From Nitratireductor aquimarinus (GTDB lineage Bacteria > Pseudomonadota > Alphaproteobacteria > Rhizobiales > Rhizobiaceae): 64,000 nucleotides of DNA. Both the position numbers and the translations under genes were made by a program. The stretch is from NCBI RefSeq assembly GCF_017255295.1, contig NZ_JAFKDE010000015.1, forward strand, positions 1 to 64,000, in the 5' to 3' direction. Below are positions 1 through 64,000 of the stretch, piece by piece (positions within the stretch are counted from its first letter, which is position 1; every line of letters starts with the position of its first letter). The notes under the pieces are model-generated. The model saw only the letters and a program-made list of their open reading frames with translations, was not told the origin of the DNA and ran no database searches.

Positions 1-54
1 ATGCTCCTTCAAGATGCCAATGATCTGTTCTTCTGAGAACCGTGACCGTTTCAT
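1..54 (-). CDS. IS3-family transposase OrfA, N-terminal 18 residues (partial)
   Basis: The minus-strand frame starts at 54 and reads MKRSRFSEEQIIGILKEH, the familiar start of IS3-family OrfA proteins, where a helix-turn-helix region binds the IS ends. A GGAGAC ribosome site lies 5 nt upstream. Only the first 18 codons are in the window. In this family OrfA is usually fused by programmed frameshifting to the OrfB integrase domain, but that part is not visible here. Confidence 0.85.
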   Translation of the reverse strand, partial: MKRSRFSEEQIIGILKEH

Positions 55-119
55 TGCCTGTCTCCTTCGTTGAGGAACAGGCTAACCCAAAATCGGGAAC
101 ATCTCAGGGGAGCAGGTCA
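1..119 (-). mobile_element. End of an IS3-family insertion sequence (runs off the window)
   Basis: Read on the minus strand, the segment starts with a TGACCTGCTCCCC-type terminal sequence at 119, has a short leader with a GGAGAC ribosome site, and then opens a transposase OrfA typical of IS3 elements. The outer end at 119 abruptly interrupts the integrase frame that comes from 256, which fixes the junction. The other end and most of the element lie outside the window, so the IS group and any target duplication cannot be determined. Confidence 0.75.
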
Positions 120-256
120 CCCGCTTTCAAGGAAAGCCTGCGCCTCTTTGCGTGTAGCAAAGCTCTTGTAGGCGTATCCGGACTTGGTTGACCTGTCGGA
201 ATAGCGAACTTGATAGGTGGTGCCTTTGGCCCCTTTTCTTTTTCTAATATCGGACA
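119..256 (-). pseudogene. Tyrosine integrase, N-terminal fragment truncated by IS insertion
   Basis: The minus-strand frame from ATG at 256 encodes about 46 residues, beginning MSDIRKRKGAKGTTYQVRY and continuing with a YAYKSFATRKEAQAF segment. This matches the arm-type DNA-binding N-terminus of phage or ICE tyrosine integrases: a basic start, a TYQVRY strand, and a K-F-x-T-x-K-E-A-x-x-F helix. The frame hits a TGA made by the terminal bases of the IS at 117-119. The catalytic domain is therefore separated or lost, and the product should be inactive. It is not a copy of the integrase at 1259-2377. Confidence 0.75.
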
Positions 257-301
257 TTCGAATATTATTGTATTATATATTACAGAACACAAAGTATTAA
301 T

Positions 302-526
302 TCAGTTTTTCTCAGCTTCTATATGCAACTCGCGATATATGCGCACAAGCGTACCGCGCTCTATTTTCAGACGCCCTTCAATCGGATCGACGAAGAATGG
401 CAATTTACGTTTGCCGTGAGCGTCCTTGTCGGCAGCGCGCTTCATCTGCCGTTCGCTGAGGTCAACGCCCATTTCTGAGAGCAATGCGCGGGCTTCGTTC
501 AGGTCGATGTAACAAGGTAGCTTCAT
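302..526 (-). CDS. Small protein of the left element, possibly an excisionase-like DNA-binding protein
   Basis: 74 residues from ATG 526, with AGGAGG placed 5 nt upstream; an in-frame TTG at 529 is too close to that site. It lies 9 nt after the stop of the 536-814 gene and just before the truncated integrase, so the three genes look co-transcribed. The segment SERQMKRAADKDAHGKRKLP, followed by F-F-V-D-P-x-x-G-R-L, resembles the recognition helix and wing of small MerR/excisionase-like folds. That reading is inference; I do not recognise a named family. Confidence 0.6.
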   Translation of the reverse strand: MKLPCYIDLNEARALLSEMGVDLSERQMKRAADKDAHGKRKLPFFVDPIEGRLKIERGTLVRIYRELHIEAEKN

Positions 527-535
527 CAAGGCCTC

Positions 536-814
536 CTATAGATCGTAGTCTTTGCAGGCTGGCCGATAATGGTGGGTGTCGAGATAATGCACGCTGCCTC
601 CGGTTGGACGGATCACGTTCAGCTGCTCGCCATATTCGTTGGTGGCGATGATTTTGAGGCGTGAGCCGCGCACATACTGGATATTGTAAATGTCGCGAAG
701 CGCGTGAACGTCTTCGAGAACCGCATGCGCCAGCTCTTGAATGCTGATTGTTCCTAACGCAGCATAGTTCACAGTAAGGCCGTGCAGACCGAATGTATTT
801 TTCCCTTTGCTCAT
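536..814 (-). CDS. Hypothetical protein of the left element
   Basis: 92 residues starting MSKGKNTFGLHGLTVNY at ATG 814, with a strong GGAGGTAGGA ribosome site directly upstream. The frame is open further upstream to 1006, but that extension lacks a ribosome site and runs into the promoter area of the divergent HTH gene, so I use the short form. There is no signal peptide or membrane segment. The middle (ISIQELAHAVLEDVHALRD) is likely helical. Function is not recognisable; it is probably element-specific cargo or a control protein. Confidence 0.6.
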   Translation of the reverse strand: MSKGKNTFGLHGLTVNYAALGTISIQELAHAVLEDVHALRDIYNIQYVRGSRLKIIATNEYGEQLNVIRPTGGSVHYLDTHHYRPACKDYDL

Positions 815-977
815 TCCTACCTCCAAGCGAAGCGGCACCCCTCTCTCCATAATACAACTAATAGTTGTATATACATACGGATGTATTCTAAGGGCGCAGG
901 CGGTGACCAATGCGTGCTCACGCCCTTCTCGGCGTCTGCTGCGATGCTGCGCGCAGCACTCAGCGAAAGCCGACGTC

Positions 978-1262
978 ATGGAATTACGAACGAAACTGCT
1001 ATTCACCTACGAGGAAGCGGCTGCCGCACTCGCAATGTCGCGGGCGGCCCTGCGCGATCTCGTCTACAAAGGGCGTGGCCCAATCGTAACGAAGATCGGT
1101 CGCAGAACGTTCTTCGCGCTGAGTGACCTCGAAGCCTTCGTCACCAAACACCGGGTTCTAACGGGACCGGTTATTGAACACCACGTCGAACGGTCGCGCC
1201 GCAAGCGTGGCCGCCCGACTATCGCTGAAATGATGCAATCCCAATCCGTTGTCCTGCACTAG
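978..1262 (+). CDS. HTH (excisionase/AlpA-like) DNA-binding protein
   Basis: 94 residues. Residues 10-55 (FTYEEAAAALAMSRAALRDL, then a turn, then G-R-R-T-F-F-A-L-S-D-L-E-A-F) form the HTH_17 fold used by excisionases and AlpA-type regulators. The basic tail includes RSRRKRGRP. It is divergent from the 536-814 operon and convergent with the integrase, overlapping the integrase stop by 4 nt. This arrangement suits an excisionase or a control protein of the element. The start at 978 has only a weak ribosome site, so a slightly longer N-terminus is possible. Confidence 0.7.
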   Translation: MELRTKLLFTYEEAAAALAMSRAALRDLVYKGRGPIVTKIGRRTFFALSDLEAFVTKHRVLTGPVIEHHVERSRRKRGRPTIAEMMQSQSVVLH

Positions 1263-2377
1263 CCCGATTGCGCTGCCTGTGCCACTTTCCCTGCGCCACC
1301 GAGCTTGGCGAGTTCGTCGGCAAGATGCTCGGTGGTCAGGTTAGCGTAGCGCTTAACCGACTTCGGGTCCTTATGCCCCGTCTGGGCCATCACCTGAACC
1401 ATCGACCAACCTGCCTCGAATAGGCTCGATGTGCGCTCGTGCCGGGCGTCGTGAAGCCGGAAGTGCGGAACACCGGCGCGCTCCCGTGCCCGGTTGAATG
1501 CAAGGCGGAGGGCATTCGCTGTGATTGGGAACACCCGGTCGTTGTCATTGGCTGCGCCGCTCATGCTACGGAGCTGGTCAAAAACCTCCACGGCGCGGGG
1601 CGATAAGGCAACCGGATGGTCAATGACCGTTTGGGGGGGGCGGCTGTTCTTGACCCCGCGCAAGAGTGCTCTGCGAGCCGCGATGTCCACGTCCTTCCAT
1701 TCAAGCCGCAGCAGATTGCCGCGCCGCGCGCCTGTCTCGAATGCTAACTCCACAAACGGCCGGAGCCACTTGACACGGGAGTTAGCGCAGGCGTCGAGAA
1801 AGCGCTCGATCTCCTGTGGTGACAACCTGATATCACGCTCGTCGTTGACGGCCGGACGCTTCACGTCGTCAGTGTTGACCGGATTGACCAAAATGCCGAG
1901 ACGGCGCTTGCGGTAATCGATCACGCGCTTGATGAGTGTGAGTTCGCGGCGAACGGTTCCCGGCGCTATTGTTTTGGGCGGCTTGCTCGACTTCTTGCCC
2001 CTGCTCACGGTCTGTCTCAGGCGACGATCACGATAGGCTTCAAAATGCTCCGGCGTCAGGTTTGCGACGGCATAGGAGCACAACTCCTTTTCCTCCCGCA
2101 GAAGGCGCTTAAGGCGTGCACGTTCCGCAACGCGGGAGTCTTCTCCAGGGCGCTGGGCCGTGACCTCCCGCAGGTAGATTTCAATGAGATCGGCCAGCGT
2201 CGTGCTTTGCGCGGCGCTCTGGTCGATGAACTGGCCCCGGTCCATTTCGGACTCGACCTTTCGTGCCCAGGCCTGCGCGTCCTTCTTGGTTCGGAAGGTT
2301 GCGCTCTGGTTCGGCCAGCCTTTGCGCCGGATTTGTACCGCCCACTGGTAAGGGCCTTTTTCGCGGATACTCGCCAT
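1259..2377 (-). CDS. Site-specific tyrosine recombinase (integrase) of the tRNA-Arg element
   Basis: 372 residues. The N-terminal 50 residues resemble an arm-binding domain ([16 protein letters not shown]), residues 55-165 a core-binding SAM-like domain, and 185-355 the catalytic domain. Visible catalytic residues are Arg in TGARRG (about 218), His309 and Arg312 in HDARH, His335 in TGHKD and the nucleophile Tyr344 in KRYANL. HDARH replaces the commoner HDLRH, but His and Arg are kept. The gene starts 112 nt from the 3' end of tRNA-Arg, the usual place for an integrase that uses the tRNA 3' end as attachment site. It appears intact. Confidence 0.92.
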
Positions 2378-2488
2378 CTGGATCGCTCCCGTGCTGTGAC
2401 GGGTGTGCCAAATGTGTGCCAGAAAATCGTGAGCACGGTCTGGTCACGCCAGACGCATCATGCAAAATATTGATTTTCATGGGGTTTT

Positions 2489-2565
<77 letters not shown>

Positions 2566-2868
2566 TGGCCGTGGCGGAGGCGGCGAAGCGCCAGCGCGTC
2601 GCTTTCATAGCCGAAGCATTCGCATGCATCAACGATGAAATGAATGTTCCGGCAATCCGATTGAAAAGTCGGGGCAGGGCGCGTGGATTTTCTCAATCCG
2701 CGTGGGACGGGCTGACCGACAGTCGTTTCCTCGATGCAGGAAGCAGTGTCAGCATTCCTGTTCGGGCGTTTGAGCGTTGACCAAGAAACGGAAGCCGGTT
2801 TTCGGGCATTCCGGTGTCCGGTTGATCGTTCAACTTGCCCTTGGCGCGCCCAAACGGACGGTGGCGAT
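2566..2868. other. Intergenic, no gene recognised
   Basis: About 300 bp between the tRNA-Arg 5' end and the GntR gene stop. It must contain the tRNA promoter near 2570-2620. I see no convincing coding frame, hairpin terminator or repeat; the open frames here are antisense extensions from neighbours. Confidence 0.5.
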
Positions 2869-3573
2869 CTAGCGCTCGGCCTGTTCCATCATCATGAAGT
2901 CAACCAGCCGGTCGGGGTCGCAGATGTGGCGGCGCATTTCGGTGGCTGCGCGGGCGCCGTCGCCGGCCTCGATTGCTTCGAGGATCACCGCATGCTCGTT
3001 ATGCGACTGGCGCATGCGGTCGAGACGGCGCAGAAGCCAGCGGCGGTAGGGGGCGAGCTTGGTGCGAAGCCCCTCCAGCTGCTCCAGCAGATAGGGATTG
3101 CCCGCGCCTCGATAGATAGCCTGGTGGAACTGGAAGTTCAGCCGGTCGAAACCATCCCGGTCGCCGGCATCCACGATGGCCGCCGTTTCCTCGTGTATGG
3201 AGCGCAGCTGCTCGATCTGCTGCTGGTTCATGCGCCGCGCCGCGCATTCGGCGGCGAAGGATTCGAGCCCGGACAAAACCTCGAACATCTGCGCCAGGTT
3301 CTGCGCCGTGAGCGAGCGCACGATGGCGCTGCGGCGCGGGCGAAGCTCGATCAGACGCTCCACGCCAAGCCTGCGCAGCGCTTCGCGGATCGGCGTGCGC
3401 GACACGCCAAAACGCTCCGCAAGCCGGCGCTCGTCCAGCTCGTCGCCCGGCCTGATAACGCCGTCGATGATTTCCTGTTCAAGTTGCCGCGCCAGCCCCT
3501 CGGCCAGCGGCTTGTCGTCGGAAACAGTCCTGTGCCTTGCCGTCACCTTGCACCCGCCACCTTGCACCCGCAT
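2869..3573 (-). CDS. GntR-family (FadR/FCD type) transcriptional regulator
   Basis: 234 residues. A winged HTH occupies about residues 20-85 (ERRLAERFGVSRTPIREALR, the GntR signature) and an all-helical FCD ligand domain about 95-225. The FCD metal or ligand site is suggested by NFQFHQAI, HNEHAVILEAI and a late MRRHI. It is divergent from the TRAP operon with 140 bp between, and a good palindrome lies near the operon promoter. Regulators of this type usually repress nearby carboxylate catabolism genes and release DNA on binding the substrate. A GTG at 3546 is an alternative start. The ligand is unknown. Confidence 0.88.
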   Translation of the reverse strand: MRVQGGGCKVTARHRTVSDDKPLAEGLARQLEQEIIDGVIRPGDELDERRLAERFGVSRTPIREALRRLGVERLIELRPRRSAIVRSLTAQNLAQMFEVLSGLESFAAECAARRMNQQQIEQLRSIHEETAAIVDAGDRDGFDRLNFQFHQAIYRGAGNPYLLEQLEGLRTKLAPYRRWLLRRLDRMRQSHNEHAVILEAIEAGDGARAATEMRRHICDPDRLVDFMMMEQAER

Positions 3574-3613
3574 CCATACCCGGTTTCGAATCTCTTGGCC
3601 CTTCTTCCGGCTA

Positions 3614-3643
3614 TTGACAAGCCGGAGCGCCCCAAACTACGTT
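3614..3643 (+). promoter_or_regulatory. Candidate promoter of the TRAP/decarboxylase operon
   Basis: A perfect TTGACA at 3614-3619 is followed after 18 nt by TACGTT at 3638-3643, a weak -10. It lies about 70 nt upstream of the first gene and directly before the palindromic operator. The assignment is by eye. Confidence 0.45.
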
Positions 3644-3644
3644 T

Positions 3645-3668
3645 TGGTATACCAGATTTAATATCTGG
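3645..3668 (+). promoter_or_regulatory. Candidate GntR operator (overlapping palindromes)
   Basis: TGGTATACCA at 3645-3654 is a perfect 10 bp palindrome of the TGGTNNACCA type typical for FCD-class GntR regulators. It overlaps a second inverted repeat, CCAGAT-N5-ATCTGG, at 3652-3668. Both lie at or just after the predicted transcription start of the TRAP operon, which would suit repression by the divergent GntR protein. Confidence 0.55.
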
Positions 3669-3713
3669 TGTTCAAATGGGAGCGAGAGCCGGGAAACCGG
3701 CGGGAGGAGATTT

Positions 3714-4703
3714 ATGAACAGATTCATGGCGGCAGCGCTTGCCTGCGCCGCTTCGGTCATCGCCGTGGAGGCGGCGTCGGCCGAAACCGTTCTGCGGCTC
3801 AGCCATTCCTACACCGATGGCGACACACGCGATCTGTGGGCCGATCGAATCGCCGAAATCGTGGCCGAGAAGACCGGTGGCGAGGTGAAGGTCGAGGTCT
3901 ATCCCAACCAGCAGCTCGGCAAGGCGCGGGCGCAGGCCGATTTCGTGGCGCGCGACCGGATCGATATGGCGATCTACCCGCTGCCCTGGCTCTCGGGAAA
4001 AGTGCCGATGGCGGAAATCGGCGCACTTCCGGGCCTCGTCGCTTCCCCGCAGGACGGGCTGGTGTGGCGCGAGCGGGCGATCTGGCCGATGCTGGAGGAG
4101 GCAGTGTCGGAAGCAGGTCTGGTGTTCGCCGGCGGTGGCTGGGCCATGGGCACGATCGGCAACAAGGGCGAGGCAATCGTCCTGCCCGAGGATCTGAAGG
4201 GCCACAAGGTGAGGGGACTTGGCAAGGCCACCGAGATCATGATGAACGGCTATGGCGCGACGATTACATCGCTGCCAGCGTCCGAAATCTACCAGTCGCT
4301 GCAGACCGGTGTTCTGAGCGGGGTGCTGACGATCTATGCGTCCTTTGAAGGGTACAATCTGCAGGAGGTGATCGATCACCTGATGGTCGGGCCGGGTTTT
4401 GTGGGCGCGATGCATTCGGTGCTTCTGTCGCCGGGCGTGGAAGAAAAGATCGGCGAGGCGCATTACGCAGCCCTTCTTGAGGCGATTGCCGAATCCGAGG
4501 CCTGGTTCGCCGACCAGACAATCGCGGACAACAGGCAGATTGCCGATGCCTTCCGGGAGGCCGGTGTCAGCGTGCACGAGCTCACGGAAGAGCAGGTGGC
4601 GCAGTGGCATGATGCGGCGCGTGAGCACGCCTGGGCCTATTTCCGGGAAAGCGTGCCCAATGGCGATGCCGTTCTGAAGGCGGTGGACCAGCCGCGGCAA
4701 TGA
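3714..4703 (+). CDS. TRAP transporter substrate-binding protein (DctP family)
   Basis: 329 residues with a Sec signal peptide of about 23 residues ending in an ASA cleavage motif before ETVLRLSHSY. The mature protein has the DctP fold pattern, including the start of the first lobe, the region IAEIVAEKTGGEVKVEVYPN, and a late Gly-rich segment. It would bind a carboxylate in the periplasm and hand it to the DctQ and DctM membrane proteins encoded next. A GGAGGAG ribosome site precedes ATG 3714. Its stop overlaps the dctQ start by 4 nt. The substrate cannot be read from the sequence; neighbouring enzymes suggest a malonate-like or hydroxy acid. Confidence 0.9.
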   Translation: MNRFMAAALACAASVIAVEAASAETVLRLSHSYTDGDTRDLWADRIAEIVAEKTGGEVKVEVYPNQQLGKARAQADFVARDRIDMAIYPLPWLSGKVPMAEIGALPGLVASPQDGLVWRERAIWPMLEEAVSEAGLVFAGGGWAMGTIGNKGEAIVLPEDLKGHKVRGLGKATEIMMNGYGATITSLPASEIYQSLQTGVLSGVLTIYASFEGYNLQEVIDHLMVGPGFVGAMHSVLLSPGVEEKIGEAHYAALLEAIAESEAWFADQTIADNRQIADAFREAGVSVHELTEEQVAQWHDAAREHAWAYFRESVPNGDAVLKAVDQPRQ

Positions 4704-5296
4704 ACGCGCTCGATGAAGCAAAGTCAGATTATGGCGGTGCGCCCGAAGGGGCGCCCGCAGCGCAGTCGCCGTTCCTGAAGCTGCTTTTCAGGGTGCGTGC
4801 AGTGCTGCACCGCGTGTCGGCCGCCGCAGCCATGGTGTCGGCGGTCGGCGTCGTGGTGGCGTCCGTGGTCATTACCTGGGCCGTGTTTGCGCGCGGCCTG
4901 CTTGGCGTCAACACGATCTGGGAGCTGGAATTCAGCGTCTACCTCCTGATCTATGCGGCCTTCCTGTCGGCGGCCTTTACCGATCGCAGCGGCGGTCAGA
5001 TCAGCGTCCAGATTCTTGCCGGATATCTGAAGGGCCGCGCCGCGCGGGCGCACACCGCCCTGCTTGAGTTCCTGGCGCTCTGTCTTTTCGTGCTGGTCAC
5101 CTATTCCGGCTGGAACATGTTTCTCCATTCCTGGGAAACCGGCTGGCGCTCGGAAACCCTGTGGGGGCCGCCGCTCTGGGTGCCGCATCTGGCGATCCCG
5201 CTCGGCGGAACGCTTCTGGTCATGTCGCTGGCAGTGGATCTGACGATCCGGCTGTGCGGCGGGCGGCTTGATGTGCCGCAGGGAGGGCATCACTGA
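4700..5296 (+). CDS. TRAP transporter small permease (DctQ family)
   Basis: 198 residues with four predicted membrane helices at about 45-65, 75-95, 115-135 and 155-175. DctQ proteins pair with the large permease and are needed for Na+-driven uptake. The N-terminal 35 residues are cytosolic and poorly conserved. The start overlaps dctP (ATGA), and the stop overlaps the dctM start by 1 nt, so translation is coupled. Confidence 0.88.
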   Translation: MNALDEAKSDYGGAPEGAPAAQSPFLKLLFRVRAVLHRVSAAAAMVSAVGVVVASVVITWAVFARGLLGVNTIWELEFSVYLLIYAAFLSAAFTDRSGGQISVQILAGYLKGRAARAHTALLEFLALCLFVLVTYSGWNMFLHSWETGWRSETLWGPPLWVPHLAIPLGGTLLVMSLAVDLTIRLCGGRLDVPQGGHH

Positions 5297-6624
5297 TGGA
5301 TCCGGTCACGCTTGCCTTCGTATCGGTTGGCATTCTTCTTCTTCTCATTCTGGCAGGGCTGCCCATCGGCTATGCGCTGCTGGGCGCGATGGTGGCCTCT
5401 TCCGTTATGGTGGGGGAGCCGCGGGAACTGCTCTACATCGCGGAAACGGCCTTCCAGTCGCTCGATTCCATCGAGCTGGTGGCATTGCCCATGTTCATCT
5501 TCATGGGCGCGGTGGTGGCGGTCAGTCCGGCCGGCGCGGATATCTATTCCGCCCTGAGCAGGCTTCTGCCCGTGCCGGGCGGTCTTGGCATGTCGACCAT
5601 TGCCGGCTGCGCCATGTTCTCGGCCATTTCCGGGTCGTCACCGGCCACGGTGGCGGCGATGGGCTCGTCGGGCGTGCCGGAAATGCTGGCGCGGCGTTAT
5701 CCGCCGGGGCTCGCCTGCGGCATCGTCGTCGGTGGTGGAACGCTGGGCATCCTCATCCCGCCATCCATCGTGCTTCTGCTTTATGGCGTGGTGACGAAAA
5801 CCTCCATTGGTCAGCTCTTTCTTGCCGGCATTCTGCCGGGGCTGATGCTGGTGGCGCTGTTCTCGCTCTACACCTGGTTCGTCATGTGGCGGCACCTGAA
5901 GCGGCTGACGCCCGGGCAGCGCGCAGAATTCGAAGCACTGGGCGCAGAGCGCGCGGCGAATGGCGGGAATGGCAGCTTTGGGCGTGTCATTCCGTTCTTC
6001 GCGCTGATGGCCGGCATCATGCTGGCGCTCTATGGCGGCTGGGCCACGCCTTCCGAAATCGCCGCCGTGGGGGCCACCGCCTCCATCCTCCTGGTTCTGG
6101 TGATCTACCGGATCACGAGCTGGTCGGTATGGCGCGAGCTTTTGCTCAAGACGGTGCAGGACACGTCGATGATCCTCATCATCGCCGCCTTCGCCTACAC
6201 GTTCTCGCAGTTTCTCGCCTTCCACGATGTCGTTTCCGCGATCACCAGCCTGCTGGTCGATGCGTTCGACAATCGCTGGGTGACGCTGTTTGCCCTGTGG
6301 TGCGTGATGCTGGTTCTGGGCTGCTTCCTGCCGCCCTTTGCCATCGTCGTGATCGTGGCGCCCATGTTCCTGCCCTTCGTGCTCAGCGCCGGTTTCGACC
6401 CGGTCTGGTTCGGCGTCTTCGTGACCCTGAACATGGAGATGGGCTGCATCACACCGCCTCTGGGCATCAATCTGTTCGTGGTCAAGGCCATCGCCCGCAA
6501 GGTCGACATGCGCGAGATCATGATGGGTTCGCTGCCCTTCCTGGCGATCCTGGGCATCGGCACGCTGCTGATCACCCTGTTTCCAGAGATCGTCCTTTTC
6601 CTACCTTCGCAGATGATGAGATAA
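5296..6624 (+). CDS. TRAP transporter large permease (DctM family)
   Basis: 442 residues, about 12 membrane helices, the usual DctM length. It is the transport channel that couples substrate entry to sodium. Family-typical stretches are the FIFMGAVVAVSP region, the GSSPATVAAMGSSGVPEML segment, and GCITPPLGINLFV near the C-terminus. Third gene of the operon, 1 nt overlap with dctQ and 2 nt before the next gene. Together with the binding protein it forms a complete TRAP system. Confidence 0.93.
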   Translation: MDPVTLAFVSVGILLLLILAGLPIGYALLGAMVASSVMVGEPRELLYIAETAFQSLDSIELVALPMFIFMGAVVAVSPAGADIYSALSRLLPVPGGLGMSTIAGCAMFSAISGSSPATVAAMGSSGVPEMLARRYPPGLACGIVVGGGTLGILIPPSIVLLLYGVVTKTSIGQLFLAGILPGLMLVALFSLYTWFVMWRHLKRLTPGQRAEFEALGAERAANGGNGSFGRVIPFFALMAGIMLALYGGWATPSEIAAVGATASILLVLVIYRITSWSVWRELLLKTVQDTSMILIIAAFAYTFSQFLAFHDVVSAITSLLVDAFDNRWVTLFALWCVMLVLGCFLPPFAIVVIVAPMFLPFVLSAGFDPVWFGVFVTLNMEMGCITPPLGINLFVVKAIARKVDMREIMMGSLPFLAILGIGTLLITLFPEIVLFLPSQMMR

Positions 6625-6626
6625 CC

Positions 6627-7805
6627 ATGTTGCAGTCGCCTTCGGCACAAGCGCGCGCCATCACGCGCATCCAGAGCTACGCTCTCAACATACCAGCCGA
6701 GATCACGGCGGCGGGCGTGACCCGCAGTCTCGATCTCTCCGCCGTGGTCTGTACGGTGGAAACCGCCGATGGCCATGTGGGGCACGGATTTACCGCCATC
6801 ACCGAGGAACGCACCGTCGCCGAGGCCATTCGCGAAGTGGCGGCGCCCGCGCTGGAGGGCATGGACCCGCTGGCGATGGAGGCGATCTGGGAAAAGCTCT
6901 TCTGGCTCATGAGCCCGCGCGGCCAGACTGGCTATGCAGCGCATGCGATCTCCGCCGTCGACACGGCGCTGTGGGATCTGAAGGGAAAGATCCTCGGCCA
7001 GCCAGTGTGGCGGCTTCTGGGCGGCGCGCGCCGGGACGTGCCGGTCTATGTGACCTGCGGCTTCAATTTCCTCAGCATCGACCAGCTGGTGCAATCGGCG
7101 CAGTTCTGGGTGGATGCCGGCTTCAAGCGTCTCAAGATGACGGTGGCGCCCGAGGCGACCCGCCGCCGCGATGTGGTCGACGTTGCCGAAATGATTGCGG
7201 AGGATGCGCGCCGGGTGGCCGCAGTGCGTGAGGCGGTCGGGCCGGAAGTGCAGCTTTTCATCGACGCAAACTGCAATCTCGATCCGCACAGCGCGTTCAA
7301 ACTGGCGCAGGCGGTTGCGCCCTACAGGGTCGACTTCTTCGAGGAGCCGCTTTTGAAAAACGACATCGGCTGGCTTGCGGATCTGCGCCGGCGCTGCCCG
7401 GTGCCGCTGGCAGGCGGGCAGAATGAAGGGCTTTCCTACCGTTTCCGCGATCTGCTGGTCGAGAAATGCGTCGACGTTTTGCAGCCGAATGTGGTGATCG
7501 GCGGTGGTTTTACGCAGGCCCAGAAAATCGCGGCGATGGCCGACGCCTTCGCAACGCCCATCGCCAATGGCGGCGGCTGGCCGTTCCACAATGCGCATCT
7601 GCATGCCGGTGTGTCGAATGGCGGGCTGGTCGAGTATCACGTGCCGGCGGTCAATGTGTGCGAGAAGATCTTCACCGGGCTACAGAAGCCGGAACGCGGC
7701 AGGATGAGCCTTTCAGAACGCCCGGGCCTCGGCTTCGATCTGAACATGGAGGCAGTCGAGGCGTTCGCTGCGAGACCGTCGGCTGCCGGTCATGGCAAGG
7801 GGTGA
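6627..7805 (+). CDS. Mandelate racemase/muconate lactonizing (enolase superfamily) enzyme, atypical active site
   Basis: 392 residues. Capping domain about 10-135 and barrel about 140-370. Superfamily landmarks are present: AISAVDTALWDLKGK (about 108-121), Asp213 in FIDAN and Glu239/240 in FFEEP. Two canonical positions look changed. The KxK base motif reads KMT (170-172), and the GGEN third metal ligand reads GGQN (263-266). The C-terminal side is His-rich (WPFHNAHLH). The enzyme would act on the alpha-carbon of a carboxylate (racemisation, dehydration or cycloisomerisation), but these changes argue against assigning a known activity. It begins 2 nt after dctM and is followed at once by the decarboxylase-like gene. 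Confidence 0.85.
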   Translation: MLQSPSAQARAITRIQSYALNIPAEITAAGVTRSLDLSAVVCTVETADGHVGHGFTAITEERTVAEAIREVAAPALEGMDPLAMEAIWEKLFWLMSPRGQTGYAAHAISAVDTALWDLKGKILGQPVWRLLGGARRDVPVYVTCGFNFLSIDQLVQSAQFWVDAGFKRLKMTVAPEATRRRDVVDVAEMIAEDARRVAAVREAVGPEVQLFIDANCNLDPHSAFKLAQAVAPYRVDFFEEPLLKNDIGWLADLRRRCPVPLAGGQNEGLSYRFRDLLVEKCVDVLQPNVVIGGGFTQAQKIAAMADAFATPIANGGGWPFHNAHLHAGVSNGGLVEYHVPAVNVCEKIFTGLQKPERGRMSLSERPGLGFDLNMEAVEAFAARPSAAGHGKG

Positions 7806-7809
7806 GGGG

Positions 7810-8523
7810 ATGGGCGGCAAACCGGTAATCGGCATGATCGTTCCACCGGCGGCGGGCGCTGTGCCGCCGGAACCGCTGGCGCTTTATGCGGGACGGGCTG
7901 AATTCATCGCCGAGGGGCTGGCGCTGAAGGCGCTCTCGCCGGAAGGCTATGATGCGGTGATCGAGCGGGTGGAGGAATTGTCCGCGCGTCTGGCGGAGCG
8001 GGGCGCGCAGGCAATTTCGCTGATGGGCACATCGCTGAGCTTTTATCGTGGCGCTGCATTCAATGCGGAGCTGATCGCGACGATGGAGAAAGCGTCGGGA
8101 TTGCCCGCAACAACGATGACCGACAGCGTGCTCGAAGCGCTTGCGGCCCTTGGCGTGCGCCGGCTCGCGGTGGCGACTGCCTATCGCAGCGCCGTCAATG
8201 ACCGCCTGAAGGCCTATCTGGAGGCCGCCGGATTCGAGGTGACGGTTCTGCGCTCACTCGACATCGAGGATGTGGACGCGATTGCATCCGTGACCAGTGA
8301 AACGCTGATCGATCTGGGAGCGGAAACCTGCCGGGCTGCGAAAGACGCAGAGGCGCTCTTCATTTCATGTGGCGGTCTGCAAACGCTTCCGGTGACGGAG
8401 CCGATCGAGCAGCGTTGTGGCCTGCCGGTCGTCTCGAGCGCTCTGGCCGGGGCCTGGGGCGCGATGGGGCTTCTTGGCCTTGACCGGCGCGCCGACGGGG
8501 CCGGGCGTCTGTTCCAGACCTAG
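7810..8523 (+). CDS. Arylmalonate decarboxylase-like enzyme (Asp/Glu racemase superfamily)
   Basis: 237 residues. The sequence follows the known bacterial arylmalonate decarboxylase (AMDase) closely: IGMIVPPAAG near the start, MGTSLSFYRGAAFNA at 72-86, TAY at 123-125 and SCGGL at 186-190. The dioxyanion-hole residues (Gly73, Thr74, Ser75, Tyr125) and the single catalytic Cys187 fall one position from those of the characterised enzyme. Glutamate or aspartate racemases carry two Cys; AMDase lacks the first, as here. It would decarboxylate a disubstituted malonate without cofactor. Start chosen at ATG 7810, after GAGGGG; ATG 7792 is possible. Last gene of the operon, before a terminator. The natural substrate is unknown. 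Confidence 0.85.
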   Translation: MGGKPVIGMIVPPAAGAVPPEPLALYAGRAEFIAEGLALKALSPEGYDAVIERVEELSARLAERGAQAISLMGTSLSFYRGAAFNAELIATMEKASGLPATTMTDSVLEALAALGVRRLAVATAYRSAVNDRLKAYLEAAGFEVTVLRSLDIEDVDAIASVTSETLIDLGAETCRAAKDAEALFISCGGLQTLPVTEPIEQRCGLPVVSSALAGAWGAMGLLGLDRRADGAGRLFQT

Positions 8524-8539
8524 CCTGTCGCAGAAACGA

Positions 8540-8574
8540 AAACCGCCCGCGAGGCTCGACCACGCGGGCGGTTT
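8540..8574. terminator. Bidirectional terminator between the TRAP operon and metC
   Basis: A 12 bp perfect stem AAACCGCCCGCG (8540-8551) pairs with CGCGGGCGGTTT (8563-8574) across an 11 nt loop. It sits between two convergent genes, so it probably serves both strands. Confidence 0.8.
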
Positions 8575-8609
8575 GCAGTCTGAAAAGGCCTGTGCCCAGG
8601 GTCCTGTCT

Positions 8610-9782
8610 CTAGAGTGCGTTCACCGCTTCAAGGGCGCGGGCGAGGTCGGCCTGCAGGTCCTCGACATCCTCGAGCCCGATTTGCAGGCGCATGACCGGG
8701 CCTTCCTTGGGCGCATGCGCCACGGTGCGGTCGTTGAGCTGCACATGCACGGCGAGGCTCTCATAGCCGCCCCAGGAATAGCCGAGACCGAAATATTGCA
8801 GCGCGTCGAGGAAGGCATGGGCTTCCTTCTCGCCCCCGCCATCGAGCACGATGGAGAAGAGGCCGCTCGCGCCGGTGAAGTCGCGCTTCCAGATTTCATG
8901 GCCCGGATGCGATTCGAGGCCCGGATGCAGCACGCGCGCCACGCCTTTCTGGCCTTCCAGCCAGCGGGCGAGCGTGAGCGCGCTTTTCTGGTGGCGTTCA
9001 AGGCGCACGCCCATGGTGCGCAGGCCGCGCAGCACCTGATAGACATCGTCGGGCGCAGCACACATGCCGAGCGCTCCATGCGTGTCCAGAAGCTGCTCCC
9101 AACAGGCTTCATTGGCCGAAACCGTGCCGAGCAAAATGTCCGAATGGCCGCCCGGATATTTGGTCGCTGCCTGGATCGAGATATCGACACCGTGATCGAG
9201 CGGACGGAAGAAGAGGGGGGTGGCCCAGGTGTTGTCCATCATGACGATGGCGCCGCCCTTGTGCGCAGCCTCGACGATTGCCGGGATGTCCTGCATCTCG
9301 AACGTGCCGGAGCCGGGCGCTTCCGTCAGAACCACCTTGGTGTTCGACTGCATGACCGAAGTGATGTCGGCCCCCAGATGCGGATCGTAATAGGTGACCT
9401 CCACGCCAAGCCGCGCCAGCATCGTGTCGGCGAAATAGCGGGTCGGGTGATAGACCGAATCGACAATCAGCACATGGTCGCCCGCCGAAAGGAAGGCGAG
9501 CATGGGCACCGTTACGGCCGCAAGCCCCGTGGGGACGATGACGGTTCCGGCAGATCCTTCAAGCTCGTTCATGGCCGCTGCAAGCGCGTCGCTCGTCGGG
9601 GTGCCGCGGGTTCCATAGGTGTATTTCTGGTTCCGCGTCGCCATGGTGTGTGCGTCGGGGAAGAGCACGGTGGAGGCGTGCACCACCGGCGGATTGACGA
9701 AGCCGTGGAAGTCGCGCGGATTGTTGCCCATATGGGCAAGGCGCGTGTTGTCTCCGACTTTAGTATTAGTCTTGTCGTTCAT
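8610..9782 (-). CDS. metC: Cystathionine beta-lyase
   Basis: 390 residues, Cys/Met-metabolism PLP enzyme. The internal aldimine lysine is in ATKYPGGHSD, and the cofactor Asp in MMDNTWATP. The Y-x-R segment YTYGTRGTP near residue 55 is typical of this family's tetramer-shared phosphate site. It would cleave cystathionine to homocysteine, pyruvate and ammonia for methionine synthesis. It is divergent from aapJ; this metC-aap neighbourhood is known from Rhizobium leguminosarum, which supports both names. Other C-S lyase activity cannot be excluded. Confidence 0.9.
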   Translation of the reverse strand: MNDKTNTKVGDNTRLAHMGNNPRDFHGFVNPPVVHASTVLFPDAHTMATRNQKYTYGTRGTPTSDALAAAMNELEGSAGTVIVPTGLAAVTVPMLAFLSAGDHVLIVDSVYHPTRYFADTMLARLGVEVTYYDPHLGADITSVMQSNTKVVLTEAPGSGTFEMQDIPAIVEAAHKGGAIVMMDNTWATPLFFRPLDHGVDISIQAATKYPGGHSDILLGTVSANEACWEQLLDTHGALGMCAAPDDVYQVLRGLRTMGVRLERHQKSALTLARWLEGQKGVARVLHPGLESHPGHEIWKRDFTGASGLFSIVLDGGGEKEAHAFLDALQYFGLGYSWGGYESLAVHVQLNDRTVAHAPKEGPVMRLQIGLEDVEDLQADLARALEAVNAL

Positions 9783-10129
9783 GGAACCCTGTCGCTTGAT
9801 TGTCTGCGGCGCTTGCCGGAAGGCCAGGAGCGTTGAAATGCGCCGGAAAAGGCGGGCGGATGGAACGCGATTGTGCGCTGCACGTCAACCGCAAACGGGC
9901 GTCTCCTTTGCTTCTGGAACAAGCCTCTTTCACACTTGACCCAAAAGAATTTATCGCATTCGATGGCTGCAGTGCGTGGGAGAGGAAGCGCGTGTCCGTT
10001 CGCCTTTTGGGTATTGAAGCTCCACTTCTGGAGTATGCTGCCCGAAGAGCCCGGTGGTCGGCATTCGCCTGCTTCCGCACTGAAAAGTGTCAGGGGATAA
10101 GCCCAAAAACAGAAAAAGGGTTCTGAATC
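9783..10129. other. metC-aapJ divergent intergenic region
   Basis: 347 bp between two divergent starts, so both promoters must lie here. TTGACC at 9936-9941 with TTCGAT 17 nt later is a weak candidate for aapJ. A short near-palindrome around GAAGCTCCACTTC (about 10016-10028) is present. I found no convincing sigma-54 site, although aap genes are nitrogen-controlled in rhizobia. No gene is seen. Confidence 0.4.
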
Positions 10130-11158
10130 ATGAAGAAATTAGTCAAAGCGTTGCTCGGCTCTGCCGTGGTCGCAGTCATGGCCGCGCCGGCTTCTGCCGC
10201 TACGCTCGACGATATCAAGGCGAAGGGCCATGTGCAGTGCGGTGTGAACACCGGTCTGATCGGCTTCAGCGCGCCCGATGATGATGGCAACTGGACCGGC
10301 CTCGATGTCGATTTCTGCCGTGCGCTGGCTGCGGCCATCTTCGACGATCCGGACGCCGTTCAGTTCTCGCCGCTCTCCGCAAAGGACCGTTTCACCGCGC
10401 TCCAGTCGGGTGAGGTGGACGTTCTTTCGCGCAACACGACCTGGACCATCAGCCGCGACACCGCGCTGGGTCTCAACTTTGCCGGCGTCACCTATTATGA
10501 CGGCCAGGGTTTCATGGTGAACGCCAAGAACCTGCCCGACATCAAGTCCGCGCTGCAGCTTTCCGGCGCGACGGTCTGCGTGCAGGCCGGTACCACGACG
10601 GAGCTGAACCTCGCCGACTACTTCAAGGCCAACAACATGGAATACAATCCTGTTGTGTTCGAGAAGTTCGAAGAGGTGAATTCGGCCTATGACGCAGGGC
10701 GCTGCGACGTCTACACGACCGACCAGTCGGGCCTCTATGCCGTGCGCCTGAACCTGGCCAGCCCGGGTGATCACATCGTGCTTCCGGAGATCATCTCCAA
10801 GGAGCCGCTTGGCCCGGCAGTGCGCCATGGCGACGATCAGTGGCTCGATATCGTCAAGTGGACCTATTACGCGCTCGTCAATGCTGAAGAGCTGGGCGTG
10901 AACAAGGACAATCTCGAAGAGAAGATGCAGTCCGACAATCCGGAACTGCGTCGTCTTCTGGGCACCGAAGAAGGTGGCAAGCTCGGCACGGATCTCGGCC
11001 TGACGAACGACTTCGCTGTCCGGATCGTCAAGCATGTCGGCAACTATGGCGACATCTTCGAGCGCAATGTTGGTGCGGAAAGCCCGCTCAAGATTTCGCG
11101 CGGCATCAACGCCCTTTGGACCAAGGGTGGCCTCCAGTACGGCATGCCGATCCGCTGA
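10130..11158 (+). CDS. aapJ: General L-amino acid ABC transporter, periplasmic binding protein
   Basis: 342 residues with a Sec signal peptide of about 23 residues (cleavage after ASA). The mature part is the solute-binding family 3 fold; landmarks are GHVQCGVNTGLIGFSAPD and RFTALQSGEVDVLSRNTTWT. Length and motifs match AapJ of Rhizobium leguminosarum, which binds many L-amino acids. The permease and ATPase genes follow in order. A stable stem-loop lies in the gap to aapQ, which usually gives higher expression of the binding protein than of the membrane parts. Confidence 0.94.
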   Translation: MKKLVKALLGSAVVAVMAAPASAATLDDIKAKGHVQCGVNTGLIGFSAPDDDGNWTGLDVDFCRALAAAIFDDPDAVQFSPLSAKDRFTALQSGEVDVLSRNTTWTISRDTALGLNFAGVTYYDGQGFMVNAKNLPDIKSALQLSGATVCVQAGTTTELNLADYFKANNMEYNPVVFEKFEEVNSAYDAGRCDVYTTDQSGLYAVRLNLASPGDHIVLPEIISKEPLGPAVRHGDDQWLDIVKWTYYALVNAEELGVNKDNLEEKMQSDNPELRRLLGTEEGGKLGTDLGLTNDFAVRIVKHVGNYGDIFERNVGAESPLKISRGINALWTKGGLQYGMPIR

Positions 11159-11187
11159 TCGCAGATCGGATTCCGTCAACATAATGC

Positions 11188-11215
11188 GTGAAAGGCGGTA
11201 CGCACCGCCTTTCAC
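11188..11215 (+). promoter_or_regulatory. Intercistronic stem-loop between aapJ and aapQ
   Basis: A perfect 12 bp stem GTGAAAGGCGGT / ACCGCCTTTCAC with a 4 nt loop (11200-11203) stands 20 nt before the aapQ ATG. No T-tract follows, so it more likely stabilises the aapJ message or partly attenuates transcription than ends it. Such hairpins are common after binding-protein genes of ABC operons. Confidence 0.65.
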
Positions 11216-11235
11216 CATTCCTGGTGAGGATAGCC

Positions 11236-12426
11236 ATGGCCACCCAGCACTCAACTGCGGAGGGCGCGGCGCCTCGTGTGCCGCTGCTCTATGATCCGCG
11301 CGTTCGAGGAATTGCCTATCAAGTCCTGGTGTTCGTAGGCCTGTTTGCCCTGGTCTACTGGATCGTCGGCAACACGACAGCCAATCTTCAACGCGCCAAC
11401 ATCGCTTCCGGTTTCGATTTCCTCAAGGGACGCGCCGGCTTCGATATCGGCGACAGCCTGATCGAGTATTCATCCGATTCCACTTATGGCCGCGCGCTGT
11501 TCGTCGGCTTTCTCAACACGCTGCGTGTTGCGATTGTGGGCATCATTACAGCGACCGTGATCGGTTTCATCATCGGTATCGGACGTCTTTCGAAAAACTG
11601 GCTGATCAACCGGATCTGCCTCGTCTATGTCGAGGTTTTCCGCAACATTCCGCCGCTTCTCGTCATCTTCTTCTGGTATTTTGGCGTTCTTTCGGTGCTG
11701 CCGCTGCCGCGTGAGAGCATCGACCTGCCGCTCGGATCCTACATCAACGCACGTGGTCTCTTCGTGCCTGCCTTCCAGTGGGGGCCGGGCGCATGGCTCG
11801 TTCTTGTGGCTTTTGCGGTGGCGCTTGTCTTCGTCTTCTTCGTGCGTCGCTGGGCACACAAGAAGCAGATGGCGACCGGCGAACAGTTTCCGGTGTTCTG
11901 GACGAGTGTCGGCCTGATCATCGGGCTTCCGGCGCTGGCGTTCATCGTCACCGGTTTCCCGCTGAGCTTCGAGTTCCCCCAGCTGTCGACCTTCAATCTG
12001 CGTGGCGGCATGCAGATAAGGCCTGAGTTCCTGTCACTCTATCTGGCGCTGTCGTTCTACACCGCGGCTTTCATTGCGGAGATCGTGCGCGCCGGTGTGG
12101 TCGGCGTGAACCGGGGGCAAAGCGAGGCGTCGCATGCGCTGGGCCTGCGCTCGGGCCAGACAATGCGGCTGGTCATCATTCCGCAGGCGCTGAGGATCAT
12201 CATCCCGCCGCTCACGAGCCAGTATCTCAACCTGACGAAGAACTCTTCGCTGGCGGTGGCCATCGGCTATCCGGATCTGGTTGCAACGGGCGGCACCACG
12301 CTCAACCAGACAGGTCAGGCCATCGAGGTCGTCGCGATCTGGCTGATTGTCTATCTCGGGCTCAGTCTGGGAACGGCAGGTCTGATGAACTGGTACAATG
12401 CGCGCATGGCGCTGGTGGAGCGGTAA
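11236..12426 (+). CDS. aapQ: General L-amino acid ABC transporter permease AapQ
   Basis: 396 residues from ATG 11236, preceded by GGTGAGGAT; an upstream in-frame ATG at 11188 lies inside the hairpin and is rejected. It is a HisM-type permease with a long insertion between the first membrane helices and the core, as in AapQ. The EAA loop that contacts the ATPase is around residues 295-325 ([20 protein letters not shown], then PQALR). The gene ends 1 nt before aapM starts. AapQ and AapM form the heterodimeric channel. Confidence 0.93.
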
Positions 12427-12427
12427 G

Positions 12428-13585
12428 ATGCAAGAACACGATCTTTCCTTCGTCCGCGCCGAAATGGTCGCGAACCAGCCACCCCCCGCCTCCAATCAGG
12501 GGGTGGGCTCGTGGCTGCGCAAGAACCTGTTCGCCAACCCCGTTGACACGATTTTCACGCTCATCGGCATCATCCTGGTCCTGTTGATCGTGCCACCGAT
12601 CATCCAGTGGGCGTTCATCAACGCACAATGGACGGGTTCGGACCGTTCCGTCTGCGCCACGGTGGCGCAGGGCGGCGTCCAGCCGGATGGCTGGAAGGGG
12701 GCCTGCTGGGCGTTTGTCGACGCCAAGTTCAAGCAGTTCATGTTTGGCCGCTATCCGGTGGATGAGCGCTGGCGCGTTTATCTGACGGGCGCGATCTTCA
12801 TCTCGCTCCTGACGCCCCTTCTGCTTCCCAGCGTGCCGCGCAAGGGGCTGAATGCGCTGCTGCTTTTCGTGGCGTTCCCGATTGTGGGCTTCTTCCTGCT
12901 TTCGGGCGGCATCTTCGGGCTGACGCCCGTGCCGACGCCGCTGTGGGGCGGGCTTCTGGTGACGTTGGTGCTGGCCTATGTGGGCATCGCCGTTTCCTTC
13001 CCGCTCGGCATTCTGCTGGCGCTCGGGCGACGGTCGAAAATGCCGGTGGTGAAGCTTGTCTGCGTGGTCTTCATCGAGACCATTCGCGGCGTGCCGCTGA
13101 TCACCATCCTGTTCATGGCGAGTGTCATGCTGCCGCTCTTCCTGCCGCCGGGCACCTCGTTCGACAAGCTGCTTCGCGCACTGGTCGGCGTGGCGCTGTT
13201 TGCTTCCGCCTATATGGCCGAGGTGATCCGCGGTGGCCTGCAGGCAATCCCGAAAGGGCAGTATGAAGGTGCGGATGCGCTGGGTCTCAGCTTCTGGAAG
13301 AAGATGAACCTCGTCGTTCTTCCACAGGCGATCAAGCTGGTCATTCCCGGCATCGTCAACACGTTCATCGGCCTGTTCAAGGATACGAGCCTGGTCTACA
13401 TCATCGGCATGTTCGACCTTCTGGGGGCGGTGCGTCAGAACTTCTCGGATGCGAACTGGGCGTCGCCCCAGACGCCGATTACCGGTCTGGTATTTGCCGG
13501 TTTCGTGTTCTGGCTGTTCTGCTTCGGCATGTCGCGCTACTCTATCTTTATGGAACGCCGGCTCGATACCGGTCACAAACGCTAG
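12428..13585 (+). CDS. aapM: General L-amino acid ABC transporter permease AapM
   Basis: 385 residues from ATG 12428. An earlier in-frame ATG would overlap aapQ and lacks a ribosome site. It is a HisM-type permease with about eight membrane helices, and the EAA loop around [20 protein letters not shown] matches the family. The N-terminal cytosolic region is Pro-rich ([10 protein letters not shown]), as in other AapM proteins. It is followed by a mosaic palindromic repeat before aapP, which separates the ATPase gene from the permease genes by 132 bp. Confidence 0.93.
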
Positions 13586-13588
13586 AGA

Positions 13589-13687
13589 GCAATTCCGGGA
13601 AAAGCGGGAACCGGTTTCCCGTCCGGAATTGCGCAAGGACCAATAAATTGGAGCGTTTTCGCGATTCAATAAAAAGCGGAAACGCTC
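13589..13687. repeat. Mosaic intergenic palindromic repeat between aapM and aapP
   Basis: Two adjacent palindromes: GCAATTCCGG (13589-13598) with CCGGAATTGC (13623-13632), and GAGCGTTTTC (13651-13660) with GAAACGCTC (13679-13687). The inner GGGAAAAGCGGGAACCGG style is typical of short dispersed repeats in Rhizobiales genomes. It lies inside the aap operon and could form mRNA hairpins that shift expression between the permeases and the ATPase. Confidence 0.65.
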
Positions 13688-13717
13688 TGGGCCGAGAGCC
13701 AAGGGGAATTGAACAAA

Positions 13718-14521
13718 ATGGCATCAGAAAACGCCGTTAAAGCAGACGAGCTCCATGCTGACCGGAGCAAGATGCAGATCTCCGATACCGACGTCGCAAT
13801 CGATATTGTGGGCATGCACAAATGGTATGGCGATTTCCACGTTCTCAAGGACATCAATCTGCGCGTGATGCGCGGTGAGCGCATCGTCGTGTGCGGTCCT
13901 TCGGGGTCTGGCAAGTCGACCATGATCCGCTGCATCAACCGTCTGGAGGAGCATCAGAAGGGCAAGATCGTCGTGGACGGGATCGAGCTCACCAACGATC
14001 TGAAAAAGATCGATGAGGTGCGGCGCGAAGTCGGCATGGTGTTCCAGCACTTCAACCTGTTTCCGCATCTGACCATTCTGGAAAACTGCACGCTCGCCCC
14101 GATCTGGGTGCGCAAGACGCCCAAAAAAGAGGCCGAGGCGACCGCGATGCACTTTCTGGAGCGGGTCAAGATCCCTGAACAGGCGAACAAGTATCCGGGC
14201 CAGCTTTCGGGCGGCCAGCAGCAGCGCGTGGCGATTGCCCGCGCGCTGTGCATGAACCCGCGCATCATGCTGTTCGATGAGCCGACCTCAGCACTTGATC
14301 CCGAGATGATCAAGGAGGTGCTCGACACCATGGTTGATCTCGCCGAAGAAGGCATGACGATGATCTGCGTGACCCACGAAATGGGCTTTGCCCGTCAGGT
14401 GGCGAACCGCGTGATCTTCATGGATCAGGGGCAGATCGTCGAGCAGAACACCCCGGCGGAGTTCTTCGACAACCCGCAGCACGAGCGCACAAAACTGTTC
14501 CTGTCGCAGATCCTGCACTGA
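13718..14521 (+). CDS. aapP: General L-amino acid ABC transporter ATP-binding protein
   Basis: 267 residues from ATG 13718 (TTG 13709 is an alternative). Walker A is GPSGSGKST, the signature [15 protein letters not shown], Walker B IMLFDEP, followed by the SALDPEM D-loop and the switch His in CVTHEMGF. The length and the N-terminal extension before IVGMHKWYG match AapP. It energises the AapQM channel. It is separated from aapM by a palindromic repeat but is probably transcribed with it, and is followed by a good terminator. Confidence 0.94.
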
Positions 14522-14546
14522 CCGCAGGCGCTCCGGCGCAGACACC

Positions 14547-14580
14547 AAACGCCGCGTTTCCTCACGGGAGCGCGGCGTTT
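14547..14580. terminator. Terminator after aapP
   Basis: Stem AAACGCCGCG (14547-14556) pairs perfectly with CGCGGCGTTT (14571-14580) across 14 nt, followed by TTGCATTTTG. It lies between convergent genes, so it may also serve the monooxygenase. Confidence 0.75.
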
Positions 14581-14636
14581 TGCATTTTGGGGGATGAACC
14601 GGGAAGAGAGCGGCGGGCAGGGGCTGTCAGCCCGCC

Positions 14637-15857
14637 TCAGCTTTCAGGAGCCGCTTCTGCGTCGAAACCGTAGAGCCAGTCGAAATCCGCCATCAGCGCT
14701 TCCTGGCTGCGTGTCTTGAGCACAGCATCGCGCACAAGCGCCACGGGACCGCTGGCGTGCCAGGTGAAGCGGTTGAACGCGCCGCGTCGGGCGACGCGGC
14801 TCACGCGCGGTTTGCGCTGCGCCTCATAGGCCGCAAGCGCCACAGAAGGCGCATCGCGGTGCTTCGCGACAAGATTGGCAAGCACGGTCGCATCTTCAAT
14901 CGCCATGCCGGCGCCCTGCGCCGCAAAGGGCGGCACCGCATGGGCGGCATCACCGATCAATGCGAGGCCCTCGGGCTTTGTCCAGGCATCGGCCGCGTCC
15001 ACCTGATGGATGGGCCAGACGGTCCAGGAGGCATGTCTGCTGGCGGCCAGCCGGGCAAGGGCGGGATTGGCGCTGGCGAGCGTCTTTTTCAGCGGCGCGT
15101 CGTCAGCATCCTGCGCCCAGGCGTTGAGCGGCACTTCGCCCGGCACAATCGCAACCAGATTGATCGCCCTGCCGCCACTGATCGGATAGGCGACCAGATG
15201 GAATTTCGGGTGCATGAATGCCGTAACCTGGTCAGGCTGGATCGCACCGTCGCCGGCAGCCAGCGCCTCTTCGACGGGGACTGTCGCGCGCCAGGCGACG
15301 TAACCGGTAAAGCGGCTGCGCACGGCGGTGCGGGCGAGGCGACGCAGATGCGACCAGACCCCGTCTGCCGCGATCAGGAGGGGCGTGTGCACCTCTTCGC
15401 TTTCGCCGTCCCGCAGGATCTGAAGGCGTGGACGACCGGCGTGGAAAACGGCTTTCTCGGCCAGTGCGCCGGTGACGATCTCGATCAGCGGTTGCTGGCG
15501 CGCACGGTTCAGAAGGGCTGCCTGCAGATCGGCGCGGTGCACCACAAGATAAGGTGCGCCCCAGCGGGCCTGTGCGGCCGCACCGAGCGGAACATGGGTG
15601 AGGGGGGCGAGTGTCGCAGCCTTCTTGAGAACGACGGCCTGCGGCTCCACGGCCGAAGCGCGCAGTTCCTCAAGCACGCCCAGCCTGTCGAGCAGGCGGG
15701 TCGCGTTGGGCGAAAGCTGAAGGCCGGCCCCCACTTCGTGGAGTTCCGGCGCACGCTCATAGATGCGCGAGGCAAGACCATGCCGCGCCAGGGCAAGTGC
15801 TGCCGTCAGCCCGGCAACGCCGGCGCCGACGATGATTGCTGCTGGTTCGTCCGTCAT
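14637..15857 (-). CDS. FAD-dependent monooxygenase (salicylate hydroxylase-like)
   Basis: 406 residues. Class A flavoprotein monooxygenase pattern: the N-terminal dinucleotide fold has IIVGAGVAGLTAALAL, the middle DG motif reads AADGVWSHLR, and the second FAD motif is LIGDAAHAVPPFAAQGAG. These enzymes hydroxylate aromatic carboxylates with NAD(P)H and oxygen. No aromatic-degradation genes are adjacent, so the substrate is unknown. The first residues MTDEPAAIIVGAG leave little doubt about the start. Other members of the family hydroxylate non-aromatic compounds. Confidence 0.85.
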   Translation of the reverse strand: MTDEPAAIIVGAGVAGLTAALALARHGLASRIYERAPELHEVGAGLQLSPNATRLLDRLGVLEELRASAVEPQAVVLKKAATLAPLTHVPLGAAAQARWGAPYLVVHRADLQAALLNRARQQPLIEIVTGALAEKAVFHAGRPRLQILRDGESEEVHTPLLIAADGVWSHLRRLARTAVRSRFTGYVAWRATVPVEEALAAGDGAIQPDQVTAFMHPKFHLVAYPISGGRAINLVAIVPGEVPLNAWAQDADDAPLKKTLASANPALARLAASRHASWTVWPIHQVDAADAWTKPEGLALIGDAAHAVPPFAAQGAGMAIEDATVLANLVAKHRDAPSVALAAYEAQRKPRVSRVARRGAFNRFTWHASGPVALVRDAVLKTRSQEALMADFDWLYGFDAEAAPES

Positions 15858-15872
15858 CGGCCTGCGGGCCGA

Positions 15873-16115
15873 TCAGGCCGCTTCGTCGTAAATGCAGCCC
15901 TCGGGCTTCGTGTCCGTCGCCTTCAGCGCCGGATTGTAGCGGTAAAGCGTCGAGCAATAGGGGCAGACCCGCTCGTTCTCATCGCCCATGTCGATGAACA
16001 CATGCGGATGATCGAAGGGCGGATTCGCACCGACGCACATGAATTCCTTCACGCCGATTTCGATTGCCTGGTGTCCGTTGGTGTTCTGGAAATGGGGAAT
16101 GGCTGATCCGGCCAT
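15873..16115 (-). CDS. Zinc-finger protein of the NDUFS6 type (COG4391)
   Basis: 80 residues from ATG 16115, after GGGAGA. The zinc ligands follow the pattern Cys-x8-His, then Cys-x2-Cys: FMCVGANPPFDHPHVF and VCPYCSTLYRY. This matches the small zinc-binding subunit related to mitochondrial complex I NDUFS6, found in alphaproteobacteria. It would help assemble or stabilise NADH dehydrogenase, but this role comes from homologs. The stop lies 15 nt upstream of the monooxygenase start, so they may be co-transcribed. It is divergent from ppk. Confidence 0.85.
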   Translation of the reverse strand: MAGSAIPHFQNTNGHQAIEIGVKEFMCVGANPPFDHPHVFIDMGDENERVCPYCSTLYRYNPALKATDTKPEGCIYDEAA

Positions 16116-16197
16116 CATCTTCTCCCGCTTGGAATGCGTTGGAAAGTCGCTTGCGTTTGTAGCATAAACTGCGTCTTTGCAAGCCTCTGATATGAAA

Positions 16198-16217
16198 CTG
16201 TCATAAAACCATGTCAC
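16198..16217 (+). promoter_or_regulatory. Candidate Pho box upstream of ppk
   Basis: CTGTCATAAAACCATGTCAC at 16198-16217 contains a perfect CTGTCAT half-site and a second ATGTCAC half-site, spaced 2 nt more than the ideal PhoB direct repeat. ppk is a known PhoB target in several proteobacteria. The spacing defect keeps confidence moderate. Confidence 0.4.
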
Positions 16218-16283
16218 GAGGTACACTGGGCCACCAGTAGACAACGGCCCGTGCTGTGGAAATCAAGGGGCGCAGGCAGGATC

Positions 16284-18503
16284 ATGAACCAGTTGAAGCC
16301 GGTCACGAAAGAATTTTCCGTTGATGGCGGACCGACTGGGCAGATCGCCGCCGTGGGGCCGGACCGTTTCGTCAATCGCGAATTCTCCTGGCTACAGTTC
16401 AATCGCCGTGTTCTCGGCGAGGCGCAGAACGAAAACCATCCGCTGCTTGAGCGGCTGCGTTTCCTGTCGATCTCGGCCGACAATCTCGATGAGTTCTTCA
16501 TGGTGCGCGTCGCCGGTCTTGCCGGTCAGGTGCGCGAGCACATCGCCACGCGCAGCGCCGATGGCCGCACGCCGGAAGAGCAGCTTGAGCATGTGCTGCG
16601 CGAGGTGGCCGGACTGCAGAACGACCAGCACGCCAGCCTGAATGCACTGCTTGACCTTCTGCGCAAGGAAGGCATTGAACTGGTGCGCGCCGATGCGCTG
16701 AACCCAGTCGACATGCAATGGCTCGAAGATCACTTCATGGAAGCGATTTTCCCGGTTCTGACGCCGCTTTCCATCGACCCGGCGCACCCGTTCCCGTTCA
16801 TCCCGAATCTCGGCTTCTCCATTGCGCTCGAACTCCAGCATGAGGGCGAACTGGAGCCGATGACGGCGCTTCTGCGCCTTCCGGTGGCGCTCAAGCGCTT
16901 CATCCAGCTTCCGGTGCACAATGGCACGGTGCGTTTCATCACGCTGGAAGATGTCGTCAACCTGTTCATCGGCAAGCTGTTCCCCCGTTACAAGGTCATC
17001 GGTTCGGGCACGTTCCGCCTCATTCGCGACAGCGATATCGAGGTGGAGGAAGAGGCCGAGGATCTGGTGCGCCTCTTCGAATCGGCGCTCAAGCGCCGCC
17101 GCCGCGGCTCGGTGATCCGGATCGAGTTCGACGACGAGATGCCCGAAGGCCTGCGCGACTTCGTCGCCAGCGAGCTGGGCGTTGCCGAAAACCGCATCAC
17201 GGTTCTGGAACGGCCGCTGGCGATCAACCAGATTTCCGAGATCGTGAAGGTGCCGCGCGAAGACCTGCTCTTCTCGCCCTACAATCCGCGTTTCCCGGAG
17301 CGCATTCGCGAGCATAATGGCGACTGTTTCGCCGCCATCCGCGAGAAGGACCTTATCGTCCACCACCCGTATGAATCCTTCGATGTCGTGGTGCAATTCC
17401 TGCGCCAGGCGTCGCTGGACCCGGAAGTGGTGGCCATCAAGCAGACGCTTTACCGCACCTCCAATGACAGCCCCATCGTGCGGGCGCTCATCGAGGCGTC
17501 GGAGGCCGGCAAGTCGGTCACGGCGCTGGTGGAGTTAAAAGCCCGCTTCGACGAGGAAGCAAACATCCGCTGGGCGCGCGATCTGGAGCGTGCCGGCGTG
17601 CAGGTCGTGTTCGGCTTCCTCGAACTGAAAACCCACGCCAAGATGTCGCTCGTGGTGCGCCGCGAGGAAGGCAAGCTGCGCAACTACTGCCATCTGGGCA
17701 CGGGCAACTATCACCCGATCACCGCGCGCATCTATACGGATCTGTCCTATTTTACGGATGATCCGGAAATCGCGCGCGACGTGGCGCAGGTGTTCAATTT
17801 CATCACCGGCTACGCCGAGCCCGATGGCGAAATGCGCATTGCCGTGTCGCCATTCTCGCTGCGCAACCGATTACTGGACCACATTCAGGCAGAGATCGAG
17901 CATGCCCGGTCGGGCCGTCCGGCGCAGATCTGGATGAAGATGAACTCGCTGGTTGATCCGCTGGTGATCGATGCGCTCTATGAAGCAGGGCAGGCGGGTG
18001 TCGAGGTGGATCTCGTGGTGCGCGGCATTTGCTGCCTGCGCCCGCAGGTGCCGGGGCTGTCCGAGCGCATTCGCGTGAAATCCATTGTCGGCCGCTTTCT
18101 GGAGCACAGCCGGATCTACTGTTTCGGCAATGGCCACGGCCTGCCGTCGGATGAGGCGATCGTCTACATCTCGTCCGCCGACATCATGCCCCGCAATCTG
18201 GATCGGCGGGTAGAAACCATGGTGCCGATCACCAACCCCACCGTGCATGAGCAGGTCATCGGGCAAATTATGCTCGGAAACATCATGGACAATCAGCAAA
18301 GCTTTGAAGTATTGCCGGATGGAACTTCGCGGCGCATTATGCCCGACGAGGGAGAAGAACCGTTCAACGCTCAGGAATATTTCATGACGAATCCGAGCCT
18401 ATCCGGTCGCGGCAATGCCTTGAAGTCCCATGCGCCGAAGCGGATCACCGCTTTCAGAAAGCGCAGGAAAGCGGACGTCGGGCCCGGTTCACCAACGGAC
18501 TGA
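16284..18503 (+). CDS. ppk: Polyphosphate kinase 1
   Basis: 739 residues from ATG 16284, after GGCAGGA. N-terminal domain with [15 protein letters not shown], head domain, and two phospholipase-D-like C-terminal domains. The autophosphorylated His is near residue 450 in LKTHAKMS, and a second conserved His near 607 in [16 protein letters not shown]-type [14 protein letters not shown] is also present. It makes inorganic polyphosphate from ATP, reversibly. The ppx gene follows and overlaps its end, so synthesis and breakdown of polyphosphate are encoded together. The upstream region carries a possible Pho box. Confidence 0.96.
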
Positions 18504-20034
18504 CGAGCGCTTACTCTTGGGCATAGCTAATTCTCAGGGCCGGCTTCAGGACCGGCGTCCCGTTTCGGTCATCGATATCGGGTCAAACTCGATTCGCCTC
18601 GTGATCTATGAGGGAATCGCGCGCTCTCCGAGTGTGTTGTTCAACGAAAAAATGCTTGCCGGCCTCGGCAAGAGCATCGTCACGACCGGGGAACTGGATC
18701 CCGAAGGCGTGACAAGGGCTGTTGGCGAATTCCGCCGCTTTCGCGCGCTGTCCGAGCAGGCCGGCGCGCAGTCTCTCCATGTGCTCGCCACCGCGGCTGC
18801 GCGTGAGGCGAAGAACGGTCCGGACTTCATTCATCGGGCCGAAGAAATCCTGGGCACGGACATTCGCGTGCTCACGGGCCGCGAAGAGGCGAAATACTCC
18901 GCCTACGGCATCATGTCTGGCTTCCACAAGCCAAGCGGCATTGTCGGCGATCTGGGCGGCGGCAGTCTCGAACTGGTGGATGTCGAGGGCTATGACCTGG
19001 AAGACGGCATCACATTGCCGCTGGGCGGCCTCCGGCTCAAGGAGATGTCCGACAACTCCGTCGCCAAAGCGGCGCGTATCGCCCGCGATGAGCTGGCCCG
19101 CGCCCCGTGGATGACAGACGGGGCCGGGCGACCCTTCTACTGCGTGGGCGGCACCTGGCGAAATCTCGCCCGCCTGCACATGCTGGAGACCGGCTATCCG
19201 CTCGAGGTGATGCACCACTACGAGATGGACATCGAGCAGTCGGTCGATTTCCTCAAACGCGTTGCCGGCGGTGTGGACCGTTTTGCCGGCATCAGCCACA
19301 TCTCCAAGAACCGCCGCGCGCTTCTGCCTTATGGCGCAACGGTGCTGCAGGAGATCATCCGGTCCTCGCAGCCTTCCAAAATCGTTTTCTCCGCGCTCGG
19401 CGTGCGCGAGGGGTATCTCTATTCGCTGCTCGAAAAGGAAGACCGCAAGCGCGATCCGCTGCTTTCGGCGGCCGAGGAGCTGGCGGTGCTGCGTTCGCGC
19501 TCTGTCACCCATGCACGGGAGCTCGCGGAGTGGAGCGGACCGGCGATGAAGGCGCTCGGCATCGAAGAAACCGAGGAAGAGGCGCGCTACCGCAGGGCCG
19601 CCTGTCTTCTAGCCGATATTGGCTGGCGGGCGCACCCCGAATATCGCGGCACGCAGTCGCTGAACATCATCGCCCACGGCTCCTTCATCGGCATCGATCA
19701 TCCGGGGAGGGCCTTCATTGCGCTTGCCAATCTGTTCCGGCATGAGGGGCTGTTTGACGATGCGCTGTCACCGCGCATGCGCCAGCTTGCAACGCCGCTT
19801 TATGTGGAGCGTGCGCGCATTCTGGGCGGCCTGCTGCGGGTGGTCTATCTGCTCACGGCCTCGATGCCGGGCATCATGCCCAAGCTGAAATGGGAAAAGC
19901 GCGATGACGGCACAACCGTGCTTCTCATCCCGCATTCGCACAGGGCGCTGATGGGTGAGCGCCCGGTCGGCCGCATGGCGCATCTGGCCAGGGTGACGGG
20001 GCTCAAGCTCGCGCTGGAAGTGGCCGAAAGCTAG
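18430..20034 (+). CDS. ppx: Exopolyphosphatase / pppGpp phosphatase family
   Basis: 534 residues if the only early ATG (18430, inside ppk) is used; TTG 18517 would give 505 residues, closer to the family's length, so the start is uncertain. The actin-like ATPase fold shows [18 protein letters not shown] (phosphate 1), the [13 protein letters not shown] loop, and [12 protein letters not shown] (phosphate 2), followed by an HD-like C-terminal half. It removes terminal phosphate from polyphosphate; pppGpp may be a second substrate. Partner of ppk. Confidence 0.9.
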
Positions 20035-20095
20035 AGTTTTTGCAGTCAGACGGTTTTGCCTGAAACCTGCATAAATTCGGAAAATCAAAAAGATA

Positions 20096-20124
20096 GAGCG
20101 GAGAGCTGAATCAACTCTCCGCTC
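20096..20124 (-). terminator. Terminator of rnd (minus strand)
   Basis: A 10 bp perfect stem GAGCGGAGAG / CTCTCCGCTC with a 9 nt loop. Read on the minus strand it is followed by TATCTTTTTG, a usable T-tract. It lies between convergent ppx and rnd. Confidence 0.7.
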
Positions 20125-20165
20125 GCAATATTCCTTGGGACAGGACGTCCGTTGAGGTGCCTGGA

Positions 20166-21347
20166 CTATTCAGCCGGTTCGCGCTGAGCGCCCGCCGCAG
20201 GCTCGAATATCTCGATCTTGCGCCTGTTGAAGCGCAGGGCGAGTTCGCCGCGCACCAGTTTCAGTGCTTCATCGCCGAACACTTCGCGCCGCCAGCCGGA
20301 CATGGCCGGAACGTCGGCATCCTCGCCGTCAGCGGCAATGCGGTCGATATCATCGCTGGAGGCCAGCATCTTGGCGGCAACGCCCTGACGGTCGGCGACA
20401 AGCTTCAGGAAGACCTTTAAGAGCTCTGCTGCGGCTGCGGCGCCTTCCGGCGCCTGCGGTGGGCGCGGCAGGCGGGGAAGCTCTTCCTTCGGCAGCGCCA
20501 TGGCCTTGGCGACCGCGCCCAGAAGACCGGCGGCAGCGCCCGAGCGCTCCCAGCCTCTGGGGATCGTGCGAAGCCGGCCGAGTGCTTCCGCATCACGCGG
20601 CTGCTGCTGTGCCACTTCGTAGAGCGCATCGTCCTTCACGACACGGCCGCGCGGCACATTGCGTTCGCGCGCTTCGCGTTCGCGCCAGGCCGCAACGTGC
20701 TGGAGAATGGCCAGCTCGATGGGTTTCTTGACGCGCAGCTTCAGGCGACGCCAGGCGTCGTCCGGATGCGGATCGTAAGTCTCGCGGGCGGTCAATACGG
20801 CCATCTCCTCATTGAGCCAGTGGGCGCGGCCCTCGCGCTCCAGCTGCCCCTTGAGGTGCTGATAGACATCAATCAGATGCGTGACGTCGGCCAGCGCATA
20901 GCTGAGCTGCTTGTCGGAGAGGGGGCGTCTACGCCAGTCGGTGAAGCGCGACGACTTGTCGATGCGCGCACCGGTGATCTTGGCGACGAGCTGATCGTAG
21001 GAAACGCTGTCGCCGAAACCGCAGACGGATGCCGCCACCTGCGTGTCGAACAGCGGGTGCGGGATCAGCTTGCCCAGATGGTAGACGATCTCCACATCCT
21101 GACGCGCGGCGTGGAACACCTTGACGATGTTCTCGTTGGCCATCAGCTCGAAGAAGGGTTTCAGATCCAGCCCGTCGGCAAGCGGATCCACCAGCGCCGT
21201 GACACCGGGTGCGGCCATCTGGATCAGGCAAAGCTCTGGCCAGAAAGTCGATTCGCGAATGAATTCGGTGTCGACGGTGACGAAATCGGACTGCTTGAGC
21301 GCGGTGATCGCGGCTTCGAGGTCTTTTTGCGTAGTAATCAGCTGCAT
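20166..21347 (-). CDS. rnd: Ribonuclease D
   Basis: 393 residues. The DEDDy 3'-exonuclease motifs are visible: VTVDTEF (Exo I, Asp and Glu), FHAARQDVEI (Exo II) and LSYALADVTHL (Exo III, with Tyr). HRDC-type helical domains follow at about 205-290 and 300-370. It trims the 3' ends of tRNA and other small RNAs. The start MQLITTQKDLEAAI is typical of alphaproteobacterial RNase D. Confidence 0.93.
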   Translation of the reverse strand: MQLITTQKDLEAAITALKQSDFVTVDTEFIRESTFWPELCLIQMAAPGVTALVDPLADGLDLKPFFELMANENIVKVFHAARQDVEIVYHLGKLIPHPLFDTQVAASVCGFGDSVSYDQLVAKITGARIDKSSRFTDWRRRPLSDKQLSYALADVTHLIDVYQHLKGQLEREGRAHWLNEEMAVLTARETYDPHPDDAWRRLKLRVKKPIELAILQHVAAWREREARERNVPRGRVVKDDALYEVAQQQPRDAEALGRLRTIPRGWERSGAAAGLLGAVAKAMALPKEELPRLPRPPQAPEGAAAAAELLKVFLKLVADRQGVAAKMLASSDDIDRIAADGEDADVPAMSGWRREVFGDEALKLVRGELALRFNRRKIEIFEPAAGAQREPAE

Positions 21348-21403
21348 TCTGCTTCTTTAGGTCATGCGGAGGAAAAAGGAAAGAAAACGCTGTGCAACAC
21401 GGC

Positions 21404-22693
21404 TTATCCGTCGTTCGCAGGGCGGGAGTTCCGGCTGCGCCGGGCCATGCGCATGAAAATGGGCGAGGTGCGCAGGAGCGCTGCAAAGCGCGGGCGATGC
21501 GCCCTCGGCACGGCCGGGCGCGCGCGCATCCGGTAGATCGTGACGACGATGAGAACCGCATAGATGAGGGCGGTATAGGCAAACAATGCATGCGGGCCGA
21601 AACGCTGCATGAGAAGCGAGGCGAGCAGCGGGCCTGCCATGGCCCCGACCGAATAGAAGAAGAGCAGTCCGGCCGCCAGCTGCACGAACTGGTCCTTCTT
21701 GGCGTGATCGTTGGCATGGGCCACGGACAGCGAATAGAGCGACATGGCGAACGCGCCGAACAGGAAGACGAGCAGCATGTTCGCCGTGCGGTCATCGCCC
21801 GCAAACCAGACGATGATGAGCGCGGAGATCAGCGCACCAATGGTGGTTCCCAGCAGGATCTGCCGCCGGTCGCGCCGGTCTGAGAGCGCGCCCAGCGGAT
21901 ATTGCATCACCGCGCCGCCGATGATGCCCGCGCTCATGAAAGTGGCGATCTCCGACACGCTCAGGCCGATGGACTGGCCGTAAATCGGGCCGACGATGCG
22001 GAAGGCGCTGTTGGTGAGACCGACGGAAAGGCAGCCAAAGGCGGCAAGGGGCGAGATGCGCCAGACGGCCGGCAGGTTCAGGCTGAACTCGGCCGGGGGC
22101 TTGGGGTTGGAGCGGTCGGCCATGGAGACCGGCACCAGCGAAAGGGTGATCATCATGGCCATCACCGCGAAGACCGTGAACCCCTCAATGCCGAGCGCGG
22201 GAAGCATGTATTGCGAGCCGGTCACAGCACCGATGTCGATGATGCGATAAACGGCCAGAAGGCGGGCGCGGTTGCTGTTGCTCGCAGCCGAGTTGAGCCA
22301 GCTCTCGATGGTGGTGAAAAGGCTCGAAAAGCAGATCCCCGAGAGAAAACGTATGGCGATCCACGCGATGGGATCGACGAACAGAATGAGAAGCAGGGAG
22401 CCTGCCGCTCCCATCGCCGCGAGCGCCGCAAAGGCGCGGATATGGCCGACGGCCCGCAACAGGCGCGGCACGCACAGGCAGCCAATCAGAAACCCGGCGA
22501 AATAGGCGCTGCCCATAAGGCCGATCAGCGTTTCGGAAAAACCTTCTTCCGCTCCGCGCAGCGCGATCAAAGTGCCCTGAAGCCCGTTGCCCGCCAGCAG
22601 GATGCCTGCAGCGATGAGAAGCGGGATCAGCGGGCGAAGGCTGGACATGGCGGAAGGCCCGGTATTGGCGGCGCGGCCGGTCGCGCCCTTCAT
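21404..22693 (-). CDS. MFS transporter
   Basis: 429 residues with 12 predicted membrane helices. The loop between helices 2 and 3 (CVPRLLRAVGHIRAF) and the central GALSDRRDRRQILLG are typical of the major facilitator family. The pattern resembles the YcaD-like group. The substrate is unknown. The start is uncertain: MKGATG at 22693 or MSSLRP at 22648; neither has a clear ribosome site. The C-terminus ends in an Arg-rich cytosolic tail. Confidence 0.82.
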   Translation of the reverse strand: MKGATGRAANTGPSAMSSLRPLIPLLIAAGILLAGNGLQGTLIALRGAEEGFSETLIGLMGSAYFAGFLIGCLCVPRLLRAVGHIRAFAALAAMGAAGSLLLILFVDPIAWIAIRFLSGICFSSLFTTIESWLNSAASNSNRARLLAVYRIIDIGAVTGSQYMLPALGIEGFTVFAVMAMMITLSLVPVSMADRSNPKPPAEFSLNLPAVWRISPLAAFGCLSVGLTNSAFRIVGPIYGQSIGLSVSEIATFMSAGIIGGAVMQYPLGALSDRRDRRQILLGTTIGALISALIIVWFAGDDRTANMLLVFLFGAFAMSLYSLSVAHANDHAKKDQFVQLAAGLLFFYSVGAMAGPLLASLLMQRFGPHALFAYTALIYAVLIVVTIYRMRARPAVPRAHRPRFAALLRTSPIFMRMARRSRNSRPANDG

Positions 22694-22798
22694 GATCGAG
22701 CTATAGGCCGGGCTGTGCCAATTCTCTTGAGCCAGGCGGGTGGGCCGATCATCCCAGCCGCCTCATTCGCGTCAAACGTCGCCGTGCGTCGTCGGGCG

Positions 22799-23485
22799 TC
22801 AGTCGTCGTCGGCGTCCGCCAGCATGCCGTCCACCAGATGGATGCGCCGGTCCATGCGCGCCGCCATGTCCAGATCGTGCGTTACAGCCACGACCGTCTT
22901 GCCGCGCTCGGTAACCAGGTCGCGCAGGGTCTGGAACACCTGTTCGGAGCTTTTCGAATCGAGGCTGCCTGTCGGTTCGTCGGCGAAAACCATGGGCGGA
23001 TCATTGGCGAGCGCCCGGGCGACGGCGACACGCTGCCGCTGGCCGCCGGAAAGCTGGTAGGGTTTCTTGTCGCAATGGTCGGCGAGGCCGAGCATGGCAA
23101 GCAGATCGCCGGCGCGGTCGCGCATCTGCCGCCGCGAGAGCCTGCCGAGCTTGCGCATCGGGATCTCGACATTCTGACGGGCGGTGAACTCGGGCAGAAG
23201 GAAGTGGAACTGGAAGACGAAGCCGAGCATCTCCAGCCGTGTGCGGGCAAGCTCGGCATCGTTCATGGGGCCGGTGTCGCGGCCCTCGATGGTGAGCGTA
23301 CCACTGGTTGGCCGGTCGAGCAGGCCAAGCAGATAGAGAAGCGAGGATTTGCCAGAGCCGGAGGGGCCGGTAATGGCCACGAATTCGCGCTCGGCAACGG
23401 TTAGCGAGACATCCCTGACCAGCGTCACCGGGATGGTTTCCGGCAGGATGCGGGTCAGATTGCGGGCTTTCAGAAGCGCGGTCAT
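22799..23485 (-). CDS. ABC exporter ATP-binding protein (LolD/MacB/DevA type)
   Basis: 228 residues. Walker [10 protein letters not shown], signature LSGGQRQRVAVARAL, Walker B VFADEP, and the switch His in VAVTHD. The LLYLLGLLDRPTSG segment is typical for the type VII ABC group (LolD, MacB, DevA). It overlaps the permease gene by 4 nt (ATGA). With the adaptor and permease upstream it makes an ABC exporter in the order adaptor, permease, ATPase, as in DevBCA systems. Confidence 0.9.
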   Translation of the reverse strand: MTALLKARNLTRILPETIPVTLVRDVSLTVAEREFVAITGPSGSGKSSLLYLLGLLDRPTSGTLTIEGRDTGPMNDAELARTRLEMLGFVFQFHFLLPEFTARQNVEIPMRKLGRLSRRQMRDRAGDLLAMLGLADHCDKKPYQLSGGQRQRVAVARALANDPPMVFADEPTGSLDSKSSEQVFQTLRDLVTERGKTVVAVTHDLDMAARMDRRIHLVDGMLADADDD

Positions 23486-24723
23486 GAGGCCCCCCGAATG
23501 ATGTCGACCGGATGAAGCCTTGCCGCCTTGCGCGCGGGCAGATAGCCGGCAATCGCAGCCGAGCCCAGCGCGAAGGCCGAGGCGATGGCATAGTGCAGGG
23601 CGCTCCAGGCTATCGGCAGTTCGGTCATCTCCTGGCCGCCGGCATCGAGTTCGAAACGGATTGAGGAGAGGGCGTAGGTGAGGGCAAAGCCCAGAACCCA
23701 GCCCAGAATGGAGCCGGCAGCGCCAATGGCGATGCCCTCGATCACGAACATGCGCTGCATGTCGCTGCGGCTGAAGCCGAGGGATTTCATGATGGCGATG
23801 TCGCGCGCCTTCTCATGGGTGATGGTGGAGACGATGTTGAAGATGCCGAAACCGGCCACCAACAGGATTGCCGCCACCACCGCATACATGATGACATTGC
23901 GCACCACGAAAGCCTCCATGATGGCCTCGTTCGCCTCCTGCCAGGAAACGGCCTTGTAGCCGAGTTCCGCCTCAATGCGCTGGGCGGCTGTCGTTGCGGC
24001 GTAGGGATCGCGCAGTTTGATGCGAATGTCGTTGATGGCGTTGGTCCGCTCGGAGAGGATCTGAGCATTCTTCAGGAGGAGATAGGCCTCGCCCTCGTCG
24101 CGGGCCGTGGTGCCGGTGTGAAACAGGCCGGTGATGCGGAAATTGCGCGTCAGGCCCGAAGACGAGACCGCCGTGACCGTGTCGCCGAGATCCGCCCCCA
24201 GCTTGTCGGCCATGCGGTCGCCCATGACGATGTTGTTGCCGCCTTCGGACAGGGTGGCGAAACTGCCACGGGTGAAATCCTCGACAATGGGCGAGATGGT
24301 GCGTTCCGTTTCCGGTTCGACCCCGACAAGGGCGGCGCCCGCCTCGCGGCCCTGATAGCGCACCACGCCCTGTGTTCTGAGGCTCTGCGCGACATTGCCG
24401 GGCACCCAGCCTTCCAGCCAGGCCAGCGCCGCAGTGGGGTTGATGATGCCGCGCCGGTCGTCGGGCGGGCGCAGGCCGGATATCGCGGCCGCATCGAACG
24501 CATCTTCGGCCGGCTGGCGGCGGGCGCTGCGGCGCTCGTCGGTGATCTGCACATGCGGCATGGTGTCGATGAGCTGTTCGACGAAATCGTCCTGGCCACC
24601 CTGCATGAGCGCCGCCATGGCGATGGAAAAGCCGACACCGACCGCCACACCGATCACCGCCACGAGCGTCTGTCGCCCGCGACCGACGATGTGGGTCATC
24701 GCGATGTCGAGGATGAGGCGCAT
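23482..24723 (-). CDS. ABC exporter permease (FtsX/MacB/LolC-like)
   Basis: 413 residues: one N-terminal membrane helix (about 17-40), a large periplasmic domain (about 42-280), then three C-terminal helices of the FtsX fold. The coupling segment HEKARDIAIMKSLGFSRSDM is the landmark of the family, and the end reads PARKAARLHPVDIIRG. These permeases transmit motion to the periplasm rather than forming a channel. Operon with adaptor (1 nt away) and ATPase (4 nt overlap). Confidence 0.88.
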   Translation of the reverse strand: MRLILDIAMTHIVGRGRQTLVAVIGVAVGVGFSIAMAALMQGGQDDFVEQLIDTMPHVQITDERRSARRQPAEDAFDAAAISGLRPPDDRRGIINPTAALAWLEGWVPGNVAQSLRTQGVVRYQGREAGAALVGVEPETERTISPIVEDFTRGSFATLSEGGNNIVMGDRMADKLGADLGDTVTAVSSSGLTRNFRITGLFHTGTTARDEGEAYLLLKNAQILSERTNAINDIRIKLRDPYAATTAAQRIEAELGYKAVSWQEANEAIMEAFVVRNVIMYAVVAAILLVAGFGIFNIVSTITHEKARDIAIMKSLGFSRSDMQRMFVIEGIAIGAAGSILGWVLGFALTYALSSIRFELDAGGQEMTELPIAWSALHYAIASAFALGSAAIAGYLPARKAARLHPVDIIRGAS

Positions 24724-24724
24724 G

Positions 24725-25726
24725 TTATTCGGCCTCTATGGTGACGGGCGTTCCGTCTTCCAGCGTATCGGGGTAGGGGGTGATGATCTGCGCCCCGGCA
24801 TCGAGGCCGGAGAGGATCTCGATCCGCTCGGTCCCGCGAATGCCGGTCTCGACCGTCACCCGCTTCGCTGCGTCATTCTCGACGACGAAAAGGTCATTGC
24901 CATGGAGCGTCAGCGCCGGCACGAGGAGCGTGTCCTTCACCACGCGGGTGATGATGTTGGCGTCGACGGACATGCCGATCATGAGCGGCGTGTCGTCCGG
25001 CAGGGCGAGGCGCACGCGATAGGTGCGGGTAACGGGATCGCCCTTGGGGGTAATGCTGTCGACTATCGCTTCCAGTTCGCGGCCCGGAAAGGCGTCCGAG
25101 CGGATCAGCACGTCCTGATCGGGCTCTATGCTCGGAATATCCTCCTCATTGACCTCGGCCACCACAATGCGCGGCGTGAGCCGTCCGACCCAGAACAGGA
25201 CATGGCCGGGCTCGGCAATCTCGCCGATTTCCACGTCCTGACGCAGAACCATGCCGTTGCTTGGTGCGCGCAGCGTGTAGTCCTCAAGACGCGCGGTCTG
25301 GCCGGCGATCAGCGCTTCCACCTGACTTACTTCCGCGCTGGCGCGTTCCAGCGCCGTCACACTGGTGACATTGCGTTCCACGAGCAGGGTCAGCCGGTCG
25401 CGCTCATCCACCGCCAGCTTGTAGCGGGCCTTCAGTTCGGTGAGGATGGCTTCGGCCTCGGTGGCGTCGAGCCGCGCCAGAATGTCGCCGGTCTCAACGC
25501 GCTCGCCCTCGCAATTGCAGACTTCGACGATGCGTTCGCGCACCAGCGAGGTTACCTTGGCCCAGTTGCGCGGCTCCACCACCCCGGAAGCGAACACGAT
25601 GTCGGCGGCGCTGCCCCTTTCAGGACCGGTCACTGCGACAGGGGCGGGCTGGTTGTGATACCAGAAAGCCGCACCGGCAGCCGCGGCAAGCAGAATGGCT
25701 GCTAGAAAGAGGCGGAGGAATGTCAC
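24725..25726 (-). CDS. Periplasmic adaptor (HlyD/MacA family) of the ABC exporter
   Basis: 333 residues from GTG 25726, which has AGGGAG 6 nt upstream; a longer frame exists but has no ribosome site. One N-terminal membrane anchor (about 4-22), lipoyl half-motif near IVFASGVVEPRNWAKVTSLV, a coiled hairpin at about 85-140, second lipoyl half near LRAPSNGMVLRQDVEIGE, then beta-barrel. Adaptors link the inner-membrane permease to an outer-membrane duct. A divergent TetR gene probably controls the operon. Exported compound unknown. Confidence 0.85.
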   Translation of the reverse strand: MTFLRLFLAAILLAAAAGAAFWYHNQPAPVAVTGPERGSAADIVFASGVVEPRNWAKVTSLVRERIVEVCNCEGERVETGDILARLDATEAEAILTELKARYKLAVDERDRLTLLVERNVTSVTALERASAEVSQVEALIAGQTARLEDYTLRAPSNGMVLRQDVEIGEIAEPGHVLFWVGRLTPRIVVAEVNEEDIPSIEPDQDVLIRSDAFPGRELEAIVDSITPKGDPVTRTYRVRLALPDDTPLMIGMSVDANIITRVVKDTLLVPALTLHGNDLFVVENDAAKRVTVETGIRGTERIEILSGLDAGAQIITPYPDTLEDGTPVTIEAE

Positions 25727-25783
25727 GTCGTTCTCCCTGACAGCCGCAGGAGGCGGCAAAATAAATACGATGCATATCTGTAT

Positions 25784-25796
25784 CGAAATTATTTCG
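25784..25796. promoter_or_regulatory. Candidate TetR operator
   Basis: CGAAAT-T-ATTTCG is a perfect 6+1+6 palindrome between the divergent adaptor and TetR genes. A looser inverted pair ATAC...GTAT lies just left at about 25765-25783. Placement suits autoregulation and repression of the exporter. Confidence 0.45.
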
Positions 25797-25865
25797 GTCG
25801 TACAATTGCCTTTCTCATGCTGAGAGAGGCTTCGCTTTGATCTGACGCAACGATGGAGAAGAACC

Positions 25866-26525
25866 CTGTCCGGCGACACGCAAAATTCGCAGGGTAAGGC
25901 ACGCGGCCCGGGCCGCCCCCGCGATCCGCAGACCGACGCGGCCATACTCGATGCCGCGCTCGGGCTTTTCGTGGCCAACGGGCTCGATGGCGCGAGTTTT
26001 GAGAAGATCGCGCGCGAGGCCGGTGTAACCCGCGCCACCATCTATCGGCGCTGGTCGACGCGCGAAACGCTGATCGCCGATGCGCTGGGGCGGCTGAAGG
26101 AAAATGCCGAGCAGGATTTTGGCGAATGGCGGGCGCTGCCGCTGGAGGTGCTGGTCGGCATGATGATCGATTACGGGCCGAAGGGGTGGGTGGAGCACGA
26201 TGCGCGTCGGCTTCTCGCCCGCATCATCGGTTCCGTGCCGGATGCGCCCGACCTGCTCGGCGTCTTCTGGGAGGTTTATCTCGCGCCACGCCGCGCCGCC
26301 TTCAATGTGATCGTGGAGCGCGCACGCGATGAAGGCGCGCTGCCGGCCGACACGGATGTGGACATGTTTCAGGACATGTTCAGCGGCGCACTGATGTATG
26401 AGCTTCTCTTGAAGCCCGGGGCGAAGACGGAGGAGGGGCTGCGAAGCTACTTCACCCGCCTTCTCAAGGAACTCGGTCTGGGCGATGCGGTCGCCCGCCA
26501 TCTGGCGAACGCACAAAGTGCTTAA
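25866..26525 (+). CDS. TetR-family transcriptional regulator, probably with a CTG start
   Basis: 219 residues if started at CTG 25866, which has GGAGAAG 4 nt upstream and gives a complete TetR N-terminus (GKARGPGRPRDPQTDAAILD then the HTH ASFEKIAREAGVTRATIYRR). The first ordinary in-frame start, GTG 25971, would remove helix 1 of the DNA-binding domain. An ATG at 25853 is out of frame and ends after 14 codons, so a frameshift is the alternative. The C-terminal domain resembles TetR_C_11-like ligand domains. It probably represses the divergent exporter. It overlaps the lipoprotein gene end by 4 nt. Confidence 0.75.
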   Translation: MSGDTQNSQGKARGPGRPRDPQTDAAILDAALGLFVANGLDGASFEKIAREAGVTRATIYRRWSTRETLIADALGRLKENAEQDFGEWRALPLEVLVGMMIDYGPKGWVEHDARRLLARIIGSVPDAPDLLGVFWEVYLAPRRAAFNVIVERARDEGALPADTDVDMFQDMFSGALMYELLLKPGAKTEEGLRSYFTRLLKELGLGDAVARHLANAQSA

Positions 26526-26848
26526 AGCGCCCCCTCATTCACCATCGACATGACCTCGGAGACGATGCCGCGCGACACCAGACAGCGCCATGGCGCGCGA
26601 TTGGGGCCGACGCCGACCATGACCAGCGTGTTCGCTTCGGAGAATTCCGAGCTCAGCACCGTCACCGTGTTGTTGGTCTGTTGAGCCACGGCGGCGAGGC
26701 AGGCCTGCTCGTCCTGCGGGCTGCCGGTGCGCATGGCGGCAGCCGTGCTGCCCGACATTGATGTGCTTTCGGATTGTGTCGTCTGGTTGCATCCGGCGAG
26801 CCCGGCAGCCAGTGCTGCGAGCGCGGCTACTCTGTAGAGTGCATGCAT
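26522..26848 (-). CDS. Small lipoprotein, function unknown
   Basis: 108 residues with a type II signal peptide; the lipobox LAGC puts the lipidated Cys at residue 20. The mature part is Ser/Thr-rich at first (QTTQSESTSMSGSTAA), then a compact domain with EQACLAAVAQQTNN and a second Cys in APWRCLV. Both Cys of the mature domain could form a disulfide. Short proteins of this type are common in Rhizobiales. Convergent with tetR, overlapping it by 4 nt. No known role. Confidence 0.75.
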   Translation of the reverse strand: MHALYRVAALAALAAGLAGCNQTTQSESTSMSGSTAAAMRTGSPQDEQACLAAVAQQTNNTVTVLSSEFSEANTLVMVGVGPNRAPWRCLVSRGIVSEVMSMVNEGAL

Positions 26849-27140
26849 TGTCCCGGTCCCTTCATCGCTTGTTGTTGAAGTCTCTCCTCAAGGACACGGG
26901 GGCAAGTGTCGCATGGGGGCAGGGGACCGGCAATTCCTGCATTCGTAGGATGCAGGCTCCGGCGGGGAAGCGGAATGGCGCGGGCGGCGGAGGTTTTACG
27001 GGCGGGTTTTTGGCCGGCGCAGTGCCCGCGCGGGCGCGACACCTTGACAAATCGCACCTCCCATGCGCTTTTCCCGCCGACCTTCTGGCCCTTTTTCCAC
27101 GGGGCCTGAGCAAGAATTCCAAGACACGGATGATATGACC

Positions 27141-28928
27141 ATGCATCGCTACCGCAGCCATTCCTGCGCCCAACTGAGAAAATCCGATGTCGGCGCCAAT
27201 GTGCGCCTGTCCGGCTGGGTCCATCGTGTGCGCGACCATGGCGGCCTGCTGTTCATCGACCTGCGCGACCATTACGGCATCACCCAGATCGTCGCCGATC
27301 CCGATTCTCCGTCTTTCCAGGTGGCCGAGACCGTGCGTGGCGAGTGGGTCATTCGCGTCGACGGCGAGGTGAAGGCCCGCACGGACGAGACCATCAACGC
27401 GAATCTCCCCACCGGTGAAGTCGAAATCTTCGCCCGTGAGATCGAGATTCTGTCCTCGGCCAAGGAACTGCCGCTGCCGGTGTTCGGCGAGCCGGACTAT
27501 CCGGAAGATATCCGCCTCAAATACCGCTTCCTCGATCTGCGCCGCGAAACGCTGCACAGGAACATTGTGCAGCGCACGAAGATCATCGCCGAGATGCGTC
27601 GCGCCATGGGCGAGGTCGGCTTCACCGAATATTCGACGCCGATCCTGACGGCATCCTCGCCGGAAGGCGCGCGCGACTTCCTCGTGCCGTCGCGTCTGCA
27701 TGAGGGCCAGTTCTACGCGCTGCCGCAGGCGCCGCAGCAGTACAAGCAGCTCATCATGATGTCGGGCTTCGACCGCTATTTCCAGATCGCGCCGTGCTTC
27801 CGCGATGAGGACCCGCGCGCCGACCGCCTGCCGGGCGAGTTCTACCAGCTCGACCTGGAAATGAGCTTCGTCGAGCAGGAAGATGTGTTCCAGACGATGG
27901 AGCCCGTCATGCGCGGCATCTTCGAGACGTTTGCCAATGGCAAGCCGGTCACGGATGTCTTCCCGCGCATTCCCTACGACGAGGCCATGCGCAAATATGG
28001 TTCCGACAAGCCGGACCTGCGCAACCCCATCGAGATGGAAGACGTTTCCGAGCATTTCCGCGGATCGGGCTTCAAGGTGTTCGCCAACATTCTGGCCAAT
28101 GACGAAAAGGCCGAAGTTTGGGCCATTCCGGCCAAGACCGGCGGCAGCCGCGCTTTCTGCGACCGCATGAACTCCTGGGCGCAGGGCGAGGGCCAGCCGG
28201 GTCTGGGCTACATCTTCTGGCGCAAGGAAGGCGAGGGCCTTGAAGGCGCTGGTCCGATTGCCAAGAACATCGGCCCGGAGCGCACCGAGGCGATCCGCAC
28301 CCAGCTTGGTCTGGAAGACGGTGACGCCTGCTTCTTCGCCGCTGGCGATCCGCGCAAGTTCGCCGGCTTTGCGGGCGCTGCGCGTACGCGCGCCGGTGAG
28401 GAGCTCGATCTGGTCGACCGCGAGCGTTTCGCCCTCGCATGGATCGTGGATTTCCCCTTCTACGAATGGAACGAAGACGAGGACAAGCTCGACTTCGGCC
28501 ACAACCCCTTCACCATGCCGCAGGGCGGCCTTGAAGGGCTGGAAGGCGATGACCCGCTGTCGCTCAAGGCCTGGCAGTACGACCTCGTCTGCAACGGCTT
28601 CGAGATCGCATCGGGCGGCATCCGCAACCATCTGCCGGAAGTCATGGTCAAGGCGTTCGAGAAGGTCGGTTTCGATCAGCAGGAAGTGGAGGAGCGCTTT
28701 GGCGGTCTCTACCGCGCGTTCCAGTATGGCGCACCGCCCCATGGCGGCATGGCCGCCGGCATCGACCGCATCGTGATGCTGCTTCTTGGCGCGAAGAACC
28801 TGCGTGAGATTACCATGTTCCCGATGAACCAGCAGGCGCAGGATCTCCTGATGGGCGCGCCTTCCGAGGCAACGCCGGCGCAGCTGCGCGAGCTGAACCT
28901 GCGTCTCGCTCCGGTCAAGAAGGACTGA
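27141..28928 (+). CDS. aspS: Aspartyl-tRNA synthetase
   Basis: 595 residues, the usual bacterial length. OB-fold anticodon-binding domain (about 1-105, with [20 protein letters not shown]), class II core with motif 2 [19 protein letters not shown], the GAD insertion domain (about 290-415), and motif 3 [16 protein letters not shown]. Start MHRYRSHSC at 27141 fits alphaproteobacterial AspRS; ATG 27135 is also possible. TTGACA at 27044-27049 may be its -35 box. It charges tRNA-Asp, perhaps also tRNA-Asn, which cannot be decided here. Confidence 0.96.
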
Positions 28929-28966
28929 CGCGCAGGGCGCTAAACCGCGTCTCCCAAACATCTTGA

Positions 28967-29000
28967 AAACGGCCTCGCCTTCACTGGCGGGGCCGTTTTC
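28967..29000 (+). terminator. Terminator of aspS
   Basis: AAAACGGCCTCGCC (28967-28980) pairs with GGCGGGGCCGTTTT (28987-29000), with one T-G wobble and a 6 nt loop. It lies 38 nt after the aspS stop. Confidence 0.8.
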
Positions 29001-29034
29001 GTTTCCGCCCTGCTTCGGCTGCAGGCACAAAAAA

Positions 29035-29058
29035 GCCAGGCAGCTTGCGCTGCCTGGC
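29035..29058 (-). terminator. Terminator of the 29183-30385 gene
   Basis: Perfect 10 bp stem GCCAGGCAGC / GCTGCCTGGC with loop TTGC; on the minus strand a TTTTTT run follows. The same hairpin and its flank recur at 30551-30574. Confidence 0.85.
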
Positions 29059-29072
29059 CCGTTGGAGCGCCG

Positions 29073-29158
29073 TGCGTCCATTCGGATGCACAAAGGACGC
29101 CCTACCTATTGAATCGGCACATCGTGCTTTCCGAAAATCGATTTCGATTTTCGGGCCG
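29073..29158. repeat. 86 bp palindromic repeat inserted between gene and terminator
   Basis: Compared with the paralogous locus at 30585-30600, this copy has 86 extra bases right after GCGCCG, ending in another GCCG. The insert contains a 24 bp palindrome (29131-29154) centred on TCGATTTCGA and the GAATCGGCAC start seen in other Rhizobiales repeats. The clean junctions show a recent insertion here, or a precise loss from the other copy. Confidence 0.65.
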
Positions 29159-29182
29159 ATGCGTCAGGCGATGAGACGCCTC

Positions 29183-30385
29183 TTACTGGTTTGCCAGAAC
29201 CTGCAGGCCAACCTGCCTGACGAACGCTTCAGCCGAGCCCATGTCGAGATCCTCCAGGATGGACAGCGATATCGGCTCTTCCGGCGCGATGCTGATCGTG
29301 AGGTTGCGCGGATCATCAACATAGGTGGTGACCGCCTTGGTGAGGCTCAGGGTCAGGTCCGGGCCGAGATACTGGCCGGCCATGAGCGGCACGATGGCTT
29401 TTGCCTGATTGGCCACATCTTCCGGCTTGGCGCCCTGCAGCGCAGCCAAATAGGCGATCAGCTTGCCGGTCAGCGACGCATCGGAAAAGCGGAAGGACGC
29501 GCCATGCAGGCTAATCTGCCCTAGGAGATTGGACATGGCCAGTTCAAGGGCCTGCCGCTCCTCCTTCGCGCTGTGTATAATCCGCCTATCCAGCCTATCC
29601 AAGTATACATCCTCGCGTGCCACATCTGCTGTGTAGCCGTCGAGTTCGAACTCGAGGGACAGTGTGCCTACATTGTCGAACTTGGTATCGAAGCGATCAA
29701 GGAGACCGCGACCGTTCTCCGTATTCCAGCTGCCAGCCACGTCAATACGGCCGGTCAGCTCACCATAGTCGTTCTCGTTCAGGAAGTTGCGAACAACATC
29801 ATCGTCTGCGAGACTGGAGAGGTTGAGCCAAACCATCTCTGCTGCGCCGTCATAGGTGAGCGTCTCCCTGTCATCACCAAGTCGCGTATTCAAGCGCGCG
29901 TCCTTGATCACAAGGAGTGGTTTCTCGCCAATCTTGCCGACGCGCGCCTCCTCAAAGGTCAATTGGCGAACGTGCATAAAGCCGCCATAAGGCGGTTTCT
30001 CGATCGCTTTGGGCAGAACAACACCATTGAGGGAGAGGCCGATTAGCGCTTGATCATGCCGGGGGTTGGGAACGTCCATATCGCCCAGGGAAATATGGCC
30101 GATCTCGTAAAAGCTGTCGGTTTCGCTGACATCCTTCAAGACCAGTTCATCATATATCTTTGCAATGCGGCCGGACGGCAATGCGAGTGATGCACCCTCC
30201 AGAACAATTGAAGTGCCGTCCCTGCGGACGGAAGACCAAACCAGTTCTTTACCCTGATCATCGGTCAGCCTCTGGTAGCGGGCGGCAACCTCTTCCGCTT
30301 CCCATGCTTTCGCTGAGTGTAGTGCAGTTGCTGAAACGAGCGCGGTGAGTGCAAGCGATTTCAATATCTGTGCGTCGATGCGCAT
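29183..30385 (-). CDS. Exported protein of unknown function, paralog A
   Basis: 400 residues from ATG 30385 (GAAGG 8 nt upstream; TTG 30400 is possible). Sec signal peptide of about 24 residues ending in SAKA before WEAEEVAARYQ. The mature protein is rich in strands and acidic residues and has no membrane segment or catalytic motif that I recognise. The last 100 residues (from LTGKLIAYLAALQG to the end QVGLQVLANQ) are nearly the same as in the neighbouring paralog, whereas the first 300 residues are much more diverged. Probably periplasmic; role unknown. Confidence 0.8.
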   Translation of the reverse strand: MRIDAQILKSLALTALVSATALHSAKAWEAEEVAARYQRLTDDQGKELVWSSVRRDGTSIVLEGASLALPSGRIAKIYDELVLKDVSETDSFYEIGHISLGDMDVPNPRHDQALIGLSLNGVVLPKAIEKPPYGGFMHVRQLTFEEARVGKIGEKPLLVIKDARLNTRLGDDRETLTYDGAAEMVWLNLSSLADDDVVRNFLNENDYGELTGRIDVAGSWNTENGRGLLDRFDTKFDNVGTLSLEFELDGYTADVAREDVYLDRLDRRIIHSAKEERQALELAMSNLLGQISLHGASFRFSDASLTGKLIAYLAALQGAKPEDVANQAKAIVPLMAGQYLGPDLTLSLTKAVTTYVDDPRNLTISIAPEEPISLSILEDLDMGSAEAFVRQVGLQVLANQ

Positions 30386-30550
30386 GAATAAAGCCTTCAA
30401 TATGGATGTAAAATAATTAATAAAAAGAATGGTTTATGTTATTTTAGGAGCGTCGGTGACAATGCGCGCCCTCAGCCATGGTGTCAATTTCCAATGGACT
30501 GGATCAACTAGAAAAGAAGCAAATTTTGGAGAAGGCGCGGTACAAAAAAA

Positions 30551-30574
30551 GCCAGGCAGCTTGCGCTGCCTGGC
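30551..30574 (-). terminator. Terminator of the 30613-31806 gene
   Basis: The same GCCAGGCAGC / GCTGCCTGGC stem with TTGC loop as at 29035-29058; on the minus strand it is followed by seven T. It is part of the duplicated block. Confidence 0.85.
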
Positions 30575-30612
30575 CCGTTGGAGCGCCGATGCGCCAGGCG
30601 GTGAGACGCCTC

Positions 30613-31806
30613 TTACTGGTTCGCCAGAACCTGCAGGCCAACCTGCTTGGCGAGTGCTTCCGGTGAGCCCATGGCGGTGCCCATCAGAACGGCGAACGGC
30701 ATCGGCTCTTCCGGCGCGATGCTGATCGTGAGGTTGCGCGGGTCATCAAGATAGGTGGTGACCGCTTTCGCGAGGCTCTGGGTCAGGTCCGGGCCGAGAT
30801 ACTGGCCGGCCATGAGCGGCACGATGGCCTTTGCCTGATTGGCCACGTCCTCCGGCTTGACGCCCTGCTGCGCGGCCACATAGGCGATCAGCTTGCCGGT
30901 CAGCGATGCATCGGAAAAGCGGATGGACGCGCCATGCAGGTTGAGCTGCTGCATGAGGCCGAGCATTGCGAGGCCCTGTGCCTGCTGCTGCTCTTCCGTG
31001 CCGTTCTCCATCTTCTCCTGCATTTCCTGCAGCGTGCGCAGGAATTCCGGCGTGTAACCGCTGATGTCGGCGGTGATGGCCAGCGTGCCGGCATTGTCGA
31101 GCTTCAGGTCGTAGCGGCTGACCTGCATGCGGCCGTCGTCCAGCGTCCAGCTGCCAGCCATGTCGACGCGGCCGGCAAGCTGTTCGTAGCCATATTCCTT
31201 GAGCTGCTCGTGGGCTTCCCTGCTGTCGGTGAGTTTCGACAGATCAAGCGAGAAGCTTTCTGCCGAGCCCTCGAACGACATTTTGTTGGCGCCGTCGCCG
31301 AGATCCGTATCGGCCACCAGATTGCCGAGCGTGAAGATCGGTTCATCGCCATTCTTGCCCACGCGGGCGCTTTCCAGCGCGAAGCGGCGATACTGCATCA
31401 GGCCGCCATAGGGAGCGTCTTCCGCTTCCTTGGGCAGAATCAGCCCCTCGATGGACACGCCCTTCAGAGCGATGTCGAAATCATCCTCGGACTGCTGGAA
31501 ATCATCAACGGCGACGCGGCCGATCTCGTAGACGGTGTCGGTTTCGCTGACGTCTTCAAGAACCAGATCGCCAAGGTTCGCCTTTTTGTCGACGTCGGCG
31601 ACACCGAACGACGCGCCCTCAAGCACAATCGAATCGCCGTCCTTGCGTGCGGCGGTCCATTCCGCCTCGACGCCCTGATCGCCGAGCAGCGTCTTGTAGC
31701 GCGCGGCAACCTCATCCGCTTCCCAGGCCTGGGCGGACTGCAGCGCCGTGGCCGAAAGCAGGGCGGCGAGCGAGAGGGTCTTCAGCTTGGTTGCATGGCT
31801 GAGCAT
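30613..31806 (-). CDS. Exported protein of unknown function, paralog B
   Basis: 397 residues from ATG 31806 (AAGGA 8 nt upstream; TTG 31812 is possible). Signal peptide of about 25 residues ending AQA before WEADEVAARYKTL. Same architecture as paralog A: an acidic, strand-rich periplasmic protein without recognisable catalytic residues. It differs by a short helical insert (EFLRTLQEMQEKMENGTEEQ) in the middle. The C-terminal quarter and the terminator are shared with paralog A. The two genes are about 230 bp apart in the same direction, a tandem duplication. Confidence 0.8.
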   Translation of the reverse strand: MLSHATKLKTLSLAALLSATALQSAQAWEADEVAARYKTLLGDQGVEAEWTAARKDGDSIVLEGASFGVADVDKKANLGDLVLEDVSETDTVYEIGRVAVDDFQQSEDDFDIALKGVSIEGLILPKEAEDAPYGGLMQYRRFALESARVGKNGDEPIFTLGNLVADTDLGDGANKMSFEGSAESFSLDLSKLTDSREAHEQLKEYGYEQLAGRVDMAGSWTLDDGRMQVSRYDLKLDNAGTLAITADISGYTPEFLRTLQEMQEKMENGTEEQQQAQGLAMLGLMQQLNLHGASIRFSDASLTGKLIAYVAAQQGVKPEDVANQAKAIVPLMAGQYLGPDLTQSLAKAVTTYLDDPRNLTISIAPEEPMPFAVLMGTAMGSPEALAKQVGLQVLANQ

Positions 31807-31981
31807 GGGCAATTTCCTTAAAGTAACGTAAGATAACGGTTATCTGCTGGCATGGAGGCCGAGAATTACGGTCGGAGGATGGCCTTTGGGTAAACCTGTG
31901 TCAATTTTCACAGGCCAGTATTGCGTGTTATCCATGACGCTATGGTTGCTGAACCCTTGGAAAACGGGAGAGAGGTTGGGA

Positions 31982-32848
31982 ATGCGGGCATTCGGGCATT
32001 TTGGGGCGAGCGCCTTTCTTTTGATTCTCTTCTCGTTCGCAGCGCAGGCGGTGGAGCTGCATGAAGGCATCACCTACCGAAGTGGCCTGAAACTCGACAT
32101 TCACGCACCCGACACGCCCGGCCGGACCTCCCAGGCCGGCGTGGTGCGCATGAACCTGTTCTCCTTCGGCAGCCCCAAGGTTCCCGTGGTGATCTACGCC
32201 CATGGCGGCGGCTGGGTGAAGGGCTCGCGCAAGAAGGTCTATTCGCTTCCCGAATGGCTCACCCAGCGCGGCTACATGCTGGTCGCCATCGACTATCGAA
32301 AAGTGCCGCAGACCAACATTGACGGGCAGGTCAACGATCTGTCGGCGGCCATCTCCTGGGTGCGCTCCAACATTTCACGCTATGGCGGTGATCCGTCGCG
32401 CATCGTGCTGATGGGCCATTCGGCCGGCGCGCATCTGGTGGCGATGGCGGCGGCGCGCAATGTCGCCGGCGATGTGCGCGGTGTGATTCCCAACGACGTG
32501 CAGGCCTATGACATGGTGGCCTATGCCGGCATGCGCGGTTCGCTCGGCTATCCCTATATCAATGCCTTCGGCTCGGACCCGAATGACTGGGTGCGCTGGT
32601 CTCCGGTCACCTATGCGCGCCGCGGCTCGGGCTTTCCACCGCATCTCTTCCTTCACTCGGGTTCCAATGGCGAAAGACGCAGGGCGCTGACCAATGGGTA
32701 CGCCAATCTGCTCAAGGCGCGCGGGGCGCGGGCGGCGGTTTTCGACGGCGGGCGCTACACGCACGGGTCGATTGCGCGCAAGCTTGGGGCTTCTGGCGAT
32801 CCGGCCACGGTCACGATTGAGCGCTTTCTGGCGCAGGTCACGCGCTGA
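31982..32848 (+). CDS. Exported alpha/beta hydrolase (esterase-like)
   Basis: 288 residues from ATG 31982, after GGGAGAGAGG. Signal peptide of about 23 residues ending AAQA. Oxyanion-hole motif YAHGGGWVKGS (HGGGW type), nucleophile elbow GHSAG, and a likely catalytic His in YTHGSI near the end, with Asp upstream. This is the arrangement of hormone-sensitive-lipase/BD-FAE-like esterases. It would act in the periplasm on an ester of unknown type. Divergent from the paralog pair. Confidence 0.85.
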   Translation: MRAFGHFGASAFLLILFSFAAQAVELHEGITYRSGLKLDIHAPDTPGRTSQAGVVRMNLFSFGSPKVPVVIYAHGGGWVKGSRKKVYSLPEWLTQRGYMLVAIDYRKVPQTNIDGQVNDLSAAISWVRSNISRYGGDPSRIVLMGHSAGAHLVAMAAARNVAGDVRGVIPNDVQAYDMVAYAGMRGSLGYPYINAFGSDPNDWVRWSPVTYARRGSGFPPHLFLHSGSNGERRRALTNGYANLLKARGARAAVFDGGRYTHGSIARKLGASGDPATVTIERFLAQVTR

Positions 32849-32900
32849 CAGACGCAAAAACCAGGTCGCCCAGCATGCATAAGGACGATCTGCACTTTTA

Positions 32901-32953
32901 GTGGAGCACCGGAACAGACCGAAAACCGGTTTCCACTTTTCTGTCCTGTGGTC
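32901..32953. repeat. Dispersed mosaic repeat, degenerate palindrome
   Basis: GTGGAGCACCGGAACAGACC, then GAAAACCGGTTTCCAC, then TTTTCTGTCC. It shares the CCGAAAACCGGTTTCC core with the element at 41140-41187. The inverted arms are imperfect. It lies just before parC. Confidence 0.5.
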
Positions 32954-33015
32954 TAGCCACAGCCCTTTTGCCATAAAGGCTTGCCGCGAATCACCCGCTG
33001 GTCTAACCGGAAACC

Positions 33016-35274
33016 ATGGGAAAAGATATGCTTCCGCCCGGTGGCGACGGTGGTGATGCCGTAGAGCCGGTCGATCTGAAAAAAGCGCTCGAAGAGCGCT
33101 ACCTCGCCTATGCGCTGTCGACGATCATGCATCGTGCGCTGCCGGATGTGCGCGACGGGCTGAAGCCCGTGCATCGGCGCATCGTCCACACCATGCGTCT
33201 TCTGCGCCTCAGTCCCGATCAGGGTTTCGCCAAATGCGCCCGCATCGTCGGCGACGTGATGGGCAAGTTCCATCCGCATGGCGACCAGTCGATCTACGAC
33301 GCGCTGGTGCGTCTCGCGCAGCCTTTCGCCATGCGTTATCCGCTGGTCGACGGGCAGGGCAATTTCGGCAATATCGACGGCGATAACGCGGCTGCCATGC
33401 GCTACACCGAAGCGCGCATGACCGAGGTTGCCTCGGAGATCCTGACGGGCATCACCGAGGATGCCGTCGATTTCCGTCTGACCTACAATGAGGAAGACGA
33501 GGAGCCCATCGTGCTCCCCGGCGCGTTCCCGAACCTGCTCTGCAATGGTTCTTCGGGCATCGCCGTGGGCATGGCGACCTCGATCCCGCCGCACAATGCG
33601 GCAGAGGTCTGCGATGCGGCGCTCGCCATCATCGACAATCCGGATGTCGATCCGGAACGTCTGCTCGATTTCGTCAAGGGACCGGATTTCCCGACCGGCG
33701 GCATCATCGTTGAGGGGCCGGATTCCATCCGCGAGGCCTATGCGACCGGACGCGGCGGTTTCCGCGTTCGCGCCCGCTGGCACAAGGAAGAACAGAGCCG
33801 CGGCGCATGGACGGCCGTGGTCACCGAAATTCCCTATGGCGTGCAGAAATCGCGGCTGATCGAGAAGATCGCCGAACTGATCATCTCGCGCCGCCTGCCG
33901 CTGCTGGAAGACATTCGCGACGAAAGCGCGGAGGATATCCGCGTCGTTCTGGTGCCCAAGAGCCGCGCCGTCGCGCCGGAATTGCTGATGGAATCGGTCT
34001 TCAAGCTGACCGATCTGGAGAGCCGTTTCCCGCTCAACATGAACGTGCTGTCGCGCGGCAAGGTGCCGGGCGTCCTGTCGCTCAAGCAGGTTCTGCGCGA
34101 ATGGCTCGACCATCGCCGCGATGTGCTCCTGCGCCGCTCGCGCCACCGGCTGGCGGAAATCGAGAAGCGGCTGGAAATCCTTGCCGGCTATCTCGTCGCC
34201 TATCTGAACATCGACGAGGTCATCCGCATCATCCGCGAGGAGGATGAGCCGAAGAAGGTGATGATCGCGCGCTTCGAGCTGACGGACACGCAGGCCGAGG
34301 CGATCCTCAACATGCGGCTGCGCGCCCTGCGCAAGCTCGAGGAATTTGAGATCCGCAAGGAGTTCGACAAGCTTTCCGAGGAAAAGGAAGGCATCGAAGC
34401 GCTGCTCGCCTCCACCGAGCGCCAGTGGAAGACCGTGCGTTGGGAAGTCGCCAAGGTGCGCCAGACCTTCGACCCGGAGAAGAACCCGGGTCTTGGCGCG
34501 CGCCGCACCACCTTTGCCGAAGCGCCAGAGCACGATCTGGAAGACGTCCACGAGGCGCTGATCGAGCGCGAACCCATCACGGTGGTTCTGTCCGAAAAGG
34601 GCTGGCTGCGCGCCATGAAGGGGCATCTGGCCGACTTCTCCTCGCTCTCCTTCAAGGAGGGGGACAGCCTCAAGATCGCCTTCCACGCCCAGACGACCGA
34701 CAAGATCCTGCTCTTCACCACGGGCGGCAAGGTCTTCACGCTTGGCGCGGACCGTCTGCCCGGCGGGCGCGGCCATGGCGAGCCGGTACGCATCATGGTC
34801 GACATGGACAATGATCAGGCTATCGTCACCGCCTTCGCGCATGATCCCGAGCGCAGGCTCCTGGTCGCATCGCATGCGGGCAATGGCTTCGTGGTCGCCG
34901 AGAAGGAAATCATCGCCAACACCCGCAAGGGCAAGCAGGTGATGAATGTGAAGGCTCCGGACGAGATGAAGCTCTGTCTGCCGGTTTCGGGCGATCACGT
35001 GGCCGTGGTCGGCCAGAACCGCAAGCTGCTCGTCTTCCCGCTTTCCGAAGTGCCGGAGATGACACGCGGCAAGGGCGTGCGCCTGCAGCGCTACAAGGAT
35101 GGCGGCGTTTCCGACATCAAGACCTTCGCCATGGAGGAGGGGCTTTCGTGGAAGGATTCCGCCGATCGCACCTTCGTCAAGTCGCGCGAAGAACTGCTTG
35201 AATGGATGGGCAACCGCGCGGCCGCGGGTCGTATGGCGCCGAAAGGATTTCCACGCACCGGAAAATTTGGGTAA
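33016..35274 (+). CDS. parC: DNA topoisomerase IV subunit A
   Basis: 752 residues. N-terminal breakage-reunion domain with the active-site Tyr130 in [10 protein letters not shown], tower and coiled region (about 360-480), and a shortened C-terminal beta-pinwheel (about 490-730). The quinolone-determining stretch reads [19 protein letters not shown], with Gln91 at the place of the usual Ser and Asp95 at the place of the usual Glu. It decatenates daughter chromosomes with ParE, which is not in the window. Length is typical of alphaproteobacterial ParC rather than GyrA. Confidence 0.94.
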
Positions 35275-35324
35275 GCGCCGCAACACAGGCGCGAAGGCCA
35301 GGGTGCAAGCAGAGGAGGGGTGAT

Positions 35325-36479
35325 ATGCTGCACTGGAATGGGAAGGGCCTTCGGGCCGCAACGCTGGCGCTGGCCGGCTTTGTCGGGCTGGCGCAGCCGT
35401 CTTCGGCCGAAGACCGGCTGTTGAGCGATGCGGTCGAGTTTTCCGGTCAGATCCTCTATCTGCAGACCGATGTGCCCGGTCTTGTGATCGGCGCGGTGCG
35501 CAATGGCGAGACCGCCGTTTTCGGCTTTGGCGAAACCGCCAAGGGAAGCGGCAAGACGCCGGACGGCGACACGCTGATGCGGGTCGGCTCCGTGACCAAG
35601 GTGTTCACCGGCGCGGTTCTGGCGAGCCTCGTCGCCGATGGCTCGGTGAAGTTCACAGATCATTTGCAGGAGCGCATTGGCTGGGATGTGACCGTTCCGG
35701 CGCTGGACGGCAAGCCAATCCGGCTGATTGACCTCGCCACACACACGTCCGGTCTGCCGCGGGAGGTCGACCGCGAGCCCGGTCCGGAGAATGATCCGTT
35801 CTCCACGCTCACGAAAGAGACCTACGCGAAGGCCTTCACCAGCGATGTGCAGCTCTTCCCGGCGGGCACGGGCGGGCTCTACTCCAATTTCGGCTTCGAC
35901 ATGCTGGCCGTTGCGCTGGGCTCTGCCGCAGGCAAACCCTATGACGCACTGCTTGCCGAGCGGGTTCTTGAGCCGATCGGCCTCAAGGACACGACCTTTG
36001 CGCCGGCCGAGGCCGACCGCGACCGGCTGATGCAGGGCCACAGTTTCGATGGATCGCCGCTGCCAGACGTGCCCAACACGCCGGTCATGTCGGGCGCGAG
36101 CGGGCTTTATTCCACCGCCAACGACATGGTGACCTGGCTGCAATGGCATCTTGACCGCTTCTCGCCGGACATGGCCGAGATGCGGCTCCTCGACCACGCC
36201 TCCTATGTGCAGCGCGATGCGCTCGATCCCACTTATGGCTTTGACGAATCCGGTCATATGGATTCCATGGGGCTTGGCTGGATCGTCATGCAGCCCGAGG
36301 GTGACCGTCCGCTGATCCTGCAGAAGGCCGGCGGCCTGCAGGGCATGTTCGTCTACCACGCCTTTGCCCCGACGCGCGGCGTTGGCGTGTTCGTCGCCAT
36401 CAACGAGTTCGATTTCTCGGCTTCCATGCTGATGGCCGAAGTGGTGAACGGCCTGATCTCCGACCTCGCTCCGCGTTAA
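35325..36479 (+). CDS. Penicillin-binding-protein-like serine hydrolase, AmpH-type
   Basis: 384 residues from ATG 35325 after GGAGGGG. Signal peptide of about 27 residues ending SSA. Ser89 and Lys92 form the SxxK motif (SVTK), Tyr186 begins YSN, and the third motif reads Lys334-Ala-Gly (KAG, where AmpH has KTG). LATHTSGLPRE, GLGWIVMQPEGDRPLI and GVGVFVAIN follow E. coli AmpH over the whole length. AmpH is a periplasmic D,D-carboxypeptidase/endopeptidase of peptidoglycan recycling; class C beta-lactamase activity would be weak. It follows parC by 50 nt. Confidence 0.85.
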   Translation: MLHWNGKGLRAATLALAGFVGLAQPSSAEDRLLSDAVEFSGQILYLQTDVPGLVIGAVRNGETAVFGFGETAKGSGKTPDGDTLMRVGSVTKVFTGAVLASLVADGSVKFTDHLQERIGWDVTVPALDGKPIRLIDLATHTSGLPREVDREPGPENDPFSTLTKETYAKAFTSDVQLFPAGTGGLYSNFGFDMLAVALGSAAGKPYDALLAERVLEPIGLKDTTFAPAEADRDRLMQGHSFDGSPLPDVPNTPVMSGASGLYSTANDMVTWLQWHLDRFSPDMAEMRLLDHASYVQRDALDPTYGFDESGHMDSMGLGWIVMQPEGDRPLILQKAGGLQGMFVYHAFAPTRGVGVFVAINEFDFSASMLMAEVVNGLISDLAPR

Positions 36480-36985
36480 GGGGCGAGGGGGCTGTCGGTG
36501 CAGGGTGCGCGCTGCATTTTCCCCTTGGTCTTGTGCGGCGCGCGGGAGCGCTGTGCGTCCTTCGACAAGCTCAGGATGAGGGGGGAGGCTCAGGATGAGG
36601 GATGTTGAGAATGACGGGGAGGGCACGCGAGAGTTACGCTCGCTCTCCTCGGCCTTGAAGGGTTGGTTGTAGGCTTTTGCCTGCTTCGCTGAGATCTGCG
36701 CGCATCTCCCCACTCTGAGAAGCTGCCTTCCTTGCAGTGAGCGCATGTGCGTTCTCCCGAGCACCCAGACACTCTATCCCATACACCTGACCCGAAATCC
36801 GGCTACCTACCTTCCTCATCCTGAGCTTGTCGAAGGACGCACAGCGCTCCCGCTCGCCAATCCGCGCCTCACGCCCCCACCATCCACCGCGATCACGCCC
36901 GCGACTGTGGAAAAGCCACTCTTGTGAGGGGCAGGGGGCGGCGAATGACACTATCTTCGCCGGGTTCACAGATTCAGGAATTCGC
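36480..36985. other. Repeat-bearing intergenic region between ampH-like gene and tex
   Basis: 506 bp with no supportable gene. It is dominated by the 36542-36853 segment with 40 bp inverted repeats; the remainder holds the tex promoter and its AGGAA ribosome site at 36977-36981. Confidence 0.55.
36542..36853. repeat. 312 bp segment bounded by 40 bp perfect inverted repeats
   Basis: Positions 36542-36581 are the exact reverse complement of 36814-36853. The core of each arm is the common dispersed sequence CTTCGACAAGCTCAGGATGA. The 232 bp between the arms is non-coding and holds a partial further copy (GGCTCAGGATGAGGG at 36587-36601). A third related element lies at 39341-39391 after tex. It may be a pair of REP-like elements or a small non-autonomous transposable element. 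Confidence 0.75.
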
Positions 36986-39325
36986 ATGTCAGCTGACGTC
37001 AAACGCATCGCCGCCCTTATCGCCACCGAGATCACCGCCCGGCCGGAGCAGGCTCAGGCGGCCATTGGTCTTCTGGATGAAGGGGCGACCGTTCCGTTCA
37101 TCGCGCGCTACCGCAAGGAAGTCACCGGCGGCCTTGATGACACGCAGTTGCGCACGCTCGCCGAGCGGCTCTCCTATCTGCGCGAGCTCGATCAGCGCCG
37201 CGACACGATCCTCGGTTCGATCCGCGAGCAGGGCAAGCTCACGCCGGATCTGGAAACCAAGATCGTCACCGCCGCCACCAAGGCGGAGCTGGAAGACATC
37301 TACCTGCCCTACAAGCCCAAGCGGCGCACCAAGGCGCAGATCGCCCGTGAGCGCGGGCTCGGGCCGCTGGCCGAGGCCATTCTGGCGGATCGCTCCAAAG
37401 TGCCGGCCGAACTGGCGAAGGATTATCTCGGCGAAGAAGTCGCAGACGAGAAGGCCGCGCTCGACGGCGCGCGCGACATTCTGGCCGAGCAGTTCGCCGA
37501 AAACGCCGATCTGGTCGGGAAGCTGCGCAATCACATGAAGGAACGCGCCGTCCTGCGCGCCCGCGTTGTCGAGGGCAAGGAGGAGGCGGGCGCGAAGTTC
37601 TCCGACTATTTCGACCACTCCGAGCAATGGTCGGGCGTTCCGAGCCATCGCGCGCTTGCCATGCTGCGCGGCCGCAACGAGGACGTGCTGGCGCTCGACC
37701 TGGAAGTGGATGCGGACGACACCAGCCCGCTCAAGCCCGCGGTGCGCATGATCGCGGCTGCCTATGAGATCGGCGGCCAGCGTCCCGGTGACCAGTGGCT
37801 GATGGAGGTTGCCGGCTGGACATGGCGCGTAAAGCTCTTCCTGCACCTCAACCTCGATCTGATGCGCGATCTGCGTGAGCGGGCCGAGGAAGAGGCGATC
37901 AATGTGTTCGCGCGCAATCTGAAGGATCTGCTTCTGGCGGCACCCGCCGGCACGCGGGCAACGCTCGGGCTCGATCCGGGCATTCGCACCGGGGTCAAGG
38001 TGGCCGTGGTCGACGCCACGGGCAAGCTGCTCGACACCTCCACGGTGTACCCGTTCCCACCGCGCAACGATCTGCGTGGCAGCCAGGCCGAGCTGTCGGC
38101 GCTGATCCGCAAGCACGGCGTCGAGCTGATCGCCATCGGCAACGGCACGGGAAGCCGCGAGACCGAAAAGCTCGTGGCCGACATGCTGTCGGATATGCCG
38201 GCGCCCAAGCCGCTCAAGGTCGTGGTTTCCGAGGCCGGCGCATCGGTTTATTCGGCGTCGCCCACGGCGGCGGCCGAATTCCCCAATCTTGACGTCTCGC
38301 TGCGCGGGGCTGTCTCCATCGCGCGCCGCCTGCAGGACCCGCTGGCGGAGCTGGTGAAGATCGAGCCGAAGTCCATCGGCGTCGGCCAGTATCAGCACGA
38401 TGTGGATCAATACCGTCTGGCAAAGGCGCTCGACGCCGTGGTGGAAGACGCGGTGAACGCGGTCGGCGTGGACCTGAACACGGCATCCTCATCGCTTCTG
38501 GCGCGCGTTTCGGGCCTTGGCGCGTCGATTGCCGAGGCCATCGTGGCGCATCGCGACGCCAATGGCGCGTTCTCCAGCCGCAAGCAGCTTCTGGAGGTGG
38601 CGCGGCTTGGCCAGCGCACCTTCGAGCAGTGCGCCGGCTTCCTGCGCATCCCGAACGGCACGGAGCCGCTGGACGCGTCGTCAGTTCACCCGGAGGCCTA
38701 TGGCGTGGCGCGCAAGATCGTCTCGTCCTGCGGGCGCGATGTGCGCTCGCTGATGGGCGACGCCGGCGCGCTCAAGGCGCTCGACCCGCGCGTCTTCGTG
38801 GATGAGCGTTTTGGTCTGCCCACGGTGCGCGATATCATTGCCGAACTTGAAAAGCCGGGCCGCGACCCGCGCCCGGCCTTCCGCACGGCCACCTTCGCCG
38901 AGGGCATCGACGACATCAAGGATCTGAAGCCCGGCATGAGCCTGGAAGGCACGGTGACCAATGTTGCCGCCTTCGGCGCGTTCGTGGATATCGGTGTTCA
39001 TCAGGACGGGCTGGTGCATGTCTCCCAGCTTGCCGACCGCTTCGTGAAGGACGCGCATGAGGTGGTGAAGGCCGGCGATGTGGTGAAGGTGCGGGTGCTT
39101 GAGGTCGACATCAAGCGCAAGCGCATCAGCCTCTCCATGCGCAAGGATGCCGGCGGAGCCAGCGGTGGCGCAGATACCGGTGCTGGCGCTGGCCGTCCGC
39201 GCGATGGCGGCAAGCCGTTCCGTGGCGGGCAGCAGCGCAGTGGCGGTGGCAAGCCGGGCGGGCGCAGCAGCGAACCGCAGGGCGCACTCGCCGCCGCACT
39301 GGCTCAGGCCATGAAGAAGAAATAG
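36986..39325 (+). CDS. tex: Tex family RNA-binding transcription accessory protein
   Basis: 779 residues from ATG 36986; a longer frame reaches into the repeat region and is rejected. N-terminal Tex helical domain with [17 protein letters not shown], YqgF-like RNase H fold (about 325-460, [17 protein letters not shown]), helix-hairpin-helix region (about 490-560, with [16 protein letters not shown]-type repeats), and a C-terminal S1 RNA-binding domain (about 650-715). A Gly/Arg-rich tail follows. It binds nucleic acid and affects transcription fidelity and stress survival. Typical length. Confidence 0.94.
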
Positions 39326-39340
39326 GGGCGTTCTTTACCC

Positions 39341-39391
39341 AGCCCTCATGGTGAGCCCCCTGAGCTTGTCGAAGGGCGAACCACGAGGGCT
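39341..39391. repeat. REP-like hairpin element after tex
   Basis: Arms AGCCCTCATGGT (39341-39352) and ACCACGAGGGCT (about 39380-39391) pair with one mismatch, and the loop carries CCTGAGCTTGTCGAAGGG, the same core as the arms of the 36542-36853 segment. It lies between convergent genes, where it could also act as a terminator. It overlaps the EamA stop. Confidence 0.6.
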
Positions 39392-40304
39392 AAACAGGAT
39401 GGCGCAGTGCGGCCTGCGCGCGCCGCCGCTTGCGCCCGGAATGAAGCTGCCAGAGCGAGTGGGCGACCAGCGTGACGATCAGGATCGTGCCGCCGATCAG
39501 CGTCGCGCGGCTCGGCACTTCCGAGAAAATCAGCCACACCCAGACGGGCGCAAGCACGGTTTCCAGAAGATAGAACATCGCCACTTCCGGGCCTGAAATG
39601 TATTTCGGGCCGTTGGAGAGGCAGAAGAACGAGATCGGCATGATCACTGCGCCGTTGAGGATGATCCACCAGGGAGCCTCGATGCGGTAGCCGGTCTTGG
39701 CGGTCATGATCACGGCGACGATGAAGGGTAATATGACGGCGACCAGCGCCGTAAAGCCCATGTCGCGCCCGCTGCCGCGCGTGATGGTGATGGCGGTCGC
39801 CAGCAGGAAGGCCGCGCTCAGCGCCATCACGTCGCCGAACAGATTTCCAGCCCCGATGCCGCCGCCGACAATGATCAGCACGCCGATCAGCATCACCCCC
39901 ATGGCAATCAGCGTGGCCGGTTTCGGTCGCTCCTTCAGGAACAGCCAGGAGAGCAGCGCTGCGAACATGGAATTGAAGGCGAGGATGAACACCAGATTGG
40001 CCGTCGAGGTGTTGTAGACGGCGGTGATGAAACAAAGCGCGGAAAGCGCGTAGAGCGCCGCCACGACGAGGCCGACACGACCGGGCATGAGCGGTGGCAC
40101 ATTGCGTGAAAAGAGACGCCAGACGAACCAGACGGCAAGCGCCACGGCAACCGTCAGCGCGCTGCGCACCATCAGGATCGGCCAGGGATCGCCATCGGCA
40201 AGCCGAATTAAGGGAATGTCGATGGTCAGCGCCATGCCGCCAAACGCGGTCAGTGCGAGGCCTTTTGCATGCGAAGAAGAGGCTGGGTCGGACACGGGCG
40301 GCAA
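39390..40304 (-). CDS. EamA/DMT-family transporter
   Basis: 304 residues with ten predicted membrane helices in two repeated EamA halves (about 17-145 and 160-290). The motif FNSMFAALLSWLFLKERP ends the first half and the WLIFSEVPSRATLIGG segment the second. Family members export amino acids, nucleotides or other small metabolites; the substrate is unknown. The Arg-rich end (SGRKRRRAQAALR) is cytosolic. Confidence 0.85.
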   Translation of the reverse strand: MPPVSDPASSSHAKGLALTAFGGMALTIDIPLIRLADGDPWPILMVRSALTVAVALAVWFVWRLFSRNVPPLMPGRVGLVVAALYALSALCFITAVYNTSTANLVFILAFNSMFAALLSWLFLKERPKPATLIAMGVMLIGVLIIVGGGIGAGNLFGDVMALSAAFLLATAITITRGSGRDMGFTALVAVILPFIVAVIMTAKTGYRIEAPWWIILNGAVIMPISFFCLSNGPKYISGPEVAMFYLLETVLAPVWVWLIFSEVPSRATLIGGTILIVTLVAHSLWQLHSGRKRRRAQAALRHPV

Positions 40305-40365
40305 TCCTCTGAAAAAGGGGAATGAAGATGTGCCGTCTTGGCAGACCCTGTCCGGGTGGCGCGCG

Positions 40366-41112
40366 CTAGTCTACGCGCTCCCACCCCTGCGGGCCGAGAT
40401 GTTCCTGCGGCTTGAAGCGTACCTTATAGGCCATTTTGCGCGATCCATTGACCCAGTAGCCCAGATAGACATGCGGCAGACCGGCAGCCACGGCGCGGTT
40501 GATGTGGTCGAGAATCATGAATGTGCCGAGCGAGCGCTCGGTCAGCGCGGGATTGAAGAAGGAATAAACCATCGACAGCCCGTCACCCATCAAGTCGGTC
40601 AGGGCCACGGCCATGAGCTCGCCTTCGCCCTTGCCGGTGATGAAACTGTCCGGGCCGCGGCGGCGATACTCGATCACCTGGGTGCCCACATGGGTGTCCT
40701 CAACCATCATCGCATAGTCGAGCACGGTCATGTCCGACATGCCGCCCTTCTTGTGGCGGGCGTCCAGATAGCTGCGGAACAGCGTGTACTGTTCGGTGGA
40801 GGGCTCGGCCGACTGGGCGGTGCCGATCAGGTCCGCATTCTGCCTCAGAATGCGTTTCATGTTCTTCGTCGGCTGAAACTCCTGCGCCAGAATGCGCACG
40901 GAAACACAGGCGCGGCAGGTTTCGCAGGCAGGCCGATAGGCGATGTTCTGAGAGCGGCGGAAACCGCCCTGGGTCAGCAAATCGTTCAGTTCGGGCGCCT
41001 TGTCCCCGACCAGATGGGTGAAGACCTTACGCTCGAACTGCCCTTCCAGATAAGGGCAGGGCGAAGGCGCGGTCAGAAAGAACTGCGGCGATTGGGCGGG
41101 TTGCTGCGTCAT
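40366..41112 (-). CDS. bpt: Aspartate/glutamate leucyltransferase (Bpt, N-end rule)
   Basis: 248 residues, ATE1-like GNAT fold. N-terminal Cys cluster [13 protein letters not shown] and C-terminal [15 protein letters not shown] are typical. In alphaproteobacteria this protein, related to eukaryotic arginyl transferases, transfers Leu to N-terminal Asp or Glu so the target is degraded through ClpS/ClpAP. The ClpS gene is not in the window. Distinguishing Bpt from an arginyl transferase by sequence alone is based on taxonomic context. Confidence 0.9.
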
Positions 41113-41139
41113 GTCGGTAGGGCGTCACTCCTGTCCTGA

Positions 41140-41187
41140 AGCATCGGACCGAAACGTGGAATCCGGTTTTCGGGATAGTCCGATGCT
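41140..41187. repeat. Dispersed palindromic repeat upstream of bpt
   Basis: Perfect outer arms AGCATCGGAC (41140-41149) and GTCCGATGCT (41178-41187), with an inner CGAAA...TTTTCG pair. The core GGAATCCGGTTTTCGG resembles the element at 32901-32953. It lies between the bpt start and the SLC13 stop. Confidence 0.65.
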
Positions 41188-41237
41188 CCATCAATAATTC
41201 AGATCGTCCTTTGTGCGTCAGAATGGGCGCACGCGAT

Positions 41238-43043
41238 CTAAAGCCCATAATACCATGGCCCGACAAACGAAAACGTCAACCAAATTATCGCCACCAGCGG
41301 CATGCCGGCCTTCATGAAGTCGCGGAAGGAGTAGTGACCCGGCCCCATGACCATCAGGTTGGTCTGGTAGCCGATGGGGGTGGCGAAGGAACAGTTGGCG
41401 GCGAAGATCGTGGCCGCGATGAAGGCTTCCGCCGGCGCGCCAATGGCGGCCGCTATGCCAAGCCCGATGGGTGTGAACAGCACCGCCGTTGCATTGTTGG
41501 ACAGGAAATTGGTCAGCACGGCCACGACGGCGAAATAGCCCGACAGGATGATGGCGGGGCTCTGACCGTCGAGGAGCGCCACCGCGCTGTCGGCGATCAG
41601 GTTTGCGCCGCCCGTGCGTTCCAGCGCCGTGGCGGCGGCAATGGCCGAGCCCACCAGAAGGAATATCTGCCGGTCGAAGGCGCGGCCGGCCTGCGCCAGC
41701 GTCAGACAGCCGGTCGCGATCATGGCGAAGGCGCCGGCGATTGCGGTGGCGACGATCGGCGCGATGTCCAGAGCGGCGGTCACCACGATGCCGGCAAAGA
41801 TGACGAAGGAGATCCAGGCCTTGCGACGCTGCGGCACGGGTTCTGCCGACCATTCGAGAACGAGCAGGTCATGGCTTTCGCGCAGATCCTCGAAGGCGCG
41901 GTCGGTGCCGCCGACAAGGATCGTATCGCCGGGCTCCAGCCGGATGTCGGAGACAGGCGTGCGGCCCATGCGGCTCTTGCGCTGGACGCCGAGCATGTGA
42001 ACGCCGTGCTCGGTCTCAATGCCGGCATTGCGGATGGTGCGCCCTGCATGGCGCGAACCCGGCGGGATCACGGCTTCGGCGATGTGATAGTCCGGGCCGA
42101 CCCGCGCCGCCTCGGTCTGCCCCTCGGCCATGTGGCCGGCCGCCCCATGCGAAAGCGCCTGGGTGAAGGCGCGGCGGGTGGCCGTCACCATCAGCCGGTC
42201 GCCTTCGGAAAGCACCACATTCTCGAACGGGGGATGAAAGCTCATGCCGCGCCGTATGATGAGGCGCGGGGTCAGATCGCCGAGCCCCTGAAAGAGACCG
42301 GCTTTCGATTCCTTGCCGATGAAGGGGTGGCCGGGCACGATGCGGATTTCACCGATGAACTGCGTGCCCGACTGCACTTGCCGGAAGGTCTTCTCATTGC
42401 TCGAATCGCGCAGGATGCGCGGCATGAGAAAGAAGACATAAAGCGCGCCGGCTGCGGCCAGCATAAAGCCCGGCAGGGTGATGTCGAAGAATCCGATTCC
42501 GATGCCCGCCTTGGCGGCAACACCGGCAACCAAAAGGTTGGTGGACGAGCCGATCAGCGTTGTCATGCCCCCCAGAATGGTCATGAAGGAAAGCGGCATC
42601 AGTGCCTTGGAAACCGGGAAATTGCGCTGCGCGGCAAAGACGATCAGCACCGGAATGAAGATCACCACCACCGGCGTGTTGTTCAAAATGGCGCTGAGCA
42701 GGGCTGCCGTCACAAGCGTGATGATGATCGTGCGGGTGCTCGACCCGCCGGCCGATCTGGCGAGAATGCGCGCGGGCTTGTCCAGCGCATCGGTGGCAAA
42801 CAGGCCCTGACCGACGATCAGGAGCGCGAGAACCGTCGCGAGCGCCGGATTGGCGAATCCTGAAAGAAGTTCTTCGGGCGGCAGGCCGCCGGATGCGTTC
42901 TCGTAGGGAATGAAGGCGAAAAGCGCGAGGAACGCCACGAGGCTGCCAAGGGCGACAAGCTCGAGCGTGAAGCGTTCGCTGATATAGGCGGCGACCGTGG
43001 CGAAAATGATCGCGTAGGTCGCCCAGAGATGGAAATCGGCCAT
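41238..43043 (-). CDS. SLC13-family (citrate transporter-like) permease with RCK_C domains
   Basis: 601 residues. Membrane blocks at about 1-190 and 400-601 flank a cytosolic insert (about 200-380) with two TrkA-C/RCK_C-type domains, ending LSEGDRLMVTATRRAF and LEPGDTILVGGTDRAF. The motif IGSSTNLLVAG is characteristic of the SLC13/ArsB fold, as is SFATPIGYQTNLMVMGP. It would carry an anion such as sulfate or a dicarboxylate with Na+. The substrate cannot be settled. Confidence 0.87.
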   Translation of the reverse strand: MADFHLWATYAIIFATVAAYISERFTLELVALGSLVAFLALFAFIPYENASGGLPPEELLSGFANPALATVLALLIVGQGLFATDALDKPARILARSAGGSSTRTIIITLVTAALLSAILNNTPVVVIFIPVLIVFAAQRNFPVSKALMPLSFMTILGGMTTLIGSSTNLLVAGVAAKAGIGIGFFDITLPGFMLAAAGALYVFFLMPRILRDSSNEKTFRQVQSGTQFIGEIRIVPGHPFIGKESKAGLFQGLGDLTPRLIIRRGMSFHPPFENVVLSEGDRLMVTATRRAFTQALSHGAAGHMAEGQTEAARVGPDYHIAEAVIPPGSRHAGRTIRNAGIETEHGVHMLGVQRKSRMGRTPVSDIRLEPGDTILVGGTDRAFEDLRESHDLLVLEWSAEPVPQRRKAWISFVIFAGIVVTAALDIAPIVATAIAGAFAMIATGCLTLAQAGRAFDRQIFLLVGSAIAAATALERTGGANLIADSAVALLDGQSPAIILSGYFAVVAVLTNFLSNNATAVLFTPIGLGIAAAIGAPAEAFIAATIFAANCSFATPIGYQTNLMVMGPGHYSFRDFMKAGMPLVAIIWLTFSFVGPWYYGL

Positions 43044-43261
43044 TCAGCTCCCGCCGCTTGAAACTGTCCCCGCAGGCCATACCCAATGCCTGCCTGCAAG
43101 GTCAGGAGAATAAGCACGAGCGGTCGCGCCGCAAGCATGGATTTGCCGATGCCGGCAAAAGGCGGGCAAAGGAAAGGCTTTCGCGTCTTCCGACGGGAAA
43201 GGAATTTGCTTGTCGCAGGAGGGCCGAAGCGCGGCATGCGCCGCGTTTCAAAAAGCCGTCG

Positions 43262-43801
43262 TCAGTCGGTTCTCACCATCACCGTATCGAGCAGCCGGTC
43301 ATGCACGGTCTGCCTGTGCGAAAGAAAGAATGCGGCAAGCAGAATCAACGGGCTGAAGAGCGTGCAGAGAGCGACTGCTAGCAGGGTATGTGCGGTTGCG
43401 TAGCGGGGTGTGATCTCGACGCTGTCGAGCCGTTCCAGTCGCAGACTGAACACGCGCATGCCGAGGGTCGCCTGGTAGCGCCCGCCGAGCGTCGCCCTGA
43501 TGTAGAGAATGACGGCGACCAGCGTTGCCATTCCGGCCGCGGCCTTGGAAAGCGTATAAAGAGCAGTCGGTATGTCTCCCGGCGTCCGGTCGGGCGCAAT
43601 CCAGTGCAACACGACATACTCCATGAGCATTGTTGCCAGAACGGACAGAATAACGGCCAGCAATGCATACAGGGCGTAATCCAACAGAAAGGCAAGGCAT
43701 CGCCGCAAATGCAGCCACGTGCCCTGTCGCACGATGAAATCTGGTTGCCGGTCTCCGGGCGGTGCGGTCAGCTGGGGGCTAAGGTCAAATGTATTGGTCA
43801 T
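43262..43801 (-). CDS. RDD-family membrane protein (first copy)
   Basis: 179 residues from ATG 43801; ATG 43816 or TTG 43822 would add a few residues and no site has a strong ribosome signal. Three or four membrane helices (about 35-58, 65-85, 90-110, 140-160). The Arg of RRCLAFLLDYALY and the Asp of the same segment are the RDD hallmarks, and YQATLGMRVFSL plus a late TVHDRLLDT match the family. The function is unknown; some relatives aid Na+/H+ exchange. A second RDD gene is 124 bp away. Confidence 0.78.
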   Translation of the reverse strand: MTNTFDLSPQLTAPPGDRQPDFIVRQGTWLHLRRCLAFLLDYALYALLAVILSVLATMLMEYVVLHWIAPDRTPGDIPTALYTLSKAAAGMATLVAVILYIRATLGGRYQATLGMRVFSLRLERLDSVEITPRYATAHTLLAVALCTLFSPLILLAAFFLSHRQTVHDRLLDTVMVRTD

Positions 43802-43924
43802 CAAAGTCGCTCGCATAATCAATCAAGGGTTCGAAAACGCCTCACGATAGCGAGCGATCTTGTTTTGAAAAATCAGAAGTGTATAGCGTCGTTAAAGATG
43901 CAACTTTTGCGATAATTTCGATTA

Positions 43925-44395
43925 TCAGCTCGTTCGCACCACAACCGTGCCCAGAAGCAGATCATGGACGGTGCGCTTGTAATCGAGGAACAGGCTTGCG
44001 AGCAGGATCAGCGGCGTCAGAACCGCATTGCCGGCCCAGAACAGAACCGTGTGAACCACGGCCAGCATGGAATCGACGCGCCCGCCATCGAGACGAACAA
44101 GTTTGACGTCCATGAACTGCATGCCGAGCGTCGCCTGTCTGCGACCGCCAAGCGTCATGGCGACGTAGAGAAGGGCGGTCAGCGGGGCGAGGATGCCGAA
44201 CAGGAGCCAGCCCAGTCCCAGCGTCATCACGCCCAGAAGGGCCACGATGATTGCGACGGGAACCATCATCAGCCCGATCAACAGGTAGTCGATGCAGAAC
44301 GCGAAAATGCGCCGCGTGCGAACGCCGCGGTAAAGATGCCAGTCATCCCGTGCGGGATCGATGATTTCGCCGTCGAGGGGCCTTGTGGCCGTCAT
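43925..44395 (-). CDS. RDD-family membrane protein (second copy)
   Basis: 156 residues from ATG 44395, with AAGGAACG upstream. Landmarks RRIFAFCIDYLLIGL, GGRRQATLGMQFMDV and RTVHDLLLGTVVVR match the RDD fold, with three or four helices. It has the same layout as the gene at 43262-43801 but only moderate identity, so the pair is an old duplication. It follows hemB by 78 bp on the same strand and may be co-transcribed. Confidence 0.85.
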   Translation of the reverse strand: MTATRPLDGEIIDPARDDWHLYRGVRTRRIFAFCIDYLLIGLMMVPVAIIVALLGVMTLGLGWLLFGILAPLTALLYVAMTLGGRRQATLGMQFMDVKLVRLDGGRVDSMLAVVHTVLFWAGNAVLTPLILLASLFLDYKRTVHDLLLGTVVVRTS

Positions 44396-44473
44396 GAACG
44401 TTCCTTCATTGGTTTGTCGAACAAATGAAAAATGGGTGCGTTCACACGGCGCTTCAAGATTTTCCGAGCAAAA

Positions 44474-45505
44474 TCAGAGCAATTCAGCAACTTCGGCGGC
44501 AAAATAGGTGAGAATTCCGTCGCAGCCCGCGCGCTTGAAGGAAAGCAGGCTTTCCAGCATGGCGCGCTCGCCGTCGATCCAGCCATTGGCGGCTGCCGCG
44601 CGGATCATCGCGTATTCGCCGGACACCTGATAGGCGAAGGTCGGCACGGAGAACGTGTCCTTCAGCTGGCGGACAATGTCGATATAGGGAAGGCCGGGCT
44701 TCACGATCAGCATGTCCGCACCTTCCTGAAGATCCTGCTCGGCTTCGCGCAGCGCTTCGTCGGAATTGGCCGGATCGATGTAATAGGTCTTCTTGTCGCC
44801 CTTCAGCAGACCGCCCGTGCCGATGGCCTCGCGATAGGGGCCATAGAAGGCCGAGGCGAATTTCGTCGCGTAGGACATGATCGCCACGTTCTGGAAGCCG
44901 TTCTGGTCGAGCGCGTCGCGAATGGCGCCGATGCGCCCGTCCATCATGTCGGAGGGGGCGATGATGTCCGCGCCGGCTTCAGCCTGGCCAACGGCCGCAG
45001 CCGCGATCTGGGCGACCGTTTCATCATTGATGATCTCGCCATCGCGCAGGATGCCGTCATGGCCATGGCTGGTGAAGGGGTCGAGCGCCACATCGGTGAT
45101 GATGCCGATCTCCGGCACCGCTTCTTTGATGGCGCGGGTGGCGCGGTTGATCAGATTGTCCGGGTCGAGGCTGTGGGAGCCGGTCTCATCGCGGCGCGCG
45201 GGATCGATATTGGGAAAGGTGGCGATGGCCGGAATGCCGAGCTTTGCGGCGTATTCGGCCTGCCGGACCGCATGGTCGACCGTATGGCGCATGACACCGG
45301 GCATGGCGGAAAGCGGTTCCTGCCGGTTCTCGCCCTCCATGAGGAACAGCGGCCAGATCAGATCGTCGACCGTCAGATGGTTCTCGCGCACGAGGCGGCG
45401 CGACCAGTCGGCCTTGCGCGTGCGGCGCAGGCGGCGGCTGCCGGTGATCTCATCGACGGTGCGGCGTGTGGCGGGGCTGTTCATGGTGCGGGAAAACTTG
45501 TTCAC
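44474..45505 (-). CDS. hemB: Delta-aminolevulinic acid dehydratase (porphobilinogen synthase)
   Basis: 343 residues from GTG 45505, which has GGAG 8 nt upstream; ATG 45484 and ATG 45538 are alternatives. The two active-site lysines lie in YATKFASAFYGP and MLIVKPGLPYID. The metal region reads ITDVALDPFTSHGHDG, with Asp in place of the zinc-binding Cys, which marks the Mg2+-dependent class seen in Bradyrhizobium and Pseudomonas. It condenses two aminolevulinate molecules to porphobilinogen in haem synthesis. Confidence 0.94.
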   Translation of the reverse strand: MNKFSRTMNSPATRRTVDEITGSRRLRRTRKADWSRRLVRENHLTVDDLIWPLFLMEGENRQEPLSAMPGVMRHTVDHAVRQAEYAAKLGIPAIATFPNIDPARRDETGSHSLDPDNLINRATRAIKEAVPEIGIITDVALDPFTSHGHDGILRDGEIINDETVAQIAAAAVGQAEAGADIIAPSDMMDGRIGAIRDALDQNGFQNVAIMSYATKFASAFYGPYREAIGTGGLLKGDKKTYYIDPANSDEALREAEQDLQEGADMLIVKPGLPYIDIVRQLKDTFSVPTFAYQVSGEYAMIRAAAANGWIDGERAMLESLLSFKRAGCDGILTYFAAEVAELL

Positions 45506-45670
45506 GGCTTCGACTCCAGTGTGGCGCCTCTCTATCATGCAGGCCCTGTGGGTCCAAGTGCGGGTCCGGTGTCCTGTGGTCGCAGTTCCTTATAGCATTG
45601 ACGGGGCGAAAAGCGGCTAATAATCAGCTAGAAAGGCCTGCGCGTGGTTGCAACGTTCTGGGGGGTGGCT

Positions 45671-46714
45671 GTGAAAGTCGATTTCGGTGGCGCTGAGGAA
45701 ATCCTGTTCGAACAGGTCGGATGTGCCGGGATCGTGACGCTCAACCGGCCTTCTTCCCTCAATGCGGTCAATCACGGCATGGTGCGGGCGCTCGCCCGCG
45801 CGCTTTCCGCCTGGGAGACGGACGACACGGTCAAGCTCGTGATCATTCGCGGGGAGGGGCGCGCCTTCTCCGCCGGCGGCGACATTCTTGATGTTTACAA
45901 AGCCGGGCTTGCCGGCGAGGCAAAGCCGGATTTCTTTGCAGACGAGTATCGGCTCAATGCGGCAATTGCCCGTTTCCCCAAACCCTATGTGGCGCTGATC
46001 GACGGCATTGTCATGGGCGGCGGTGTTGGCGTCTCCTTCCATGGTTCGCATCGCGTGATGACGGAAAACGCCATCTTCGCCATGCCCGAGGTCGGTATCG
46101 GCTTTTTCCCCGATGTCGGGGGCAGTTTCCTGCTTTCGCGCCTGCCGGGCGAATTCGGCATGTATCTGGCGCTCACCGGAAACCGCATTCGCAGGGGTGA
46201 CGCCTGCGCGACGGGGCTTGCCACGCACGCGGTCGATGCGGCGGAACTGCCGGCATTGACCCAGGCCCTGTGCGAGGGCGGTGATGTGGATGCGACGCTG
46301 GCAGCATTTGCCGGAACTGCGGAACGCGAAATGGATGACGGCGCGCTGCATGCGATTGCCAGCCATTTTTCTTTCGGCACGCTTGCGGAGGTCCTGCAGT
46401 CGCTTGGCGAGGATCAGGACGAATGGGTGCAGAAGACTGCTGCGACCATCGCCAGGCGTTCGCCCACCAGTCTTCATGTCGCGTTTCGTCAGGTCCGCGC
46501 CGGCGCGATGCTGACCATGGACGAGTGCATGCATATGGAATTCCGCATCCTGAACCGCATGCTCACCGGGCACGACTTCTATGAAGGCATCCGCGCGGTT
46601 CTGGTGGAGAAGGGAAGCACGCCCCACTGGAAGCCCGATACGCTCGACGGCGTGAAGGATGAGGACATTGACGCCTATTTCGCGCCCCTGCCGGGCAAGG
46701 AGCTGGCGCTGTGA
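45671..46714 (+). CDS. Enoyl-CoA hydratase/isomerase family, 3-hydroxyisobutyryl-CoA hydrolase-like
   Basis: 347 residues from GTG 45671, with GGGGGG 5 nt upstream; GTG 45644 is an alternative. Crotonase fold with oxyanion loops in GRAFSAGGDI and GIVMGGGVGVS. The catalytic-type Glu is in AMPEVGIGFFPDVGGSFLLSRL-like sequence (residues about 128-150), and the extended C-terminus is typical of HIBCH rather than simple hydratases. It would release 3-hydroxyisobutyrate in valine breakdown. The other valine genes are not nearby. Confidence 0.85.
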   Translation: MKVDFGGAEEILFEQVGCAGIVTLNRPSSLNAVNHGMVRALARALSAWETDDTVKLVIIRGEGRAFSAGGDILDVYKAGLAGEAKPDFFADEYRLNAAIARFPKPYVALIDGIVMGGGVGVSFHGSHRVMTENAIFAMPEVGIGFFPDVGGSFLLSRLPGEFGMYLALTGNRIRRGDACATGLATHAVDAAELPALTQALCEGGDVDATLAAFAGTAEREMDDGALHAIASHFSFGTLAEVLQSLGEDQDEWVQKTAATIARRSPTSLHVAFRQVRAGAMLTMDECMHMEFRILNRMLTGHDFYEGIRAVLVEKGSTPHWKPDTLDGVKDEDIDAYFAPLPGKELAL

Positions 46715-47136
46715 AAGTTGAAACGCTCTCGGGTCTGCCTTCGGCGCGGCCCTCCCAGCTTGAAGCAGCCTATTACGCGTTCCACCGTATTGTCGCGCTC
46801 GTCTGCCTCGTCATGGGGCTTGTGTACTGGGTGCGGCTGCTCGGTTTTTATCCCGGGCTCATGTGGCGGTTCGACCTGATGCCGATCCACTGGCAGGTGG
46901 CGAGCATCGTTCTGGCCGTGCTTTATCCGTTTGCGTCCGTCGGTCTCTGGCTGGTCGCGCCATGGGGAGCGGTCATCTGGTTTCTGTGCGCCGGCGCGGA
47001 AGTGGCCATGTACGGCTTCATGCCAGAGATGTTCGGGCACAATTATCCGCTGTTGGGTTTTCACCTTCTCGTGGCGATTACCTATGCCGGTTTGCGCATT
47101 GCGCGCTACCGCCGCAAGCGGCAGGCGATGCTTTAG
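46711..47136 (+). CDS. Small four-helix membrane protein (DUF6163-like)
   Basis: 141 residues from GTG 46711, overlapping the hydrolase stop by 4 nt. Four predicted membrane helices at about 25-45, 55-75, 80-100 and 105-128, with a basic C-terminal tail (RIARYRRKRQ). It resembles short DUF6163-type proteins of Rhizobiales. Function unknown; translational coupling suggests co-expression with the hydrolase. Confidence 0.75.
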   Translation: MKVETLSGLPSARPSQLEAAYYAFHRIVALVCLVMGLVYWVRLLGFYPGLMWRFDLMPIHWQVASIVLAVLYPFASVGLWLVAPWGAVIWFLCAGAEVAMYGFMPEMFGHNYPLLGFHLLVAITYAGLRIARYRRKRQAML

Positions 47137-47361
47137 GGGCAGGCCCGGTTTCAGGCCACAAGCCGCATCCCCTTAATCTCTAAAGCTTTCATCGAATGTC
47201 CACAGGCGGGTTTACTGCCTGTTAGCCGTATTAGCAGCGTTGGCTTTTGTAAGGCGTTGTTAAGGCTAGTGTTTAAGTCGAATTTTAGATGCCTTCGCTA
47301 GGTTCGGGTCAAGGTGAGACAAAAAACAAAAATCACCGGCGTCAAACGAGAGGCTTTAGTT

Positions 47362-47877
47362 ATGAATACTTCGCGACCCGCGGCGAAACCTGCCGCTTCG
47401 AATGAAGAACGCTCGGATGCACTGCGTTCTCTTTATCTTGAATCCCTTCAGCTTGTGGAGCGCCTGCACCGCCGTCTGCTCGACGTCATCAAGGACGAGT
47501 TCGAGCGCAACGGCCGCAGCGACATCAACGCCATTCAGGCGCTGCTGCTCTTCAACATCGGTGACACGGAACTGACGGCAGGCGAGCTGCGCTCGCGCGG
47601 CTACTATCTCGGCTCCAATGTTTCCTACAACCTCAAGAAGCTGGTTGATCTCGGCTTCGTCAACCATCAGCGCTCGCGCGTCGACCGTCGTTCGGTGCGC
47701 ATCAGCCTGACGCCGAAGGGTGTCCAGGTGGCAAAGGTTGTCGAAGGTCTCTACAACCGTCATATCGGCTCCATCGAGCAGGTCGGCGGCATCAGCGCCG
47801 ATGAGTTCAGCCAGATGAATCGTGCCCTCCAGCGCCTTGATCGCTTCTGGAACGATTCCATCGCCTACCGTATGTAG
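47362..47877 (+). CDS. ldtR: LdtR-like MarR-family regulator
   Basis: 171 residues from ATG 47362, with GAGAGG upstream. MarR-type winged helix in the middle: LTAGELRSRGYYLGSNVSYN as recognition region and RSRVDRRSVRISLTPKG as the wing. Length and the SLYLESLQLVERLHRRLLDV start match LdtR of Liberibacter and rhizobia, which controls an L,D-transpeptidase gene and stress tolerance. That target-type gene lies directly downstream here, on the same strand, after a hairpin and a 200 bp gap with its own regulatory space. Confidence 0.88.
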   Translation: MNTSRPAAKPAASNEERSDALRSLYLESLQLVERLHRRLLDVIKDEFERNGRSDINAIQALLLFNIGDTELTAGELRSRGYYLGSNVSYNLKKLVDLGFVNHQRSRVDRRSVRISLTPKGVQVAKVVEGLYNRHIGSIEQVGGISADEFSQMNRALQRLDRFWNDSIAYRM

Positions 47878-47920
47878 TCTCGCCTTGATCACCTGACTGC
47901 GCGCCGGTGTGCAGTCATTC

Positions 47921-47950
47921 GAAGGCCGGCGTGGCGGGACGCCGGCCTTC
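47921..47950 (+). terminator. Hairpin after ldtR
   Basis: Stem GAAGGCCGGCGT (47921-47932) pairs perfectly with ACGCCGGCCTTC (47939-47950), 6 nt loop. No T-tract follows, so termination may be inefficient. Confidence 0.6.
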
Positions 47951-48157
47951 ACGCATCCGTTATTTTGCGATAGGTGACTGCTGGTCACGTTAAGGTCATA
48001 ATCCGGTGGAACCTAAGGCGCGGGAGCCGCTTGGCGTGCGAGCGCCAATTTTGAATAAGGTTCGCGGATTCTTAACGCAGTCGCGGCATGGTCAGGCCGC
48101 AACACTGCCCGCAGCCCTCCCGGAGGGGTGCTAGCCACAGAGAGCTCGGACACGCGT

Positions 48158-49411
48158 ATGAAGACGAACCGCCGTATGTTTTTAACCGGTGCCGGTGCTG
48201 CCGCTACGGCAGCGATGGCCGGAGCCGCCAACGCCCAGGACTTTCTTGACGCGATCATCCGTTCGCCAAGGCGTGGCGCCTGGAACGATCAGTTTGATGC
48301 TCGCGCCAGCGCCGGCGGCAAGGTTGCGACCAATCTCCCCATCTTCAGTCAGGAAACCGTTTCCTACCTTCAGCGCGCGATCATGGAATATTCCAACATC
48401 GTGTCACAGGGCGGGTGGCCGCGCGTTCCCGACAACAAAAAGCTTCAGGTCGGTGTGGTCGATCCCAATGTGGAGGTCCTGCGCCGCAGACTGATGGTGT
48501 CCGGCGATCTCTCGCCGCGTGCGGGCATGTCGCAGTCGTTCGATTCCTATGTCGAGGCGGCGGTCAAGCGCTTCCAGACCCGCCATGGCCTTCCTGCCGA
48601 CGGCGTTACCGGACCGCACACCTTTGCGGCTCTCAATGTTCCGGCGGCCATTCGCCTTGGCCAGCTTCAGACCAATCTGGGCCGGCTCACCTCCATGTCG
48701 GGCTCCATGGGCAATCGCTATGTGGTGGTGAACATTCCCGCCGCCGAGATCGAGGCCGTGGATACGGGCCGCGTCGTGCTGCGCCACACCGCCATTGTCG
48801 GCAAGGTGGACCGCCAGACGCCGATCCTGAATTCGAAGATCAACGAAATCATCATCAATCCCTACTGGAATGCGCCGGTGTCGATTGTCCGCAAGGACAT
48901 CATTCCGCTGATGCGCAAGAACCCCAGTTACCTGACCGACAACAATATCCGCCTGATCGCGCCCAATGGCAGCGAAGTGGATCCGCTGACGGTCGACTGG
49001 TCGACGGATGATGCCGCAAAATACCGCTTCCGGCAGGATCCGGGCCGGATCAACGCCATGGCGTCGATCAAGATCAACTTCCCGAACCCGCATGCGGTCT
49101 ACATGCATGACACGCCCCAGCAGGGCATGTTCCGCGATCTCGACCGGTTCTATTCGTCGGGCTGTGTTCGCGTGCAGAATGTGCGCGACCTGGTGACCTG
49201 GCTCCTGAGCGAGACCGATGGCTGGGGCCGTCGCCGCATCGAGCAGACCATTCAGACCGAAGAGGATGTGCGCGTCGCGCTGTCCAATCCGGTGCCGGTC
49301 TATTTCACCTATATCTCCGCCTGGTCGACCGGCGATGGCGCCGTGCATCTGCGCGACGACATCTATGCCCGCGACGGGGCGAGCGAGCTGCAGATCTCGA
49401 CGGCGCTTTAG
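48158..49411 (+). CDS. L,D-transpeptidase (YcbB/LdtP type), probably Tat-exported
   Basis: 417 residues from ATG 48158. The N-terminus NRRMFLTGAGAAATA has a twin-Arg motif and ends ANA, so Tat export is likely. A peptidoglycan-binding domain spans about residues 125-165 (SYVEAAVKRFQTRHGLPADG), and the YkuD catalytic domain about 190-370, with the His-type motif HAVYMHDTP and the nucleophile Cys336 in SSGCVRVQ. It cross-links peptidoglycan (3-3 bonds) or attaches proteins to it. Its neighbour is the LdtR-like regulator, which supports regulation by it. Confidence 0.9.
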   Translation: MKTNRRMFLTGAGAAATAAMAGAANAQDFLDAIIRSPRRGAWNDQFDARASAGGKVATNLPIFSQETVSYLQRAIMEYSNIVSQGGWPRVPDNKKLQVGVVDPNVEVLRRRLMVSGDLSPRAGMSQSFDSYVEAAVKRFQTRHGLPADGVTGPHTFAALNVPAAIRLGQLQTNLGRLTSMSGSMGNRYVVVNIPAAEIEAVDTGRVVLRHTAIVGKVDRQTPILNSKINEIIINPYWNAPVSIVRKDIIPLMRKNPSYLTDNNIRLIAPNGSEVDPLTVDWSTDDAAKYRFRQDPGRINAMASIKINFPNPHAVYMHDTPQQGMFRDLDRFYSSGCVRVQNVRDLVTWLLSETDGWGRRRIEQTIQTEEDVRVALSNPVPVYFTYISAWSTGDGAVHLRDDIYARDGASELQISTAL

Positions 49412-49537
49412 CGTGTCGTCGTCGGGCTGCATTGCCTGACGGGCGCATGAGGGTGTCTTCTGAAACGAAGACGGGCAAGTGCGAGTCTGCCGAAAGCGAC
49501 GGCTCGGCCCGAGCGCAATATCCTACGGTCAATTGCC

Positions 49538-49572
49538 GCAGCCGCCCGAAACCGGGCGGTTGCTTCGTTTTT
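49538..49572 (+). terminator. Terminator or attenuator before glyA
   Basis: 11 bp stem from GCAGCCGCCCG (49538-49548) and CGGGCGGTTGC (49553-49563), loop AAAC, followed by TTCGTTTTT. It lies 130 nt after the ldtP stop and 100 nt before the glyA ATG, so it could end the ldtP message or act in a glyA leader. Confidence 0.65.
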
Positions 49573-49671
49573 GGAGGATAAATTTTCGTCTGCGGGCGTG
49601 GTGGCGGCGAGGGAAAAATGCTAGATGCCCGTCTTCCGCATTTGATCCATCATCGAAGGGAATAAACCGCC

Positions 49672-50988
49672 ATGGCACTTGCGACCGCCGCCGCTTCAAG
49701 CGAGGCCGATGCCTTCTTCACCCGCCCGCTCGAAGACAGCGACCAGGAAATCTTTGCCGCAATCCGTCAGGAACTGGGCCGTCAGCGTCACGAAATCGAG
49801 CTGATCGCCTCGGAAAACATCGTTTCGCGCGCTGTGATGGAAGCGCAGGGTACGGTGCTGACGAACAAATACGCGGAAGGTTATCCGGGCAAGCGGTATT
49901 ATGGCGGTTGCCAGTATGTCGATATCGTCGAGGAACTGGCGATCGAGCGCGCCAAGAAGCTGTTCGGCTGCGCCTTCGCCAACGTTCAGCCGAATTCCGG
50001 TTCGCAGATGAACCAGGCCGTCTTCCTCGCGCTTCTGCAGCCGGGCGACAGCTTCATGGGCCTCGACCTGAATTCCGGTGGACACCTGACGCACGGTTCC
50101 CCGGTCAACATGTCCGGCAAGTGGTTCAACCCGATCTCCTACGGCGTTCGCAAGGACGACCACCTGCTCGACATGGACGAGGTGGAGCGTCTTGCAAAGG
50201 AACACAAGCCGAAACTGATCCTTGCCGGCGGCACCGCCTATTCGCGCGTGTGGGACTGGAAGCGTTTCCGCGAGATCGCCGACGAGGTTGGCGCATGGCT
50301 CATGGTCGACATGGCCCACATTGCAGGCCTCGTGGCCGCTGGAGAGCATCCGTCGCCGCTGCCGCACGCCCATGTGGTCACGACCACCACGCACAAATCG
50401 CTGCGCGGCCCGCGTGGCGGCATGATCCTGACCAATGACGAGGCGCTGGCGAAGAAGTTCAACTCCGCCGTTTTCCCGGGTCTTCAGGGCGGCCCCCTGA
50501 TGCACGTCATCGCAGCCAAGGCGGTTGCTCTGGGCGAGGCGCTTGATCCTGAGTTCAAGACCTATGCACGCAACGTCGTCACCAATGCCCGTGCGCTGGC
50601 CGAGAGCCTGAAGGACACCGGTCTCGACATCGTGTCCGGCGGCACTGACAACCATCTGATGCTGGTCGACCTGCGCCCGAAGAACGCCACGGGCAAGCGC
50701 GCCGAGGCTGCTCTTGGCCGCGCCAACATCACCTGTAACAAGAACGGCATTCCGTTCGACCCTGAAAAGCCCTTCGTCACCTCCGGCATCCGTCTTGGCA
50801 CGCCGGCCGGCACGACGCGCGGTTTCGGCGCTGCCGAGTTCCGCGAGATCGGCCAGCTGATCGCCGAGGTTCTGGACGGCCTCAAGGTCGCCAATTCCGA
50901 CGAAGGCAATGCTCAGGTCGAGCAGGCTGTGAAGGACAAGGTGATCGCGCTCACCGAGCGCTTCCCGCTCTACCCCTATCTGGGGTAA
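49672..50988 (+). CDS. glyA: Serine hydroxymethyltransferase
   Basis: 438 residues. PLP lysine at about 242 in [10 protein letters not shown], preceded by [11 protein letters not shown], and the start region [20 protein letters not shown] is conserved. It interconverts serine and glycine with tetrahydrofolate, the main source of one-carbon units. The gene is followed 36 nt later by nrdR; the series glyA-nrdR-rib-nusB is common in Rhizobiales. Confidence 0.96.
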
Positions 50989-51024
50989 GCCTGTCACGAA
51001 TGGATTCGTGAACAAGGGCCCGAT

Positions 51025-51492
51025 ATGCGCTGTCCGTACTGTCAGTCGGAAGACACACAGGTAAAGGATTCCCGCCCCGCAGAAGACGGGGCGGCAATCC
51101 GCAGACGGCGCGCCTGTCCCGATTGCGGCGGGCGCTTCACCACATTTGAGCGCATTCAGCTGCGCGATCTGGTGGTGGTCAAGCGGTCGGGCCGCAAGGT
51201 GCCGTTCGACCGCGACAAGCTGATGCGTTCCTTCGACATCGCGCTCAGAAAGCGCAATGTCGAGCCGGAGCGCATCGAGCGTGCGGTCACCGGCATCGTG
51301 CGCCAGCTGGAAAGCTCCGGCGAGACGGAGATCCCCTCCGACGATATCGGCCTTCTGGTCATCGATGCGTTGAAAGTGCTCGATGACATCGCCTATGTGC
51401 GCTTCGCCTCCGTTTATCGCAATTTCCGCGAAGCCAAGGATTTCCAGGACGTTCTTGGCGAGCTGAAAGGCAATGAGGAAAACGAGGGATAG
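51025..51492 (+). CDS. nrdR: Transcriptional repressor NrdR
   Basis: 155 residues. N-terminal zinc ribbon with CPYC at 3-6 and CPDCGGRF, then an ATP-cone domain (about 50-140, [16 protein letters not shown]). NrdR senses dATP/ATP and represses ribonucleotide reductase genes. It ends 1 nt before the ribD ATG, so the gene is transcribed with the riboflavin genes. Confidence 0.95.
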
Positions 51493-51493
51493 A

Positions 51494-52615
51494 ATGGACA
51501 CCGGCAGGGCGTCGGCCAGCGATCTCGACCGGCGTTTCATGGCGGCGGCCATCCGGATTTCACGCCGGCATATGGGCCTTGCCGGAACCAATCCCTCCGT
51601 TGGAACACTGATCGTCCGCGATAATGGCGCCGGCCCGCAGATTGTCGGGCGCGGCGTGACGGCCATTGGCGGTCGCCCCCATGCCGAACCGCAGGCGCTG
51701 GCGGAGGCGGGCGAGGCTGCACGCGGCGCGACGGCCTATGTTACGCTAGAGCCCTGTGCCCATCATGGCCGCACGCCGCCCTGCGCCAACGCGCTGGTGA
51801 ATGCCGGCATTGCCCGCGTTGTGGGCGCTGCCGCCGATCCCGACCCCCGCGTCAGCGGCAATGGCTACGCCATTCTGCGCGAGGCGGGCATTGAGGTCGT
51901 GGAGGGCGTTCTGGCCGACGAAGCGGCAGACATGCTGCGCGGCTATCTCATGCGCTCCGAGAAAAAACGCCCGGAAGTGACTCTCAAGCTTGCCTTATCG
52001 GCTGACGGCATGATTGGCCGCATGGGGGAGGGGCAGATCGCCATCACCGGTCCCGCTTCGCGCCGGCAGGTGCACATGATGCGGGCCGAAAGCGATGCGA
52101 TCCTTGTCGGCATCGGCACGGCGCTGGCTGACGATCCGTCTCTGACCTGCCGCCTGCCGGGGCTTCAGGCGCGCTCGCCGCTGCGTATCGTTCTTGATCG
52201 CGACATGAAGCTGCCGACAAACTCGGCGCTGGCGCGCACGGCCCGCGATGTGCCGGTTCTTCTGACAGCCGCCAGTGATTGCCCGAGCGACAAACGCAGG
52301 GCGCTGGCCGGGGCGGGCGTCGATTTTCTTGGTGTCGAAGTACATGAAGGCCAGATTGCGCTGCCAGAACTTCTTGAAGACCTGGCGGCGCGCGGCATTG
52401 CAACGCTCATGGTCGAGGGCGGTGCCTTCACCGCCAGACGGTTCCTTGAAGAAGGACTGGTCGACCGGCTTGCGCTCTTTTCTGGGCCATCCGAAATCGG
52501 GGCTGGTGGAATTGCCGCGCCGGTTGATTTCGACCATATCCCCGAAGGTTTCGGCCTGCTGCGCGAGGCGCGGTTCGGCGAAGATGTTTACCGCGAATAT
52601 GTGAAAGGCGGCTGA
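51494..52615 (+). CDS. ribD: Bifunctional riboflavin biosynthesis protein RibD (deaminase/reductase)
   Basis: 373 residues from ATG 51494 (GAGGG upstream; ATG 51473 overlaps nrdR). Zinc deaminase site: HAEPQALAEAG and LEPCAHHGRTPPC. The C-terminal reductase half (about 160-370) has SADGMIG and a late EGGAFTARRFLEEGLVD. It converts the pyrimidine intermediate in two steps of riboflavin synthesis. The stop overlaps the ribE start by 1 nt. Confidence 0.94.
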   Translation: MDTGRASASDLDRRFMAAAIRISRRHMGLAGTNPSVGTLIVRDNGAGPQIVGRGVTAIGGRPHAEPQALAEAGEAARGATAYVTLEPCAHHGRTPPCANALVNAGIARVVGAAADPDPRVSGNGYAILREAGIEVVEGVLADEAADMLRGYLMRSEKKRPEVTLKLALSADGMIGRMGEGQIAITGPASRRQVHMMRAESDAILVGIGTALADDPSLTCRLPGLQARSPLRIVLDRDMKLPTNSALARTARDVPVLLTAASDCPSDKRRALAGAGVDFLGVEVHEGQIALPELLEDLAARGIATLMVEGGAFTARRFLEEGLVDRLALFSGPSEIGAGGIAAPVDFDHIPEGFGLLREARFGEDVYREYVKGG

Positions 52616-53229
52616 TGTTCACCGGCATTGTCACTGATATCGGCACCGTGCAATCGGTCACCCCGCGTGATGAGGGCGTGCTCCTGCGCATCGAGACGAA
52701 TTACGATCCGGCGACCATCGACATCGGTGCGTCCATCGCCTGTTCGGGTGTCTGCCTCACCGTGGTGAAACTGCCTGAAGAGGGCGCGAACACCCGCTGG
52801 TTCGAGGTGGAAGCCTGGGAAGAGGCGCTGCGGCTGACCACGGTTTCCGGCTGGCAGTCCGGCCAGCGCATCAATCTGGAGCGCGCGCTCAAGGTCGGCG
52901 ACGAGCTGGGCGGACATATTGTCTCGGGCCATGTGGACGGCATGGCCGAAATCGTCGAGCGCCGGGATGAGGGGGAAGCGGTCCGTTTCGTGCTCGAAGC
53001 GCCGAAAGAGCTTGCCAAATTCATCGCGCCGAAAGGCTCGGTGGCGCTGGACGGCACATCCCTCACGGTCAACCGTGTCGAGGGTGTTCGGTTCGATGTT
53101 CTCCTCATTCATCACTCGCTTGGGGTCACCACCTGGGGGCAGCGCGCGGTGGGCGACCGGGTGAATATCGAGGTCGATACGATGGCGCGTTACGCCGCAC
53201 GTCTTGCGGATGCCGCCAAAGAGGCTTAA
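52615..53229 (+). CDS. ribE: Riboflavin synthase alpha subunit
   Basis: 204 residues made of two similar barrel halves, the first starting MFTGIVTDIGTV and the second with GGHIVSGHVDGMAEI. The MFTGIV start and the SIACSGVCLTV segment are family hallmarks. It dismutates two lumazine molecules to riboflavin. Start codon overlaps the ribD stop; ribH follows after 45 bp. Confidence 0.95.
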   Translation: MFTGIVTDIGTVQSVTPRDEGVLLRIETNYDPATIDIGASIACSGVCLTVVKLPEEGANTRWFEVEAWEEALRLTTVSGWQSGQRINLERALKVGDELGGHIVSGHVDGMAEIVERRDEGEAVRFVLEAPKELAKFIAPKGSVALDGTSLTVNRVEGVRFDVLLIHHSLGVTTWGQRAVGDRVNIEVDTMARYAARLADAAKEA

Positions 53230-53274
53230 GGCAGCGCTTCTCTTTCTGAATTGTTTGCCGTGCGGAGAATGACC

Positions 53275-53742
53275 ATGGCCGATGCGCGCCCCCTGAGGCT
53301 GCTGATCGTCGAAGCCCGTTTTTACGACCACCTGGCCGATGGCCTGCTGGAAGGCGCGAAAGCCGCGCTTGAGGCAGCCGGTGCCGACTATGATGTGGTG
53401 ACTGTGCCTGGCGCGCTTGAAGTGCCGGCTGCAATCGCCTTTGCCGCGTCCGGCAATGGTGGCCCTGTCTATCACGGCTATGTGGCGCTTGGCTGCGTCA
53501 TCCGTGGTGAGACTTATCATTTTGACGTAGTGGCCAACGAGTCGAGCCGTGCGCTGATGGACCTTTCGGTGCAGCAGAACCTTGCCATCGGCAATGGTAT
53601 CCTGACCGTCGAGAACGAAGCGCAGGCTCTGGCCCGCATCGAACAGAGCGAAGGCACCAGCGGCGAGAGCATGGGCAAGGGACATTTCGCCGCCGAAGCG
53701 GCACTGACGATGATTGCGCTCAAACAGCGCCTGGGAGCTTGA
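53275..53742 (+). CDS. ribH: 6,7-dimethyl-8-ribityllumazine synthase
   Basis: 155 residues from ATG 53275, with GGAGA 6-7 nt upstream; ATG 53269 would add two residues. Motifs [33 protein letters not shown] (active-site His region) and the C-terminal GHFAAEAAL fit the family. It makes the lumazine used by RibE. nusB starts 1 nt after the stop. Confidence 0.93.
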
Positions 53743-53743
53743 T

Positions 53744-54235
53744 GTGACCGTACCGACCGCAGACGGCTTTCGCCCGGCCAACAAACGCGGCGCCGCACGG
53801 CTGGCCGCCGTTCAGGCGCTTTACCAGATGGATGTGGCCGGCACCGGCCTTCTGGAAACCACCGCTGAGTACGAGCTTTTCCGGCTCGGCAAGGAGATCG
53901 ACGGCGAGCTTTATCGCGATGCCGATCCGCAGTGGTTCCGCGCCATTCTGGCCGGCGTCGTGGAAGACCAGAAGACCATCGACCCGGTGATCCGCAAATC
54001 GCTGACCGAAGACTGGCCGCTGTCGCGGCTCGATTCGACCCTGCGCGCCATCCTGCGCGCCGGCGTGTTCGAGCTGACGCGCCGCCGGGATGTGCCGGTC
54101 GCGGTAATCGTTTCCGAATATGTGGACATCGCCAAGGCGTTCTACACCGAGGACGAGCCCAAGCTCGTCAATGCCGTGCTCGACCGGGTCGCCCGGCGCA
54201 GCCGTGATGAGGGCAGGGGGAAAGACAAGGAATGA
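53744..54235 (+). CDS. nusB: Transcription antitermination factor NusB
   Basis: 163 residues from GTG 53744, with GGGAG 6 nt upstream. All-helical NusB fold, with [18 protein letters not shown] near the start and [21 protein letters not shown] with FVNAVLD-type end. It binds boxA RNA with NusE to prevent premature termination in rRNA operons. The basic start (NKRGAARLA) contacts RNA. It overlaps the next gene by 4 nt, and the ribH-nusB link is widespread. Confidence 0.93.
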
Positions 54236-55449
54236 CTGGAACGCGCGATGACCTGTACCGTGAGGCGAAACGCACTGCATTAATCCTCGCTTCCGCCCAG
54301 GCCATCGTCGGCTCCGCTGCCCCGATCGCCATTTCCATGGGCGGCCTCGCGGGCTTCTATCTCCTTGGCAGCGACAAGTCGCTCGCAACCGCGCCCGTCA
54401 CCGGCTTCAATGTCGGCATCGCGCTTGGCGCGCTTCCCGCCGCAGCGCTGATGCGCGCCGTCGGTCGCCGCAATGGCTTCATGGCCGGCGGTCTTGTCAC
54501 CGCCTGTGGCGGTTTCGTCGCGGCGAGCGCGCTCTTCCAGAGCAGTTTCTGGCTCTTTGCCTTCGGCTTGATGCTTGTCGGCGTCGGCAACGCCTTCCTG
54601 CAGCAATACCGCTTTGCAGCCGCAGACAATGCGCCGGCCGATTTCAAGCCGCGCGCCATTTCCTGGGTGCTGGGCGGCGGTGTGTTTGCCGCGATCATCG
54701 GACCGCAGACCGTCATCTACACGCGCGACCTGTTCGCGCCGATCATGTTCGCGGGCGCGTTTGCCGCGCTGATCGGTCTTGGTCTTTTAGGCACGGTCAT
54801 CCTGTCTTTCCTGCGTCTCCCCAAGGAAGCGCCCTCGGCAACGCTTGACGATCATGAACCGGCAAGGCCGCTGGCGCAGATCCTGTTGCAGCCGCGCTTC
54901 CTGGTCTCGCTGTTCTGCGGCGTGGCTTCCTACGCGCTGATGAGCTTCGTCATGACCGGCGCGCCGCTGGCCATGGTTGGCTGCGGCTTCACGCCGGACG
55001 AGGCAACGCTGGGCATTTCCTGGCACGTCATGGCGATGTTCGCGCCGAGCTTCATCACCGGCCGGCTGATCGCCCGATTCGGCAAGGAAACCATTGTCGC
55101 GACGGGTCTCGTCACGCTTATCGGCTGCGCCATCGTCGCGCTTTCGGGCATTGAGCTGTGGCAGTTCTGGACGGCCTTGATCCTGCTGGGCATCGGCTGG
55201 AACTTCGGTTTCATCGGCGCGACCGCCATGGTTGCCGAGTGCTACCGCTCGTCGGAGAAGAGCAGCGTGCAGGGTGTGCACGACTTCATCCTGTTCTCCA
55301 CCACTGCTTTCGCCTCCCTGATGTCGGGCCAGATCTACAACGCCTTCGGCTGGAACATGCTTGCCTGGATCGTTATCCCGGTTGCGGCCACATGCCTTGT
55401 GGCTCTTGGCATTCTGGCTATGAGCAAGCGCACGAAGCAGGCCGCCTGA
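54232..55449 (+). CDS. MFS transporter
   Basis: 405 residues, 12 predicted membrane helices, start overlapping nusB (ATGA). The first half contains [17 protein letters not shown] (the MFS helix 2-3 loop) and the second half [17 protein letters not shown] conserved [20 protein letters not shown] segment lies near the end. Closely coupled to nusB by overlap but without obvious functional tie. Substrate unknown. Confidence 0.85.
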
Positions 55450-55470
55450 GGCCGCTTCACCCGGCGCTGA

Positions 55471-55506
55471 CATCTCCTGGAAAGCATCTGGTCTTTCCGG
55501 GAGGTG
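55471..55506 (+). terminator. Hairpin after the MFS gene
   Basis: CATCTCCTGGAAAG (55471-55484) pairs with CTTTCCGGGAGGTG (55493-55506) over 14 bp with two T-G wobbles and an 8 nt loop. No T-run follows. Confidence 0.5.
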
Positions 55507-55659
55507 TGACAATTTATCCCAGCACAACCTTGACGGTGCGTCACGGCTTCGACCAAGCTGCGCGGATTGGGCCGGAGAGGGCGCAAATGCCGCCGGCCTT
55601 TCCAGCATGACCCGGGAGGGGGTTCCAACTGCGGGTCGAAATCAAGGGATAGATTGGCA

Positions 55660-57792
55660 ATGAACATGCTTTTCGTGGTCATCGCCTGCGGCGTGCTTTC
55701 CGTACTCTATGCCATTTGGGCAACCCGGTCGGTGCTGGCCGCCGACCAGGGCAATGCACGCATGCAGGAAATCGCCGGCGCCATCCGTGAGGGGGCGCAG
55801 GCTTATTTGACAAGGCAGTACACCACCGTCGCCATTGTTGGCGTCGTGGTCTTCATTCTCGCATGGTGGCTGCTCACCGGCGTGGCGGCCATCGGCTTCC
55901 TCATCGGTGCGGTTCTTTCCGCCGCCGCAGGCTTCATCGGCATGCATGTTTCGGTGCGCGCCAATGTGCGCACGGCGCAGGCCGCATCCAACAGCCTCGC
56001 AGCCGGCCTCGACATCGCCTTCAAGTCGGGCGCGATCACCGGCCTTCTGGTCGCCGGTCTCGCACTGCTCGGCGTGTCAGTCTATTTCTGGATACTCACC
56101 GGCCCGCTCGGTCACGCACCGACGGACCGCATCGTCATCGACGCTATGGTCGCGCTCGGTTTCGGCGCGTCGCTGATCTCCATTTTCGCGCGTCTCGGCG
56201 GCGGCATCTTCACCAAGGGGGCAGATGTCGGCGGCGATCTCGTGGGCAAGGTGGAGGCGGGCATTCCCGAAGATGATCCGCGCAACCCGGCCACCATCGC
56301 CGACAATGTGGGCGACAATGTCGGTGACTGCGCCGGCATGGCCGCCGATCTGTTCGAAACCTATGTGGTGACGGTCGTGGCCACCATGGTGCTTGCCTCG
56401 ATCTTCTTTACGGGCGAGACGGCGCTGACGCTGATGCTCTTCCCGCTGGTGATTGGCGCTGCCTGTGTCGTTACCTCGATCATCGGCACCTTCTTCGTGA
56501 AGCTTGGTTCCAACAATTCCATCATGGGCGCGCTTTACAAGGGCTTCTGGGCCACTGCCGGTCTGTCGGTCGTGGCGCTTGCGATCATCATCTGGGGCTG
56601 GCTTGGCGGCTCGACCGCGTTCTCGGCCAGCAATGGATCGGAGTTCACCGGCGCATCGCTCTTCTGGTGCGGCGTGGTGGGGCTCGGTGTGACCGGCCTC
56701 ATCATCTGGATCACCGAATATTATACGGGCGTCGGCTATCGGCCGGTCCGCTCCATCAGCCAGGCGTCGGTGACCGGGCACGGCACCAATGTCATTCAGG
56801 GCCTCGCCGTCTCGCTTGAGGCGACGGCGCTGCCGGCCATCGTCATCATTGCCGGCATCATCCTGTCGTTCAATCTGGCGGGCCTGTTCGGCATCGCCAT
56901 CGCGGTGACGACGATGCTGGCGCTGGCCGGCATGGTGGTGGCGCTCGACGCGTTCGGCCCGGTGACGGACAATGCCGGCGGCATTGCCGAAATGGCGGAT
57001 CTGCCAAGCGAAGTGCGTCAGACGACCGATGCGCTCGACGCGGTGGGCAACACGACCAAGGCGGTGACCAAGGGCTATGCCATCGGTTCGGCGGGTCTCG
57101 GCGCTCTGGTTCTGTTCGCGGCCTATACGGAGGATCTCAAATTCTTCGCGGCCAATGCGGAGCCGGGCACCTTCTTTGAAGGCGTTACCGTCGATTTCTC
57201 GCTCTCCAATCCATATGTGGTGGTCGGCCTTCTGTTTGGCGGTCTGCTGCCATTCCTGTTCGGTGGCCTCTCCATGACGGCCGTTGGCCGGGCAGGGGGC
57301 GCGATCGTACAGGAGGTGCGCCGGCAGTTCCGCGAGAAGCCGGGCATCATGGAAGGCAGGGAGAAGCCCGATTATGGCCGGGCGGTTGACCTTCTGACCA
57401 AGGCGGCGATCAAGGAAATGATCATTCCTTCGCTCCTGCCGGTGCTTTCGCCGCTTGTCGCATTCGCCGTGGTCTATGCGATTGCCGGCAAGAACGAGGC
57501 CTTCTCGGCGTTGGGCGCAATGCTTCTGGGCGTGATCGTGACCGGTCTCTTCGTGGCGATTTCCATGACCGCCGGCGGCGGTGCCTGGGACAATGCCAAG
57601 AAATCCTTCGAGGACGGTTTCGTGGACGCCGATGGCGTGAAGCATGAAAAGGGCTCGGAGGCGCACAAGGCGTCGGTTACCGGCGATACGGTGGGTGATC
57701 CCTACAAGGACACCGCAGGCCCGGCCGTGAACCCGATGATCAAGATCACCAACATCATCGCGCTTCTTCTGCTGGCCGTTCTGGCGCACTGA
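55660..57792 (+). CDS. hppA: Membrane H+-translocating pyrophosphatase, K+-independent type
   Basis: 710 residues, about 16 membrane helices. The catalytic signature [20 protein letters not shown] and the following [19 protein letters not shown] bind Mg-PPi. The K+-dependence position reads Lys467 in [16 protein letters not shown]+-independent enzymes carry Lys there, K+-dependent ones Ala. It couples PPi hydrolysis to proton pumping. ATG 55660 gives the family's usual short N-terminus; an upstream frame is rejected. Confidence 0.96.
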
Positions 57793-57807
57793 CAGGGCGC
57801 GCTCCGT

Positions 57808-57835
57808 CCTCGCCGCCTCTCAAAGGGCGGCGAGG
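57808..57835 (+). terminator. First hairpin after hppA
   Basis: CCTCGCCGCC (57808-57817) pairs with GGCGGCGAGG (57826-57835) over an 8 nt loop, 15 nt after the hppA stop. No T-run follows. Confidence 0.55.
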
Positions 57836-57866
57836 CGAGGTCTTTGAATGTGAGATCCCGGCAAAG

Positions 57867-57898
57867 AAAAAGCCCGCAGGCAACGCCTGCGGGCTTTT
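57867..57898. terminator. Bidirectional terminator between hppA and the BamE-like gene
   Basis: GCCCGCAGGC (57872-57881), loop AAC, GCCTGCGGGC (57885-57894), flanked by A5 on the left and T4 on the right, so it works on both strands of these convergent genes. Confidence 0.9.
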
Positions 57899-57918
57899 CG
57901 TTTGAAACCGGGTTCGGA

Positions 57919-58440
57919 TCAGCCGCCGCCGCCGAACATGCCTGCAGGTGGCCCGCCCTTCGATGCGCCGGCGAGAATCTGGCCGATGAAGGTCTGTTCC
58001 TTGCCGCCGGTCGGCGTGGTGCGCGAAATGAAGTCGAAGACCCTGCCGTCTTCCATTCCGTAATGGGCGATCTTCGAAACGCGCTCATCATCGCCGAAAT
58101 AGACGGCGAGAACCTGCTGCTCCACAAGGCGTGCGCGCATGAAGGCTGCGCCGCGAACGCGCTTCTGGGAAATATAGTAGAAGGCCTCGTTGTCGAAGGT
58201 CGCCGTGGTGGAGGGCGAACCAAGCGCCAGGAGAACCTGCTCGCGGCTGGAACCCACCGGCACGAGTTCGAGTGCCTGCTGGTCGATCACATAGCCCTGC
58301 GTCAACGTTTCGCGCGCATTGAGCGTGTTGGCGACATTACAGCCGGACAGCACAGCCGCCGAACCCACGATCCCGGCCGCCAAAATTGTGCGTCCGACAG
58401 GATAGCTGTTGATTTTTTTCACCTGCAACGACATCTCCAT
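57919..58440 (-). CDS. bamE: BamE/SmpA-family outer membrane assembly lipoprotein
   Basis: 173 residues from ATG 58440; a longer frame is open upstream but overlaps the divergent gene. Type II signal peptide ends LSGC, placing the lipidated Cys near residue 34. The SmpA/OmlA domain follows, with GYVIDQQALELVPVGSSREQ, LLALGSPSTTATF and FYYIS. It belongs to the BAM complex that inserts outer membrane proteins. The C-terminal Gly-rich tail (PAGMFGGGG) is unusual but common in alphaproteobacterial forms. Confidence 0.85.
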   Translation of the reverse strand: MEMSLQVKKINSYPVGRTILAAGIVGSAAVLSGCNVANTLNARETLTQGYVIDQQALELVPVGSSREQVLLALGSPSTTATFDNEAFYYISQKRVRGAAFMRARLVEQQVLAVYFGDDERVSKIAHYGMEDGRVFDFISRTTPTGGKEQTFIGQILAGASKGGPPAGMFGGGG

Positions 58441-58565
58441 AGCGTCCCCGGCGCCAAGGCTTTCAATCGAAAGCCCTTGTTCCCGCCGGCAAAACGGGTA
58501 AACCAGCTTAAGCGCCGATGCAACCTGATCCTGTCCCAAACCAGCCCCGAGGGAGGGCAATTCCC

Positions 58566-59114
58566 ATGTTCAAGAAGCTGTTTGGCTTTGGGCAGCGTTC
58601 GCGCCTCACCGTCATTGACGGCTTGTATGAACGAATCGTGGCGGCCTCGCGGCAGCCCGTCTTTTACGCAAAGTGGGAAGCGCCGGACACGCCACTTGGC
58701 CGTTTCGAGATGATTGCGCTGCACATGATCCTCGTTTTGCGCCGCGTTCGCAACGAAGAGGACCCCAAGGTCCGCGAGACGGCCCAGGAGCTGACCGATC
58801 TCTTTTTCAGCGATGTCGAATATGCGATTCGCGAACTGGGAATCGGTGATCTGGGCGTGCCCAAGCGCATCAAGAAGCTGGCGCGCATGTTCTATGGCCG
58901 CGCTGCTGCCTATGGCGACGCGCTTGATGCAGGCGATGTCGAGGCGCTGGCAGCCGCCATGCAGCGCAACATCCGCCCGGATGTTGAAAACTGGCAGGGC
59001 GCGCGCCCACTTGCCGATTATGCGGTGGAAGCCGCCGATGCGCTCGATGCGCAGCCGGTGGAAAAGCTGATCGCCGCCGAAATTTCATTCCCTGACGCAC
59101 AAAGGGAGATCTGA
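58566..59114 (+). CDS. Ubiquinol-cytochrome c chaperone family protein (CBP3/UQCC-like)
   Basis: 182 residues from ATG 58566, with GGGAGGG upstream. The conserved core FYAKWEAPDTPLGRFEMIAL and the LFFSDVEYAIRELGIGDLG and KRIKKLARMFYGR segments match the ubiquinol-cytochrome c chaperone family. In mitochondria CBP3 assists cytochrome b; a similar role for the bacterial bc1 complex is inferred. The next gene begins 3 nt after its stop. Confidence 0.85.
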   Translation: MFKKLFGFGQRSRLTVIDGLYERIVAASRQPVFYAKWEAPDTPLGRFEMIALHMILVLRRVRNEEDPKVRETAQELTDLFFSDVEYAIRELGIGDLGVPKRIKKLARMFYGRAAAYGDALDAGDVEALAAAMQRNIRPDVENWQGARPLADYAVEAADALDAQPVEKLIAAEISFPDAQREI

Positions 59115-59117
59115 ACC

Positions 59118-59669
59118 ATGTCCGCCACCAGGAAATCCCCGGTTTCATTCGAGGTGAATGTCCACCGTCTGCCGCGCAAGGGCATGCCGGTTGAGATCAA
59201 CGCCGATGAGAACCAGCGCCGCGCGCTGGCTGCCGAACACGACCTTCTTTCCGTTGAGCGTTATGTCGCCGCAATGACCGTTCGCCCCTGGAAGGCCGAT
59301 GGCGTGCGGATTATCGGAAAGGTGGAAGCTGATATCACGCAGTCCTGCGTGGTCACGCTGGAGCCGGTGACGACTCACATCGAGGAAGAGGTTTCGGCAA
59401 CGCTGGTGCCCGAGGGCTCCCGGCTCGCCCGCAACGACATTGATGGCGGCGAGTTCGTGCTCGATGCGGAGGGGCCGGACATGCCCGAACCCTTCCAGGG
59501 CAGCATCATTGATGTGGGCGCGCTGGCCGAGGAATTCTTCGCGCTTGGCATTGACCCCTATCCGCGCAAGCCCGGGGCTGTTATTGACGCTCCCGATGCA
59601 GGCGATGATGCACCGAAAGAGGCCGGGCCACTCTATGAAGGCCTGCGCAAGCTCGGGCAAAAAAGCTGA
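59118..59669 (+). CDS. DUF177/YceD-family protein
   Basis: 183 residues. Central domain with ITQSCVVTLEPVTTHIEEEV (CxxTLEPV motif of DUF177) and a late DVGALAEEFFALGIDPYPRKPG, the conserved tail of the family. In many bacteria this gene precedes rpmF and is linked to 23S rRNA metabolism; here rpmF is absent and plsX follows after 110 bp. It is 3 nt from the chaperone gene, so they are co-transcribed. Confidence 0.87.
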   Translation: MSATRKSPVSFEVNVHRLPRKGMPVEINADENQRRALAAEHDLLSVERYVAAMTVRPWKADGVRIIGKVEADITQSCVVTLEPVTTHIEEEVSATLVPEGSRLARNDIDGGEFVLDAEGPDMPEPFQGSIIDVGALAEEFFALGIDPYPRKPGAVIDAPDAGDDAPKEAGPLYEGLRKLGQKS

Positions 59670-59779
59670 ATTGCGTGACCGATGGGCGAAACAAGGTTGT
59701 GCCACCGGTCAAAAGCGCTATTTTCGCCGCACATTTGAGCCGATGCCGGCGACCGATCAACGTTTGAGGCAAATCACGC

Positions 59780-60835
59780 GTGGTACGCATTTCGATTGAC
59801 GCGATGGGTGGGGATCATGGTCCCGAGGTCACGCTGCGTGGCCTGACCAAGGTCATCGAGCGGCGTCCCGACGCCCGCTTTCTTGTATACGGTCGTGAAG
59901 ACGCCGTTGTTCCGGTGCTTGATGCGCTGCCGGGCCTTCGCGATGTGAGCGAGTTCACCCATTGCGAAGTCGCGGTGCGGATGGACGACAAGCCCAGCCA
60001 GGCACTGCGCCAGGGCCGCTGGAAGTCTTCCATGTGGAAGGCCATCGAAGCGGTGAAGAATGGCGATGCGGATGCCTGCGTTTCCGCCGGCAATACCGGC
60101 GCGCTGATGGCCATGTCGAAATTCTGCCTGCGCACCATGGCCGATATCGAACGCCCCGCCATTGCGGCCATCTGGCCGACCATGCGCAGCGAGAGCATCG
60201 TGCTGGATGTGGGCGCGACCATTGGCGCAGACGCCCAGCAGCTCGTCGATTTTGCGATTCTGGGCGCTGCCATGGCCAATGCCCTGTTCGACGTGGAGCG
60301 TCCGACCGTGGGCCTGCTCAATGTCGGCGTTGAAGAGATCAAGGGTCAGGAAGAAGTGCGCGAAGCCGGTCGCATGCTGCGCGAGGCCGCACTCAAATCC
60401 ATGCGCTATGAAGGTTTTGTCGAAGGCGACGATATCGGCAAGGGCACGGTCGATGTGGTCGTTTCAGAAGGTTTCGCCGGCAATATCGCGCTGAAGACCG
60501 CCGAAGGCACGGCGCGTCAGATTGCCGGTTATCTCCGCGAGGCGATGGGACGCACCATGATGGCGCGCATCGGTTATCTGTTTGCACGCGGCGCTTTCCA
60601 GCGCCTCGGCGAAAAGATGGATGTGCGCAAGATCAATGGCGGCGTCTTCCTCGGGCTCAACGGCATCGTGGTGAAAAGCCATGGTGGCGCCGACGCTGAA
60701 GGCTTCTCTGCCGCCGTGGAACTTGGATATGAAATGGCGCGCAGTCATCTGCTCGACAAGACGCGCGCCACTCTTGACCTTTATCACGCCCGCCAGCCGC
60801 TTCCGGCCGCCGGCGCTGCAGCCGTGAATGAATAG
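59780..60835 (+). CDS. plsX: Phosphate acyltransferase PlsX
   Basis: 351 residues from GTG 59780. [35 protein letters not shown] and [10 protein letters not shown] are family landmarks. It makes acyl-phosphate from acyl-ACP, the first step of phospholipid synthesis with PlsY. fabH follows 9 nt later. The plsX-fabH-ihfA-MerR order is common in alphaproteobacteria. Confidence 0.95.
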
Positions 60836-60844
60836 GACGCTGTG

Positions 60845-61816
60845 ATGATTAGATCCGTCGTGCGTGGCATTGGCTCCGCTTTGCCCCGCCGCATCATGAA
60901 GAATGCGGAATTCGAGAAGCTCGTCGACACGACTGACGAGTGGATCGTGCAGCGCACGGGTATCCGCCAGCGCCATATCGCTTCGGAAGACGAGACCACG
61001 GCGTCGCTGGGCGAGGCGGCTGCGCGTGCAGCGCTCGACAGCGCCGGGCTGACCGCCGACGACATCGACATGATCATTCTGGCCACGTCGACCCCCAACA
61101 ACACGTTTCCCGCCACGGCCGTCGAGATACAGGAACGTCTCGGCATGCGCGGCGGTTTCGCGTTCGACATGCAGGCCGTGTGCAGCGGCTTCGTCTATGC
61201 CATCACCACCGCCGATCTCTACATTCGCGGTGGTCAGGCAAAGCGCATGCTGGTGATTGGCGCGGAAACCTTCTCGCGCATTCTTGACTGGAACGACCGC
61301 ACCACCTGCGTGCTCTTCGGCGATGGCGCCGGCGCTGTCGTTCTGGAAGCACAGGAAGGCGAGGGCTCTCTGGATGATCGCGGCGTTCTCGCCGCATCCT
61401 TACGCTCCGATGGCAGCCAGCGCGACAAGCTCTATGTGGATGGCGGTCCCTCGACCACCTGCACGGTGGGGCATCTGCGCATGCAGGGCCGCGAAGTGTT
61501 CAAACATGCCGTTGGCATGATCACCGACGTCATCGAAGACGTGTTTGCCAAAACGGGCATCACTGCCGACGATATCGACTGGTTCGTGCCGCACCAGGCC
61601 AACCGCCGCATCATCGACGCCTCCGCCAAGAAGCTTGGCATTGCCGAGGAGAAGGTTGTGATCACCGTCGACAGGCACGGAAACACCTCGGCGGCGTCCG
61701 TGCCGCTGGCGCTTTCCGTTGCGGTGGAAAACGGTCAGATCAAGAAGGGCGATCTGGTTCTTCTTGAGGCGATGGGCGGCGGATTCACCTGGGGCGCCGT
61801 GCTGGTGCGCTGGTAG
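60845..61816 (+). CDS. fabH: 3-oxoacyl-ACP synthase III (FabH)
   Basis: 323 residues from ATG 60845 (AGGA 7 nt upstream; GTG 60842 would add one residue). The triad is Cys113 in DMQAVCSGF, His250 in VPHQANRR and Asn280 in RHGNTSAAS. It starts fatty-acid synthesis by condensing acetyl-CoA with malonyl-ACP. Paired with plsX, so lipid initiation genes are together. Confidence 0.96.
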
Positions 61817-61841
61817 CGACAGCAAATCACATGCATCGTCC

Positions 61842-61870
61842 TTGACCGTTACGAAGCAATTTTTGTAACG
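61842..61870 (+). promoter_or_regulatory. Candidate promoter of ihfA with inverted repeat
   Basis: TTGACC (61842-61847), 17 nt, GTAACG (61865-61870). An inverted repeat CGTTAC-N12-GTAACG (61847-61870) overlaps it and could be a regulator site. Confidence 0.35.
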
Positions 61871-61924
61871 TCAGCGCCGCGTATTGAAATCATAAGCATT
61901 TTCAAGATTTGGATGGGTAGCCCT

Positions 61925-62248
61925 ATGGGGGGAAAGACACTGACGCGTGCCGAGCTGGCTGAGGCCGTCTATCGGAAAGTCGGACTGTCACGCACCGAGT
62001 CCGCCCAGCTTGTCGAAATGGTTCTGCAGGAAGTCTGCGACGCGGTTGTTCGCGGCGAGACCGTTAAGCTCTCTTCCTTCGCCACCTTCCAGGTGCGCGA
62101 CAAGAACGAGCGCATCGGCCGCAACCCGAAGACCGGCGAGGAAGTACCGATCTCGCCACGTCGCGTCATGACGTTCAAGGCTTCCAACGTCCTCAAGGAT
62201 CGTATCCTCAAGGCGCATCAGGACAGGCAGCCGCGCGAAAGCGCCTGA
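61925..62248 (+). CDS. ihfA: Integration host factor alpha subunit
   Basis: 107 residues from ATG 61925; ATG 61913 would add four residues and neither has a strong ribosome site. HU/IHF fold: [20 protein letters not shown] at the start, [20 protein letters not shown] with the DNA-bending arm and Pro tip, and a basic end. It acts with IhfB in bending DNA. The start MGGKTLTR matches other alphaproteobacterial IhfA proteins. Confidence 0.94.
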
Positions 62249-62438
62249 CCTTTTCCGGCCCCGCAGGGCCACCACGGTGCACAATTGCGCGTGGTGCTTT
62301 CGACAGGCTCACGAACTGGTTAAACTCCCGAATCGTCGGGCGTTGGCTGGAAGCTGTTGCGTTTCCCTCTGGGGCCCGCATCGTTCGGCAGGGCTCCGCA
62401 CGCAGGTCGGAGCCACAGCCCGCAGGAGACGCGTGACC

Positions 62439-62960
62439 ATGGAAAAGAGCCCCGACGCCTTCCGTACCATCAGCGAAGCCGCCGAAGAACTCGATCTGCC
62501 GCAGCACGTGCTGCGTTTCTGGGAAACGCGGTTCTCGCAGATCAAGCCTTTGAAGCGGGGCGGTGGACGCCGCTATTACCGGCCGCAGGACATCGACCTG
62601 ATCAAGGGCATTCGTCACATGCTCTACGATCAGGGTTACACCATCAAGGGCGTACAGAAGCTTCTGCGCGAGAACGGCAACCCGTTCGTCGTGGCCATTG
62701 GTCGTGGCGATGTGGCGGCGGTCGAGGCCATCGCCCAGAGCCAGCAGGCGGACGTGGAAAAGACGGTTTCCGAGGAGGAAGTGCTGGTTGGCGCTCCGAA
62801 AGCGAAGCCGAGCAAGCGTTTTTTCGGCCTTGGGCGCGGCGAGCAGGAGGGGCCCGTCCCGGCGGATGCGGAGAGCCTTTCGCGTGACAACAGGGCGCTT
62901 TTGCAGGAGGCGCTGTTCGATCTCCTGGAGTGCAAGCGCCTTCTCGACCAGGTGCGCTGA
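62439..62960 (+). CDS. MerR-family transcriptional regulator
   Basis: 173 residues from ATG 62439; GTG 62433 has AGGAG at closer spacing and would add two residues. The N-terminal winged HTH reads [20 protein letters not shown] and [20 protein letters not shown], the MerR pattern without a metal-binding C-terminus. The C-terminal half is acidic and likely helical. A close MerR gene after ihfA is standard in Rhizobiales; its targets are unknown. A terminator follows. Confidence 0.88.
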
Positions 62961-62995
62961 TCGTTTCGGATCACCACCGCGCATCCTTGTTGTTG

Positions 62996-63022
62996 AAAGC
63001 CGGCCCCGTTGCCGGCTTTTTG
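62996..63022 (+). terminator. Terminator after the MerR gene
   Basis: AAAGCCGGC (62996-63004), loop CCCGTT, GCCGGCTTT (63011-63019) followed by TT. Typical Rho-independent form, 36 nt after the stop. Confidence 0.85.
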
Positions 63023-63083
63023 CTGCGGAATGATTTTTAGGCCTTGCGCGCCCCCCTCGGAAACTATATCCCTTGCGCCGGTT

Positions 63084-63160
<77 letters not shown>

Positions 63161-63220
63161 TTTTTCTTCTATATTTCAGCATGTTGCAGCGTCGTTCATT
63201 TGACGCCGCGACCTGCTGGT
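63161..63220. other. Left boundary region of the tRNA-Pro element
   Basis: 60 bp between the tRNA-Pro CCA end and the HNH stop, beginning TTTTTCTTCTATATTTCAG. The attachment site of the element should overlap the tRNA 3' end here; its partner copy lies outside the window. Confidence 0.45.
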
Positions 63221-63700
63221 TTACTGTTGAGGCGCCAGTTTACGGACGGTGCCTTTTTTCGACCTCGTTTTGTACCGGTACTCTTTCACCGAACCGTCGG
63301 CCAATACCTTTTTTACGACATGCTCTTTGGTCGGGACGGCCACAAATTCTGGCTTCGGGCCGCCCCTGCGGGCATCTGCCGCGAATGAGTTGTTTTCGCC
63401 AACAGTGCAAATACGAAGATTGGATCTCCGATTGTTTAGGGGATCGCCGTCGATGTGATCGACAGCGTAGCCTCTTGGCGGCCTCATGATAAATCTGTGA
63501 AGCAAATCCTGCCTGCCATTGCGAACATAGAAGACGTTCCTGCGCTTTGTGGCGGCCCAATTATAGCGCTGTATCAGTCGCCAGTCCTCTTTGCTCACTG
63601 TCGCCCACACATCGCCATACGCTTTTGTTCCAACATTGAAAGTGATGGAATGGGGATCGCTTGGATCGATCTTAACTTCTTTGTCTCTCACTCTTGCCAT
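63221..63700 (-). CDS. HNH endonuclease family protein
   Basis: 159 residues from ATG 63700, with AAAGG 7 nt upstream. The HNH_3-type core is clear: LHRFIMRPPRGYAVDHIDGD, then PLNNRRSNLRICT, supplying the metal-binding His and Asn. The N-terminal part (YGDVWATVSKEDWRLIQRYN) is the AP2-like/NUMOD region often linked to this nuclease. The C-terminal tail is basic (YKTRSKKGTVRKL) and would bind DNA. It lies between the tRNA and the integrase, an uncommon position. It could be a free-standing homing-type nuclease or phage HNH protein. Confidence 0.85.
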   Translation of the reverse strand: MARVRDKEVKIDPSDPHSITFNVGTKAYGDVWATVSKEDWRLIQRYNWAATKRRNVFYVRNGRQDLLHRFIMRPPRGYAVDHIDGDPLNNRRSNLRICTVGENNSFAADARRGGPKPEFVAVPTKEHVVKKVLADGSVKEYRYKTRSKKGTVRKLAPQQ

Positions 63701-63743
63701 CGTGCACCTTTCTTCTCGGCCACTGTAGCAGTTTACAAAGAAG

Positions 63744-64000
63744 CTACGTTACAGAACGCGTTCCTGTTTCGATCTTTTCCACAGCCGCGCTCGACACCAG
63801 ATAGTGCTTGCGAATGATGCCTTCGGCGTCCTTTTCCGCGTGCCCGGTGATCTCCGCAATCTCACGAATCGATGCGCCGTTTCTGTAGGCGAGGGTTACG
63901 AACGTCCCCCGCAGGTCGTGGAATGTCTTGCCCTCGATCCCGGCTGCGGCGACCGCTTTCCTCCACGAAGACTTGAAACCGGAGGTCCATGGCTTGCCGC
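63744..64000 (-). CDS. Tyrosine integrase of the tRNA-Pro element, C-terminal part (runs off the window)
   Basis: The last 85 residues are in the window, ending VEKIETGTRSVT at the stop 63744-63746. They include the catalytic HDLRGTFVTLAY (His-x-x-Arg), ITGHAEKDAEGIIRKHYLVS with the His and the nucleophile Tyr. It is a phage/ICE-type recombinase, different from the one at 1259-2377. The gene's N-terminal part lies to the right of the window. It is the likely integrase for insertion at tRNA-Pro. Confidence 0.85.
   Translation of the reverse strand, partial: GKPWTSGFKSSWRKAVAAAGIEGKTFHDLRGTFVTLAYRNGASIREIAEITGHAEKDAEGIIRKHYLVSSAAVEKIETGTRSVT

Follow-up and report, generated by a model that had tools for sequence, protein, structure and literature searches.

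Arylmalonate decarboxylases (AMDases) are valued biocatalysts for which the studies consulted name no natural substrate (Maimanakos et al., 2016, PMC4996985; PMC4517146). Genes of the mandelate racemase/muconate lactonizing enzyme (MR/MLE) family were reported in 61% of amd loci, and transporters of the TTT, TRAP or ABC type lie beside amd, for which a role in substrate uptake was proposed (PMC4996985). The same study reports that Nitratireductor pacificus, which is closely related to the host studied here, has two AMDase genes. Because clusters of amd with transporter and MR/MLE genes have been in the literature since 2016, the pathway idea for our locus is largely in print, and the published cluster set may already show this type of locus (PMC4996985). 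New in our analysis is that the residues of the AMDase-linked MR/MLE partner are not those of a mandelate racemase. Neither the active site of an AMDase-linked MR/MLE protein nor a link between AMDases and 2-hydroxyacid oxidases appears in the accessible text of the open-licence literature matches listed, which include PMC5812351, PMC12576825, PMC6563808, PMC6946804, PMC8556258 and PMC9835602.

The window, a stretch of 64,000 nucleotides from Nitratireductor aquimarinus, contains the following features.

2869..3573, minus strand: divergent GntR-family (FCD) transcriptional regulator (Pfam GntR 67 bits, FCD 113 bits)
3644..3669, no strand assigned: putative GntR operator, TTGGTATACCA with the overlapping inverted repeat ACCAGAT-N5-ATCTGGT
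3714..4703, plus strand: dctP, TRAP solute-binding protein (Pfam DctP 120 bits)
4700..5296, plus strand: dctQ, TRAP small membrane subunit (Pfam DctQ 74 bits)
5296..6624, plus strand: dctM, TRAP large membrane subunit (Pfam DctM 278 bits)
6627..7805, plus strand: MR/MLE protein of the enolase superfamily, active-site residues non-canonical (Pfam MR_MLE_N; MR_MLE_C 168 bits)
7810..8523, plus strand: AMDase (Pfam Amdase 342 bits; NCBIfam NF052327 equivalog)
8540..8574, no strand assigned: GC-rich hairpin between convergent genes, a possible terminator without a long T-run

Coordinates and Pfam matches agree with the original prediction of five tightly packed genes at 3714-8523 and a divergent GntR gene. 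The spacing also supports a single operon: all five genes are on the plus strand, dctP and dctQ overlap by 4 nt and dctQ and dctM by 1 nt, and gaps of 2 and 4 nt precede the MR/MLE and AMDase genes. An in-frame ATG at 7792 is an alternative start for the AMDase gene. DctP, DctQ and DctM are all present, which bears out a carboxylate-type transporter, and DctM scores 307.2 bits against the NCBIfam TIGR00786 cut-off of 268.45. The TRAP genes adjoin amd, as in the published TRAP-type amd clusters, where an MR/MLE gene is common but not required (PMC4996985). The segment 8524-8609 folds at -38.8 kcal/mol (z -2.91), and 2 of 200 shuffles were equally or more stable. A motif scan found no sigma-70 promoters or T-run terminators, and positions 1-2700 hold no tRNA-end direct repeat marking an element beside the integrase.

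By family and residues, the product of the last gene is a true arylmalonate decarboxylase (EC 4.1.1.76). It scores 340.9 bits, above the NF052327 equivalog cut-off of 225, and matches PDB 3dtv with a phmmer E-value of 3.6e-64. Thr75, Ser76, Tyr126, Gly189 and the catalytic Cys188 are in place, together with the AMDase-type Gly74. Gly74, which takes the place of the racemase Cys, is found with Thr75, Ser76 and Tyr126 in 25/25 aligned homologues. Cys188 and Gly189 are present in all 24 that reach these positions (L095 is truncated), and the loss of this Cys, which the prediction had named as contrary evidence, did not occur. A distant homologue elsewhere in the same genome has Cys at both places, 74 and 188. 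Against the 12 sequence criteria in Table 4 of PMC4996985, the window AMDase has the identical residue in 11 of the 13 single positions and a similar one in the other two (V43L, M159I); the motif LMGTSLSF is identical and ILLSCGGL reads LFISCGGL. As in its family, the enzyme would remove one carboxylate and protonate the enediolate from Cys188 to give an (R)-acid.

The comparison covered 22 mapped AMDase loci, in gene maps that were codon-scored because GC-rich DNA gives spurious ORFs. Motif and similarity, not cut-off score, were the grounds for including L033, L034, L037 and L038, and on one side of the AMDase gene L075 offers just 1.6 kb. Outside the count are L080 (AMDase below the cut-off, with a deviating motif), the contig fragments L088 and L095, and short copies of counted loci (L001, L003-L007, L058-L073 with the longer stretch used, and L129). 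Outside the maps are the weaker homologues L008-L032 and L039-L057 (19 of the 23 of one search), four (H1-H3, H5) of five plasmid records from Aminobacter, and weaker plasmid matches.

The same gene order, which the prediction had proposed to look for, is found in Nitratireductor sp. pb3 and N. pacificus pht-3B, whose AMDases are 93% and 78% identical to that of the window. In eleven further loci AMDase is paired with an MR/MLE gene that belongs to this subfamily too, which brings the pairing to 14 of the 22 loci. This recurrence indicates that the gene order is not due to chance. The pairing is constant and the transporters vary: TRAP in the window, L035 and L036; TctC with TctA in L034, L074 and L079; and TctC, with no TctA in the stretch mapped, in L081, L086, L087 and L090-L094. 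AMDase and MR/MLE distances are correlated (r 0.898 for 14 loci, 0.867 for the 10 left when near-identical ones were dropped), with 0 of 10000 permutations reaching this in either set and species history not corrected for. The extended N. pacificus cluster has the order MarR-oxidase-MR/MLE, TctCBA, GntR and DctPQM-MR/MLE-AMDase.

The regulatory region is conserved as well. L035 and L036 carry GntR genes at the matching position (96% and 87% identical), and the putative operator is retained 5' of dctP in three Nitratireductor loci, with symmetric changes of its arms in N. pacificus and a change of one arm only in pb3. TTGGTATACCA occurs once in the window and in none of 100 shuffles. The operator pattern gives one site per genome in three genomes (reversed control, 0), only at the AMDase operon, so the regulon search yielded no further pathway genes. 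Conservation supports the site, just 5' of dctP, from which GntR would repress; it may be released by substrate or product.

Sequence comparison places 4mco/4mev as the closest solved relative of DctP (E 4.1e-46); the ligand bound there is presumably malonate. A DctP model built with three sequences reached a mean pLDDT of only 39.6 and gave no usable basis for inferring a ligand. DctPQM probably imports a small (poly)carboxylate, such as an alpha-substituted malonate or a precursor. The malonate-like substrate proposed originally is supported as a working idea.

The MR/MLE partner has the fold of the mandelate racemase subgroup of the enolase superfamily, with MR_MLE domains and a predicted barrel (mean pLDDT 86.3). 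The model aligns with 2ovl_A over 350 residues (Z 45.5, rmsd 2.2). A profile search of solved structures gave no match with profile A1 at E 1e-60, and 116 with profile A2 at 1e-20 (best 2.6e-55). In mandelate racemase, His297 is paired with Asp270. Lys166 and His297 are its two bases and Glu247 is a metal ligand (PMC9835602). In the same numbering the window protein has K164/T166/D195/N197/E221/Q247/N270/G297/E317, position 297 being a gap in a second alignment. All 14 AMDase-linked proteins retain K164, D195, N197, E221 and E317; L082 and L084, from the genome of the window, are left aside here because their ORFs were wrong. In all 14, K166 is replaced by Thr or Val, E247 by Gln and D270 by Asn, and H297 is gone; with none of these four residues retained, we rejected a mandelate racemase. 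Muconate lactonizing enzymes have a KxK motif with a catalytic second Lys and another Lys on the sixth strand. This identity was also rejected, the window protein having K-M-T and, in an alignment without an MLE sequence, N288 at the sixth-strand position.

The partner lies in a clade with support of 100/100, whose AMDase-linked subclade has 100/97. Arg98 and His338 are invariant in the clade, and the AMDase-linked branch is distinguished by His321 and His326. L096 and L102 belong to the subclade and have no AMDase in the stretch covered (the L102 contig is 5 kb), an observation that stands against our best explanation given below. Much of the carboxylate- and metal-binding frame is kept and the two classic proton-transfer residues are lost, which suggests that the partner uses other bases (candidates are His338, His321 and His326) or another route to the enediolate. 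It may act on the same (poly)carboxylate as AMDase or on the 2-hydroxyacid product. A bolder idea is an unrecognised enolase-superfamily clade that acts on polycarboxylates without the usual Lys/His bases, performs a reaction new to the superfamily, perhaps with the malonate or the AMDase-made 2-hydroxyacid as its substrate, and so defines the natural AMDase pathway. We consider it unlikely. The features cited for it are a Gln in the position of the third metal ligand, an Asn that replaces the dyad Asp, Arg98 and His338, and, in the AMDase-linked branch, His321/His326.

Gene neighbours provide information on the substrate. An FMN 2-hydroxyacid oxidase is found in five of the 22 loci, confirmed by Pfam FMN_dh in L074, L092 and L093 and annotated in L034 (the fifth is L094), and a further one lies about 9 kb upstream in the extended N. 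pacificus cluster. The rough chance expectation is about 0.008 per 19-kb locus. The motif SNHGGR is present in 6/6 oxidases; a TGA flagged at the C-terminal end of the N. pacificus match is the stop of a 378-aa frame. L034 also has a ThDP enzyme, which scores below the benzoylformate decarboxylase cut-off, and an aldehyde dehydrogenase. L093 has IOR-alpha-like and POR-domain genes, the former below the IOR cut-off. No oxidase adjoins the window operon, the one full-length FMN_dh of the genome sitting in another cluster, and 17 of the 22 loci, N. pacificus among them, have none in the stretch first mapped; both points count against the explanation that follows.

AMDase accepts OH as the small substituent (PMC12576825; PMC4517146). 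Together with the oxidases in five loci and N. pacificus, this activity tentatively favours an alpha-hydroxy-alpha-(aryl or alkenyl) malonate as the most likely natural substrate. The product would then be an (R)-2-hydroxyacid, which in sister clusters the FMN 2-hydroxyacid oxidase and 2-oxoacid enzymes may take on, as in the mandelate pathway. Our best explanation, held tentatively and at somewhat less than even probability, is a locally regulated operon of the AMDase-TRAP kind for uptake and decarboxylation, with an alpha-hydroxymalonate substrate and a base-altered enolase partner. Also against it, the (R)-product would be expected to pass through a racemase step before an oxidase that is (S)-specific, and the bases of a racemase are missing from the partner.

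If the natural substrate were instead an arylmalonate with H or alkyl at the alpha carbon (phenylmalonate, for example), produced when a tropate-like 3-hydroxy-2-arylpropionate is oxidized, AMDase would yield an arylacetate or arylpropionate and the oxidases would be incidental. Variovorax HH01 was isolated on phenylmalonate, whose alpha carbon carries H and not OH, and the AMDase of this strain acts on the compound (PMC4996985). In L077, AMDase and a TRAP system occur together with an IlvD-type dehydratase and, directly adjoining AMDase, a 3-hydroxyisobutyrate-dehydrogenase/tartronate-semialdehyde-reductase-like gene, which fit substrates other than the one we favour. Aminobacter L033 has a 4-hydroxyphenylacetate hydroxylase family gene, second beyond its ABC genes on the opposite strand. 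However, this route accounts neither for the five loci in which the oxidase adjoins AMDase or MR/MLE nor for the enolase-fold partner, and we regard it as rather improbable.

The original prediction had the enolase-like enzyme prepare the substrate. One such reaction would be the dehydration of an imported hydroxy-tricarboxylate or dihydroxyacid, giving an alkenylmalonate for AMDase. Seven of nine mapped clade relatives without AMDase adjoin TTT (tricarboxylate-type) transporter genes (L097-L099, L124-L127), the IlvD/EDD dehydratase lies within the L077 AMDase gene run, alkenylmalonates are AMDase substrates (PMC4517146), and Arg98 and His338, both invariant, would be suited to a polycarboxylate. 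Yet a base is required by dehydratases of this fold too, and both mandelate racemase proton-transfer residues are missing. In some sister loci, the oxidases point to 2-hydroxyacid chemistry after decarboxylation. The preparatory role is thus not supported as first stated and is fairly unlikely as an alternative. That AMDase activity is a side reaction, with a physiological substrate other than a malonate, would agree with the lack of an identified natural substrate (PMC4996985; PMC4517146). It is very unlikely given the constancy of the AMDase residues described above and the distant homologue with Cys at both places.

The non-racemase residues of the partner and the recurrence of 2-hydroxyacid oxidase genes beside some AMDases narrow the search to testable substrates. 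The unusual enolase partner offers a fresh handle on the natural role of AMDases, and its residues correct the automatic annotation.

Compared with Bordetella bronchiseptica AMDase (PDB 3dtv, 2vlb, 3ip8), the window enzyme shares P14/P15, L40, Y48, G74, T75, S76, Y126, V156, C188 and G189, and differs in Leu for V43, Ile for M159 and LFISCGGL for ILLSCGGL. The MR/MLE partner shares with Pseudomonas putida mandelate racemase (PDB 1mdr) the fold (Z about 42), K164, D195, N197, E221 and E317, whereas K166, E247, D270 and H297 are all replaced and identity in fold alignments is 22-23%. In L034, the set of oxidase, ThDP enzyme and aldehyde dehydrogenase is similar to the P. putida mandelate pathway. 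The published TRAP-I and TRAP-II amd clusters have AMDase, a TRAP transporter and an MR/MLE gene in common with the window, and L036 comes from N. pacificus pht-3B, the strain named there as carrying two amd genes (PMC4996985). That paper calls the partner a mandelate racemase/muconate lactonizing enzyme, and its accessible text contains no active-site analysis or 2-hydroxyacid oxidase, whereas the residues reported here set the partner apart from mandelate racemase.

The five genes of the operon and the divergent GntR/FCD regulator lie exactly where the original prediction had placed them. The spacing it described (neighbours overlapping by 4 or 1 nt, or separated by 2 or 4 nt) holds with the arylmalonate decarboxylase (AMDase, gene amd) starting at 7810; an alternative ATG at 7792 gives a 14-nt overlap with the enolase gene. 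Pfam matches at the locus are DctP, DctQ, DctM, MR_MLE_N/C, Amdase, GntR and FCD. The AMDase scores 340.9 bits against an NCBIfam equivalog cut-off of 225, and aligns near full length to the B. bronchiseptica enzyme (E 3.6e-64, residues 9-242). In Bordetella numbering, P14, P15, L40, Y48, G74, T75, S76, Y126, V156, C188 and G189 are kept, and the differences are at V43 (Leu) and M159 (Ile). Retention of the catalytic residues, including the single Cys, had been noted for this protein and extends to the homologues: G74, T75, S76 and Y126 are present in all 25 aligned, C188 and G189 in all 24 that reach both positions. Y48 is Phe in six homologues (loci L089-L094), and the L080 homologue has Arg at position 15. 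L002, a distant homologue encoded elsewhere in the N. aquimarinus genome, carries Cys in both catalytic positions, which is the racemase pattern.

Genomes with matches over the AMDase-model cut-off were counted in overlapping samples, each including its own centre genome: 3/10 in the genus, 5/397 in the order, 2/385 in the class, 2/398 in the phylum and 11/299 in the family of genome G1088. The closest four of 23 loci from the named genome collection are in Nitratireductor sp. pb3 (93%), N. pacificus pht-3B (78%) and two Achromobacter (54% and 55%).

The stretch between the GntR gene and dctP contains TTGGTATACCA and an overlapping inverted repeat. Both arms are altered in N. pacificus with symmetry retained, and one arm alone is changed in pb3. 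With at most one mismatch allowed, three genomes contain one such site each, located at the amd operon. This pattern supports local control of the operon by the divergent GntR protein through the putative site. Two features lie directly upstream of the locus.

1259-2377 (-), tyrosine integrase gene, abutting the tRNA gene
2489-2565 (-), tRNA-Arg(ccg)

The integrase has no match in the mapped stretches of L035 (pb3), L036 (N. pacificus) and L129; tRNA-Arg may thus have received a mobile element in the N. aquimarinus strain. No end repeat of the putative element was found within window 1-2700.

We mapped 22 AMDase loci (the window, L033-L038, L074-L079, L081, L086, L087 and L089-L094). Fourteen contain an enolase-superfamily (MR/MLE) gene of the window's subfamily, with 48-96% identity.

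AMDase loci grouped by MR/MLE partner
With subfamily MR/MLE: window, L034, L035, L036, L074, L079, L081, L086, L087, L090-L094
Without: L033, L076, L078 (ABC-type); L037, L038 (Achromobacter); L075; L077; L089

L077 has a canonical MR/MLE outside this subfamily, 4.7 kb off. In the 14 loci with both genes, the AMDase-MR/MLE pairing persists while transporters differ. Protein distances of the two enzymes are correlated, with r 0.898 over these 14 loci and 0.867 over 10 of them, a value reached in 0/10000 permutations in either case and including a contribution of common species history. The order in N. pacificus is MarR, oxidase, second MR/MLE, TctCBA, then GntR, DctPQM, MR/MLE and AMDase. In this region (L122, G399:C7:84000-102000), tricarboxylate-type (TTT) and TRAP transporter modules stand side by side with two MR/MLE genes, both of the AMDase-linked subclade, upstream of a single AMDase. 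A second N. pacificus AMDase locus, L078, is ABC-type and on a separate contig. A hydantoinase-A-like gene lies 72 nt downstream of the N. pacificus AMDase (L036 8832-10829), where the window has a convergent gene instead. In three related genomes (L081, L086, L087), MmgE/PrpD-family and acyl-CoA dehydrogenase genes face AMDase, with a further TctC and an AMP-ligase gene in the vicinity.

Residue comparison with mandelate racemase (sequence identical to PDB 1mdr) revealed an altered active site in the partner. K164, D195, N197, E221 and E317 are retained in 14/14 AMDase-linked proteins. In all 14, position 166 is Thr or Val, 247 is Gln, 270 is Asn, and 297 is not His. Mandelate racemase transfers protons through Lys166 and His297 and uses Glu247 as metal ligand, as stated in passages of PMC9835602. 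A search of the order (249 genomes) gave 22 matches (E up to 1e-60) that split cleanly. Twelve are altered (L100-L111, with the window listed as L100 and L074 as L101), with Thr/Val/Leu at 166, then Gln, Asn, and Gly/Ala at 297; ten are canonical (L112-L121), with Lys/Arg, then Glu, Asp and His. In groups picked by hand, R98, N245, Q265, N288 and H338 occur in 14/14 linked, 9/9 other and 5/5 distant clade members and 0/11 canonical proteins; H321 and H326 occur in 14/14, 2/9 (L096, L102), 0/5 and 0/11, respectively. Judging by sequence position only, H338, H321 or R98 may face the substrate. Loss of a metal ligand is less secure than that of the two bases, because Glu267, two residues past Gln265, could be a ligand, and solved proteins such as 3msy likewise align Gln at the Gln265 position. 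Glu267 is invariant in 15 proteins of alignment A1 and is Asn in L098.

The tree comprises 43 rows (41 distinct), and the altered proteins form one clade of 31 of them (support 100/100); it has a midpoint root only and flagged long branches, mandelate racemase above all. AMDase-linked members fall within one subclade of 19 rows (100/97), which also includes the second N. pacificus protein, L096 and L102. No AMDase is present in the stretches seen of L096 and L102, though both belong to this subclade. In L096 (Burkholderia arboris, 663-9176, AMDase-free), genes of the IlvD, cystathionine-beta-lyase-like, luciferase-like, glutamate-cysteine-ligase and BenE types precede the altered MR/MLE gene. 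A model of the window's partner, predicted from 13 sequences with mean pLDDT 86.3, shows the MR fold and aligns to 2ovl_A (Z 45.5, rmsd 2.2, 350 residues).

We tentatively favour an alpha-hydroxy aryl or alkenyl malonate as natural AMDase substrate, which would give a 2-hydroxyacid as product. Published work describes AMDase as tolerating H, CH3, Cl, Br, OH or NH2 in the small-substituent position and requiring the large substituent to contain a pi system (PMC12576825), and as converting alpha-hydroxymalonates to alpha-hydroxyacids (PMC4517146). An FMN-dependent 2-hydroxyacid oxidase is found near AMDase in 5/22 loci. It adjoins MR/MLE in L034 and L074 and AMDase in L093 and L094, and lies two genes past MR/MLE in L092; the N. 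pacificus oxidase is ~9 kb upstream of AMDase. Seven genomes contain 15 full-length oxidase genes, ~0.4 per Mb or ~0.008 per 19-kb locus, a rough estimate in that all seven have AMDase, five have the linked oxidase itself, 24 loci are assumed and loci are interdependent. L034 also has an aldehyde dehydrogenase and a ThDP enzyme, which scores 643.6 bits with the equivalog 'thiamine pyrophosphate-requiring protein' and 146 bits, below cut-off, with the benzoylformate decarboxylase model. L093 has IOR-alpha-like (below cut-off) and POR-domain genes. Oxidases of this FMN family mostly act on (S)-hydroxyacids. The wild-type AMDases known so far form (R)-products (PMC4996985). An inversion step would therefore be called for. 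The MR/MLE partner would be the obvious candidate, yet it lacks the racemase bases, which creates a tension.

No oxidase is located beside the amd operon of the window. The sole full-length FMN_dh of the N. aquimarinus genome is in another cluster (L128, C8:175000-190000), where its companions are an RraA-like aldolase, a 2-hydroxyacid dehydrogenase, hydantoinase A/B, TRAP and TTT. L077 (9990-17139) contains in one run TRAP genes, a 204-aa protein with no Pfam match at 1e-8, an IlvD-type dehydratase, a 3-hydroxyisobutyrate-dehydrogenase-like gene and AMDase, followed by folate genes. The missing oxidase and this gene set count against the 2-hydroxyacid reading. Among the nine enolase-clade relatives without AMDase that have mapped surroundings, seven are beside TTT genes (L097, L098, L099, L124-L127) and two are not (L096, L102); the L126 stretch additionally carries genes of the malate/lactate-dehydrogenase and DHDPS families and for aldehyde dehydrogenase. 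Given this evidence, including the TTT neighbours, the enolase-fold partner may instead work upstream of AMDase.

In the passages of open-licence literature searched, we found no description of the altered active site of AMDase-linked MR/MLE, or of a link between AMDase and 2-hydroxyacid oxidase. That amd occurs together with TRAP and MR/MLE genes is already published (PMC4996985), and passages of a 2018 review also mention it (PMC5812351). The window locus belongs to this published type, and the present MR/MLE share of 14/22 is close to the 61% of amd loci given in PMC4996985.
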